Program-made: the position numbers and the translations under genes
Notes under the pieces: model-generated
Seen by the model: the letters and a program-made list of their open reading frames with translations, nothing else
The model's database searches: none
Told to the model about the DNA's origin: nothing
IMG/VR virus record: IMGVR_UViG_3300009502_002955
Span: 1-44,647 of that record
From: a virus
Strand: one strand, 5' to 3'
Length of the DNA stretch: 44,647 nt
Shown: one piece after another, positions 1 to 44,647 of the stretch
How the letters are laid out: every line of letters starts with the position of its first letter
How positions within the stretch are numbered: the first letter of the stretch is position 1

Positions 1-882
1 CTAATCCACCGTGTACCCAAACCTTTTCAATGCCCTGTCATCTTCCCGCCAGTCTTTTGAAACTTTCACGCGCAATTCCAGGAAAACGTGTTTACCAAGA
101 AATGATTCTATATCTCTTCTGGCATCGATGCCGAGTTTTTTAATTGCTGATCCCTGGTGGCCGAGCAGGATTCCTTTCTGGGTCTCCCTGGCAACGAAAA
201 TGGTTGCGGTGATACGGGTGATGTGCTCTTCCTCCTTGAATGATTCCACGGCTACTTCGGTTGAATAGGGCACCTCCTGTGAAAAATTCAGCAGGATCTT
301 CTCCCGGATGATCTCTGAGACAAAAAAACGCTGGCTGCGGTCTGTCAGTTCATCTTTTGGATAAAATGCCGGGGATTCAGGCAGAAGGTGAAGAATGGCT
401 TTGAAAACCTGGTCAAGATTGAGGTTATGCAACGCTGAAACCGGAAGGACAGTGGCCTTTTCCATGGTTTTCATCCATTTGGCAACCTCAGCCTCCAGCA
501 CCTCCATATTTCCAAGATCGATTTTATTGATGACGACGATCACAGGGGAATCGGACTCTCTAAGCTTTCGTAAAATATCTTCCTGGTGGAAATCATTTCC
601 GGGTTCGGTGACAAGCAAAACCACATCCGCATCATCCAGGGCAGAAAACACAGCCGACATCATGGCCCTGTGCAATTTATAATGTGGATTGATCACCCCC
701 GGTGTATCGGAATAAACAACCTGGTAGTCATCCCCGCTGAAAATCCCCATGATGCGGTGGCGTGTGGTTTGCGCTTTCGGGGTGATGATCGACAAACGTT
801 CGCCAAGCAGGGCATTCATTAAAGTTGATTTTCCAACATTTGGATAACCAATGATCGAGACAAATCCTGCTTTATGTGACAT
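1..882 (-). CDS. era: GTPase Era
   Basis: Host gene. Era is a membrane-associated GTPase that binds the 3' end of 16S rRNA and helps 30S subunit assembly. The 293-residue protein has the P-loop GYPNVGKST near residue 12, the DTPG motif near 60, NKID near 120, SAL near 150, and a C-terminal KH RNA-binding domain with GHQGSAIKKLG. The length is normal for the family and the stop codon lies at the very edge of the window, so the gene is complete. A TAnnTTTG box lies upstream. It points away from the tRNA gene and is not part of the phage. Confidence 0.97.
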   Translation of the reverse strand: MSHKAGFVSIIGYPNVGKSTLMNALLGERLSIITPKAQTTRHRIMGIFSGDDYQVVYSDTPGVINPHYKLHRAMMSAVFSALDDADVVLLVTEPGNDFHQEDILRKLRESDSPVIVVINKIDLGNMEVLEAEVAKWMKTMEKATVLPVSALHNLNLDQVFKAILHLLPESPAFYPKDELTDRSQRFFVSEIIREKILLNFSQEVPYSTEVAVESFKEEEHITRITATIFVARETQKGILLGHQGSAIKKLGIDARRDIESFLGKHVFLELRVKVSKDWREDDRALKRFGYTVD

Positions 883-921
883 ATTTTTTAAATGATTGTT
901 GTATTACACAGAAACAAACCC

Positions 922-929
922 TATATTTG
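922..929 (+). promoter_or_regulatory. -7 box of the tRNA-fMet promoter
   Basis: TATATTTG matches the Bacteroidota -7 consensus and lies 38 nt before the mature tRNA 5' end. TTG triplets about 20 bp upstream (near 896-900) could be the -33 element. Confidence 0.5.
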
Positions 930-946
930 CATCGCGAAAGAAAGTA

Positions 947-954
947 CAAAGGTA
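947..954 (-). promoter_or_regulatory. Bacteroidota -7 box for era
   Basis: The minus strand reads TACCTTTG, a perfect TAnnTTTG box, about 65 nt before the era start. It lies back to back with the tRNA promoter on the other strand. Inferred from consensus only. Confidence 0.5.
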
Positions 955-967
955 CGCAAAAATATAG

Positions 968-1042
<75 letters not shown>

Positions 1043-1172
1043 AGTCTGTAGTTCTTAATAATATCAATGGTTTCAGAGAATTCGAAAGAATAACTGAGAC
1101 AAATTGAGACAAAAAGTAGCGGCGCTCATTGTTGTTTTTTTTTACCTGGCGAGGCATAAAAAAACAAAAGCA

Positions 1173-2363
1173 ATGGAAAATTATAAAACCGCGAAATTAT
1201 TTGATGCCGGTGGAAATTTAGATGACCGCTGGTTTGTTTATTACTCTTTTAGATCACCCGAAACCGAAAAATTCCGGCGTTTTCGTATTTGGATCCCGCA
1301 GAAGATCATTACAGCCTCTGGAAGAAGGGATCGGGCGCACGAGGTGATCAAATCCATTAATCAGAAATTAAGGCATGGATACAATCCCTATGCGCACCTG
1401 GAGAAGAAATACACTTCTCTATCTGCGGCCATGAAGTATGTTCTGTCGATAAAGTCGACGTCATGCCGTAAGCGAACGTCACACACATACGACAGCATGG
1501 TGAAAATATTCGACGAGTGGCTCGAATTGAAAAAAAGGAAAAACATGCCAGTGGATGATTTCAATTATTATCATGCGCAGGAATTCATGGATTACACAAA
1601 GGCCACGCTGAAAAACGGAAACCGCACTTATAATAACAGGGTAACAGCAATGCGGACCATTTTTAAAGTGTTGGTTAAACGAGAATGGATTATTGTCAAT
1701 CCATTTGACAAAGTTGACCGGTTTCCAAAGGAAGAGGCTGAAATCGTTGCTTTCACCATCGATGAACTAGTGCTCATGCAACAACACCTTCCCTCCTGGA
1801 ACTACGACTTGTATGCATGTGCCTGCCTTATCTTCTATTGCTTCATTCGTCCACAGGAAATTGTCCGGTTGAGAATTTCAAATATTTACCTGAAAAATCG
1901 TTGTATTGTGATCCCAGGGCGGGTATCTAAAAATAAAAAACAGGAGGTAGTGCAGATTCCCGATGCCCTGATGCCGGTGCTGATGAAATTAGATCTCAAT
2001 TACCCTGGTGATTTTTATGTCTTCGCAAAAAATCAGCTTCGGGGCCCAAAGGAATATGCGCCCACCAGGATGGCGGAAGCATGGAGAGAATTTGCTGATC
2101 ATTACGGAATTGAGAAAAATATTTATTCGCTGAAACATACCGGCGTAGGTATGGCGATTGAAAGCGGGATCAACATCCGGGACCTGCAGCTGCAGCTGCG
2201 CCATCACAATCTTGAAATGACCCAGGTTTACCTGGACAAGTTCAACAAGCGGCCATCAGAAAAGCTATCTACTAATTTTCCTGACCTTGCCCAATTAGCC
2301 AGAAATACCGGACCGGTACGATCACCGCTCCCTGCTCATATTTATAATCCGGGTCAATCATAA
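1173..2363 (+). CDS. int: tyrosine recombinase / phage integrase
   Basis: A 396-residue site-specific recombinase, expected to integrate and excise the prophage. It has an N-terminal arm-binding part (about 1-90), a SAM-like core-binding domain (about 90-190) and a catalytic domain. Visible active-site positions are R226 in FIRPQE, a lysine near 255, H344 in QLRHHNLEMT and the nucleophile Y353. Where classical integrases have HxxR, this one reads YSLKHT, so tyrosine and lysine replace H and R. ATG at 1173 is preferred; the longer frame from 1104 depends on a TTG and adds an implausible leader. It is the only long plus-strand phage gene on this side. Confidence 0.93.
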   Translation: MENYKTAKLFDAGGNLDDRWFVYYSFRSPETEKFRRFRIWIPQKIITASGRRDRAHEVIKSINQKLRHGYNPYAHLEKKYTSLSAAMKYVLSIKSTSCRKRTSHTYDSMVKIFDEWLELKKRKNMPVDDFNYYHAQEFMDYTKATLKNGNRTYNNRVTAMRTIFKVLVKREWIIVNPFDKVDRFPKEEAEIVAFTIDELVLMQQHLPSWNYDLYACACLIFYCFIRPQEIVRLRISNIYLKNRCIVIPGRVSKNKKQEVVQIPDALMPVLMKLDLNYPGDFYVFAKNQLRGPKEYAPTRMAEAWREFADHYGIEKNIYSLKHTGVGMAIESGINIRDLQLQLRHHNLEMTQVYLDKFNKRPSEKLSTNFPDLAQLARNTGPVRSPLPAHIYNPGQS

Positions 2364-2386
2364 AAAAACCCGCCTGGATGGGCGGG
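2362..2386 (-). terminator. intrinsic terminator after the BRO gene
   Basis: On the minus strand CCCGCCCATCCAGGCGGG is followed by TTTTTTT. It ends minus-strand transcription running towards the integrase. A second palindrome, AACCGGAATTCCGGTT, lies just beside it and could serve the integrase transcript. Confidence 0.8.
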
Positions 2387-2407
2387 CTAAATAACCGGAA
2401 TTCCGGT

Positions 2408-2929
2408 TTATTCTTTCAATTCCATCCTCAATTGGTTTGGATTCCGCTTGATAATTCCCCTCAATTCCGTGACCAAATCATCCTTGTCCAAAGTCAAGGT
2501 CTTAAGTTTTGATTTTGCGTCAGTTATCTCTTGTTCTTTATCATCAAGTGATTTTACAACACGCTGTAATTCAAATTCTTTGCTTTGTACTTCTTCGGTG
2601 GTATAAAGTCCAGCTTTTCTGATGCTTGGAAGAACATCATGAGTGATCCATCTTTTAAAGGCCTTAGCCTCTGGTTTTGTGGATGTTAAAATCAAAGAAT
2701 ACAAGCCGAACTCATTTATAGTCCAGGTCTCTCTTCGTTGGCCTTGACTATCTACCATATAGTCCAGCTTCCTTTCATCTTCATCCAATGCCATAATTGC
2801 CTGGTATGAATTTGCATATCCAAGAATATTGGAAGCATCAATACCGGCATACCATACTTGTTCTTCTTCATCCACTTTGGTACGAAGCGGTTGTTTTTCA
2901 AATTCAAACTTTTGCATTTCTGTTCTCAT
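2408..2929 (-). CDS. BRO-N domain antirepressor-like protein
   Basis: A 173-residue protein with an N-terminal BRO domain (about 1-115). Typical family positions are visible: VWYAGIDASNILGYAN, then TWTINEFGLYSLILTS and FKRWITHDVLPSIRKAG. The C-terminal third is a charged coiled coil (about 118-170) and replaces the usual KilA or ANT domain. BRO/Ant proteins act in phages as antirepressors or early regulators. It is preceded by its own promoter and an unusually structured leader and followed by a terminator, so it forms a single-gene unit. ATG at 2917 (residue 5) is an alternative start. Confidence 0.85.
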   Translation of the reverse strand: MRTEMQKFEFEKQPLRTKVDEEEQVWYAGIDASNILGYANSYQAIMALDEDERKLDYMVDSQGQRRETWTINEFGLYSLILTSTKPEAKAFKRWITHDVLPSIRKAGLYTTEEVQSKEFELQRVVKSLDDKEQEITDAKSKLKTLTLDKDDLVTELRGIIKRNPNQLRMELKE

Positions 2930-2942
2930 TGTTTTTTGTTGT

Positions 2943-3031
2943 TAAAAAAACGAGCGCTGCCGTTCGGGATAGCCCCCCTACTAGGCAACGCTCTTGAATA
3001 TTTTTCAGTCTGACAACTTAATAGGGCTATC
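2943..3031 (-). ncRNA. pseudoknot-like leader RNA of the BRO gene
   Basis: Read on the minus strand, GATAGCCC (3031-3024) can pair with GGGCTATC (2975-2968), and GAGCGTTGCC (2993-2984) with GGCAGCGCTC (2961-2952). The two helices interleave in the order A-B-A'-B', the layout of an H-type pseudoknot. T7 follows (2950-2944) just before the start codon. Helix B is continuous only on the minus-strand RNA, where U pairs with G; the other strand has a C-A mismatch. It may act as an attenuator or ligand-sensing leader. C4-type antisense RNA control of phage antirepressors is a known analogy, not a homology claim. Confidence 0.6.
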
Positions 3032-3046
3032 ACTAAATTGCATATA

Positions 3047-3077
3047 CAAAATTATCCGGTCAAAGTCAAGCGTAAAA
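3047..3077 (-). promoter_or_regulatory. promoter of the BRO leader
   Basis: The minus strand carries TAATTTTG, a perfect -7 box, with TTTT 19 bp upstream as a -33 element. The predicted start near 3043 places the first pseudoknot strand about 12 nt from the RNA 5' end. Confidence 0.6.
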
Positions 3078-3099
3078 GGGTAAAAAAAGAAAATAAAGT

Positions 3100-3351
3100 T
3101 TATTCGCTGCCAATCAGCCAGAAGTAACGGACCCGTTCATTTACCTCAAACGGTTCAAATTTGTATCCCTGGTCAATCAAGAACTGAGTAAAACCACTGC
3201 TTGGCCACTGCATATCCGGATTGAAATCAGTGAGCATTTCTTCCATTTCGGTGGTTGTAAACCTCAGTGTCGCTTCCTTGAGTGACACTGCAGGCGGGAA
3301 CTTTTGAAGGAAAGAAGCGAAAATCTTTTCAAACATGGTTTGATCTGTCAT
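3100..3351 (-). CDS. small hypothetical protein, last of a three-gene operon
   Basis: An 83-residue soluble, acidic protein that I do not recognise. Its ATG overlaps the stop of the gene before it (ATGA), with AGGAGG about 10 nt upstream, which is strong evidence for coupled translation. No membrane segment or signal peptide is visible. It belongs to the leader-controlled operon of small genes between the lipoprotein and antirepressor genes, a position typical of lysogeny-expressed accessory functions. Confidence 0.75.
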   Translation of the reverse strand: MTDQTMFEKIFASFLQKFPPAVSLKEATLRFTTTEMEEMLTDFNPDMQWPSSGFTQFLIDQGYKFEPFEVNERVRYFWLIGSE

Positions 3352-3623
3352 TTCTGTCCTCCTTTCCTGCTTATAGGATTAAGTTTTGAGGAAAGAACTC
3401 CACGCGCGAGCTCCAGTACTTCGTTGCCAAAACGCGATGGCGATTGGCACACGGTAAGGCACCGGTCGGTTACAGGATCATACACGGTGAGAAATTCATC
3501 ACCGGTGGTTTCGTCGTAGTGCATGCGGCTGATGCAACGAAAGTGAACATCCTCCAGGCACTGGATCCAACCAAGTACCAGGGTGTCGAGCGCGGCATCG
3601 GTTTCAACTTTAGTTACCTTCAT
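3348..3623 (-). CDS. small hypothetical protein
   Basis: A 91-residue protein when started at ATG 3623, which follows GGAAGGAGG at good spacing. The upstream ATG at 3641 would add six residues and place the SD inside the gene. It overlaps the preceding stop by 14 nt and shares ATGA with the next gene. The middle reads DEFLTVYDPVTDRCL, suggesting a beta-rich fold. Function unknown. Confidence 0.7.
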   Translation of the reverse strand: MKVTKVETDAALDTLVLGWIQCLEDVHFRCISRMHYDETTGDEFLTVYDPVTDRCLTVCQSPSRFGNEVLELARGVLSSKLNPISRKGGQK

Positions 3624-3873
3624 GCGCGCCTCCTTCCTCATTATTGCTCAATGCCTTTAAAACATTGAACATATCAAGCAAAATGAGAAACAATTTTCTC
3701 TCAATGCCCCATCTGTCGATATCAAGGCTTGAGAGGATCAGGCATTGCTCGGTAAAAAAGTGCATATCTTCAGTCACATAACCCTGAAGAGTATCCAATG
3801 CCTCAATTAAATCCTGGGTAATCTTTATCCCGCCGATGGTTACCGGGGGAAGGCAATCTTGTTGTTTTGCCAT
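3610..3873 (-). CDS. small hypothetical protein, first gene of operon
   Basis: An 87-residue helical protein with no recognised domain. TAGGAGGTACCCACA precedes its ATG, one of the clearest Shine-Dalgarno sequences in the window. The SD lies just after a long stem-loop leader, so translation could depend on how that RNA folds. It heads three tightly overlapping small genes. Confidence 0.75.
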   Translation of the reverse strand: MAKQQDCLPPVTIGGIKITQDLIEALDTLQGYVTEDMHFFTEQCLILSSLDIDRWGIERKLFLILLDMFNVLKALSNNEEGGAHEGN

Positions 3874-3893
3874 TGTGGGTACCTCCTAATGGA

Positions 3894-3961
3894 GAAATCC
3901 CAAGTCTTGTCCGGTTCTAGGAACCGTCCGCACCTCACGGCAACGGAAGACTTGGGATTTC
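3894..3961 (-). promoter_or_regulatory. structured leader: 15-bp stem closing a three-way junction
   Basis: The perfect inverted repeat GAAATCCCAAGTCTT (3961-3947 on the minus strand) and AAGACTTGGGATTTC (3908-3894) encloses two smaller hairpins. These are CCG-TGAGGTG-CGG and CGGTTC-CTA-GAACCG (3926-3912). The RNA would be a compact 68-nt three-way junction ending 12 nt before the SD. The same DNA could be a repressor-binding palindrome. Confidence 0.6.
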
Positions 3962-4006
3962 CCCTATATAGAAAGTGAAAATTCATTTGACCTAGATTTG
4001 ACTCTA

Positions 4007-4036
4007 CAAAGATACACAGCCAAACGAGAAAGTCAA
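4007..4036 (-). promoter_or_regulatory. promoter of the three-gene small operon
   Basis: TTG, 19 bp, TATCTTTG on the minus strand is a near-ideal Bacteroidota promoter. Transcription would start near 4000 and run through the structured leader. Confidence 0.65.
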
Positions 4037-4049
4037 TACCTATTTCAGG

Positions 4050-4694
4050 TTATTTTGATTTCGAATTTTTTAATTCGGCCAATTTCATCTGATAACTATC
4101 AGAATTATCAAATTCAAATTTATATGAAGAAGTACTATAGTCAGATAATTCAATAATTGAAAATTGAATTTTACCATTATGCATAAGGATGTCACTTAAT
4201 TTTATTGCATCCTCCTCATTCAAAACCAATCTATCTGAATTATTATGGGCATAGAGAATATTTGGTTCTTCATTTCTTGATTTAACCTTGATCTTATAAG
4301 CAATCCTACCTGTCGATTTGACCGGATTACTTCCCCCATATTCATATAATTGAATTGAAATTGATTTAGGATTATCAATTAAAAATTCGACACTTAATTT
4401 TGAATTTTCAGTTGCACTATTACTAAAAGTACCATTAATTACATTTGGATTAGATAGGTATCCTTTCTTTGTAGGATTACCAAACTCATCTACATAATAT
4501 TTAATTTGCCAAAATACCTGGGAATTTATTGCTTTCTGAATAGAATCTTCTCTATATCGAATTAAATTATCTGCTCGAGTAATGGAATCCGTAATTCGTG
4601 CAGTTTCCATTTGCCTTGCACGATCTACACATGAAATTAATAAAATTGTAATGAAAAAAAAATTCAATCCCGAGGTAATAATTTTCTTTTTCAT
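4050..4694 (-). CDS. AT-rich lipoprotein (moron candidate)
   Basis: A 214-residue protein with a short basic N-terminus, a hydrophobic stretch and the lipobox LLISC with C22 as the lipidated residue. The mature part is hydrophilic and beta-rich, with no recognised domain. The gene is visibly richer in A and T than the tail genes beside it and sits alone behind the tail operon terminator. A TTAATTTG box lies just before it. This is the layout of a moron, a gene expressed from the prophage and not needed for the virion. Superinfection exclusion or surface alteration are reasonable guesses only. Confidence 0.75.
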   Translation of the reverse strand: MKKKIITSGLNFFFITILLISCVDRARQMETARITDSITRADNLIRYREDSIQKAINSQVFWQIKYYVDEFGNPTKKGYLSNPNVINGTFSNSATENSKLSVEFLIDNPKSISIQLYEYGGSNPVKSTGRIAYKIKVKSRNEEPNILYAHNNSDRLVLNEEDAIKLSDILMHNGKIQFSIIELSDYSTSSYKFEFDNSDSYQMKLAELKNSKSK

Positions 4695-4726
4695 AACTGT
4701 ATGGTTTTAGTTTGGTGATGCAAATT

Positions 4727-4754
4727 AAAAAAAAACCGGCACCTGTGTACCGGT
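4727..4754 (-). terminator. intrinsic terminator of the tail operon
   Basis: On the minus strand ACCGGTAC-ACAG-GTGCCGGT is followed by nine T. It lies after the tail tip gene and before the lipoprotein gene. Confidence 0.85.
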
Positions 4755-4778
4755 TTAACAAAAAATACCGAAAAATCG

Positions 4779-6422
4779 TTATGGGCATGGATAACACTCC
4801 AGCAGGGCAGGCATGATCCGGTCTTTCTTCAGGGTAACCTGGATGCTCTTCACCAGGTACTTTACTCCATTAATCATGTATTTACGGGAGAAATCAAACT
4901 CTTTTAATTCCAGGTACGACATTTGTTTGTTGATCTTTACAAGCTTTGTTGACATGCGGAAATCCAAATACGCTTTGTACTGCTTATTCATTAAGCCATA
5001 TTGCCCGCCATAAAACAGGTTATTGGTCGGTGTAAAGCATCGGCCAACCTGTTTTTGATCTCCATAACCATTATCCTGGTAATGAGTAAAAAAAAGTTTT
5101 GGTGTTACCTTTTTCCACTCAGTCATTGCATTACCAATTAAAGAATTATAAGGAGTAACACCATCATCTTTAAGGGTTGAAAATTTGGTTTCAATGGATT
5201 GATCATTATTCTTATAAATCCACTCCGAGAACAGGTTCCACGTCCAGTACATTTCTGTTACAGCAACCCAAACTTTACTGCTGTTCAGGATATAATAGTT
5301 GTTTTCATCAAAAACAAATCGTGTATCGAACACGTCAGAAGCTGGCCATGGCATTAAATCAGAAACAGATTGTACTGAACTTTTAATATTGGTCAACAAT
5401 GTTTGCTGAGCTTCATTTGATGCGACATAGAATTCATCATCAGTTTCCATTTCCATCTTTAAATGGAATCCGGTTATCAGTTCTTCCGGTTCGGTACTTT
5501 TTGAAATAACTTGTTGTGAAAATTCAATATAATCGGTTTCTTTCACAATGGTATCAACTGATTTCAATTTTACAACCTTCGTGGTATTGTTCACAAAGAA
5601 ACGGATATTGAAAAATGTCTCCAATCCAAGGAAGAAATCATTGATTGTCATTCTGGGTAAATGGTAATTAAACAACAATCGCAATTTATCGTATTCAAAA
5701 TATCCGGTTTCTCCGGTGTTGCAATCGACAGAATTGAAAAGTGCAAGGGAATTATAATCAGAATCTGATGTGAAAAATGAATCATCAAACACGAAACCCA
5801 GATGATCAAAAATTTTATCAAGGATGTAACGTAAATAAAGCATTGGAACAATTACACTTCTGTCATATGGTTCTGCTGAAGGAGTGAAATAATAGATCAG
5901 GCTTCCATTATAATAGTTGAAGTATTCAAGAACAGGCTCGGGCGGAAGTTTTTCAAAATATGATTTATTGAGAATCATTGGGAATGTAACAATCCTTTCC
6001 GGATAAACCCTGTTTTTACAATCGTTGATATAATCCATTTTCAAGGTTTCACCAGCAAAAACCATTTCCCCAAAATCAACATCCTGCAAACTCAGGTATT
6101 TTCGCGAGTAGTAGAAATCCCCTTCCCCTTCAAATATTGATCCTTCGAATGATTTCGAGTTAAGTGTTTTGAGTTTGACCGTTCCCTGGAACAGATTCAA
6201 TCCATTCCACATGAACACTCCTTCATCTTCTTTGTACACATCGGTGGTGTTCTCCACCCGATGCCGGAACCCCATCAGGATGGCGTTGCGTGGAGTGTTG
6301 GGAATGCGGAATGGATAGGAATAGGATCCGACTTCACCGAATATCGGTGATTTCAGGTTCATGGTGAACGAGAAATCATCCGGAAGATCGACCGGTCGCC
6401 CGGCAATTTTGAGTGAAAGCAT
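4779..6422 (-). CDS. tail tip / baseplate hub-like protein
   Basis: A 547-residue protein rich in aromatic residues and beta strands. It begins MLSLKIAGRPVDLPDDFSFT and continues with FGEVGSYSYPFRIPNT, an N-terminal region I associate with proteins at the distal end of the tail in Bacteroidota prophages. It is the last gene of the tail unit, downstream of the fibre genes. The hub role is inferred from position and composition. No enzymatic motif is visible. Confidence 0.5.
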   Translation of the reverse strand: MLSLKIAGRPVDLPDDFSFTMNLKSPIFGEVGSYSYPFRIPNTPRNAILMGFRHRVENTTDVYKEDEGVFMWNGLNLFQGTVKLKTLNSKSFEGSIFEGEGDFYYSRKYLSLQDVDFGEMVFAGETLKMDYINDCKNRVYPERIVTFPMILNKSYFEKLPPEPVLEYFNYYNGSLIYYFTPSAEPYDRSVIVPMLYLRYILDKIFDHLGFVFDDSFFTSDSDYNSLALFNSVDCNTGETGYFEYDKLRLLFNYHLPRMTINDFFLGLETFFNIRFFVNNTTKVVKLKSVDTIVKETDYIEFSQQVISKSTEPEELITGFHLKMEMETDDEFYVASNEAQQTLLTNIKSSVQSVSDLMPWPASDVFDTRFVFDENNYYILNSSKVWVAVTEMYWTWNLFSEWIYKNNDQSIETKFSTLKDDGVTPYNSLIGNAMTEWKKVTPKLFFTHYQDNGYGDQKQVGRCFTPTNNLFYGGQYGLMNKQYKAYLDFRMSTKLVKINKQMSYLELKEFDFSRKYMINGVKYLVKSIQVTLKKDRIMPALLECYPCP

Positions 6423-6431
6423 GGTTCTTGT

Positions 6432-6734
6432 TTATGACTGTTGCTCCTGGGGAATCTGAGGTATTTGCGGTTCCTGTGGAATTTGGGGGATCTGCGGAAT
6501 GTCTTTCTTTCCGATCAGTTCGTTCTTTTCCGCAGAAGACCGTGAGGATCCCCACTCATAATTGACGATCGTACCGAATGCGCCGATCAGCGCGCCGATC
6601 ACGATATAGATCAGATCCTTGTTTTCGGTAGGGATCGCGTATTTAACGAGGAACAGCAATACCAGGAAGAAGCCTGCTGTGATCAGGGAGGCCAGTGCAT
6701 ATCTGAAGCCTTTATCCCAATTTGTCGTTTTCAT
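6432..6734 (-). CDS. small two-span membrane protein with PQIPQ repeats
   Basis: A 100-residue protein with two hydrophobic segments (about 11-31 and 42-60). The hydrophilic tail ends in repeats of P-Q-I-P-Q or P-Q-E-P-Q (about 80-98). Two spans and a charged tail would fit a small holin or antiholin, but a larger holin is present in the lysis cassette. It lies 10 nt upstream of the tail tip gene, in the same operon. Confidence 0.65.
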   Translation of the reverse strand: MKTTNWDKGFRYALASLITAGFFLVLLFLVKYAIPTENKDLIYIVIGALIGAFGTIVNYEWGSSRSSAEKNELIGKKDIPQIPQIPQEPQIPQIPQEQQS

Positions 6735-6752
6735 GTTTTTAAGAATTAATGG

Positions 6753-7511
6753 TTAATACTGCTTTTGAAATATCTCAATCTTCTTTACAACCATTTCTGC
6801 CGGCACTTCGCTGGCAGTATATAAATGTGTGAAGGCCGGTTGACCCTTCCCGGCCGGTCCCGCCTGGATCCCGCAGACAAGGAATAATGGAACCTGGGGA
6901 ATGTTGCTGGTGGTTTCGTATTGCTTTTTTCCATCCAGATACCAGGTAAGCCGGTCCGGAGTCCATTCCACGGAATAGTTGTGAAAGCCCTGGCTCAGGT
7001 CAATTGGAAGATTAACCCCCTTGCCTTCACTTTTGTCGTTGCCATCGGCTCCAAGCCAGTGGTGGGTAAATGTTGCAGCCTTACTATCAAATCCCATGAG
7101 TTCAACGATGTCAATCTCCGGTTGCCAGCCGTTTTTGTTGAACATCCAGATGGCCGGAAAATAAAGAAATCCTTTCGGCGGCATTTTGGTGGTAACAGAA
7201 ATGTACCCGTACAAAATATTTAAGAATCTATGCGAGCAGATCTGACCGCAAACATTGACCTTGTTTCCCCTGGTAGCAATCAATGCCAATCCATCCGAAC
7301 GCGGCTGAACGCACTCCATGTCCCAGACTGTTTTCTCCTTTTGATCCTGATCCCCTGGATACACCCAAGTCCACTTTCCCCAGTCGATTCCAGATTTGAA
7401 ATTTTCTGAAAATGTTGGTAGATATCCGGAAAGAAACGGATCGAATATGGCAACCGGCTTGCTGAATATACCCTTGAAGAAGGCAATAATTGTGTTGAAT
7501 ATATTTATCAT
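6753..7511 (-). CDS. GH16-family glycoside hydrolase (virion-associated glycanase)
   Basis: A 252-residue protein (from ATG 7511) with a GH16 jelly-roll domain over about residues 30-252. The active site E132-I-D134-I-V-E137 fits the family signature ExDxxE: E132 nucleophile, D134 assisting, E137 acid/base. Further family features are YFPAIWMFN before it and FHNYSVEWTPDRLTWYLDG after it. GH16 enzymes cut beta-1,3 or beta-1,4 glucans and galactans. Between fibre and tail tip genes it probably degrades a surface polysaccharide during adsorption. The N-terminus is hydrophobic (about 3-20) but lacks a clear cleavage site. A longer start at 7541 would overlap the upstream gene. Confidence 0.85.
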   Translation of the reverse strand: MINIFNTIIAFFKGIFSKPVAIFDPFLSGYLPTFSENFKSGIDWGKWTWVYPGDQDQKEKTVWDMECVQPRSDGLALIATRGNKVNVCGQICSHRFLNILYGYISVTTKMPPKGFLYFPAIWMFNKNGWQPEIDIVELMGFDSKAATFTHHWLGADGNDKSEGKGVNLPIDLSQGFHNYSVEWTPDRLTWYLDGKKQYETTSNIPQVPLFLVCGIQAGPAGKGQPAFTHLYTASEVPAEMVVKKIEIFQKQY

Positions 7512-7515
7512 TTTA

Positions 7516-8160
7516 TCAATAATTCGGCACACCATTGACATTTTTAATATAATTCACTGGCTGTCCATTAACTTTTCTTATTGAAGCCTGAGCCAATTTA
7601 TTAAAAGCCTTTATTGTTGATCTTACATAGGCTCTCAAATAGCTCGCTGAATCGAAATGCGAACCTGGAAAGAACTGGATAACCTGACCAGCTACCATGG
7701 TAACATTTGAAGTATTGGTAATTCTCCATGAATGGGATGAATCAACAGCAACGGATAAAGTATCCATTGCATTATAACATTGTGCATCTGTAATTGTATC
7801 ATTTCGCAATAATCGGATCAATTGCATTTGGGTCACTGTCAAGGTAACTGTATTTGTCGGAAGTGGTCCACCGGTCACGCCTGTTGCATTCTGTTGTTGT
7901 CTGTAATAGTGTGTGGCCGTTAAATATCCCGGTTGATATGTAGTCATTGTTGCCCCGTCAATATTGGTGAATGTGCTATTATTCAAAGAACTTTGCCACT
8001 GATATGTCGGCGATGTTCCATTTGGAGGTGTACTGTTTAGTATGGCCGGTAAACACGATGTACAGATAAATTGACTTGAAGCTATGGAGCCAACAACCAA
8101 CGCTTGTCCATATCCGGACAATGCATATATAAAAAGCATTATGGAAATCACGGTTTTCAT
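7516..8160 (-). CDS. secreted-type Ig-like fibre-associated protein
   Basis: A 214-residue protein with an N-terminal signal peptide (about 1-18, cleavage likely before Q19). An Ig-like segment follows, TYQWQSSLNNSTFTNI, of the kind seen in Bacteroidota adhesins and gliding-type surface proteins. The C-terminal part reads SWRITNTSNVTMVAGQVIQF, typical of fibre caps. AT-rich, and placed between the large fibre and the GH16 gene. Likely a fibre component or decoration. Confidence 0.6.
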   Translation of the reverse strand: MKTVISIMLFIYALSGYGQALVVGSIASSQFICTSCLPAILNSTPPNGTSPTYQWQSSLNNSTFTNIDGATMTTYQPGYLTATHYYRQQQNATGVTGGPLPTNTVTLTVTQMQLIRLLRNDTITDAQCYNAMDTLSVAVDSSHSWRITNTSNVTMVAGQVIQFFPGSHFDSASYLRAYVRSTIKAFNKLAQASIRKVNGQPVNYIKNVNGVPNY

Positions 8161-8177
8161 ATTTCAGTTATTTATTG

Positions 8178-8366
8178 TTAAAAAATATCTTTTTTTATTG
8201 TACCGCATTTTATACATCGACTTATATAACTTATTGTCGTTGAAGATCCTGTTGCAGTTGAATTAAATGTTTTCTGAATATCTATAATGTGATATAAATG
8301 CTTACACTCTTTACGAATGAAAAGCAATACATAAAATTTGTCGATAATCTTTTTAAACAGGCTCAT
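8178..8366 (-). CDS. small protein with Cys-His cluster
   Basis: A 62-residue protein whose ATG begins 2 nt after the stop of the large fibre gene. It has CKHLYH and a later CIKCG, which could bind zinc. AT-rich like the genes next to it. No function assigned; it may be a fibre chaperone or a cargo gene. Confidence 0.55.
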   Translation of the reverse strand: MSLFKKIIDKFYVLLFIRKECKHLYHIIDIQKTFNSTATGSSTTISYISRCIKCGTIKKDIF

Positions 8367-8368
8367 AA

Positions 8369-11300
8369 TTATTGATGTTCAACTGAATTAATATTACCAA
8401 AGAAATACATCACATCTGAACTTAATGCTACACCTATAGGCATTACAACGTTACCAACTCCTGTTGGTGCTGTCTGAGTTAACGTATTCCCCGTTGTGCC
8501 TGTAAGGCTAACGTATATCAGTCCACCTACTATCCAGTTCCAAGTGTCATCTCTTATTGATCCCTTAGTTAACCAACTACCACTGGCATTTGCGGCAATT
8601 GTTGCATCGGCGCAAATGGCAAAACAATATGGTGAATGTGTAATGGTGTCTGCTTTACATAGTGCAGCCTTTGCTGATGAGTTGATGTATATTACATCAC
8701 CTATTCCGGTTGCGGCATAAGCTGTAAGAGTAATTATATCTCCCGATGCCGAGTGATCTAATCCAGGTATTGCAGTATATTTCATTGTTCCACTCACAAT
8801 GGCATTCTCTGTTACGTTTATCGTTCCATTGACTTCAAGAGCATAATCAGGAACAATATTTATTACACAAGTTCGGATCGGTCTTACCGAATATGTTGCA
8901 CTTTTACGATCTTTCCCGATAGAACCAGCAACAAAACTTACTCCATAAGCCGAATCTGCTGTTTTCTGTGATGAACTCCAGTAACCATCACCGGTGAATG
9001 TTCCGATCATATCTTTATGCAGATACATCTGGAATAATTCATCAGCCGATGGTAAATACCAATCACTGTACCCATTATGAGTTAAGGCATCACAAAGCTT
9101 TGCCGCAATTCCAGAGGTGACACATCCACCAACTATTGAAGTAGTATTTGCAGCACCGGAACCTTCTTGCATTGATGTGTTGTTAATTGAAACTCCGGTA
9201 CAGCCCCATGTAACGCTTGTTAAATTAGAGGTTGATGCGATTAAAACCCTTTGTTTAAGTGGATCAAATGTGCTGTCACCCTCTGTCAATATGTAAAATA
9301 CCACACCCCCCTGACATGTATCTCCAATATGTTTCAATGATAAATTTATAGCAGTTGGTCCTAAAGTTGCTAAACCGGTTGACATAACCCCGCCATCAAC
9401 TTCAAGTTTCATTCTCGGAATAATAGTTCCAATTCCAACATTTCCGTCTGCTTTCAATGTCATTTTAGTTGTAAGTGGCAAATTATTAGGATTTACAGTG
9501 CCGTTGGGTTGCGTTTGGAAATACATATCATCACCCCATTGCCCTGGTCCCATCATGCGTGTTGCTATGCGTGCGGATGGAATATTATAAGCCGCCTTTA
9601 CCTGCCCGTTCCAAAACTCGATGCCGTTGTATTGAAAAGGGTTCCAGGCGTTATTAATTATTTTCAGAGGAAAATTTACATAGTTTATATCAGTTTCACT
9701 TGAATTTCCCCATACCTCCAATTGTGATGTTGGTGTTCTATAAAGGGTTCCAATTATTTCCTTATTTTCAACAAATGAATTTTTCTCAACTATCGTATCT
9801 GGTGTGCTTATTTGTTTATTTCCTACGTCTGTCCAGGTACTACCCGCGCCTAAATCAATCCAGCCATCTTCTGTGTATACCTTAGGAGTACCATCGTATC
9901 TTAGCATATCTCCGGTATGCGGCCTGAAAAAAGGCAACCACGCAGCCATGTTTGCGTCACCCATTACTCTTACATTGTTTTCATCATTTGGCTCAACCCC
10001 GATAATTAGATTTCGATTCTGCTTAAATCCGTTAATATTGAGCACAACATTTGATGAATCACCGATGCTTATATCTGGAGTTCTCCCTGGGGGCCATGTA
10101 AGAGTGTCAAGCAGGGTAATATTCATAAGATTGATGTTGCTTTTCCTGACGCTATCACCGGTTATTGCAAGCAGTGGCCTCTGTGGTTTGCAGCCGTTAA
10201 TAGTCAAGTCTATTCCTAAATTTGTGGAAAAGATATAACCGAAATCATGCGCTGCATCGGCTATATCGTAAATGTTTTCCAGTACGATTTCCTGGGTGCG
10301 TGGTTTTATTGATCCCGGGTAAACTGTTCGTGCAAAGTCAGCACTTTCGGTCATATTGGAAAAACTTGCAATCCTTTTCTGTTGAAGGTAAATGTTCCTA
10401 AATGTTATCCGTTTTACTTCAACTTTATGGATAGTGTCGGAATGATCATATAAAAATATTAACTGATCTTCAGCTTCTTTAAAATATTGTAGCCCAGCAG
10501 TAACAGTTGGGGCGTGTGTTGAGGTTACTTTTGTTCCCGCATTCCTGGTCATTATCCTGTAAATATTTCCATTATGGGAAGTTGCATCACCGTTTTGATA
10601 CACATTGCCATACTTCCAATCCGACCAGGATCCGGGATAAAATCTCACAAAAAATCCTTTAACAGAATCCACTGGTTCATCCGTGACATTTTCTATTAAT
10701 CCATCGGTGCAGTCAAGGAGTTCTGGGCTATATATTGGAAAGGCATGACCGGAAAAAATTATACCATCGTCAAAACAACCAATAATGCCATTACGAATAA
10801 CAAAATGTGAACCTCCATGCAGACCAATTGCATCACTTTTGCCTGTCAAATGAAAACCATCAATAATTAGATTTTTAAAGTTGGCAATCTGAAGAGTATT
10901 GTTTTCAGTTAATTTATTGAAGGTATTGTAGTTGTAAATATACAGGCCGTTCACCCGGTAAAATGCAAGATCGCCCCATAATCTTAATGTACTATCGGGA
11001 GGGTCAACTGTTAAAGACGGGCTGGGTGCGGTATAACTCAATCCTTTCAATGTAATCTCATAGTTCCAGGTTCGTGTTAATGCCCCTCTGTTCATAAAGA
11101 CGTTCAAATACGCTGCACCCTTTCGTATAACAACACCTTTCATAAATTCCAAAGTAGTGGAATCGTCAATGTAGACCGTACCATTCAAATCATAAGTTCC
11201 AGGATTAGTTACATAAACCAATCGGTGTCCTCCTGTTAATATTCGATTTAAAATAATTGAGTTTACTATTCCAGTCGAATCAGGTGAGAATCCGTAGTCG

Positions 11301-11548
11301 TTTGCATTGATTATTTTATTTCGTTTTATATCATATTTTGTCGCAATATTCCATCCGGTTGTATCCATAGAGCCAACTCCCATTGGATAAACTACATTAT
11401 TAATTTTTAATGTATCATGAGTTGCAACTACCTTTTCTAAGTATCCACCGTATGTAAATGTTATTCTGTCCATTACTTTATTTTGTCGCTGAGCAATGGT
11501 TGTTGAAAAGGCAGAAATAAGAATGAGCAAAGAAATAATTTTTTTCAT
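8369..11548 (-). CDS. large tail fibre: beta-helix plus Lcl/DUF1566-like domain, with signal peptide
   Basis: A 1059-residue protein. Residues 1-19 are a classical signal peptide (cleavage before Q20). About 60-560 looks like a right-handed parallel beta-helix of the pectate-lyase/tailspike type, with GLHGGSHFVIRNGIIGCFDD. A GNVGIGT fibre motif follows. Around 740-890 is an Lcl/DUF1566-like C-type-lectin domain: GGVVFYILTEGD, SDWYLPSADELFQMY, GYWSSS and VRPIR. The C-terminal 120 residues resemble a trimeric fibre cap. It is most likely the receptor-binding or tailspike protein. Confidence 0.75.
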   Translation of the reverse strand: MKKIISLLILISAFSTTIAQRQNKVMDRITFTYGGYLEKVVATHDTLKINNVVYPMGVGSMDTTGWNIATKYDIKRNKIINANDYGFSPDSTGIVNSIILNRILTGGHRLVYVTNPGTYDLNGTVYIDDSTTLEFMKGVVIRKGAAYLNVFMNRGALTRTWNYEITLKGLSYTAPSPSLTVDPPDSTLRLWGDLAFYRVNGLYIYNYNTFNKLTENNTLQIANFKNLIIDGFHLTGKSDAIGLHGGSHFVIRNGIIGCFDDGIIFSGHAFPIYSPELLDCTDGLIENVTDEPVDSVKGFFVRFYPGSWSDWKYGNVYQNGDATSHNGNIYRIMTRNAGTKVTSTHAPTVTAGLQYFKEAEDQLIFLYDHSDTIHKVEVKRITFRNIYLQQKRIASFSNMTESADFARTVYPGSIKPRTQEIVLENIYDIADAAHDFGYIFSTNLGIDLTINGCKPQRPLLAITGDSVRKSNINLMNITLLDTLTWPPGRTPDISIGDSSNVVLNINGFKQNRNLIIGVEPNDENNVRVMGDANMAAWLPFFRPHTGDMLRYDGTPKVYTEDGWIDLGAGSTWTDVGNKQISTPDTIVEKNSFVENKEIIGTLYRTPTSQLEVWGNSSETDINYVNFPLKIINNAWNPFQYNGIEFWNGQVKAAYNIPSARIATRMMGPGQWGDDMYFQTQPNGTVNPNNLPLTTKMTLKADGNVGIGTIIPRMKLEVDGGVMSTGLATLGPTAINLSLKHIGDTCQGGVVFYILTEGDSTFDPLKQRVLIASTSNLTSVTWGCTGVSINNTSMQEGSGAANTTSIVGGCVTSGIAAKLCDALTHNGYSDWYLPSADELFQMYLHKDMIGTFTGDGYWSSSQKTADSAYGVSFVAGSIGKDRKSATYSVRPIRTCVINIVPDYALEVNGTINVTENAIVSGTMKYTAIPGLDHSASGDIITLTAYAATGIGDVIYINSSAKAALCKADTITHSPYCFAICADATIAANASGSWLTKGSIRDDTWNWIVGGLIYVSLTGTTGNTLTQTAPTGVGNVVMPIGVALSSDVMYFFGNINSVEHQ

Positions 11549-11559
11549 GGTTTTAATTA

Positions 11560-11925
11560 TTACTGGTAAGGAATTGCAATTGCTGTCATTGTTGCGTTCA
11601 CCAGGGTTCTTATTACTATTTTCGTTGATGATTTATTGATCTTTTGAATTTCAACAGGATTGCCATCAGCATCGAAACCATTGACTATATATGAATAGTT
11701 CGAATCCGTAAAGGCTGCATTCCAAACCAGGTCACAATTAACACCGGCTGTTGCATTCGAATGCGCTTCACGTACCACTGTTCCTGAAAATGCATCGAAT
11801 AATTGCTTAGTATAATTCACGATGGCAATTTCCGCAGCCTCATGATCTTTAGCCTGCACCTTGGTGCCTGCCGGCCGACCTGTCAGTGCCGCTTTGATTA
11901 TATTGAGAACTTGCTGATATGTCAT
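11560..11925 (-). CDS. fibre-adjacent hypothetical protein
   Basis: A 121-residue protein: a helical first half (about 1-45) and a beta-rich second half including VNCDLVWNAAFTDSNYSYIV. It lies 12 nt upstream of the large fibre gene in the same operon. No signal peptide. Possibly a fibre attachment or head protein; the family is not recognised. Confidence 0.6.
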   Translation of the reverse strand: MTYQQVLNIIKAALTGRPAGTKVQAKDHEAAEIAIVNYTKQLFDAFSGTVVREAHSNATAGVNCDLVWNAAFTDSNYSYIVNGFDADGNPVEIQKINKSSTKIVIRTLVNATMTAIAIPYQ

Positions 11926-11992
11926 ACCTGTTAACTGTATTCATCAGAATAATCACTTTCATCATAAATCCTGATAGAAATGACTGTTGAGA

Positions 11993-13543
11993 TCATTCTG
12001 ATCCTTGAAAAAAAAAATCATCGTAGGCCCTTTCATATTCAAAAGCAAGGCTATAGTTGTACTGGCTATCTTTAAAAAGGGAAGTCTTTTTTGATGTCAG
12101 CAAACACTTGTACATCCGGCCATCTTCCACTTCATATATGTCAGCTGAGAGCATGAAATCACGCAGGTAATTCAGATATTCTTTGGTTAGCCAACCGGTA
12201 CTGGCCTTGAAGCTTTGCGCCTCCTTGATCATTGAATAACCGCCCGGGCTATTGAATGTAGTTTCGGTTTCATCGCTCATGAAGATCACTTTCTCCCGCT
12301 CGTGCTCAACAATGGTTTCAAAAACCCCGGTGCATCTCAGGGAATCATATGTTCCCCAGGAGTTCCGGAACCGGAAATACCTTACGTTTTCAGCATATTT
12401 TGCATCCAGGTTAAACTCCCGTATATCCGAAACAGGATTGTCAGATTCATCTACCAGGTAAACCTCCCACTTGTAGACCTTGCCATCAAGATAATCGGCA
12501 AGTCCAAGCTGAGCATAACCAACGGTAAATTCAAAAACATGCCAGGGAAGCGGTGTAATTACCTGCCCGATATTTATTATTTCATCATCATCGGAACTGT
12601 ACAGATGTGCCTTCAGCTGACATGTAGCATAGGATGGATCCTGGAATGCAAAGAACAGGCTATGGGTTTCAAACTTATCTGTGAGTTTTGATGGCGGTGA
12701 CCAGGTTAGCCATTTCTTTTTAATGGCCGTGAGTGAAAAATAATCAGTCAGCGATTGATTGTTGGCAACCAGGTCTTCACGGTTCAGCCCACCGGCTATG
12801 GCATAGCAAAAAACGTTATCCGGATCACTGTAGGTACGTGGCAGGTACTCGCCGGAAACACGATCGCAAAATACTGTCCTGTATTTTAAGAAGTAGTCAT
12901 TATAAAACGTAGTATTGTCCTGAAGCGAAAGGTTAAATCGAGGTGGCGGAGCCTGCAGCAGGCTGGCATAGATATACTCCTGAACTTCGAACCTCACGGC
13001 ACCGGCAGCATCCAGGGGTTTATAATCTTCTCCAAGCTTTTCCGTTCCATTCTTCAGCACTTGCATAAGTACGCCTTCCACTGTTCCCGGAGTTGCCTCT
13101 GATCCTCCCGTAATCGTGGTAACAGTCACTCCGGTGATGGTGTTGGTCCCAATACTCCAGTCATAATCCGGAGATGCCGTTTTAGCAGTCAACACGATCT
13201 TCCCGCCCTCAGGGCTTTCGACTTCTTCAACGGTGATATCATAGTGCTGCACCAGCTGAACATCGTTCATCAGATAGTTGTAGCAATGCTTGCACCATGC
13301 CAACACACTCCAGTTATCATCGGCCACAGGCAGATGATCTTTGGTAGTGGGATCTGTTTTGAGTGTGAAAGTCCTTTCTTCGCCTAAAAAAGTCACGGTC
13401 ATGGCATGATCAGGCGTTGTGTCGATGGCAGAGAAAGCGATTTCGATAACTGACAACACACTGCCCAGGGATCCGTTTGATAAGGCATATCGCATCGGGT
13501 TACCGGCGAATGACATCAGGAATGGTTTCTTCGTTATTTCCAT
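11993..13543 (-). CDS. distal tail-like structural protein
   Basis: A 516-residue beta-rich protein following the tape measure, where distal tail proteins usually lie. Residues about 1-170 contain repeated beta segments and ITGVTVTTITGGSEA. The C-terminal part (EAQSFKASTGWLTKEYLNYLRDF onwards, quoted here only in outline) looks like a distal-tail-type domain. Its ATG lies 4 nt after a TATGTTTG box, so its mRNA is probably leaderless. The role is inferred from position. Confidence 0.5.
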   Translation of the reverse strand: MEITKKPFLMSFAGNPMRYALSNGSLGSVLSVIEIAFSAIDTTPDHAMTVTFLGEERTFTLKTDPTTKDHLPVADDNWSVLAWCKHCYNYLMNDVQLVQHYDITVEEVESPEGGKIVLTAKTASPDYDWSIGTNTITGVTVTTITGGSEATPGTVEGVLMQVLKNGTEKLGEDYKPLDAAGAVRFEVQEYIYASLLQAPPPRFNLSLQDNTTFYNDYFLKYRTVFCDRVSGEYLPRTYSDPDNVFCYAIAGGLNREDLVANNQSLTDYFSLTAIKKKWLTWSPPSKLTDKFETHSLFFAFQDPSYATCQLKAHLYSSDDDEIINIGQVITPLPWHVFEFTVGYAQLGLADYLDGKVYKWEVYLVDESDNPVSDIREFNLDAKYAENVRYFRFRNSWGTYDSLRCTGVFETIVEHEREKVIFMSDETETTFNSPGGYSMIKEAQSFKASTGWLTKEYLNYLRDFMLSADIYEVEDGRMYKCLLTSKKTSLFKDSQYNYSLAFEYERAYDDFFFQGSE

Positions 13544-13547
13544 GTGG

Positions 13548-13582
13548 CAAACATATATAAGGCTGATTTTTTATTAAAGGAC
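13548..13582 (-). promoter_or_regulatory. late promoter (GTCCTTT-N20-TATGTTTG)
   Basis: The minus strand reads GTCCTTT, exactly 20 bp, TATGTTTG. The start codon of the distal tail gene begins 4 nt after the box. One of seven matching sites. Confidence 0.75.
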
Positions 13583-13585
13583 AGG

Positions 13586-16500
13586 TTACCTGGTCACGTT
13601 TGATTCTAACCGTGCAACGGTATCCATTGAATCATGCAGGTTATCATAACCGATAATTGCTCCCAACGGTTTTTTTAACTGTTCGGTAAATTCCTTCATG
13701 GTTTGCAGGGCTTCCTGGTCAAGGTGGACAATAGCAGGGCCACCGGATGCAGATCGTTGAGATGAAGCCTCCGGATATAGCCCGCTGGCCCGCTGTGGAA
13801 CCCTGGCTTGGTTAATACCTTCAATGATATAGGGATAATTCATTTGAATATTTCGCGTGGTATAGGGATCGATCACGATCTCATTACCTGTTTCATTAAC
13901 CAGCATCGGGTGCCCGGGGATCCCGGTGAATGATTGTTGGTAAGGAATACCGTTATATGCCTTTCCATCTTGCTGCCCGATGACATTATATCGACCGGTT
14001 GCTGCTGCAGGAACCTTTTGGCCCAGGATATAACCGATCTGAATTGCACCAAGGGCTGCAGTGATTATACTGAGCACGATCCCCACTCCGGGACCGGCGC
14101 TAAGCGCTGAAGCAACCGCAGTGGCGACACTGATCAAAGCATTGAACAAAGCAACTTCTTTGTTCCTTACAGCCTGATCATGCTCCATTTTCTTCTTTTT
14201 ATTATCCAGGTCCTTGTCCATTTTATCGACCTGCGAATCATATTGCTTTTGAGTAATCAGTTTGGCATCGAGTTGCTTCTTTAAGTTTGCTTTCTTCTTG
14301 TTATTTGCATCTTCATCCTGCTTTAGCTGCTGGTTCTCGGCATCTGTTTGCATGGAAAAGATAGCAGTCAGACCATCGACAGCGCCTTTTGCCAGGGAGA
14401 TAGCATCATCGGCTAATTTTTTGGCTGTCTCTTTGGAAAGTTGAAGCTGTTTTGCTGCAACTTCTTCGGATATCTGCTTTTTGATTTTCGCAGTTTTCTG
14501 CTCATCTCCCTGGTTTTCTTCCAGCAGTTTTTTGTACCTGGCATTGACCTCCATCTGAATCTTTTCTTTGCCAGTAGCAAGATCAGTATCAGACTTTAAT
14601 TTCATACTCTTCAGGTCTTCCTCAAATTTTCCATCACCTGATTTGATTGCTTTATTAGTTTCTTCATTCCTGGCGATTTTAAGAGCATTCAGATCATTAG
14701 AAACCTGTATAATCGCCATTGATTTTTCAACTTGTGCCTGCTTGATCTTATGTGCATCACCATTGGCAAGCAACAATTCCTGCTGATAACGATATTCAAT
14801 CGCATCAAGGATTTCTTTTTGTAAATCATCATACTTCTTATTAATCTCATATACCTCCCTATTGGTGATAGACATACGGGCAACACGCAAATTCTCATGG
14901 ATCTGTGTGATCCTGTCTGCAAAATCCTTTTCCGCTTGTTCGAGAACCTGGTTTACCTGTTGTTTTTTTTGAACCTCAAGGTTATCAATTTCAGTATTTA
15001 ATTGCGCCTTCTGTTCAGGTTTGAGCATTTTCAAATTATCACGCTCAGCCATAAACTCCTTGAGTTTTTTGATCTCAGCATCATACTTATCATTCACGGT
15101 TTTAATTTCCTGCTCAGTCTGGGAAAGTTTGTCCGCGAAGTTCATCTTCTCAATATCACGAGCAGATTCCATTATTCTATTGTAGTCATCCGTGAATTTC
15201 TGAAGTTGCTGCAATGAAGTTTCTCTGCTTTTAAGTTCTTTCGCAGCTGCGCGGGCATCTGTTTTTTCCTTTTGACTTGCACCCTGTACAGCTCCATCAG
15301 AAATGATCTTGTTCAATTCTTCAACCGTCATTTTGGTAAAATCAAGGATTTTTTCAGGATCAGTATTTAAATCCCCACCAGTTTTTGCCGTAATCTGGGT
15401 TAATGTAATGCCAAGATCTTTGATCAATTGATTTTTTGCCTGAAGCTGAACAATTACTTTAGCTTGTGCCGCAGTTTCTGCATCCAGGGCTATTTGATAA
15501 GATTCATTCCTGGGACCTTTATAAATCTGATCAAGTTTATCCATCTTCTGCTTAAAAGTAAAATGAATATCATACAATACGTCTGATAGTTTTTTTGCCT
15601 GCGCCAATGTCTCAGCAGCATCTTTTTCATTTTGCTTTTTAGCCTTTTGTTGTAATGAGGTCAGATAATCTGTCATATTTTGCCTAATTTTATTCTCCAA
15701 TTCCACTCGTGCCATCCTGGCTTTTGCAAGCGCATCATTGGCATTATCTACCTTCTCTGATTCTTTCTGAATTATAATGGTATTGACCATCTGATCATTG
15801 TAAGCAGCAAGGTTTGAAGTCAACTGTTGGTAGGAAATGTTTTCTGCATTCAATCCTTTTGTAACAGATGGTGCCAACGTTTCCAGTTCCTTATATAATT
15901 TGTTCCTTGCTTCGGCTGTCAGGTTCGCATCAGTAATTGAAGCGGCCAGATAATTAACCCGGTTCTGTTCTTCTTCCAGTTTTTTCGATACAGGTATTTC
16001 AATCCATTTTTTAAATGTATCAAGCATCGAAGTGGCATCTTTGATTATTCCACTGAACATACCTCCGGATCCAAGAACAAATTCACCTATTGTTCTCTGT
16101 AATGCCTTCCATGATTTACCCAAAAGGTTGACCATACCGTCAACCGTTTTCATATCCCTTTCTGCAACCCCTGAATATTTTTTCTGGATGAGATCAATGG
16201 CTGCCCCATTATATAACTGTTCTTTTGAAAGGTCTTTAAAATCCTTGGAAAGCTTTCCAAGACCTTTTGAGAGTTTCCCTTCCATGGTGCCATCAAGTTG
16301 CTCAACAGCTTCCTGCAATGATCCACCGGTCACAGCTGCAAGGTTAGTTGCTGCCTCTATTGTTTTTTTAATCTGATCAGGGGTTCGTTCCTGGATAGCA
16401 AGGAACTTTTCCGCCTGCTCTATTTCCATCCGGCTATAAAAGGTGCTGCCTGCTTTTTGTTTTGCTAAATTGATCAGGTCCTGTTGAACATCCTTCTGTC

Positions 16501-17041
16501 CGTTCAGTTCCATCAACAACACCTTTTCCGCATCCCTCAACTCAATTGCCGACTTGATACCATCCTCGACATAATCCTTAACTGCTGAAGCAACCTTTTT
16601 GATTCCTGAAGAAGCCAATTCATAAATTCCTATACCTCCTGCAATGCCAAACATATCACCAAGGATCCCCTTGGCAACTTTTCCTTTCCCGGAAAGCTCA
16701 CTGATCCTGGCATTAATCTCATCAAGCGTTTGCTTGTACTTTGCATATTCAGGGGAATTGGCAGGGAGATTCTTCACAAGCATATTGAACTCCTGTTGTT
16801 TTTTTCGAAGTTCATTCAATGATAAGCCGGTCAATCCAATCGAATCCAGGATTGAATCCATCTGTGTTTTGATAGAACTCAGTCGCTTGGTTGCCTGGAT
16901 CCATTCATCGGTACCCTCTTTCATCCCTTTCATGGATTTCGTGATATTGCGGGCTTCGTCATCCAATACACGAAGTGATTTGCGTGCCTGATCATTATTG
17001 ATAATGATTTCAAGCTGAAGGCGGTCAACTTTTAGACTCAT
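13586..17041 (-). CDS. tape measure protein
   Basis: A 1151-residue protein, the longest minus-strand product. It is mostly helical with long charged coiled coils, for example KEKIQMEVNARYKKLLEENQ. Hydrophobic segments occur near 150 and 960-1010 (SVATAVASALSAGPGVGIVL). The C-terminal region has PGHPMLVNETGNEIVIDP, a motif common in tape measures of Bacteroidota prophages. Tape measure length sets tail length, so a tail in the 150-180 nm range is expected. ATG at 17041 is preferred over a TTG at 17053; it overlaps the previous gene by 17 nt. Confidence 0.88.
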   Translation of the reverse strand: MSLKVDRLQLEIIINNDQARKSLRVLDDEARNITKSMKGMKEGTDEWIQATKRLSSIKTQMDSILDSIGLTGLSLNELRKKQQEFNMLVKNLPANSPEYAKYKQTLDEINARISELSGKGKVAKGILGDMFGIAGGIGIYELASSGIKKVASAVKDYVEDGIKSAIELRDAEKVLLMELNGQKDVQQDLINLAKQKAGSTFYSRMEIEQAEKFLAIQERTPDQIKKTIEAATNLAAVTGGSLQEAVEQLDGTMEGKLSKGLGKLSKDFKDLSKEQLYNGAAIDLIQKKYSGVAERDMKTVDGMVNLLGKSWKALQRTIGEFVLGSGGMFSGIIKDATSMLDTFKKWIEIPVSKKLEEEQNRVNYLAASITDANLTAEARNKLYKELETLAPSVTKGLNAENISYQQLTSNLAAYNDQMVNTIIIQKESEKVDNANDALAKARMARVELENKIRQNMTDYLTSLQQKAKKQNEKDAAETLAQAKKLSDVLYDIHFTFKQKMDKLDQIYKGPRNESYQIALDAETAAQAKVIVQLQAKNQLIKDLGITLTQITAKTGGDLNTDPEKILDFTKMTVEELNKIISDGAVQGASQKEKTDARAAAKELKSRETSLQQLQKFTDDYNRIMESARDIEKMNFADKLSQTEQEIKTVNDKYDAEIKKLKEFMAERDNLKMLKPEQKAQLNTEIDNLEVQKKQQVNQVLEQAEKDFADRITQIHENLRVARMSITNREVYEINKKYDDLQKEILDAIEYRYQQELLLANGDAHKIKQAQVEKSMAIIQVSNDLNALKIARNEETNKAIKSGDGKFEEDLKSMKLKSDTDLATGKEKIQMEVNARYKKLLEENQGDEQKTAKIKKQISEEVAAKQLQLSKETAKKLADDAISLAKGAVDGLTAIFSMQTDAENQQLKQDEDANNKKKANLKKQLDAKLITQKQYDSQVDKMDKDLDNKKKKMEHDQAVRNKEVALFNALISVATAVASALSAGPGVGIVLSIITAALGAIQIGYILGQKVPAAATGRYNVIGQQDGKAYNGIPYQQSFTGIPGHPMLVNETGNEIVIDPYTTRNIQMNYPYIIEGINQARVPQRASGLYPEASSQRSASGGPAIVHLDQEALQTMKEFTEQLKKPLGAIIGYDNLHDSMDTVARLESNVTR

Positions 17042-17480
17042 GGCGGATTTCAAGTATTTGTTTCAGCCGGTTCTTTTCTTCTTCCGAGAAATCGGTCGAA
17101 AGAACTGACAAAAGGTGATTAATTGATCCATAAACTGTTTTCGCGTACCATCGGGTGTCCTTTTTCCTGGTACGTTTTCTATTTTCACGCATGCCCCACA
17201 GCATGACATTGGTATTTGGTTTGGAAAATATCCTGGTGTTTTGTGATTTTTTGAACCAGTTTATTTCTATCGCACGCCCATAGGAGAAGAATGAAATAAG
17301 CAGTACCGGATCGATCCCATACTTACTTACTGAAAAATCGATTGAATTCAGCAGATCCTCGGATTTGATCAGGTCCTTGTTTTCAATTTGTTCCCGAAGC
17401 AGGTCACAAACACGCTCACCGTGCAATTCAAGAGTTCGCTCGATGAAGAGAAGTTCTATTTCACTATATTTTCCATCCAT
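17025..17480 (-). CDS. hypothetical protein upstream of tape measure
   Basis: A 151-residue basic protein with LLISFFSYGRAIEINWFKKS and a run of basic residues (RENRKRTRKKDTRWYAKTVYG). The position directly before the tape measure suits a tail assembly protein or minor structural component. The start codon lies 4 nt after a TATCATTG -7 box. Family not recognised. Confidence 0.6.
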   Translation of the reverse strand: MDGKYSEIELLFIERTLELHGERVCDLLREQIENKDLIKSEDLLNSIDFSVSKYGIDPVLLISFFSYGRAIEINWFKKSQNTRIFSKPNTNVMLWGMRENRKRTRKKDTRWYAKTVYGSINHLLSVLSTDFSEEEKNRLKQILEIRHESKS

Positions 17481-17484
17481 TGCA

Positions 17485-17519
17485 CAATGATAAATAAGGC
17501 AGCAGGCGAATTAAAGGAC
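17485..17519 (-). promoter_or_regulatory. late promoter (GTCCTTT-N20-TATCATTG)
   Basis: Same class as the other six, with one change in the -7 box. The U-tract of the preceding terminator runs directly into its -33 region. Confidence 0.7.
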
Positions 17520-17521
17520 AT

Positions 17522-17546
17522 AAAAAAACCCGCTTGCAGGGGCGGG
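17522..17546 (-). terminator. intrinsic terminator after the 192-residue fibre protein
   Basis: Minus strand CCCGCCCCTGCAAGCGGG followed by TTTTTTT. Confidence 0.85.
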
Positions 17547-17566
17547 TCCTTGGGTGGCAACCTTTG

Positions 17567-18145
17567 TTACGGAACGGTAGACACTTTGACAGTACCATTG
17601 GAAGAAATGTACAAACGGTACTTTGTACCCGCTCGATTATAAAGAACGATTCCGGTGGTATCCGTGGTTTCAAGATGCGTAACGGTGGCCGTGGTGGATC
17701 CCAGAGTGGTAATGGTAGCTGTAGTAGATCCCAGGGTAGTAATTGTGCCGGTGGTCCCGAGTACTTTGGTAAATGAACCGGTACCATTAATCTTAAACCA
17801 TCCTTTATTAACCCTTCCGACAAGCAGGGCGCTGGTACTATCCATGGTCGTACCAATAGTGAACCAGTCGGCGTTGGCATAGAGTTTCCAAATTTCCATC
17901 GAATTGGAATTGTAAATGGCTATATAAGGATCCCAATGATTTGGATATCCTATTAACCCAAGCGGTGTTTCTCCGGAGACAGACATGATAGATACTTTCG
18001 AGGTTGATGCATTGCCCCCGATACCAACTTTGTCGGTTGAAACCTTCAGGTGTATGTCACCCTGGTCTTTGATGAATGGATTCTGCGCCGTTGTCATCAA
18101 TCCGGCTATCAGCAGGATTGTAAGCAATGTGATGATCTTTTTCAT
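17567..18145 (-). CDS. small secreted-type fibre-like protein
   Basis: A 192-residue protein with a clear signal peptide (about 1-20, before Q21). About 120-155 holds repeats of T-L-G-S-T-T-A-T-I-T, and a beta cap ends KYRLYISSNGTVKVS. Such repeats form elongated trimeric fibre shafts. Its own promoter (leader about 36 nt) and its own terminator make it a monocistron between the lysis cassette and the tail genes. Probably a minor fibre. Confidence 0.6.
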   Translation of the reverse strand: MKKIITLLTILLIAGLMTTAQNPFIKDQGDIHLKVSTDKVGIGGNASTSKVSIMSVSGETPLGLIGYPNHWDPYIAIYNSNSMEIWKLYANADWFTIGTTMDSTSALLVGRVNKGWFKINGTGSFTKVLGTTGTITTLGSTTATITTLGSTTATVTHLETTDTTGIVLYNRAGTKYRLYISSNGTVKVSTVP

Positions 18146-18180
18146 GATGTTTTAATTTTAGGGTTGAGAATTAATTTTGG

Positions 18181-18215
18181 CAAACATAAAATCGCAGCAC
18201 CATTGTTTAAAGGAC
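18181..18215 (-). promoter_or_regulatory. late promoter (GTCCTTT-N20-TATGTTTG)
   Basis: Perfect member of the late class. It drives the small fibre gene and overlaps the end of the upstream terminator. Confidence 0.75.
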
Positions 18216-18217
18216 AT

Positions 18218-18248
18218 AAAAAAACCCCCGTCGGCTTGACAGGGGTTT
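18218..18248 (-). terminator. intrinsic terminator after the lysis cassette
   Basis: Minus strand AAAACCCC, a 13-nt loop, GGGGTTTT with a long T run. A second hairpin, GGCCG...CGGCC, lies at about 18274-18294, right after the spanin stop codon. Confidence 0.8.
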
Positions 18249-18300
18249 TGAATAAACGATATGTAGCAGATTTAAGGCCGACCGCTGCTAACGGCCACCC

Positions 18301-18840
18301 TTAAAACACTTTTAAACGCCAAAGAAGTACGGCCACTCCGGCCAGGATCAGTAGAATGATTATTGCAATGCACCACCCGGGAAGACCGGTCCTTTCAACG
18401 GTCTTATCCTTGAGCGCCTTATCCGTTTTTGAACTGAGCTGCTCATTGCGGGCGATGTTCGTGTTTCCCTGGTCTTTTTTTTGCTGGTCCTGTTGCTGAA
18501 ACTCCGTTCGTTTTATTTGCCTGGTAAATTTTACAGGAACGGAGACTTTGATCATTGTATCCTTTTTACCGTTAGGAATATCAATCGTAATCCAAGCTTT
18601 GACAGTTGTATCACAATCTTCCGTGGTTACGGTTTCTGAAGTAGTCTTAGTACTGGTATTGGTTTCTGCCTGCGTGTTGGTTTTAGTCTCTTCAGCTGAC
18701 TTGGCTTGTATCTCTTCCCTGGTTCGCTCCTGGTGGATCTGTTTGGTCGTGCTGCATGATTGCAGGATCAAAAAGAAAATGATTGCGGCAAACAATATGA
18801 GTTGCCAATCCTTTGGGAATACTCCGTTTGATTCTTTCAT
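18301..18840 (-). CDS. probable unimolecular spanin (u-spanin)
   Basis: A 179-residue protein with hydrophobic N-terminal residues 12-28 ending in a lipobox-like LQSC (C29). Next is a long hydrophilic stretch rich in T, E and Q, and then a C-terminal transmembrane segment (about 153-176, WCIAIIILLILAGVAVLLW). An outer-membrane lipoprotein end plus an inner-membrane C-terminal anchor is the defining layout of u-spanins, which fuse the two membranes at lysis. It follows holin and endolysin, and its ATG overlaps the endolysin stop (ATGA). The start at 18840 is preferred over an upstream frame start inside the endolysin. Confidence 0.75.
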   Translation of the reverse strand: MKESNGVFPKDWQLILFAAIIFFLILQSCSTTKQIHQERTREEIQAKSAEETKTNTQAETNTSTKTTSETVTTEDCDTTVKAWITIDIPNGKKDTMIKVSVPVKFTRQIKRTEFQQQDQQKKDQGNTNIARNEQLSSKTDKALKDKTVERTGLPGWCIAIIILLILAGVAVLLWRLKVF

Positions 18841-19337
18841 TTTATATCGAATTTGAATTTCAATTCTCCATGAGTAAACAACCATGCTTCCGACATGCGC
18901 CGCCTGATCAGGCCGGGTTCCACTTTCCCCGCTGCCAAAATCCATCGGCCGAACTGTCTTTCAATGGATGGATCCTGAGGGTTTTTATTAATCACCTTGA
19001 GCAGGGTTGAATTTCTGAAAGCAAGTACGCCCAGGTTATAGGTAAAGCTCACCAGGGCATCGAACTGGTCCTGGCTGATGTCAGCAGTTACCGCATAGGC
19101 AACCGCGCTCTCAGCCGTTGCCAGGTCATGTGTGAGGTACTCATAAGCCTGCTGTTCTGTGATGACATCCCCGGGCATCACGCGCTCACCTCCAGAATAC
19201 CGGGTGGTACCCATTCCGATGGTCCATTTTCCTGCAGGACATTTGTAAGCTTGCAGGAAGTTGCGGAAATTACCCGCACATTCAAACTCTTCGATCAGGG
19301 AAAGACAGTTTTTTGAAACCCGGGTGATTTTTGTCAT
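18837..19337 (-). CDS. GH24 endolysin (phage lysozyme)
   Basis: A 166-residue muramidase. Family positions are E19 in EEFEC, C33 in YKCPAG and T39 in WTIGMG, matching the catalytic E-(D/C)-T triad; the E-to-C gap is longer than in T4 lysozyme. A hydrophobic FVSFTYNLG-like segment (LVSFTYNLGVLAF) and the RRRMSEAWLF end are typical. There is no signal peptide, so it needs the holin to reach the periplasm. It shares ATGA overlaps with both neighbours. Confidence 0.92.
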   Translation of the reverse strand: MTKITRVSKNCLSLIEEFECAGNFRNFLQAYKCPAGKWTIGMGTTRYSGGERVMPGDVITEQQAYEYLTHDLATAESAVAYAVTADISQDQFDALVSFTYNLGVLAFRNSTLLKVINKNPQDPSIERQFGRWILAAGKVEPGLIRRRMSEAWLFTHGELKFKFDIK

Positions 19338-19882
19338 TTTTTGGCCTTTTTTTGACGTTTTACGGTATATTCTTCATCCGATTCGGTATGTTTTTGGAAT
19401 TTACTGGTATATTCTTCATCCGGATCGGTGATATCCTCGATTGTTTCCGTGCTTTTTTTCTTCAATAATTTTAAAATCCGTTTGAAAACAGGTTCATTTG
19501 TGATCCTGGTAATGTTCTCGAAAATGGATTTAAGCTCGACAAAACAGATAAAGCCGGCCGTGAGGCATGCAATGTTTGCCCAGGACAAATGAAATGTGTG
19601 TTCCATCATCCAGGCTACCATGACGGCAATGGTATACCAGAGGAATTTAAAAACTGTTTTGCGCAATTTATTGCTCTCGATCCTGCCACCTTCTTTAACA
19701 GATGCCCATATCCCAGAAACCGTATCCAGGGCAAGGAAAATGAGCATGACATGCACCATTTCGGCAATTGGCGTGAAATATGCAACGAACAGGATGGCCA
19801 ATTTTGACCACAGCGAACTAATCGATATCGCATAGATATTTTCTGGAAGCATAGGAGGCGGATATTGAATTGAGCGTGACAT
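19334..19882 (-). CDS. phage holin family protein
   Basis: A 182-residue protein with about four hydrophobic helices over residues 20-120. The family-like signature is LIFLALDTVSGIWASVKEGG followed by KLRKTVFKFLWYTIAVMVAW, seen in holins of the toxin-secretion/lysis type. The charged C-terminal tail contains two near-identical EEYTSKFQKH / EEYTVKRQKK repeats. Placed directly before the endolysin with an ATGA overlap. Confidence 0.85.
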   Translation of the reverse strand: MSRSIQYPPPMLPENIYAISISSLWSKLAILFVAYFTPIAEMVHVMLIFLALDTVSGIWASVKEGGRIESNKLRKTVFKFLWYTIAVMVAWMMEHTFHLSWANIACLTAGFICFVELKSIFENITRITNEPVFKRILKLLKKKSTETIEDITDPDEEYTSKFQKHTESDEEYTVKRQKKAKK

Positions 19883-19892
19883 TTATAAATAT

Positions 19893-20387
19893 TTAAAAAC
19901 CATTTGTTTTAATTCCAAAACTTAACGAGTAACCATTGCAACCAAGGTAGTTCCGCTCCCTATCGACGTGCTGTTTCCCGCGAACTATTTGTTTCATCAA
20001 ATCAGATGCAGCTCTGTATTTTTCATCCGAATAATATTGATCACTGCCCTGACCGTTTTCAAGCTCAAGCATCATCGTCCTGACAGATTTCATGGTGTTT
20101 TGCGTTGACTCTCTTTCAAACATGATATCCCCGGAAGTTTCATCGCGGGGATCTATTTTCATAAGCACATATATTACACATGTATCAATATCCCCGTGAT
20201 TGTCTTCATTGTCTGCAACCAAATCGGCAGATGGAGTAACCACGACAAGGTAGGTATGCCTATCCTCAAAATCTTTAATTTTCTGGGATAGTTCAGACTC
20301 ATCGTCAACCATGTGAACGCATTCAATGATATCGATTTCTTCTGCGATATATTTCCAAAAATCCCTGTATTGACGAACTGGTATCAT
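19893..20387 (-). CDS. phage structural/assembly protein, unknown
   Basis: A 164-residue acidic protein if started at ATG 20387, which overlaps the preceding stop (ATGA). An earlier in-frame start would lie wholly inside the upstream gene. The fold looks alpha/beta, with HTYLVVVTPSADLVADN. It belongs to the long operon from the portal to the spanin. Family not recognised. Confidence 0.6.
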   Translation of the reverse strand: MIPVRQYRDFWKYIAEEIDIIECVHMVDDESELSQKIKDFEDRHTYLVVVTPSADLVADNEDNHGDIDTCVIYVLMKIDPRDETSGDIMFERESTQNTMKSVRTMMLELENGQGSDQYYSDEKYRAASDLMKQIVRGKQHVDRERNYLGCNGYSLSFGIKTNGF

Positions 20388-21295
20388 GTTTTCTTGCTTT
20401 TTTCTTCCATTTCCTGCATTTGCATGACAACTTGGTATAACCTGATCATGATATCCCACAAATTGGTATTGTCGGTTTGCTCGATATTCCCAAAAACCCC
20501 GGTCTCTGTCAAACTATAAAGCAACCCTACAAGTCCGACATCTGCCTTCGTGGAACCATCTTCTTCCTTCATGTACAGTTTTGAAAAATCAAGTTCGTTG
20601 CCATCAACCTTTGGTTTTCCGGTTTTTAAATAATCTTCGCAGGCAGAAAAATAAATAAACACGGCATACCGGAGATGGTATGGAAACCGGGAAATTCTTA
20701 TAACGCGGCGCAACAGATATATCGGATTGCTTTTCGCCTTGAATGGAATACGTTTTTCCCCGTCACTGCTGCCAAAATACTTCCTGATGCACCAAAGGAT
20801 CTTTGTTGGGCGGTAAAGAACAGCCACCAAATGATTAAGATCATCTTCCTTGTTTTCCTGGGCGAATGCTTTGAAAAATCCCCTGGCGGTGCGATATTCG
20901 CAATAGGTCAGATTTTCAAAACAGCTTTCAGGTCCATAATAATTAAGGATCCTTGGGACAAAATTCCTGACACTTTTCAGCATGAACTCCCTGACCGGTC
21001 TTCCCTCATTGTGATGCTCTTCAATAAAACATTCCATCAATTCCGAAATCCTGGCAAGATTTGTTTCACAGGCAGCTTTCTTTTCCTGACTTTTAAAATG
21101 ATATCTAAATCCGGTTCCGCGAATATCCAGGAGAATGTTCACGAGGATTATTTTGAATTGATCCTCATTGATCTTCCCTGAAATATATTGAAGCACATGA
21201 AACAAATATCTGACAAACTGCTTATTTGTCATCTCGTCGATTTCGCTTGGAAGATCGATGATGATTTTTTTATCTGGTATTTCGATTTTGTGCAT
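20384..21295 (-). CDS. phage protein, unknown
   Basis: A 303-residue basic protein, largely helical. It begins MHKIEIPDKKIIIDLPSEID and contains RRVIRISRFPYHLRYAVFIY. Position between connector and holin genes suggests tail assembly or a tail chaperone. It overlaps its neighbours by one to four bases, as expected in a packed phage operon. Confidence 0.6.
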   Translation of the reverse strand: MHKIEIPDKKIIIDLPSEIDEMTNKQFVRYLFHVLQYISGKINEDQFKIILVNILLDIRGTGFRYHFKSQEKKAACETNLARISELMECFIEEHHNEGRPVREFMLKSVRNFVPRILNYYGPESCFENLTYCEYRTARGFFKAFAQENKEDDLNHLVAVLYRPTKILWCIRKYFGSSDGEKRIPFKAKSNPIYLLRRVIRISRFPYHLRYAVFIYFSACEDYLKTGKPKVDGNELDFSKLYMKEEDGSTKADVGLVGLLYSLTETGVFGNIEQTDNTNLWDIMIRLYQVVMQMQEMEEKSKKT

Positions 21296-22317
21296 TACAG
21301 CCTTACATATTTTTTTTGCGGATCAATTCTTTCCTCCGGTCCCACGGGAATAAATGTCTCTCCAGCTGCAGCAAGGTTTAACCTGGTAATATGTTCCTGC
21401 AGTTTTAAGAGCTCGCGCATTCCATCCTTTTCCAGGGATGATGCAATCTCATTGCGATCTTGTTTCCCGGCAGGGATTTTGCCTTTTACGACATTCTCGG
21501 TTATGTTGGAAAAGATTCCTGCAGGAAGAATTTCAGAGGAAAGCCTTTTCACGGCAACGCTGAGTGCAAGCAGCGCCATGGGGGGTCTTATTTTGTCCAG
21601 GATAAGCAAATTTGCTTCATTCAGATCACCATCAAGATACTGCTCAAGGATCTCTGTGTACCTGGTATCAGAAATACAGGAAAGGATTTCATTTTTCTGC
21701 GTGCGCAGCATAAATGGTACAAGAGCCAGGAACGTCAGCCTGCTTCCGCCAATATGGAACACTTTTTCAAACTCCGTAACATTCGGTATTAAAATTGTCC
21801 TGGTTGCCTTAAAAGCTTCGGAGGTCCCCCATGGGATGAGCAGATCATCATCATCACCATAAACGGTGTCGATATTTTCATCAAGGAATTCCAAAAGCGC
21901 ATCAATTGCTTCATGTTCCAAGGAAATCAGGTTCTCATTATCCTTCTCAATCTGCCATTCAAATGCCGGTTTCTCATTCTCTGAAACAAATATCTGCCTA
22001 CCTTTTTCGCTATGGGTAAGGTCGGAACTGGGAACATACCGGCGATAGGCGTGGATGGCAACCGGATATTGAATCCGGGTAACAAGTTCATCCAGGATTG
22101 CATATTCCGGATGATCTTCATCAGTTTCTGCCTGGAAGTTTTCAGAGATATAATGATCCAGGGCTACCTTGAACACTTCTGAACCAATGATTTTTTTTAT
22201 ATCGCGCTCTGCAAATCCAATATAGGATTTAAGGTTATCGAATCTTAAGGACCTGTAAACAAATCCGATCAATCCTTTAATCTCAAAAGAGCCATTGTCT
22301 GTTTTATTGAAAATCAT
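21295..22317 (-). CDS. connector-region phage protein
   Basis: A 340-residue acidic, mainly helical protein directly after the portal gene. Notable segments are VTRIQYPVAIHAYRRYVPSS and GGSRLTFLALVPFMLRTQ. I associate this pattern with Bacteroidota-phage head-tail region proteins of unknown function, but cannot prove it by reading alone. No catalytic motif. Confidence 0.6.
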   Translation of the reverse strand: MIFNKTDNGSFEIKGLIGFVYRSLRFDNLKSYIGFAERDIKKIIGSEVFKVALDHYISENFQAETDEDHPEYAILDELVTRIQYPVAIHAYRRYVPSSDLTHSEKGRQIFVSENEKPAFEWQIEKDNENLISLEHEAIDALLEFLDENIDTVYGDDDDLLIPWGTSEAFKATRTILIPNVTEFEKVFHIGGSRLTFLALVPFMLRTQKNEILSCISDTRYTEILEQYLDGDLNEANLLILDKIRPPMALLALSVAVKRLSSEILPAGIFSNITENVVKGKIPAGKQDRNEIASSLEKDGMRELLKLQEHITRLNLAAAGETFIPVGPEERIDPQKKYVRL

Positions 22318-22328
22318 GGTGCCGGAGT

Positions 22329-23744
22329 TTAAGGTTTTGTGGCTTGTTTTGAATTGCCGGTATTGGTCCCTGAATCCTGGTTCTTTATCCGGTCTGTAGG
22401 ACTGGTCTGCGATTCAGTAAGCAGCACATCATGGTAAAATCCAAGGCGTAATCCTTTGCCAGGGAAATTGGCATTTATGGCCATGTTGATGTCCTTCATC
22501 ACGATTCCTTCCGGGATATCGACCCCGGTGGCCAGGTAAAGCTTGAAAGCATACAGCTGCTCGGATCCACTGGGAAGGTTGCCATCCTTGCTCAGGTTGC
22601 TCAGGGCCGGGTGCAAACCGATCCCAGAAGTAGTCTGGAACAATGCCTCATTGGCAATGTTGATCTGAGCATCAATGAAATCTTTTACCTTCTGGTCAAG
22701 GGCGGTAATCTTCCAACCCACATAGCTATTGCCAATTTCATCGTATGCAGTAGCTGTGGATACAAACTTTCCTACCTTGTCATTTCCGGCCAGGGCAATT
22801 GAAAAAGATTCCATCACCTTATCCTGTGCATTTTTGAAAATATCTTCAGTGAACGGAGTGCCATTATTTTCGCAGTTAAGCATTATTTCATCACGCATCT
22901 TATCCCAATATATTGCAGGTACCTCAATATGGTATTTGATGGCCATCGAATTGTCGTTAAAATTCGACAGCAGCTTGGGTATGGAAGATGAAAGCCTGAT
23001 CCAGTTCAGGGATCCGTGGATCGGGCTGCGTGAATACTCATAATCCAGGGCAAAGGAATAAAGATTGGAATACCGCATGGAAACCGGGTTTAAAAACGGG
23101 GTAGCTGGATCCAGTACCGGGTATTTCCTGAGTCCGTTTCTCCATGGCTGACGGAAATCGCCGACGATGATATTGTTAACCTGGTTGTTTTCATCAGGCC
23201 ATTCCAGGCGGGAATACATCGAAGAAACATGCTCGAGCTTCGTAATGATCGGTTTTTCTCCGATTCTGACGCCCTTATTACGATAAAACTTCGAAAAATG
23301 GCCATTCATGGTCCGGAATTCGATGCAAGCCTTAAGTAAGTAGTCTTCATAATCCCATGAATCGAGCCATGCCTGAATTTCTGGATCAGAAAGCCAGTAC
23401 TTGACCCTTCTTCCTTCCTCGAATTTCAACTTGTACAGTGCCGGTCCCTGCCCATAAAGGAGCTGCGCCTGCTTGTTCAGGATCTCCGGGGTGAGGTTAT
23501 TCTCATCCAGGATCAACCTAAGCTCATCAGGATAGCTGTTTTCCAGTCCGTTGGCCACGATCTCGAATTCCCCGATCCTGGTAGGCATGAGTTGCCTGGT
23601 GTTGGTATAGAAAGGCAGAACAGAAGGACTCGCCATCTTGAAGGACCCGACTACGTCGAATGCATAAACTCCTACCGGAGTAATTCCGAAGGCCTTATTC
23701 CCTTCCCGGATGATCTTTACATCCGGATTTTTTACCTCAGTCAT
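22329..23744 (-). CDS. portal protein
   Basis: A 471-residue protein. Portal-type features are an early segment ending NKQAQLLYGQGPALY, a long central helical part, and near 390 GIGLHPALSNL followed by LPSGSEQLYAFKLYLA, typical of Bacteroidota portals. The tail (about 445-471) is S/T/N-rich and disordered. Portals form the dodecameric ring through which DNA enters and leaves the head. Second gene of the unit driven from 24046-24080. Confidence 0.75.
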   Translation of the reverse strand: MTEVKNPDVKIIREGNKAFGITPVGVYAFDVVGSFKMASPSVLPFYTNTRQLMPTRIGEFEIVANGLENSYPDELRLILDENNLTPEILNKQAQLLYGQGPALYKLKFEEGRRVKYWLSDPEIQAWLDSWDYEDYLLKACIEFRTMNGHFSKFYRNKGVRIGEKPIITKLEHVSSMYSRLEWPDENNQVNNIIVGDFRQPWRNGLRKYPVLDPATPFLNPVSMRYSNLYSFALDYEYSRSPIHGSLNWIRLSSSIPKLLSNFNDNSMAIKYHIEVPAIYWDKMRDEIMLNCENNGTPFTEDIFKNAQDKVMESFSIALAGNDKVGKFVSTATAYDEIGNSYVGWKITALDQKVKDFIDAQINIANEALFQTTSGIGLHPALSNLSKDGNLPSGSEQLYAFKLYLATGVDIPEGIVMKDINMAINANFPGKGLRLGFYHDVLLTESQTSPTDRIKNQDSGTNTGNSKQATKP

Positions 23745-23750
23745 GCTTTA

Positions 23751-24041
23751 TCAGTTAAGAATAACCTTTTTGTCATCAAAAAACATGATCAGCATCTGCC
23801 AGCAGATCCTTGGCGAGCCAATCTCTTCATCGAAATAGAAAATCTTGTAATCTGCGTTATCCAGGTCATCACCTTTGGCAGATGGGCGCAGATGGGCGGA
23901 TTTCACGTAGCGGATCCCTTCACAGGTATTTTTATCCCTGTTCAAAGTAGAATGGACAAAGGAAAATGACTTGCCCTCCTGGGACAATTTCCTCATTTGC
24001 CTGATTGCTTCATACAGATCTATTGTTTCTGCTGTGATCAT
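23751..24041 (-). CDS. small conserved-looking phage protein before portal
   Basis: A 96-residue protein from ATG 24041; another ATG at 24059 adds six residues. The core reads LYEAIRQMRKLSQEGKSFSF and then FYFDEEIGSPRICWQ, and I recall similar small proteins beside portal genes in Bacteroidota prophages. ATG 24041 lies exactly 4 nt after the -7 box, matching three other late genes, which supports it as the start. Confidence 0.65.
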   Translation of the reverse strand: MITAETIDLYEAIRQMRKLSQEGKSFSFVHSTLNRDKNTCEGIRYVKSAHLRPSAKGDDLDNADYKIFYFDEEIGSPRICWQMLIMFFDDKKVILN

Positions 24042-24045
24042 GAAG

Positions 24046-24080
24046 CAAACATATTCCATGGGCTGTTTTTTTCAAAGGAC
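24046..24080 (-). promoter_or_regulatory. late promoter (GTCCTTT-N20-TATGTTTG)
   Basis: Heads the longest late unit: portal, connector genes and lysis cassette. The first gene starts 4 nt downstream of the box. Confidence 0.75.
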
Positions 24081-24106
24081 ACAACCAAAGGGGAGTATAC
24101 GACCAG

Positions 24107-24138
24107 AAAAAAAGGGAGTCCCGTTTTAAGGGACTCCC
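24107..24138 (-). terminator. intrinsic terminator of the accessory module
   Basis: Minus strand GGGAGTCCC-TTAAAAC-GGGACTCCC followed by seven T. Confidence 0.88.
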
Positions 24139-24147
24139 TTGGGAAGC

Positions 24148-24558
24148 TTAGAAGTTGATTTTGTTTTCAACTTCGGCAATGCTTGCGTCGAAAGCTGACT
24201 TGAGAAAATCAATTACTTTCTTGATTCCAGGGGTGAAGCTGGTGGTGAAGACGTTTCCGTCTGAATCACTGAGCCTCATGGAACAATTGAAATCATTGGA
24301 AGCGGTTTGAAATCTCTCAATTTCGCTTCGGGTCTGCACCAGCTTCGCCCTTTTTTCAACGATGAGCTGCAAGTTCTCCACCTTGTTGATCTTTTCGGCA
24401 AGGGTGAGCTCCTTTTTAGGTTCAGGTTCCGGCTTTTTTTCTTCCGGAATCTTGAAACTGGGAGTTTGAACCGGCCTGATAATGGTGAGACCGGTCTTCT
24501 CTTGTGAATTTGCCCCGCCATTGGTGGGTTTCAGAACTGCTGAACTGACTTTTGTCAT
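24148..24558 (-). CDS. coiled-coil accessory protein, unknown function
   Basis: A 136-residue protein: a disordered N-terminus with a proline-glutamate-lysine linker (about 35-50), then a helical region LTLAEKINKVENLQLIVEKR, and a C-terminal part with SMRLSDSDGNVFTTSFTPGI. Similar small proteins keep company with ArdC and RadC genes in Bacteroidota mobile elements, as far as I recall. Its leader is repeat copy 1 and it ends in its own terminator. Confidence 0.6.
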   Translation of the reverse strand: MTKVSSAVLKPTNGGANSQEKTGLTIIRPVQTPSFKIPEEKKPEPEPKKELTLAEKINKVENLQLIVEKRAKLVQTRSEIERFQTASNDFNCSMRLSDSDGNVFTTSFTPGIKKVIDFLKSAFDASIAEVENKINF

Positions 24559-24874
24559 TGTGTTCGCCCCTGCCCTGGGGACTTATTTAGGCATATGGCT
24601 TCGCCTGGTTAATGAAAAATTTATGCCTTCAGCCACAACCGTAATGAAAATTCTGGAACAAACGTTCAGGTCACGATCAGCATGATCTGAATGAACCCAG
24701 GGGGCGGCATATCCATCAGGAGGCCGCGTTTAGTGACACGACATTTTTATGAGGTTACCTTTGCATAAAATTTTGAGTATGATGTGCGCTGGCCATGGCT
24801 TTTTCTTTGCTGGCTTTCTTTTTTGCCATGATCCTGAAAAAGAAAGCCGCCCGGCGCAGTCCTTCAGCGAGCAT
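24559..24874 (-). repeat. accessory-module leader repeat, copy 1
   Basis: Non-coding unit between the terminator of the ArdC-like gene and the start of the coiled-coil gene. In minus-strand order: ATGCTCGC; hairpin GGCTTTCTTTTT/AAAAAGAAAGCC (24848-24812); GGCCAGCGCAC; ATGCAAAGGTAACC; GGCCTCCTGATGGATAT; GATCA-TGC-TGATC (24687-24675); AGGCATA/TATGCCT stem (24628-24589) holding GGC-GAA-GCC. CGCCCCCTGGG (24706-24696) can pair across the domain with CCCAG...GGGGCG (24579-24565) just before the start codon. Only 2 differences from copy 2 over 91 bp (24643-24733). Reading frames are broken by an indel and stops. Confidence 0.8.
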
Positions 24875-24903
24875 AAAAAAAGGGACTGGGTTTTCCCAGT
24901 CCC
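24875..24903 (-). terminator. intrinsic terminator of the ArdC-like gene
   Basis: Minus strand GGGACTGGG-AAAA-CCCAGTCCC followed by seven T. Confidence 0.9.
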
Positions 24904-24916
24904 AATAATCCAATCG

Positions 24917-25447
24917 TTATAGACCAGGATCAGCATCAGAATAGCAATTTCCATTGCAGTCAACATCCAGTTCCCATGGTTCCAGAAATGAATCTTCTTC
25001 ATCATCATCTTGATCGTCGATGAAATTTTCCCCATCGAAACGGTAAAGTGGATTCGTTTCCTGAACCATTGCCATTTCAGCTTCCTGTTTTTGAACGGAT
25101 TCCTTTATTTCAAAGGTCTGAGAGATATCGAAAACCCGGGCAACAAGGAATTTGTCCAATTCTTCTTCCGTGGTTCCATCCTCTTTTTTAGTTTTGACCA
25201 TTGCAGGGATGAAAATAAAGTTGCCGTGTTGACCTTTTTTTACGCAACGGCCATGTTTCAGCCATTGTTTGAAACCACCAACCACGGTAAATTTAATTTC
25301 AGACTGAAAAGCAAGGAAAATACAGTTTGTTTCCGAAAGTATTCTGCCTTCAGGATTCATGACCGGCATCGTTTCAGCAATAGCGATACGTGCGTTGTCA
25401 TCAAGATTTTTGAAATAGGTAAGAAAATCTGTTTGTAAGGTATTCAT
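24917..25447 (-). CDS. ArdC N-terminal-domain protein (antirestriction-like)
   Basis: A 176-residue protein. About 1-120 resembles the single-strand-DNA-binding N-terminal domain of ArdC antirestriction proteins: GGFKQWLKHGRCVKKGQHGN, then FIFIPAMVK and ARVFDISQTFEI. The metallopeptidase domain of full ArdC is absent. Instead there is a strongly acidic tail (about 135-176, with DDQDDDEED). It may protect incoming DNA or act in replication; a DNA-mimic role for the tail is speculation. Single-gene unit with repeat copy 2 as leader. Confidence 0.75.
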   Translation of the reverse strand: MNTLQTDFLTYFKNLDDNARIAIAETMPVMNPEGRILSETNCIFLAFQSEIKFTVVGGFKQWLKHGRCVKKGQHGNFIFIPAMVKTKKEDGTTEEELDKFLVARVFDISQTFEIKESVQKQEAEMAMVQETNPLYRFDGENFIDDQDDDEEDSFLEPWELDVDCNGNCYSDADPGL

Positions 25448-25767
25448 TGAATTCGCCCCTGCCCTGGGGACTTTTTAAGGCGTCTGGCTCAGCCTGATTA
25501 AAAAAATTTATGCCATCAGGCCATAACTGGAATGAAAATTCTGGAACAAATGTTCAGGTCACGATCAGCATGATCTGAATGAACCCAGGGGGCGGGATAT
25601 CCATCAGGAGGCCGCGTTTAGAGACATGATATTTTCATGAAGTTAACTTTGCATCAAATTTGAGTAATAAGTAGTGCGGTGGCCACCGTGTTTTTCTTTG
25701 CAGCTTTCTTTTTCTGCGGTGATATCAAAAAAGAAAGCCGCCCTGAAGCGATGCACTTTGCGAGCAT
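25448..25767 (-). repeat. accessory-module leader repeat, copy 2
   Basis: Same order of blocks as copy 1: ATGCTCGC; hairpin GCTTTCTTTTT/AAAAAGAAAGC (25738-25703); GGCCACCGCACTACTTATTA; ATGCAAAGTTAAC; GGCCTCCTGATGGATAT; GATCA-TGC-TGATC (25575-25563); GGC-TGA-GCC; CCCCAGGGCAGGGGCG right before the start codon. The long-range CGCCCCCTGGG pairing is kept. The outer stem next to GGCATAA is weak here. An in-frame TGA falls where copy 3 has CCA. Confidence 0.8.
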
Positions 25768-25794
25768 AAAAAAAGCCCCGGGATTTCCCGGGGC
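25768..25794 (-). terminator. intrinsic terminator of the RadC unit
   Basis: Minus strand GCCCCGGG-AAAT-CCCGGGGC followed by seven T. Confidence 0.92.
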
Positions 25795-25800
25795 TTACTG

Positions 25801-25938
25801 TTATCTTGAGAACATTTTCAAAAACTGTTCCCATTCGAAATTTATTTTGATTGGATCCGATATTTCCATCACCTGGAGATATCCCGGGTAGTAAATATCA
25901 TCCATCATTTGCCTGAACGCTTCATATAGCTTTTCCAT
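25801..25938 (-). CDS. 45-residue small protein coupled to RadC
   Basis: The ATG overlaps the radC stop as TAATG, with GGGAGG 8 nt upstream inside radC. The product begins MEKLYEAFRQMMDDIYYPGY and ends KMFSR, directly before a terminator. Acidic and helical, with no membrane segment. The tight coupling and good ribosome-binding site support a real gene despite its size. Function unknown. Confidence 0.65.
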   Translation of the reverse strand: MEKLYEAFRQMMDDIYYPGYLQVMEISDPIKINFEWEQFLKMFSR

Positions 25939-26399
25939 TATAACCTCCCTTCATCAGCAAATGAAAAAAAACGATCCTCTCCAAGGATCAGGTGGTCCAG
26001 AACAGTGATTTCAAGAAGGTCCCCGGCAGATTTAATCTTCTTTGTAATTCTTTCATCTGCCTCAGAGGGGATTAATTGGCCACTGGGGTGGTTATGTGCC
26101 AGGATGATGTTTGAAGCATTGGCAAGCAGCGCGGCCTGGAATATTGCTTTTGGATCAACGACGGTACCACTGACACCTCCCTGGGAAATGCAGCGATAGC
26201 CAAGAACCTTATTTGCCCTGTTAAGCAGTAGGATGTAGAACGACTCATACAGGTCAATCTGGTCATTCCAGATGCTCCTGAAGATGTCGTGTGCGCTGGT
26301 CGAGCTGTTGATTTTCTGACGCTCGGAAGGGCGAACGGTGTTGTGATAGACGATGCTTACCTCATCGACGGTCGAGTTGAACAAGTTCATTGTTTTCAT
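25938..26399 (-). CDS. radC: RadC-like JAB/MPN domain protein
   Basis: A 153-residue protein with the JAMM zinc signature HNHPSG followed by D (H-x-H-x10-D) near residues 115-128, preceded by VDPKAIFQAALLANASNIIL. This is the RadC/UPF0758 JAB domain without the helix-hairpin-helix N-terminus of chromosomal RadC. Such short forms are common in mobile elements. Biochemical function is not settled; a role in antirestriction or DNA processing is often suggested. First gene of a two-gene unit with repeat copy 3 as leader. In copy 3 the start codon lies at the foot of a stem. Confidence 0.85.
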   Translation of the reverse strand: MKTMNLFNSTVDEVSIVYHNTVRPSERQKINSSTSAHDIFRSIWNDQIDLYESFYILLLNRANKVLGYRCISQGGVSGTVVDPKAIFQAALLANASNIILAHNHPSGQLIPSEADERITKKIKSAGDLLEITVLDHLILGEDRFFSFADEGRL

Positions 26400-26720
26400 A
26401 CGGCAAATTGTTTTATGCAGCCGTTTATGGCCGCTGGTTAATAATGAAATTATGCCGTAAGGCTCTCACCGAGGGGAATAAATAATGTCAATGGGTGCGT
26501 GTCACGATCAGGATGATCTGAAGAAACCTGGAAGGCGAAAAGTTCCATCAGGAGTCCGCCCTTGACAGTTTTAACCTTCGTTTCCCCGCAGGTAACTTTG
26601 CATGGATTTCGAGTATTAAGTAGTGCGCTGGCCAGATCGGTTTCTTTTTCGCTTCCTTTTACTTTGCCGTTCAAACAAAGAAAAAGGAAGTCGATTTTTA
26701 CGACATCCTTCTCCTTCAGC
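26400..26720 (-). repeat. accessory-module leader repeat, copy 3 (diverged)
   Basis: Shares block order with copies 1 and 2: hairpin of different sequence, CTTCCTTTTTCTTTG/CAAAGTAAAAGGAAG (26690-26652); GGCCAGCGCACTACTTAATA; ATGCAAAGTTACCT; GGCGGACTCCTGATGGA; GATCA-TCC-TGATC; GGCATAAT. The final stem is TACGGCA/TGCCGTA (26459-26453 with 26405-26399) and includes the first base of the radC start codon. The GGGG/CCCC pairing of copies 1 and 2 is missing. This copy holds an intact 74-codon frame. Confidence 0.75.
26450..26674 (-). CDS. possible 74-residue protein inside leader copy 3
   Basis: An open frame from TTG 26674 to TAA 26450. It contains LASALLNTRNPCKVTCGET and LMELFAFQVSSDHPDRDTHP, a protein-like sequence. 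The matching regions of copies 1 and 2 are broken, by one extra base in copy 1 and a TGA in copy 2. So this may be the surviving gene of which the others are relics, or a chance frame through a structured leader. No ATG and no SD. The frame is also open upstream towards 26760. Confidence 0.4.
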   Translation of the reverse strand: MNGKVKGSEKETDLASALLNTRNPCKVTCGETKVKTVKGGLLMELFAFQVSSDHPDRDTHPLTLFIPLGESLTA

Positions 26721-26964
26721 CCAACATTAAAGTAAAACTTTAAGTAAAAATCTGCCTTTATGCCTTAAAATCCGTTTTTTATCCTGTTTTGGTCAGCTTT
26801 TCAAAAAGCTGAAAGGTAATTCCAGACGACCCGCCCTGCCGCCGGATGGCACGTGACGAGGGGCTGCAAACCGGAAATATGACAAAAGCCAAATCCCACA
26901 CAGAGGTACTCCCGCCCTTGCGGAAATCCCACCATTTGTAAGCAATGCAATGAATGTTAAGGGA
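26721..26964. other. intergenic stretch after terminase, no gene seen
   Basis: About 240 bp. CAGCTTTT-CA-AAAAGCTG (26794-26811) is a perfect hairpin that may end the terminase transcript, though no U-tract follows. On the minus strand TAATGTTG (about 26736-26743) could be the -7 box for leader copy 3. An open frame at 26793-26996 overlaps the terminase end, has atypical composition and is not accepted as a gene. Confidence 0.5.
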
Positions 26965-28650
26965 TCAGATGTTAAGCGAGCCAAAGGTAAGGCCACGCTT
27001 CTGCTTGGCTATGGCAAGCCACTTCTGCCTGCACAACAGGTACTTGAATGCATCACACATATTGATTGACTCCATAGCCAAACGGGATGGGGATAGTTTG
27101 TCCCCTGTCTTGACCTTCTGGATCTCACCATTCTTGCCCTTGACAACAGGCGTAATCTCGAGCTGACTCTTGAGTTCCTTGCACTCAAACTTATCGATCA
27201 ACAATTTGGGTAATCGTTTATCCTTCTCTCCCATCAGGATGTTCATTAGGTTGAACTCATCACTGTGATAGATGTTACCCTGCCCCTGGCTCATCAGCTG
27301 CACGATCCAACCCGTACGCTTGCCCGCCTTGTCATATTCGATATCATGCTTGATCAGTGAGGCAAAGTCACGTTTGATCTTGTGGTATTGATTCGTGGCC
27401 CTGTCATGGTAAAGGTGCAGCACCTTGTGCTTATGTGTTGCAAAGAAAGCAATGAACTGATCAGAGAGTTCACGTATGGACTCAGGGTTGATCGTGTACA
27501 TATTCTTCAGTATACGATAGTTGATCCCCTGCTCCTGCCCCAGTACCAGGCTCATCATGTTGCCTGCATCGAACCCACCCTCAAGGATTTTGTCATGCAG
27601 TATATACTTCAACCCCTGGGATGTTTGTGATACATTATCTCGGATGCCAAACTGATCATAGTAGTCGTAGTTGTAGCCATCCATGTAGAAATGCTTATCT
27701 GCCAATGCACCATAGAAACGGGCACCTTTCTCCAGAGTTTTTTTAATGGATAGCACTGCAGTCTTAAATTCTTCAAATGACAATGATGCCAGCAGGTTTT
27801 GAAAATACTTCAGTGTGAGGATATCGGCATTGGCAAAGGAACTGACAATGTAGAAAAATGTACTGTCCTGGCGAACCTTGCGGATACGTTCCATCCATCG
27901 TCCCTGGTTCTTTCGGATATTCTCAATTCGCCTGGGATCTTCATTGTTTTTTTCTGCGAAATGAAGCTCCAGGTTAATTTCATTCAGGATGATGGCCGCT
28001 TGAACGATCCGGGTGATCTGCTGCTTGTCCATATTCTTTTCCATCCTGAGCATCCAGTCACTTTCTCCCACTGAAGGATCTGCCATGTCAGAGCAAAATG
28101 TCTGACCCATGAAATAATTGGAATGACCATAGAGGGCATAATCACCCCGCAGCGTAGGGAAAAGCTTATTCAGCTTTTCTTCCTGCAGGTATTTTTCTTC
28201 GTCTCCGAACTGATGAATCACCGATATCCCCGCGTTCGATGACGGTCTGTCCAGGGATGTAAGGAAGAATTTACAACCATTGAATGTTGAAATGGTGTGC
28301 CGGTAAGAAAAAGTCTTGATCATCGGCTTTGGCCAGTGATCAGGAGGGTCAACATCAACAACGAAATGGTAATTTTCAAGGAATTTCTGACGTTCCTCCC
28401 AACCTACCAGGATGGCAGGAACGATGTTAGTCATCAGGTTGACATAAGTATCTGAAACAAAAGCGAAACTTGCCCTGGGCATGTCGTAGATAACATCGAT
28501 GGATCTCTTGGCAAGGATCTCTGTACTCTTGGCCAGGCCACGGCCACCAATGATATAAAGATTGGTCGGTTTGATCAGGTCCACCAGGGTGGTCAACCAA
28601 TTTGAATATCTGATATCGGCTTCTTCTGCAGTTATTTTATTCCTGATCAT
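26965..28650 (-). CDS. terL: terminase large subunit
   Basis: A 561-residue packaging ATPase-nuclease (from ATG 28650; a start at 28674 adds eight residues). The ATPase half has a deviant Walker A, GGRGLAKST (near 40), and a Walker B-like IHQFGDEEKY (near 165). The nuclease half begins near 365 with GGFDAGNMMSLVLGQEQG, the first acidic motif. The C-terminal YLLCRQKWLAIAKQK is conserved-looking. It overlaps the small subunit by 14 nt. It lies well away from portal and capsid because the accessory module and separate units intervene. Confidence 0.85.
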   Translation of the reverse strand: MIRNKITAEEADIRYSNWLTTLVDLIKPTNLYIIGGRGLAKSTEILAKRSIDVIYDMPRASFAFVSDTYVNLMTNIVPAILVGWEERQKFLENYHFVVDVDPPDHWPKPMIKTFSYRHTISTFNGCKFFLTSLDRPSSNAGISVIHQFGDEEKYLQEEKLNKLFPTLRGDYALYGHSNYFMGQTFCSDMADPSVGESDWMLRMEKNMDKQQITRIVQAAIILNEINLELHFAEKNNEDPRRIENIRKNQGRWMERIRKVRQDSTFFYIVSSFANADILTLKYFQNLLASLSFEEFKTAVLSIKKTLEKGARFYGALADKHFYMDGYNYDYYDQFGIRDNVSQTSQGLKYILHDKILEGGFDAGNMMSLVLGQEQGINYRILKNMYTINPESIRELSDQFIAFFATHKHKVLHLYHDRATNQYHKIKRDFASLIKHDIEYDKAGKRTGWIVQLMSQGQGNIYHSDEFNLMNILMGEKDKRLPKLLIDKFECKELKSQLEITPVVKGKNGEIQKVKTGDKLSPSRLAMESINMCDAFKYLLCRQKWLAIAKQKRGLTFGSLNI

Positions 28651-29524
28651 TGTCCAACAGTTCAAATGGTACATCCTCGATCATGCCTTCACGCTTATAT
28701 TTCGTTTTCTGGCGCTCCGTGATGTCCAGGTTATCAATAAAGGCTGCGAGATCATTGCGGTTTGCCTCAGGGAGACCGATATCCTTCATTTTGATCGTAT
28801 ATAATACCGGCCGGCGATCCAGCAGCGCATCCGGGATCTCATGCGGCTTGTCTTTTCCAACACCACGAAGCTGCGCGGCATCCATGGTCATGCGACGCCA
28901 GGTCTCCATGTCGCCCATTTCATAACAGATCATGGCCATCTGGTCCATCCGGTCGGCATAGATATTTGCCCAGGCTTCAACCTTTACCGGGTTATCCAGG
29001 TTAAAAAAGTTCAGAGTTTCATAATAGAGTTGCATTGCCTGGTGTTTAGACAATTTCGGCCACTGCAGACAAACGGCATTGATGACGTAACTCTTCGATT
29101 CATATTTGTTATGCAGGCAGCGGATGAAATCCACCTGTTCATAGAACTGAACGACCTTTGCCGGCAAATTCTTGGTCTCTCCCCGCTCGATGAGCGCCTG
29201 CAGCTGCTCATATTCGCTTTTCTCTTCTTCTAGGAAAACTTTCTTCTTGAGGTTTTCAAGTTTCTGGTGGTTTGCATCCTTCTTCCACTGCTGAATCGAG
29301 GTAAGGTTGCCATCCCGGGCACGTTTGAGATTGGCTTTGTCAATCTCGGCCTGGGTGACCAGCAGCCCCCGGTCGTAATGATACCGGACCTTGGATTCTG
29401 TGTTGTTGAATTCCTTCTGAAATGCATTCCCATCCACATCGAGGTACATAGCGATTTGTTTCACGCTATAGTTGATCGCGGCGAGCTGTTCGATCTCTTT
29501 ATACTGTGCCGGGGTTAATTCCAT
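28637..29524 (-). CDS. terS: terminase small subunit-like protein
   Basis: A 295-residue protein from ATG 29524; the longer frame relies on a TTG at 29551. The N-terminus has an HTH-like LTPAQYKEIEQLAAINYSVK followed by QIAMYLDVDGNAF, suited to packaging-site binding. A coiled coil (about 80-115) and a longer C-terminal part follow. Position directly before terL is the main support. It is longer than most small terminases, as is common in Bacteroidota phages. Confidence 0.65.
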   Translation of the reverse strand: MELTPAQYKEIEQLAAINYSVKQIAMYLDVDGNAFQKEFNNTESKVRYHYDRGLLVTQAEIDKANLKRARDGNLTSIQQWKKDANHQKLENLKKKVFLEEEKSEYEQLQALIERGETKNLPAKVVQFYEQVDFIRCLHNKYESKSYVINAVCLQWPKLSKHQAMQLYYETLNFFNLDNPVKVEAWANIYADRMDQMAMICYEMGDMETWRRMTMDAAQLRGVGKDKPHEIPDALLDRRPVLYTIKMKDIGLPEANRNDLAAFIDNLDITERQKTKYKREGMIEDVPFELLDNDQE

Positions 29525-30101
29525 GGAGGATTTCGTTTTTACGGAATTCAAATACTTTGCTGTTATTCAGGAAAACATATTGCTCATGCTGGGCGTTCTC
29601 GCCCCAGTTGCCGGATCCTTCAACAATGAACCGGTGATCACTGCATTGGATCAGGGCGATCTTTGCGTGGTTCCAGGAGTAGATGACCCTGACCGGTTTT
29701 GTTTCCACCAGGGCCATGAGGTGATCATAGACCTTTGGAAGCCGGCTGCGGATGGAATCACTGATAAAAATGTCAACTGAAAGGATCAAGCCTTTGTCGA
29801 TCAGACGCACCAGCGCGTCGATGATCCGGATGTTGATCGAGTAGGTTGCAAGGATCAGCTGCTGAATCGGTCCACATTCTTTGATGATGAATGGGATGAA
29901 GGTAAATGCATTGAAGGAATTGACGGTCCAGAGGAAGAATATCTCACCATGACCAGGGATCCGGCCTGTCAGGTCCTTGATGGTTTCAATACGCTGCTCG
30001 TGCAGCTGCAGGAAACGCTCAATGAGGATCCCGGACTTATCAGGGGGCTGCTGATCATCAGTCGGATCCTCCATCTCGCCGATATTGAAATATTTTTTCA
30101 C
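29499..30101 (-). CDS. PLD-like phosphodiesterase-fold protein
   Basis: A 200-residue protein with a single PLD-type motif near 150-170: WNHAKIALIQCSDHRFI followed by GSGNWGENA, giving H-x-K and G-S-G-N. PLD-fold nucleases work as dimers with one HKD motif per chain. The acidic residue of the motif is not in its usual place, so activity is uncertain. It sits between packaging genes, where it may trim DNA or act on the packaging substrate. Confidence 0.65.
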   Translation of the reverse strand: MKKYFNIGEMEDPTDDQQPPDKSGILIERFLQLHEQRIETIKDLTGRIPGHGEIFFLWTVNSFNAFTFIPFIIKECGPIQQLILATYSINIRIIDALVRLIDKGLILSVDIFISDSIRSRLPKVYDHLMALVETKPVRVIYSWNHAKIALIQCSDHRFIVEGSGNWGENAQHEQYVFLNNSKVFEFRKNEILHGINPGTV

Positions 30102-30536
30102 TTATAAGTGAAGTAAACGGTTAACTTCTGAAAGTTCATGCTCCATTTCCCGGATGCGCTCCTGGCGTTTTAATGTCTCTGGATGACTTGGCTGGCGGCG
30201 TAAGTTCGCTTTATTTTTGACCAACCGGTTGCCCAGGTTTATTTTAAGATTTACCAGATCACCGGTCTTCATGCCTCGGATTTCATCTGTGCGTTTTAGC
30301 CTGGCGAAAATAGGATGATTGCCCAGTACTGATCCTTTTTCCTTGTAATGGTTCAGCTCCTGCCAGATGCTCCGGTTCTCCAGGTAATTTTCAACCGTAT
30401 CTCTTGAAGCTTTATGGATTTCAGAATGGGTCCGGGCGGTAAACAGGCAGTCATGCCCTTGCTTATAATTGTCATAAGCAGTGAGCATGTCTGCAACGAG
30501 GATCTTCGACTCAGGAGGGCAATCGCTTTGCCGCAA
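30102..30536 (-). CDS. phage protein, probably translated from an upstream frame
   Basis: The listed frame begins at TTG 30536. The protein-like sequence continues upstream without a stop through the gap and into the end of the previous gene, reading FRIREEFPF immediately before the TTG. No ATG or GTG occurs there. The downstream part has SILVADM-like SKILVADMLTAYDNY and GSVLGNHPIFARLKR. Either a non-standard start or a -1 frameshift from the previous gene (A8 at 30609-30602) could supply the N-terminus. Family not firmly recognised. Confidence 0.6.
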   Translation of the reverse strand: MRQSDCPPESKILVADMLTAYDNYKQGHDCLFTARTHSEIHKASRDTVENYLENRSIWQELNHYKEKGSVLGNHPIFARLKRTDEIRGMKTGDLVNLKINLGNRLVKNKANLRRQPSHPETLKRQERIREMEHELSEVNRLLHL

Positions 30537-30583
30537 AAAGGGGAATTCTTCCCGGATACGGAAGGCCGGTACTGAGTTTAATG

Positions 30584-30934
30584 CTACTTTTTGCGGCTCG
30601 CTTTTTTTTCTGCTGCTGCAGGAGCCTGTTTGATCATTTTCCCGGAAGCGGGAACATGATCCTCCGGAGCATCACCAGGATCGCAGGGTACAATCACCTT
30701 TTCATCAGGTTCATTTTTGGAAATTGGCTGAACCAGGATATCGTGGAGATCCTCCCGGGATATGCCCGCAAGCTCGCGCAGCTCTTCATAAACTATACCG
30801 GTCATGTAATCACTCTGCGGGTGGATGTTGAGTTGTTTTTTCAATGACAACCGGTTGCTGTGTTTGATGACAAGCGCCACACCAGCGGCATGGCTGCGAT
30901 CAGTTTTGAAATATTTTAAAATATCAGCTTTCAT
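30584..30934 (-). CDS. first gene of the terminase unit, unknown
   Basis: A 116-residue protein from ATG 30934, 23 nt after a late -7 box. The N-terminal half is helical, LKYFKTDRSHAAGVALVIKH. The C-terminus is lysine/alanine-rich (PAAAEKKASRKK) and is encoded partly by eight A in a row. The end overlaps a frame that continues the next gene. A regulator or packaging accessory role is possible; not identified. Confidence 0.55.
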   Translation of the reverse strand: MKADILKYFKTDRSHAAGVALVIKHSNRLSLKKQLNIHPQSDYMTGIVYEELRELAGISREDLHDILVQPISKNEPDEKVIVPCDPGDAPEDHVPASGKMIKQAPAAAEKKASRKK

Positions 30935-30957
30935 AACGTTGTTGATTAACCTTTTCG

Positions 30958-30992
30958 CAAACATATAACAGGCGCTGAGCATGGAAAAGGAC
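30958..30992 (-). promoter_or_regulatory. late promoter (GTCCTTT-N20-TATGTTTG)
   Basis: Drives the packaging unit. The preceding terminator U-tract ends two bases before GTCCTTT. Confidence 0.75.
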
Positions 30993-30994
30993 AT

Positions 30995-31029
30995 TAAAAA
31001 ACCCGCCGCATACTGAGAGATGCGACGGG
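30995..31029 (-). terminator. intrinsic terminator of the capsid unit
   Basis: Minus strand CCCGTCGCAT-loop-ATGCGGCGGG (one mismatch) followed by six T. Confidence 0.85.
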
Positions 31030-31083
31030 GAACACACACATGTTTATAAGACAATGTCAGGAATCAACCTGTTGAAGCAGCCG

Positions 31084-31893
31084 CTATTTCCGGCTTAATT
31101 CGATGAATTTGTACGTACTTGCACCGTTTTTGAAGGTCTTGAAAGTGATCTCTGCTCCGGCGATTGCGCTCCATGCAGTACCTTCCGCGAGCAGGAAGTC
31201 CGTACCACTGATGGCAGAAGGATAGGTTCCTCCGGATCCGATCAGGGTAAATACTTCTCCATCGACTGCATTGCTGCAGGTGGTGATGGTGGCGATTGCG
31301 GCTGAACCGGTCGTAAGCTGGTAACGTCCACCACCGGCAAGGGTAACGGAAGTTGCATTTGCGGCAACAGTTGCCACAACAGCGGTAAGAGTAAGCGTTC
31401 CCTGGTAATCGGCAACATCAGGACCTTTCTGCGTTGACTTGAAAGTGAACGTGGTTTTGTTCTTGTCCTTGTCGTCTTCTGATTTGAAGACCATCTGCAG
31501 CGGGGCACAGGGTGTCCCGTACAGATTTTTCTTGGAGGTCGAACAGCGCTCGATCACGATCATCACGTTTTTGTTCATCCAGTTGGCTCGGAACTCACGA
31601 ATCTCCTGGGAATCTCCCGGGTGTTCGAATTCCACCGTCTGGGTGATGCCTTTGGCATCGGGATCCCCTTCACTGTCAGCACCGGCTTTGATCGTGTTCT
31701 GGGTACCATACAGTTTTACCATGTATGCACCCGAATTCATCACGATATTTCCGGTTATGACAATTCCATTGGCATCCCTGGAAGGCATGGTTGCAACATC
31801 ATCCACATCAATGAGGACGATCTTGTCTTTCTTATCGCCACCGACACCTTTATTGTCTCCGGGCTTAGCGATATCTACTTTTACGTATGTCAT
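31084..31893 (-). CDS. major tail tube protein candidate with C-terminal capsid-like repeat domain
   Basis: A 269-residue protein. The N-terminal 155 residues include GITQTVEFEHPGDSQEIREF and MIVIERC, a pattern I associate with tail tube proteins. From about 160 a separate beta domain begins (TLTLTAVVATVAANATSV) and ends FKNGASTYKFIELSRK. That domain resembles the two tandem domains at the end of the capsid protein encoded just upstream. Tail-tube function is inferred. Confidence 0.5.
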   Translation of the reverse strand: MTYVKVDIAKPGDNKGVGGDKKDKIVLIDVDDVATMPSRDANGIVITGNIVMNSGAYMVKLYGTQNTIKAGADSEGDPDAKGITQTVEFEHPGDSQEIREFRANWMNKNVMIVIERCSTSKKNLYGTPCAPLQMVFKSEDDKDKNKTTFTFKSTQKGPDVADYQGTLTLTAVVATVAANATSVTLAGGGRYQLTTGSAAIATITTCSNAVDGEVFTLIGSGGTYPSAISGTDFLLAEGTAWSAIAGAEITFKTFKNGASTYKFIELSRK

Positions 31894-31932
31894 TTCTCTA
31901 AAAATTTTTAGGTTGAGACTGGTAAAGCCAAT

Positions 31933-31952
31933 GGGAGGGGATATCCCCTCCC
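31933..31952 (-). other. perfect 20-bp palindrome between capsid and tail tube genes
   Basis: GGGAGGGG-ATAT-CCCCTCCC-type palindrome, followed by ATTGGCTTTACC rather than a T run. It may be a partial terminator or RNA-stabilising hairpin that sets relative expression of capsid and tail protein. Confidence 0.55.
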
Positions 31953-31959
31953 GATTGTC

Positions 31960-34119
31960 TTATCCGCGTGCGATTTCGTAGAATTTACCATTTTCTGCTT
32001 TCTGGAGCGTGATCCAGGTACCAGCCGAAAGAGTCATTGCAGCGGTCAACACGAAGTTGCCCGAGTTTGCAATTGTAGAAGCATTGGTGCTGCTGCCGCC
32101 ATAGATCGTGTAGACCTTGCTGACCACAGCATTGTCGAACGTGGTAATGGCAGTTGCCACAGTGTTGACAACGGTGATGAACTTGTCATTGCCGGCGACA
32201 TCAGGCGAGGTATCATCAGCTGCGATTGCCGTGGCTGAGCTGCTGACAACTTCCCGTTTCAGTTCGATGAACTTGCCATCGCTCCTTTTCTTCAGGTACA
32301 GGATATCACCAACTGCCGGGGTCCAGGCTGCGGTGATCAGGGAGAAATTGCCGCTGGCGGCAATGGTCACGGCGTTGGTGGCATTGCCACATTTGAGGAT
32401 CACTTCCTGGCCAACTGCACAGTCATCGATCGTGGTAATGGCAGTAGCCACAGAATTGGCCACACTCACCAGGGAAGTATGGTTCACTACCGAAGGGGAA
32501 GTGTCATTGGCATCCATGGAGATGAAATAATCAGCCGGTTCATCCACATCGTTGCAGAAGATCAGCTGGGTGCTGTAATCTGTCGGCATCTCGGCGGCAG
32601 AAGCGAACTTCTTTCCAACCAGGTACGCCCATACAGACTCACGCCAGTTTGACCAAACCTTGAGAGTCCAGTCCTGCTGCTCGATGCTGAAGTTGAGCAT
32701 TTCGCCAGGTTTATCCTCAAACTGCTTGATGTTACCATCGAGCGTCCAGATCATGCGTTTGCTCGGAGCCATCCCCATCACCGGGATGATCTTCACGGAA
32801 GGAAATTCCTTCACGTACATGATATCGGCCTTGTAATCCTGGTTCAGGCCGTAGAGGGTCTCCAGGTTGGTATGGTAATCGCTAAGGGCATCTGTGCTCA
32901 TGTAACAAACGATCCGGCCAGAGTCACGAAGAACTTCCGGGATCATCTTGGTCCCATTCTTCACATAAGCTGCGATGGTTGAAGGCGTCCATTCACCAAG
33001 GGCGAAAGGTTTCACCTTGAAAGCTGCAACCTGGTTCTTGATGAACTTCAAAAGTCCATTGGAAGCCTGAAGCGATGTGCCGGGAACATTCTGCGTCGGG
33101 TTCTTACGAACGCCACGGATTGAACGGATGGTTTTCTCGTTCTTGAGCTTTTTGGCAGTTTCAACCAGGATGTACTGGATGAATGACCACTTCATGGTCG
33201 ATGATCCTTCGCGGTTCAGGAAACCGATCCAGGTTTTTTCAAGTTCTTTGAGCTGTGTGAACTTGTGCACAAACATCACATCGTACATTGTGAGGATCTC
33301 TGCCTCGAATTTGTAACCGCCCTTTACCACATTGTCAAACGAGCTGTTCACCGGGGTGCCGTCAGCCTGTGAGAAATCATCGGTAAGGAACATGTTCACC
33401 AGGGCAGCCTGATCCTGGTATCCGGATTCCGTTGGGAAGATCTTCTCCAGATCAGGAATTTCGGTGAGGAAACTCTGGATGCGGTCCTGCATCCTGACGC
33501 GGTAGTAATCTCCCAGGTCACTTTTCAGTGAAGCATAATCAAGAGAAGATGTTGCCATGGGGACAACAATAGACAGGCCATGAGCTGCAGCCATAGCAGC
33601 ATAAGCTCTCTGGTTGTATCCATGTGCATCATCGATGGCCATGAATGAATTGCTTTGGCCGAAGAGGTGCGAATCAGTTCCTGATGGCACCCACTTTTTG
33701 GGATCTGTATGCATACCAGAGGTATTTGCGGCCGGATCATCTTCCGGCTTTTTGGTGAGTGTGGCAATAATGCCATCCTTTTCGGTAACGATACCGGCGA
33801 GCCTGTCTTTTTCAGCTTTTTCAGCGACCAGGTCGCTTGCTGATTTTTGATGGGCTGCCTTCAGTGTTGTATTTTCGGCCACAGCTGCCTGAAGCTTGGT
33901 TGTCATTGCGGTAACCATGGCGGCGATGGTGGCGTTGTCCGAGGTATTACCCTCCGGATCCTTGGATAGAGCTGCAGCGAACTGGCTGGTGAATTCCTCA
34001 CCAAACTCAGCCTTCAGCTTCGTCTGTTGGTCCTCAGTCAAAATGCTTTTACCATCCTTATCCTGGGCAAATGCCTGGATACTGAGGAATGCCAGAATGG
34101 TCGCAAAAAATTGTTTCAT
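31960..34119 (-). CDS. major capsid protein precursor with signal-like N-terminus and tandem C-terminal domains
   Basis: A 719-residue protein. Residues 1-18 form a textbook Sec signal peptide (AFA before Q19). About 20-135 is a charged coiled coil that could serve as a scaffold or delta domain. The capsid part (about 150-530) includes SSLDYASLKSDLGDYYRVRM and TWIGFLNREGSSTMKW, consistent with an HK97-type fold. Two copies of a beta domain follow (about 545-630 and 640-719), each starting DTSP and ending with GKF-I/Y-E-I/L. The protease gene just upstream fits maturation by removal of the N-terminus. Confidence 0.7.
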   Translation of the reverse strand: MKQFFATILAFLSIQAFAQDKDGKSILTEDQQTKLKAEFGEEFTSQFAAALSKDPEGNTSDNATIAAMVTAMTTKLQAAVAENTTLKAAHQKSASDLVAEKAEKDRLAGIVTEKDGIIATLTKKPEDDPAANTSGMHTDPKKWVPSGTDSHLFGQSNSFMAIDDAHGYNQRAYAAMAAAHGLSIVVPMATSSLDYASLKSDLGDYYRVRMQDRIQSFLTEIPDLEKIFPTESGYQDQAALVNMFLTDDFSQADGTPVNSSFDNVVKGGYKFEAEILTMYDVMFVHKFTQLKELEKTWIGFLNREGSSTMKWSFIQYILVETAKKLKNEKTIRSIRGVRKNPTQNVPGTSLQASNGLLKFIKNQVAAFKVKPFALGEWTPSTIAAYVKNGTKMIPEVLRDSGRIVCYMSTDALSDYHTNLETLYGLNQDYKADIMYVKEFPSVKIIPVMGMAPSKRMIWTLDGNIKQFEDKPGEMLNFSIEQQDWTLKVWSNWRESVWAYLVGKKFASAAEMPTDYSTQLIFCNDVDEPADYFISMDANDTSPSVVNHTSLVSVANSVATAITTIDDCAVGQEVILKCGNATNAVTIAASGNFSLITAAWTPAVGDILYLKKRSDGKFIELKREVVSSSATAIAADDTSPDVAGNDKFITVVNTVATAITTFDNAVVSKVYTIYGGSSTNASTIANSGNFVLTAAMTLSAGTWITLQKAENGKFYEIARG

Positions 34120-34126
34120 GGGTTTT

Positions 34127-35008
34127 TTAAAATTTTAGTGATTTTGATTGATTGATGATTTTATTTTTGAGTCCTAACTGATAGGCTTTGGTAAGCGCTC
34201 CTTCCATGGTCCCGATCTCGTTGATCAGTCCAAGCTGCTTTGCTTTTTCCGCAAAGAAGGCAGCGCCGGTGAACACTTCTGATTCAGCAGCAATTCCAAG
34301 GTTTTCACTAATTGCCTGGTGAAACACTTCATTGACGAAATCCACGAAATCGGTCATCGGCTTGGCATCACCGGTGGCCTTAAATGCGCGCACTTCTTCA
34401 TCCTTGCGCGTTGCTTTGGTGGCATAGAAGTCGGTTATCTTGATTCCAACCTTTTCCAACAACCCGGAGTAATCCTGTATTGATGTTTTTGTCCCAATGC
34501 TCCCAATGATATCGATCTGTGAGGTTGCAATGCGGTAACTGGCAGCAGAGATCACCCACATGGCGGCCGATGCAGCCATACCCATCACCAGGGCAACGGT
34601 GGGTTTTCCAAGGTCCTTGATCATTGCGGAGAGAAGATCAATCTGCGACACCATTCCTCCCGGGGAGTTTACCACCAGCAGAACGGAATTGATCCGGTCG
34701 TTTGCTTTCACTTCCTGGAGTCTGTTCATGAGCATCATGCTGTCCCAGGAACAGATCACGCCATCGATGGGGATCACTGCAACAGAATTTTCAGGGATTA
34801 ATTCATCATCCAGGTTCCATTTCCCAACCGTGTTGATTTGCTGATCCTGCCCGGTCCATGCAACCACGTATGGTTTTTTGTCGTCCATGGGTTTGAGCAG
34901 TATTTCCTGGCCTTTGATAAATGCAATCAGGACCGGCAAATAAGAAACGGCTGTATCCTGGTGGATCAGCCATTGGGCGCCAAGTATTGAAAAAACACGG
35001 TTTAACAT
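34127..35008 (-). CDS. S49-family prohead protease (SppA/ClpP fold)
   Basis: A 293-residue protein with a C-terminal S49 domain (about 75-285). Visible marks are VLLVVNSPGGMVSQIDLLSA, the nucleophile S147 in MGMAASAAMW, and GSIGTKTSIQDYSGLLEKVG, where SppA-type enzymes carry the catalytic lysine region. Phage S49 enzymes cleave scaffold and capsid N-termini during head maturation. The first 35 residues are hydrophobic in part. It precedes the capsid gene, the usual order. Confidence 0.85.
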   Translation of the reverse strand: MLNRVFSILGAQWLIHQDTAVSYLPVLIAFIKGQEILLKPMDDKKPYVVAWTGQDQQINTVGKWNLDDELIPENSVAVIPIDGVICSWDSMMLMNRLQEVKANDRINSVLLVVNSPGGMVSQIDLLSAMIKDLGKPTVALVMGMAASAAMWVISAASYRIATSQIDIIGSIGTKTSIQDYSGLLEKVGIKITDFYATKATRKDEEVRAFKATGDAKPMTDFVDFVNEVFHQAISENLGIAAESEVFTGAAFFAEKAKQLGLINEIGTMEGALTKAYQLGLKNKIINQSKSLKF

Positions 35009-35027
35009 TGTAAACTGAATGAGAATA

Positions 35028-35062
35028 CAATATTATAAGGTGTGGCAAAACTTATAAAGGAC
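35028..35062 (-). promoter_or_regulatory. late promoter (GTCCTTT-N20-TAATATTG)
   Basis: Drives protease, capsid and tail-tube candidate. One base away from consensus in the -7 box. Confidence 0.7.
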
Positions 35063-35073
35063 TGAAAAGAACC

Positions 35074-35550
35074 TCAGGCTGTGATCCAACAGGCTCGATC
35101 AGGGGTGAGGCAATAGAATTCTATCTGGGCACCGGTGGCCTTGGATGATACCTGGCTAACCTGCGTGATCTTAGCACCATTGGCCAGATCACCCATCAAT
35201 TTGGATTCGCCATCTGAATACTGGATGCTGACCAGTACCGGTCGTGCGCGGATCGCATCAAGATCTGCCAGGTTGGTATCATCTTCACCAGGGAAGATGA
35301 ATTTCAGGGATTGTTCGATCAATTCACCGGCATCGTTATCCTTTGGCTTTTCGGTGAATTCGGCAGATCCCGGCGTGAAATATATCTCCGACCATGTTTT
35401 ACCACTTTTAAAATCGACATGCCGATGAAACCTGTCCGGGATTGATGAGATTGCATCTATGTCCTCCTGGAGGGAAAAGAATATTTTGCACACAGCAGGG
35501 GTAAGGTTTGAATTTTTTGAAATTTCGGTCGGAAATATAAAACTTGTCAT
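35074..35550 (-). CDS. phage structural protein, unknown
   Basis: A 158-residue protein, beta-rich towards the end (KITQVSQVSSKATGAQIEFY). It lies after the putative late regulator and before the protease unit. A head-tail joining or decoration role is possible from position. Not recognised. Confidence 0.6.
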   Translation of the reverse strand: MTSFIFPTEISKNSNLTPAVCKIFFSLQEDIDAISSIPDRFHRHVDFKSGKTWSEIYFTPGSAEFTEKPKDNDAGELIEQSLKFIFPGEDDTNLADLDAIRARPVLVSIQYSDGESKLMGDLANGAKITQVSQVSSKATGAQIEFYCLTPDRACWITA

Positions 35551-35611
35551 GGCTGAAATATTTTTAATTTTCGTATGTATTATGCGCCAGTGGCACCAGT
35601 AACAACAGTAA

Positions 35612-36133
35612 TTATGAGTTTACAGGGATGAAAGTCTCCGGACAAACTGCCTCTTTAACTGACGTATTTTTTTTCATTCTAAATTGCCTATGGTAACGCC
35701 TGAGTTTCAGGTACCTTTGGAAATCCTTTTCAAGCGAATCCCAGGAATCCTGCGTTAAATTGTATTTTTCGATGAAAAGCTCCAGCGCATCCTGGCGATC
35801 AAGCCCCATCACGACGTATTTTGAGATCTCACTCCGGAAGGTTATTTTGAAAAACTTCCAAATTTCATTTTTGAATATCCTTTGTTTTGTCGGCGAGAGA
35901 TAATTATTGAAAACGACATTCTTGTTATCAAAATAGGGCAACCGGATTAAAAGGGTAGAATCACCATAATCCGGCTCCGAATAATCCAGGGGTGGTTTCT
36001 CCAGGAATACATCCAGGATGGTGTTGAAGTTGGAATTTTTCAGGAACGTTATTGGTGATGGACCGTACAATGATTCAAGAAATCGGATCAGATAAGGCTC
36101 ACACTTTACCTTGATAACAATGTTTGATGCCAT
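35612..36133 (-). CDS. conserved-looking phage protein, candidate late regulator
   Basis: A 173-residue basic protein. The C-terminal half reads MGLDRQDALELFIEKYNLTQ, then WDSLEKDFQRYLKLRRYHRQ, a helical pair that could bind DNA. I have seen this C-terminal pattern in Bacteroidota prophages, but the function is not known to me. It is the first gene after the non-coding region and is transcribed from a late-class promoter with the weakest -33 match. That position would suit a regulator that also drives its own transcription. Confidence 0.55.
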   Translation of the reverse strand: MASNIVIKVKCEPYLIRFLESLYGPSPITFLKNSNFNTILDVFLEKPPLDYSEPDYGDSTLLIRLPYFDNKNVVFNNYLSPTKQRIFKNEIWKFFKITFRSEISKYVVMGLDRQDALELFIEKYNLTQDSWDSLEKDFQRYLKLRRYHRQFRMKKNTSVKEAVCPETFIPVNS

Positions 36134-36137
36134 GAGA

Positions 36138-36172
36138 TAAATTTAAGTTCGACAACGTGTGGATTAAAGGTC
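36138..36172 (-). promoter_or_regulatory. late-class promoter (GACCTTT-N20-TAAATTTA)
   Basis: Seventh site, with one change in GTCC and a palindromic -7 box. The start codon of the downstream gene again begins 4 nt after the box. A perfect palindrome AAATACCTRTATA-type (AATACC/GGTATT) lies about 20 bp upstream. Confidence 0.6.
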
Positions 36173-36296
36173 AATGCTGGAAATACCTGTATATAGGTAT
36201 TTTCCGGCAAAAATCCAACATTAAATGAAAAATTTCAAGAGGAAAAAAAACATTTCGAGTATGACAGGGACACTTGGTAAAAAAGGCAAATATTTT

Positions 36297-36479
36297 CGTG
36301 CAGTCGTGCTTTAGTACTTTTATTTTGCAACCATTTGAAAATCAATGTGTTTTAAAATTAGTACTTTTTTTCGTGCAATTCGTGCAATTCGTGCGATTTT
36401 CGTGCAGTAAAAAACACCCTCAAATTAACACTGAATCAAATCGTTACAATTTTAAAAAAATCGTGCGCACGAAAGCACG
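36297..36479. repeat. iteron-like cluster of CGTGC motifs
   Basis: Seven CGTGC on the plus strand (from 36297, 36305, 36372, 36381, 36390, 36401, 36462) and two inverted copies GCACG (36467, 36475). The core is a 9-bp tandem CGTGCAATT. The sequence TTAGTACTTTT also occurs twice nearby (36310 and 36358). An AT-rich tract follows. Likely an initiator or regulator binding array. Confidence 0.65.
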
Positions 36480-36606
36480 AAAATATTCTATATATTTATG
36501 AAGTCTACTTGTCAAAAAGAAAAAAATAATAAATAATATATATATGTGTATGGATATCAACTTAATAACTCATTTTTCCGGTACTTATGCACTATAATAA
36601 TTTAAG

Positions 36607-36728
36607 ATGAAAAGGGGGCGGCGGGGTGAAAAAGATCCCGGAAAGGAGAAATGAATAAGGAATTCGTACTGATCCGGCTGCCGCCGGTCCAGTACTCTAA
36701 ACATAAACACCTGGCTTTCGCCAGGTGA
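36607..36728 (+). CDS. two tiny overlapping frames with a strong SD
   Basis: ATG 36607 to TGA 36654 encodes 15 residues (basic, MKRGRRGEKDPGKEK). ATG 36651 to TGA 36728 encodes 25 residues and follows GAAAGGAGAA. The two overlap as ATGA. The second stop lies inside the 36708-36727 hairpin. This could be a leader-peptide arrangement; it may equally be chance. Confidence 0.25.
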
Positions 36729-36790
36729 AGAACGAAAAGAGATGACACCAATCATTACCTTCAGGGTAATCATTCATCCTGGGTGAGATA

Positions 36791-37030
36791 ATGAGGTCAA
36801 ATATTAAGAAACAAAATAACGTTATGAGCTGGGAAGACTATTTGCCTGAAGATTTACAGGAACTTTATGAAATTCATGATTACAAACATGCTGCTGCAAT
36901 ATTAAGTAAAGAATTCCCTTTAGAATTCGCAGAAATATGTTTAGCCTTACGAACGTTCCGATTTTCCAAAAATGATATTCTGCAGGAAGGAGGTAATGAA
37001 AGCAACATCCCTAAATTATTTTCCGATACA
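36791..37030 (+). pseudogene. N-terminal remnant of a BglII-type restriction endonuclease
   Basis: From ATG 36824 the frame reads YLPEDLQELYEIHDYKHAAA, FAEICLALRTFRFSKNDIL and GGNESNIPKLFSD. I recognise this as the start of BglII-family endonucleases, where a DNA-recognition and catalytic part of more than 150 residues should follow. After SDT the frame runs into antisense methyltransferase sequence (to 37189). The catalytic region is absent, so no activity is expected. Assigned from memory of the family. Confidence 0.6.
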
Positions 37031-37344
37031 AATAAATTCAGGCATGGTGTGGGTTTTGGAGAAGTAAGCCAGTCATCATCAACACCATCTGGAAATAAGA
37101 AATTACTTGTTTCCTTTCCCCATTTACTCACATTCTTTATTAATTTATCGTCAGTTGGATCAACCCAAACATGTGACCACCCTCCGTAGCACAGATTTTG
37201 GTAAAATGTATGAGCAGCCGCAACATCACGTTCCAATGCAGAGACACATTTCAATCCTGCCTGTTCAAATCCCAATGATAATCCACCGCATCCAGCAAAG
37301 AACTCAGCATAAGTGTTTTTAAAATCAGGGAAATTGATCTGCAT
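37030..37344 (-). pseudogene. N-terminal remnant of a cytosine-5 DNA methyltransferase
   Basis: The frame begins MQINFPDFKNTYAEFFAGCG and has SAM-binding motif I, FFAGCGGLSLGFEQAG. The Dcm-type sequence extends through VDPTDDKLIKNVSKWG to TPCLNLFV. The catalytic PCQ motif and everything after it are missing; the frame then continues antisense through the endonuclease remnant (to 36880). No methylation activity is expected. Its start codon and upstream region are intact, so a short peptide may still be made. Confidence 0.8.
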
Positions 37345-37366
37345 AAATGTTTATGATATTTGAAAA

Positions 37367-37636
37367 TTACGATGTGAAATTTTCCTCCAATTTTATAATT
37401 CTATTTTCAAGCATTTCCAGAAATGCCACCAGTTTAAGGTTGTCGTCTAATCCTAAACCAATGGACATTTTCTGGAGTCTGGTAATTCGATTGAATTCCC
37501 ATTTAGCCTCTGTTTCTTTCTTGAAGGCAAGTAATTCTTCTTTATGGTCCTCAAAACCCTCCGTCTCTTCAATGTCATAACAAGGATCATACAACCAATC
37601 ATTTTTTAAATATGTTATTTCTTCTGGTGTTTTCAT
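37367..37636 (-). CDS. small hypothetical protein
   Basis: An 89-residue acidic, helical protein, FKKETEAKWEFNRITRLQKM being the best-defined helix. It heads towards the methyltransferase remnant in the early minus-strand run. Not recognised. Confidence 0.6.
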   Translation of the reverse strand: MKTPEEITYLKNDWLYDPCYDIEETEGFEDHKEELLAFKKETEAKWEFNRITRLQKMSIGLGLDDNLKLVAFLEMLENRIIKLEENFTS

Positions 37637-37645
37637 GTTTTACAA

Positions 37646-37840
37646 TTATTTGATTATTAATTCAGTTTCCGGATCAATTACCCATTGTCGACAATCGTCA
37701 AGAACGATCAGAAGCTTTCCTTTATGTTCAACCGGGCGTCCTCTTATGATGTCACAATCGACTACCTTTATTACCGTTCTCCATTTCCTTTGCCCTTTTT
37801 GTTTGAATTGTTGACCTGGTTGTAATTCTTTTGCTTTCAT
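37646..37840 (-). CDS. small hypothetical protein
   Basis: A 64-residue protein from ATG 37840, with KGQRKWRTVIKVVDCDIIRG and a C-terminal beta-like LLIVLDDCRQWVIDPETELI. A longer frame to 37945 would cover the small membrane gene upstream. The ATG overlaps that gene's stop (ATGA), which supports this start. It looks like a small beta-barrel domain. Confidence 0.6.
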   Translation of the reverse strand: MKAKELQPGQQFKQKGQRKWRTVIKVVDCDIIRGRPVEHKGKLLIVLDDCRQWVIDPETELIIK

Positions 37841-37923
37841 GGCTTCAGTATTATGCTCGCAATAATGACCGTCAGCACGATGGCCAAAAAGTAAGCTGTG
37901 AATTTGATGTCTTCTTTTTCCAT
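37837..37923 (-). CDS. 28-residue single-span membrane peptide
   Basis: ATG 37923 to TGA 37837: a charged start MEKEDIKF, then a membrane helix AYFLAIVLTVIIASIILKP. It shares ATGA with the next gene and begins 3 nt after the zinc-ribbon gene, so it is fitted exactly into the early operon. Function unknown. Confidence 0.6.
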   Translation of the reverse strand: MEKEDIKFTAYFLAIVLTVIIASIILKP

Positions 37924-37925
37924 AA

Positions 37926-38434
37926 CTATGCTGTTTGAAAATCACGATTCAACGCTGGCCTGCCTCTCTTGATCGGGATCTGTTGCCTTATTTCTGCAAG
38001 TTTCTTATCCAGGGCAGCATGATCATGCTCCACCGGGGTTGTCTCAATCTGTGGCGGTGGATCCAGAGAAAGTTCTTTTGTTTTCACTTGTACAAAATTT
38101 GGGTTACAATCTTTTTTGCAAAATCTTTGCTTGTTATGAGTAGGCATAAATGGTTTGCCGCACCCTTCACAAATCTTCTCACTGAAGGTCCTGGTTACCT
38201 TGTTTTTAACCTGTGATTCAGGGGGGGGGGTATAACAGTTACATTATCAGCATGTTGCACAGTTGGCGCCTGTAGCTTCCTTTTTACTTGTTCGGAATGA
38301 CACCTCTTTACTGCATCAACGATCATTGATGCAGTGGAAATACAGGTAATTGCAGTCTCAATATTTTTCAATTTCAGCTGATAGGACTTTTTCAGTTCCT
38401 CCAGGGCAAGAATAATCTCAGTTTCTGTTTTCAT
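37926..38434 (-). pseudogene. zinc-ribbon gene split by a G10/C10 tract
   Basis: The first part (ATG 38434, stop near 38195) begins MKTETEIILALEELKKSYQL and reads to VTVIPPP at the C10 tract. With one more C the frame continues as PPESQVKNKVTRTFSEKI and then CEGCGKPFMPTHNKQRFCKK-D-C, a complete C-x2-C/C-x3-C zinc ribbon, with an AT-hook-like KRGRPALNR near the end (stop at 37926). At C10 the product stops after RLKTR and loses the ribbon. This is either a contingency (phase-variable) locus, a slippage-expressed gene, or a length error in the tract. Confidence 0.65.
38221..38230. repeat. G10 homopolymer inside a coding gene
   Basis: Ten consecutive G on the plus strand (C10 in the coding strand), the longest G/C run in the window. 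A change of one base switches between a truncated product and a product with the zinc ribbon. Confidence 0.9.
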
Positions 38435-38444
38435 AAAATGAGGA

Positions 38445-38714
38445 TTAATTGACGTTTTTTGCAACTTTATTGGCTTTTTTTGCAACTTTATTGACGTTTT
38501 TTGCTTTATAATGCTTTGATTTTTGTGGTTTGTGCTTTTTCATCTCTTTGCGTTCACCCGGAGTCCGGAACATCTCTTCGCTGAAGCGGAAATAACACCG
38601 TTCTGCAGTGCAGTCAATAGTGCATGCTTTTGAACTGTCATACTTGCATTTTGAATTTGCCGGTGGAATGACCCTGTTTGAAATGGCCAGTGGATGCGGT
38701 TTCATTTTGTCCAT
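38445..38714 (-). CDS. small Cys-rich protein with lysine-repeat tail
   Basis: An 89-residue protein with CKYDSSKACTIDCTAERCYF (four cysteines, possible zinc site) near 22-42. The C-terminus repeats K-N-V-N-K-V-A-K or K-A-N-K-V-A-K, encoded by near-identical 18-24-bp DNA repeats (38450-38500). ATG follows the primase stop by one base. Likely binds nucleic acid. Confidence 0.65.
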   Translation of the reverse strand: MDKMKPHPLAISNRVIPPANSKCKYDSSKACTIDCTAERCYFRFSEEMFRTPGERKEMKKHKPQKSKHYKAKNVNKVAKKANKVAKNVN

Positions 38715-38716
38715 CT

Positions 38717-41700
38717 TTAAAAATTTGTACCGAAACTTTCATTGCCAATCGTAAAAAACTCAACTCCCCCACGTTTATCATCCCCTCCATGCTTGCCGAA
38801 TTTGTCGATGATCTGAGGGTTGAAGAATGCTCCATGATATTCACACCAGGATACCATCTTTTTCTTGAACCGGTGGGGGGTCATGTATTTACGCTGAGTC
38901 GGGGTCTTCTCAAGGAACCCGTTGTAAAGCTCTGCCCTGGGAATAGGTACATTCATGTTCTGAACCACCGCGGAATTGACACTCTCCGGATCTTCCACGT
39001 TGAAGTACTCCCCTGCCCAGGTCAGGAAGTCTTCACCGATGAATTGGCGCAGGCGGCGCTGATCCAGGCGCTCTGTCGGTGGCTGGATCAGTCCGGAGTG
39101 ATTATACCCCCACCCGAGATCTGCAGCCCGGAAATACAGCCTCAGGCAGTCTGCCATGAAGTTGTAGAACAGGTTCCACTGGCGCTCGTCCCATTCATCG
39201 AAGAAGTTGATCCCGAATTCATCCACCGGCTTGTAGTCTTCATTGTAATAATCGCTGTAGGCGATCAGCGCCTGACGGTCCTTAAATGAAGAGCTGCTGC
39301 CGTTGATGGCGTGGTTGGTTGTGAGATACAGCTTTGGGGTGTCACGTTCCGAAAGTGTGAATTTCTTCTGCCCCTTGGAGTTCACGGTAAGCTTCCCGGT
39401 GATCAGCGGGAAAAAGAATTCGAAATCAATATTGGCGCGAACATCATCGAGGAATATATTGTCCGTTTTTTCGGTCACTTCTTCGAAGATGAAAGGATCG
39501 TTCTCCAGGTCCTTCGATTTAGCGCCAATATAGCATTGAGGCACCACTTCCCCAACGGCAAAGCCGACAATTGACTTTCCCGTCCGGCCGTTGCTCTCCC
39601 CTACCTCACTGAGCTTGCCATCCATGGCAATGACCGCCTTTTCACATGATTTATCGCGGTATTTGTGCAGCAGATATCCGATGGCTGTCATTTTTGACAC
39701 CATGTGAAGGTTTGTCTCGCACTTTTCGTCCATGGTCCGCAGGTCATGCTCCAGTGGCTTTCGGGTTTTCTGATGCTGAATCTTGTTCCAGAAGAATTCA
39801 CCGGTGTTATACAGGAACCTGGCAAAATGACATTCCTTTGCCTCCTGGGTGAATTCAACCTCGAACTGTCCGATGGCTGAATCATATTCCATGGGATCCT
39901 GATTATTCTTCAGGATGCTGTCTAAATCAATCCGATTTACGCTGATCATTTCTTTTCCGATCAGCGTGGCATCGAAGTCATTTACACGGTCTTTCCATAC
40001 GTAGTTTTGCAGATCACTCAGCGGTTTTGATTCGATTCCATCGGCGGTGATCTTCCAGTACTGGTTTTTAAAAAACAAGTATTGATGCCGTTTGTCGGCA
40101 TATTCAAACACCGGCTTTACGAAATCAATGTTTCCCAGGGAATCGGGACCGAAGTACATTTTACCACCACGATAAAGCATGTCCATCACTTCAACAAGTT
40201 CTATCTTGCTGTCGGCGGCCAGGATGGCCTTGCTGAATTCCATGATGTAGTCGCGGATCTGATAAGATTCTTTTATATCCACAATCTTATCAACGATCTG
40301 ACACAAGGCATACTGCCTGCCTGCCATTTCAATACGTCCGAATCCACGGCGGTGAAGGAAGTTATAAGCGTACAGGTATCGGAAACGGTACTGGACATAA
40401 TCATTGCCGTTGCGGTCTTGCTTGGTGATCTTTTCCCAAAACTGTTCATCCTCCTGCAGGGGCTGGGCAGGAACGAGCTTCCCGGCCTCATCAAATTTCC
40501 ATTTATGGCGGCCAATGAAGAATTCAGGGATATTCTGAAGTATATCTTTGTACTTCAGCGAAAATGAATTCGAATCCTGCAGGCTCCAGTACTCGAGCAG
40601 CTTCAGATCCGATACCGTGGTGATCTTGTTAATCTGAATATATTTCCCCTGGCCATCTTTTTCATTGATGGCAGTCTTGATATCATTGAAAAGGTCATTT
40701 TCAGCATCCCGGAGCGTTCCGGCCAGCAAATCATCAATGCCTTTCTCGAACACCGGGATCGTTTCATCCTTGCGGATGTAAGCAAAGTAAATCTCCAGGT
40801 AGATCCCCATGTTGACAAACGTCTTGAAGTAATCCCGGAAATTCCTGACAGCCCAGTAGAATGAGTATGGCCGCTGATCCACCCTGGCCCCGGGCTTCAG
40901 GTCGTTGCTCAGGGCATCCCAATCGGCATCGAGCACAAACACTACCTCTTCCACCTTGCATGCCTGTACGATCAGCTGCAGCTCGTAGGGAAGTTTGTTA
41001 TTATGACCAATGTTCTGGATTCCCATCACGCCAACGGATGTCAGCCCATGCTTGCAAGCCTTGATGGCTTTCTTCTCCCCTTCCTGGATAAACAGCCGTT
41101 TGATCACCCTGCGGTTGCGGTATGCTTCCCGAATCTCTTCCGGGAAGAAAAGATGGGATCCCGATCCTGAAGGCGATGCATACTTCATCGGCCGGCCGCT
41201 CTTGTCGTGATGCAGATCCGGGTTCTGCCAACGGATCCGGAACAGATGCTCGAGCTTGCTTCCCTTGGGCTTGGTGAACAGTACCGGCTTTCCCTCCAGG
41301 TCATAGTACCAGATGATCATGTCATCACCTGGTGCGATCTTTCCATACTGGTCCCTGGTACCGGCTTCAAAAACATCAACAACCTTCTTGGTGTTTTCGT
41401 CGATGATCACCGTTGCCTTCTGATCAGCATCCGACAGGCCACTGGAGGCAAGTTGCCGGTCACGGAAAGTGAGTTCTTTCTTCCCGTTTTTCTTCTGTGG
41501 TCCTTTGGGCTTTTCTTCGTAGTCAAGTACCACATTGTATTTTTCTGCCAGGTATTTTATTGCATCCGGATACGCTATGTTTTTCCTATCCATGATGAAA
41601 TTGATGGGCGATTTCCCACCGTATTCACAGGAGAAGCATTTATAAATCCCTTGGGCAGGCGTTATAATCAACCCCTTGCCTTTGCCTGACATCCCACAAT

Positions 41701-41818
41701 TTGGGCACTTTGTTGAGAGACTGGCGCCGGATCGCTCGAGCTTGCAGAAGTCCGATATTACTTCTTCTACCTTTGTAATTGACAAAATCTTCTGAATGCA
41801 ATCCTGGGTGATCTTCAT
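38717..41818 (-). CDS. primase-helicase replication protein
   Basis: A 1033-residue protein. A CHC2 zinc finger is formed by C38, C41, C61 and C64. A TOPRIM domain follows with E247 in QEGEKKA and D297/D299 in VLDADWD. Near 745 is a Walker A, GESNGRTGKS, and later NIFLDDV as Walker B, typical of SF3/D5-type phage helicases. One chain thus primes and unwinds. It is the largest early gene and implies a phage-encoded replisome start, fitting the iterons to its left. Confidence 0.9.
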   Translation of the reverse strand: MKITQDCIQKILSITKVEEVISDFCKLERSGASLSTKCPNCGMSGKGKGLIITPAQGIYKCFSCEYGGKSPINFIMDRKNIAYPDAIKYLAEKYNVVLDYEEKPKGPQKKNGKKELTFRDRQLASSGLSDADQKATVIIDENTKKVVDVFEAGTRDQYGKIAPGDDMIIWYYDLEGKPVLFTKPKGSKLEHLFRIRWQNPDLHHDKSGRPMKYASPSGSGSHLFFPEEIREAYRNRRVIKRLFIQEGEKKAIKACKHGLTSVGVMGIQNIGHNNKLPYELQLIVQACKVEEVVFVLDADWDALSNDLKPGARVDQRPYSFYWAVRNFRDYFKTFVNMGIYLEIYFAYIRKDETIPVFEKGIDDLLAGTLRDAENDLFNDIKTAINEKDGQGKYIQINKITTVSDLKLLEYWSLQDSNSFSLKYKDILQNIPEFFIGRHKWKFDEAGKLVPAQPLQEDEQFWEKITKQDRNGNDYVQYRFRYLYAYNFLHRRGFGRIEMAGRQYALCQIVDKIVDIKESYQIRDYIMEFSKAILAADSKIELVEVMDMLYRGGKMYFGPDSLGNIDFVKPVFEYADKRHQYLFFKNQYWKITADGIESKPLSDLQNYVWKDRVNDFDATLIGKEMISVNRIDLDSILKNNQDPMEYDSAIGQFEVEFTQEAKECHFARFLYNTGEFFWNKIQHQKTRKPLEHDLRTMDEKCETNLHMVSKMTAIGYLLHKYRDKSCEKAVIAMDGKLSEVGESNGRTGKSIVGFAVGEVVPQCYIGAKSKDLENDPFIFEEVTEKTDNIFLDDVRANIDFEFFFPLITGKLTVNSKGQKKFTLSERDTPKLYLTTNHAINGSSSSFKDRQALIAYSDYYNEDYKPVDEFGINFFDEWDERQWNLFYNFMADCLRLYFRAADLGWGYNHSGLIQPPTERLDQRRLRQFIGEDFLTWAGEYFNVEDPESVNSAVVQNMNVPIPRAELYNGFLEKTPTQRKYMTPHRFKKKMVSWCEYHGAFFNPQIIDKFGKHGGDDKRGGVEFFTIGNESFGTNF

Positions 41819-41841
41819 AATGGGGGAATAGTGGGGATGAG

Positions 41842-42255
41842 TTACTTGTTGATGGAAAGCGGATGCTTTGGAGATACCTGTACCTGATCATCAGGATTGA
41901 TGACTCCTTCTACCTGTACCTGTCCTGATTTAATCAAATCGATCAGGTACCGGGCGCGGGCTTCGGCCTCGCTGGTGAAAGTCTTCCACTTTTCATCACT
42001 CATCTGCACCTTGAAGTATCTGTTTAGATATTTGTGGACCTTCATTTCATTGAAAAAACCGAAAGGAATCATGTGTCCTAGTTCGGTGACGTTGTAGGCA
42101 GGATATCCGGTCTTGTACGGCTCGAGTTTATCTTTGAGGACAAATCTTTTCTGCCCGGGGATAAGTTGCCAGTACTGTGATGCTTTCCAACGGATTCCCA
42201 GATCACCGATGGCTTTTGATGTTTCGGGAAATGTATAATTGAGAATTTTATTCAT
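41842..42255 (-). CDS. hypothetical early protein
   Basis: A 137-residue protein containing WKASQYWQLIPGQKRFVLKD and FGFFNEMKVHKYLNRYFKVQ. Overlaps the upstream gene as ATGA and lies 23 nt before the primase gene. Not recognised; probably a replication accessory by position. Confidence 0.65.
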   Translation of the reverse strand: MNKILNYTFPETSKAIGDLGIRWKASQYWQLIPGQKRFVLKDKLEPYKTGYPAYNVTELGHMIPFGFFNEMKVHKYLNRYFKVQMSDEKWKTFTSEAEARARYLIDLIKSGQVQVEGVINPDDQVQVSPKHPLSINK

Positions 42256-42740
42256 AATTCAGATTCGGTTTTAGCTTGGATTTTTGTTTGTGGATAGTTC
42301 TTCAGTTCCCTTTTGCAGAACACGATCATGTCAATGAGCTTGCTCTCGCTGGATGAATGGGATGGGTTGCCAGGTGTCGGGAGGATCCTGCGCATGTCTT
42401 CCTCCAGGACAAGGATCACCTTGCATATCTCCTCGAGCTTTTTATCTGCAAGCCACTGATTATATTTCGAGCAACGATCAAGGGAGGCGATTTTTGTTTC
42501 CGTACGGTAAAAATCATGGTGACCGGTTTCGAACAACACCCTTGCGTGTGCAACGTATTTTGAGAACAAAAGCAGTATATAGCTGCGTTTGCTGGAAAGA
42601 ACATATTTATCAGCATCACGCCGGTCGGTAAAGTTCCCCCGGTCCGTTTTGGTACCATGGCCGAGATCCCACCGCATTTCAAATGAGACAATGCCCGTTT
42701 TCGGGCACACGTCGAATGTTTTCACTTCGAACATCTGCAT
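42252..42740 (-). CDS. hypothetical early protein
   Basis: A 162-residue protein, largely helical, with LFETGHHDFYRTETKIASLD and IDMIVFCKRELKNYPQTKIQ. No known motif. Part of the early operon running from the LuxR-type regulator to the primase. Confidence 0.6.
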   Translation of the reverse strand: MQMFEVKTFDVCPKTGIVSFEMRWDLGHGTKTDRGNFTDRRDADKYVLSSKRSYILLLFSKYVAHARVLFETGHHDFYRTETKIASLDRCSKYNQWLADKKLEEICKVILVLEEDMRRILPTPGNPSHSSSESKLIDMIVFCKRELKNYPQTKIQAKTESEL

Positions 42741-42743
42741 AGG

Positions 42744-42989
42744 TTATGAATTATGACGTTTTAGTAGTTCTGTATTGATGGCAATAATCAATTCACTAAG
42801 GCGTGTAAGTTTTTCTTTAGAAGAAAGCTCATGAATCTGCTGATTTCCGGGGAATGGACGATCATAATGTTCTATATCGTCAATAACCTGATCCATATTT
42901 GATCGAATTTCTTTTTCCCTGGCATAATATGACTGACAGGTTAAAATCAGATCGGGATCACTCATTAAAGAAAAGGTTGTATGGCTCAT
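42744..42989 (-). CDS. small hypothetical early protein
   Basis: An 81-residue protein from ATG 42989, helical, with YYAREKEIRSNMDQVIDDIE. The longer frame to 43055 runs back into the previous gene and is not preferred. Confidence 0.6.
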   Translation of the reverse strand: MSHTTFSLMSDPDLILTCQSYYAREKEIRSNMDQVIDDIEHYDRPFPGNQQIHELSSKEKLTRLSELIIAINTELLKRHNS

Positions 42990-43002
42990 ATTTTTTGTTT
43001 TT

Positions 43003-43302
43003 TTACCTGGCGAGGTCTTCTTCTTCCGGATGGATTGGCCGGGGTTTGGAAGCAAGTTCCCTGCTCTTGCGGTGCAGGGAACTTGCGAAGCGTTTTTGCG
43101 CTTCGTTTAAATCAAATTTTTTCCCGTTTTCATTATGAAATGACTCATGGGCAGTAGGTGATCGGATCATAGGGTCGTTTGTGCTGATGCTTTCAACTGA
43201 ATCCGCAGAGTCTTGAACCGGTCCAGTTTCCTGGGCATTAAAGCCAAACAGGTCAAGTTGGGTTGGATCCGGAGTTTCCGGTCCATTTGGGATGATATCC
43301 AT
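43003..43302 (-). CDS. small hypothetical early protein
   Basis: A 99-residue acidic, mostly disordered protein (TPDPTQLDLFGFNAQE). QLDLFGF resembles a beta-clamp-binding motif (QxxLF), a plausible link to the host replisome, but this rests on one short match. The start overlaps the regulator stop as TAATG. Confidence 0.6.
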   Translation of the reverse strand: MDIIPNGPETPDPTQLDLFGFNAQETGPVQDSADSVESISTNDPMIRSPTAHESFHNENGKKFDLNEAQKRFASSLHRKSRELASKPRPIHPEEEDLAR

Positions 43303-43856
43303 TATAAAAGATTATTTTGTCCGGCGAATGATGCGATGCCCGCCCTGGTATAGCAACCAAGTTTGCGGGAGATGTGCTTGAGTTGTGTGTCAACGGTGAA
43401 TTTTGACCGGTGAGAAGTGTTTGCGATCATTTTGTTGCTGTGATCATGGGCAACCTCCCGGATCAGTTCAGCTTCGCGGTTGGTGATTGAGCCATGAACG
43501 GCTGCAGGGAATTTGCAGAGCAAACCATCGGCGGAGCATGGCCGGTTTCCACATTCCCAGTACTCGGTATTCAGGATCCCGTCGGAGGTGATATCGGCCT
43601 GTTTGGTAAAATCCCCAAACTGGCAATGGATAAACTGTTTGATCTGTTCGATCGGGTCCTTGATGCCAAGGATTTCCAACCCTTTCAATACTTTCGGATC
43701 ATTGTCCATTACATCGCGCAACCTGGCGGCCAGGGCGACGTCAAGTTCACAAAAAAGGCGTTGGTGTCCATCTTCGACGAACTGGATTTCCCCGTTCAGC
43801 AGAAAGAACTCAATGCCGGCAATCATGGCTTCTGGAATTGTTGTTGACTTTTTCAT
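43302..43856 (-). CDS. LuxR-type HTH regulator with Cys cluster
   Basis: A 184-residue protein. The C-terminal 60 residues are a LuxR/GerE HTH: SITNREAELIREVAHDHSNK, then TVDTQLKHISRKLGCYTRAG. The N-terminal part has C-x4-C and a later C (CGNRPC...LLC), possibly a metal site. No receiver domain. It is the first large gene after the early promoter, suggesting an early or middle transcription regulator. Confidence 0.75.
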   Translation of the reverse strand: MKKSTTIPEAMIAGIEFFLLNGEIQFVEDGHQRLFCELDVALAARLRDVMDNDPKVLKGLEILGIKDPIEQIKQFIHCQFGDFTKQADITSDGILNTEYWECGNRPCSADGLLCKFPAAVHGSITNREAELIREVAHDHSNKMIANTSHRSKFTVDTQLKHISRKLGCYTRAGIASFAGQNNLL

Positions 43857-43878
43857 GTGTGTGTGGTTTGGATATAAT

Positions 43879-44121
43879 TCAGGATTGAATTATTCGGTTT
43901 TCAAGGCTAGCCTGATAGTCGCTATATTCCTCCAGGTATGCAATGGCTTCTTCGATAATGATGGTATTGTACCTTCTATCATCCGGATTGAAAACAGCCT
44001 GGATATACCGCAATGAAAACATCAGGTGGGGTGGTTTATTGAAGATCCTGAGCTGGATCGTCTTGGCGCTTCCGGAAGGAAGCTTTTGGGCAAGTTTTTT
44101 AAGTATCTTCTTATCTATCAC
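43879..44121 (-). CDS. small early protein, Cro-position
   Basis: An 80-residue protein from GTG 44121. The frame extends to 44211, but that would cover the promoter and operators. The sequence KKILKKLAQKLPSGSAKTIQ and LRYIQAVFNPDDRRYNTIII suggests a small DNA-binding protein. It is the first gene to the left of the operator region and faces the repressor gene, the place of Cro in lambda-like switches. Confidence 0.6.
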   Translation of the reverse strand: MIDKKILKKLAQKLPSGSAKTIQLRIFNKPPHLMFSLRYIQAVFNPDDRRYNTIIIEEAIAYLEEYSDYQASLENRIIQS

Positions 44122-44179
44122 GTTAAATGGGTATTTACTTTGTGCGTTTATTGTGTTATATTTGTTCGTAATCAGGCCG

Positions 44180-44245
44180 CAAATATAAAGTATATTTATC
44201 ACCAAAGGCAAGTATATTTATCATTTTAAGTAATATTTTTTATCA
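44180..44245. promoter_or_regulatory. immunity-type operator/promoter region
   Basis: AAGTATATTTATCA occurs at 44188-44201 and 44210-44223, a 22-bp period, with a degenerate third copy at 44228-44245. The first repeat touches the minus-strand -7 box TATATTTG (44180-44187). A repressor bound here would block early minus-strand transcription. Likely bound by the XRE protein encoded to the right. Confidence 0.7.
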
Positions 44246-44272
44246 ATCTAAATAATAATAACGCCTAACTGA

Positions 44273-44647
44273 GTGGACTTCAATAAGATATTTGAGGAAA
44301 TTAAAAAAAGAAGGTTTACTTTCCGATCCGTTGCTCAAAGTGTTGGAATTTCGGAGCCTGGTCTAAGGGGTACCATAAAAAACGGCACTCTTAAAATAGA
44401 AGACCTGGAACTAATTTCGAAGAAAATAGAAGTTCCAATGACTTACTGGTGGGAAGATGAACCTCTTCAAGTTAAGGACCGGGAAATTGAGTTTGATATC
44501 GGGAAAAGTGTAGGGATGAAACCCTTAATAAAGGAGAATAAGGAGTTAAAGAATCGTGTAAAGCTTCTTGAAATGACCCTTGAAAACCTGAATGATCAGA
44601 TAAATGATATGAAACAAAAAACAGGTTATCGCAAAGCACATACCTAA
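44273..44647 (+). CDS. XRE-family repressor-like protein
   Basis: A 124-residue protein starting at GTG 44273. Residues about 1-55 are an HTH: RSVAQSVGISEPGLRGTIKN, then KIEDLELISKKIEVPM. The rest is a leucine-zipper-like coiled coil (about 85-117), suited to dimerisation. There is no S24 autoprotease, so induction cannot work by RecA-stimulated self-cleavage. The BRO antirepressor at the left end offers an alternative. The stop codon coincides with the end of the window. Confidence 0.8.
   Translation: MDFNKIFEEIKKRRFTFRSVAQSVGISEPGLRGTIKNGTLKIEDLELISKKIEVPMTYWWEDEPLQVKDREIEFDIGKSVGMKPLIKENKELKNRVKLLEMTLENLNDQINDMKQKTGYRKAHT

What the first reader, a model, noticed from the sequence alone, without database searches (positions are those of the whole stretch)
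37926..38434. G10 tract as a possible phase-variation switch of a zinc-ribbon protein
At ten C the gene stops soon after the tract; with one more C the frame continues into a perfectly formed C-x2-C/C-x3-C zinc ribbon and an AT-hook-like end. The ribbon codons begin well before any start codon, so the downstream part depends on the frame. Homopolymers of this length change by slippage at high rates.
Basis: seen in the sequence. Interest (0 to 1): 0.6.

Follow-up and report, generated by a model that had tools for sequence, protein, structure and literature searches.

The report
Slippery C-tract splits prophage zinc-ribbon gene
A run of ten C's in a small prophage gene of an uncultured Bacteroidales bacterium puts the gene's second half, a zinc-binding domain, out of frame; a sister phage carries the same gene whole across an eight-C run, so the run probably works as a slippage-driven on/off switch of a kind already known in bacteria.

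Summary
On the coding (minus) strand a C10 run at 38221-38230 is the only G/C run of 7 or more in the window. At C10 the protein is 79 aa. At C8, C11 or C14 it is 168-170 aa, with a C-x2-C/C-x3-C ribbon. The ribbon half has no start codon ahead of it.

It is one gene. A sister phage (L002, 80% identical primase next door) carries one ORF that matches both halves and reads in frame through C8 at the same place. That sister gene seems to break at another run (A9). Codon usage favours the ribbon frame after the tract. A second assembly, a prophage contig in a Bacteroidales MAG, also shows C10, so a plain assembly slip is less likely, though the reads may be shared.

Context favours slippage. The MAG carries two more coding G/C runs that are out of frame (ice-binding G13, CheB/CheR C15; a related genome has C14 in frame). 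C runs of 8-10 exceed most expectations in related phages, and one differs C9/C8 between 99.6% identical phages.

Switching itself was not shown. Fixed decay, read error and frameshifting remain. The mechanism is known; this is a new member.

The parts
38195..38434 (-). 5' part of the gene as assembled: 79-aa ORF (ATG 38434-38432, TAA 38197-38195), helical N-terminus
   Evidence: matches N-half of L002 ORF (E 8.5e-5)
38221..38230 (-). C10 homopolymer (G10 on +) that sets the reading frame
   Evidence: same length in MAG contig L089/L091
37926..38220 (-). 3' part of the same gene in the ribbon frame, reached at n = 8, 11 or 14 C
   Evidence: codon usage (0.004 of out-of-frame controls score as high); matches the same L002 ORF (E 3.5e-3)
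38106..38171 (-). C-x2-C / C-x3-C zinc ribbon
   Evidence: PHROG ribbon profiles, best E 3e-6
37956..37967 (-). RGRP, AT-hook-like basic core (by eye only)
   Evidence: no Pfam match
38717..41818 (-). upstream primase (DnaG-type zinc ribbon, PF01807), the anchor used to find relatives
968..1039 (+). tRNA gene next to the integrase; likely attachment site (inference)
1098..2360 (+). tyrosine integrase; with the host genes in the MAG contig it marks a temperate phage

Best explanation
37926-38434 (-) is a single accessory gene of a temperate Bacteroidales phage. It encodes a helical N-terminus, a proline linker coded by the C tract, a zinc ribbon and a basic tail. Strand slippage during replication changes the C tract's length. 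C10 is the short state: 79 aa, no ribbon. C8, C11 and C14 are the full state: 168-170 aa. The tract therefore acts as a stochastic switch of the protein's C-terminal half, the part that probably binds nucleic acid. Shown here: the gene's unity, the frame arithmetic, and the in-frame C8 orthologue. Inferred: that length changes happen often and both ways in the population, that the ribbon binds DNA or RNA, and that selection keeps the switch.
For: Single-ORF orthologue in L002 in frame through C8 at the same place. Frame arithmetic. Ribbon frame codes by codon usage while the C10 frame does not. C10 also in the MAG prophage contig, 8,074 bp identical. The carrier MAG has two other coding tracts at out-of-frame lengths, and one of them (CheB/CheR C15) is in frame at C14 in a related genome. 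Related phages: 18 G/C runs of 8 or more against 3-8 expected from order 2-4 models (16 from order 1), with a dip at length 7; C9/C8 difference between 99.55% identical phages, the only indel in 9.8 kb.
Against: No second tract length was seen for this gene in its own population; both sequences found show C10. The gene is rare (one orthologue), and the orthologue itself seems out of frame after an A9 run, which could mean a gene in decay. Most published SSR switches act on surface or DNA-modification genes.
Confidence: 0.5

Rival explanations
1. A simple, effectively fixed slippage mutation in a dispensable prophage gene: a young pseudogene, with no selected switching.
For: The gene is absent from most related phages and prophages; L002's copy also looks frame-broken, at A9.
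Against: The tract position is shared with L002 although the rest of the gene is only about 35-39% identical; the downstream half shows no further stop or loss of coding bias.
Confidence: 0.25
2. Sequencing or assembly error: the true tract is C11 (or C8) and the gene is whole.
For: Long G/C homopolymers are error-prone; the independence of the two assemblies' reads is unknown.
Against: Two different contigs agree on C10 with no difference in 8,074 bp; no other gene shared with L002 is split in the window.
Confidence: 0.14
3. Recoding: -1 ribosomal frameshifting on C-CCC-CCC, or RNA polymerase slippage, makes both proteins from the C10 allele (and from A-AAA-AAG in L002).
For: Both the window (C10) and L002 (A9) need exactly a -1 shift; L002's A9 reads GTA AAA AAA AAG in frame, the classic A-AAA-AAG heptamer.
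Against: No stimulatory structure downstream (z -0.07, -0.16 and -0.89); L002 is in frame through its own C tract, so no conserved shift site there.
Confidence: 0.08
4. Two separate genes, the second starting at ATG 38147-38145.
For: An ATG exists at 38147-38145.
Against: It would start inside the ribbon and lose the first two cysteines. L002 has a single ORF.
Confidence: 0.02

Closest known systems
C-terminal phase variation by poly-G tracts in Helicobacter canadensis (PMC2823697)
   Same: Long G/C homopolymer inside a gene; tract length decides which C-terminus follows, while the N-terminal part is always made
   Different: There the tract lengths vary in the read data of one culture; here no reads could be examined, the gene belongs to a prophage, and the tract sits mid-gene
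Poly-G/C contingency loci of Neisseria and Campylobacter (e.g. PMC5320596, PMC6321876)
   Same: Slippage at a G/C run changes frame and so the product
   Different: Mostly near the 5' end of surface or modification genes; here a small, ribbon-bearing phage protein of unknown role
Phage zinc-ribbon families phrog_1333, phrog_13750, phrog_1271 (HNH endonuclease)
   Same: C-x2-C ... C-x3-C ribbon
   Different: Only about 37 residues of the ribbon match; no HNH or catalytic part. No full-length relative beyond L002, no solved relative, no fold match

Membership tests
Simple-sequence-repeat phase-variable gene | Homopolymer of mutable length inside the coding region whose length sets the frame | tested here: met
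   C10; only n = 8, 11, 14 give the full protein
Simple-sequence-repeat phase-variable gene | Both frame states encode real parts of one gene (intact ON form known) | tested here: met
   L002 single ORF in frame through C8; codon usage
Simple-sequence-repeat phase-variable gene | Several tract lengths within one population or between near-identical genomes | not testable with these tools
   No reads; the two near-identical sequences available both have C10. Seen for another tract of related phages, L076 C9 / L077 C8
Simple-sequence-repeat phase-variable gene | Reversible switching of a phenotype | not testable with these tools
   needs culture or reporter work
Programmed -1 ribosomal frameshifting gene | Slippery heptamer plus a stimulatory downstream structure, conserved in orthologues | tested here: not met
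   no structure beyond shuffles; the orthologue needs no shift at its C tract
HNH endonuclease with zinc ribbon | HNH catalytic domain | tested here: not met
   only ribbon residues 14-43 match phrog_1271; no HNH Pfam family

The most novel reading that the evidence does not exclude
This group of Bacteroidota phages, and the Bacteroidales family that carries the prophage, keep C8-C15 tracts in coding regions as a shared contingency system. The prophage ribbon gene is one member, so phage early functions and host genes (CheB/CheR, ice-binding protein) switch by the same slippage.
Probability: 0.25. Interest if true: 0.6.

Novelty: new member of a known kind. Interest (0 to 1): 0.4.

Why it matters
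Slippage switches are known mostly from mucosal pathogens and their surface genes. A prophage gene of an environmental Bacteroidales that toggles a nucleic-acid-binding-type domain would extend them to phage early functions. The tract statistics and the CheB/CheR case give a concrete, read-testable claim that this host family uses poly-C contingency loci. It also warns annotators that the 73-aa and 79-aa ORFs here are one gene.

Tried and rejected
Pattern and peptide scans of IMG/VR for relatives of the gene found only L002 as a full-length relative. The reference phage and plasmid collections gave no relative of the whole gene. 393 genomes of the order gave only unrelated ribbon proteins plus the same prophage. 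Prophages in family genomes with related primases lack the gene. A frameshift suspected at 892-1140 proved to be a tRNA next to the integrase. L006's ribbon protein has a similar layout but no measured homology to the N-half. A common 'TAC8-9' motif acting as an origin or regulatory site was considered: contexts differ and 33 of 50 records have no such run, so it was dropped. The AlphaFold model of the L002 ORF (pLDDT 70, pTM 0.32) shows one N-terminal helix (residues 3-45), a poorly ordered ribbon, and no PDB match.

Full report
What is in the sequence. The window is an IMG/VR virus record. A G10 run lies at 38221-38230. In the minus-strand gene it reads ATA CCC CCC CCC CTG AAT and ends in TAA a few codons later (79 aa). 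Changing n shows that 8, 11 and 14 C give 168, 169 and 170 aa, all with CEGCGKPFMPTHNKQRFCKKDC, while every other length from 6 to 13 gives 70-80 aa. It is the only G/C run of 7 or more in the window and is not expected by chance (0.005-0.07). The ribbon frame has no ATG, GTG or TTG before an ATG inside the ribbon.

One gene, not two. The neighbouring primase led to 12, then 80, related viral loci. One of them, L002 (IMGVR_UViG_3300045970_001080, primase 80% identical, genome largely collinear with the window, 127-bp end repeat), carries the gene a few hundred bases after the primase, as a single ORF. It reads ...VEPLIPPPADEK..., coded ATA C8 TGCA, then CKECKKMFHPSCNRQMYCSDEC. Searched against 22,229 stop-to-stop frames of all loci, each window half finds this one ORF outside the window (E 8.5e-5 and 3.5e-3). 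The in-frame length in L002, C8, is one of the two nearest lengths at which the window gene would also be open. A codon-usage test on genes shared by the two phages places the upstream frame and the ribbon frame among coding frames (0.000 and 0.004 of out-of-frame controls score as high); the continuation at C10 scores like non-coding.

Is C10 real? The Bacteroidales MAG contig CAIVAT010000036.1 (AM-2014_bin-2870) matches window 36574-44647 over 8,074 bases without one difference, C10 included, and runs 2,363 bases past the window's end, into genes that do not look like phage genes. The two contigs end at different places, so they are separate assemblies, but I cannot tell whether the reads are shared. 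From its name the MAG probably belongs to the stratified-lake dataset PMC8121793 (Lake Alinen Mustajarvi sampled 2014-2015, Illumina NovaSeq, Megahit); that attribution is inference. Among genes shared with L002 this is the only one found split in the window.

Context: G/C tracts elsewhere. The carrier MAG has seven G/C runs of 9 or more in 5.2 Mb. Besides the prophage tract, two lie in otherwise open genes at an out-of-frame length. One is an ice-binding-like gene split by G13, whose relatives read straight through without a tract. The other is a CheB/CheR gene with C15 just after its apparent start; a relative in another genome of the same family has C14 at the same place, in frame. Most family members lack that CheB/CheR tract. 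In 0.97 Mb of related phage DNA, G/C runs fall from 71 (length 6) to 4 (length 7), then rise to 18 of length 8-10. Expected for 8 or more: 3.0, 5.7 and 8.3 with Markov order 2, 3 and 4, and 16.0 with order 1. The size of the excess therefore depends on the model, but no model gives the dip at 7. Several such runs sit in the first codons of small genes. In L017 'ATG AAT TTA C8' would need C7 or C10 to enter a 70-aa frame; in L070, L060 and L073 the C9 is in frame. Two 99.55% identical phages (L076, L077) differ by one indel in 9,784 bp, and it is C9 versus C8.

Mechanism. The best-supported reading is a slippage-prone tract that sets the frame of the second half of a small early-region protein. 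The short form keeps the N-terminal helix predicted for the orthologue; the full form adds a ribbon and a basic tail. That the ribbon binds nucleic acid is inferred from the motif and its PHROG relatives. Reversibility and selection are not shown. The L002 gene itself appears to leave frame at A9 after the ribbon (the -1 frame is coding by codon usage, 0.002; its C-terminal likeness to the window is not significant, p = 0.105), and it carries a (CA)12-like repeat directly before its start. This fits either a gene rich in mutable repeats or one under weak constraint. Recoding is less likely: there is no downstream structure beyond shuffled controls and the orthologue is in frame through its C tract.

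Comparison. It works like the C-terminal phase variation described in Helicobacter canadensis, where poly-G tracts inside genes vary in read data and change the C-terminus (PMC2823697). The membership features of a phase-variable gene are met for repeat, frame logic and orthologue; within-population variation and phenotype could not be tested. So: a new member of a known kind, not yet proven to switch.

Noticed in passing
G002 (carrier MAG) contig C99 = L152, and L181: CheB/CheR gene with a poly-C tract right after its apparent start: C15 out of frame in the MAG, C14 in frame in another genome of the same family; most other family copies lack the tract. Looks like a host contingency locus.
   Followed up: partly
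G002 (carrier MAG) contig C96 = L147:1099-1903: Ice-binding-like (PF11999) gene split by a G13 run; relatives L191 and L195 read LTLDGQNDPNAIFIF / LTLDAQGNPNALFIF with no tract.
   Followed up: partly
related viral loci L002-L088: G/C run lengths are bimodal in 0.97 Mb of related phage DNA: 383, 71, 4, 10, 7, 1 for lengths 5-10, often in the first codons or at the ends of small genes.
   Followed up: partly
L076:2233 and L077:730: Two 99.55% identical phages differ by one indel in 9,784 bp, a C9 versus C8 tract.
   Followed up: partly
L017:3860-4070: ATG AAT TTA followed by C8: the 70-aa frame behind it is reached only at C7 or C10; possible 5' switch in a related phage.
   Followed up: partly
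L002:9457-9956: The orthologue carries three repeats: about 12 CA units just before its ATG, C8, and A9, after which coding bias moves to the -1 frame.
   Followed up: partly
window 36880-37344 (-): Truncated cytosine-C5 methyltransferase: only the first part matches PF00145; L005 has a 358-aa version.
   Followed up: no
window 968-2360 and 44647: tRNA plus tyrosine integrase at one end; the MAG contig continues 2,363 bp past the window's end into genes that look bacterial, so this is a prophage.
   Followed up: partly
window 38445-38510 (-): Short tandem repeat (GTCAATAAAGTTGCAAAA-like) forming the end (NVNKVAKKANKVAKNVN) of the gene just upstream.
   Followed up: no
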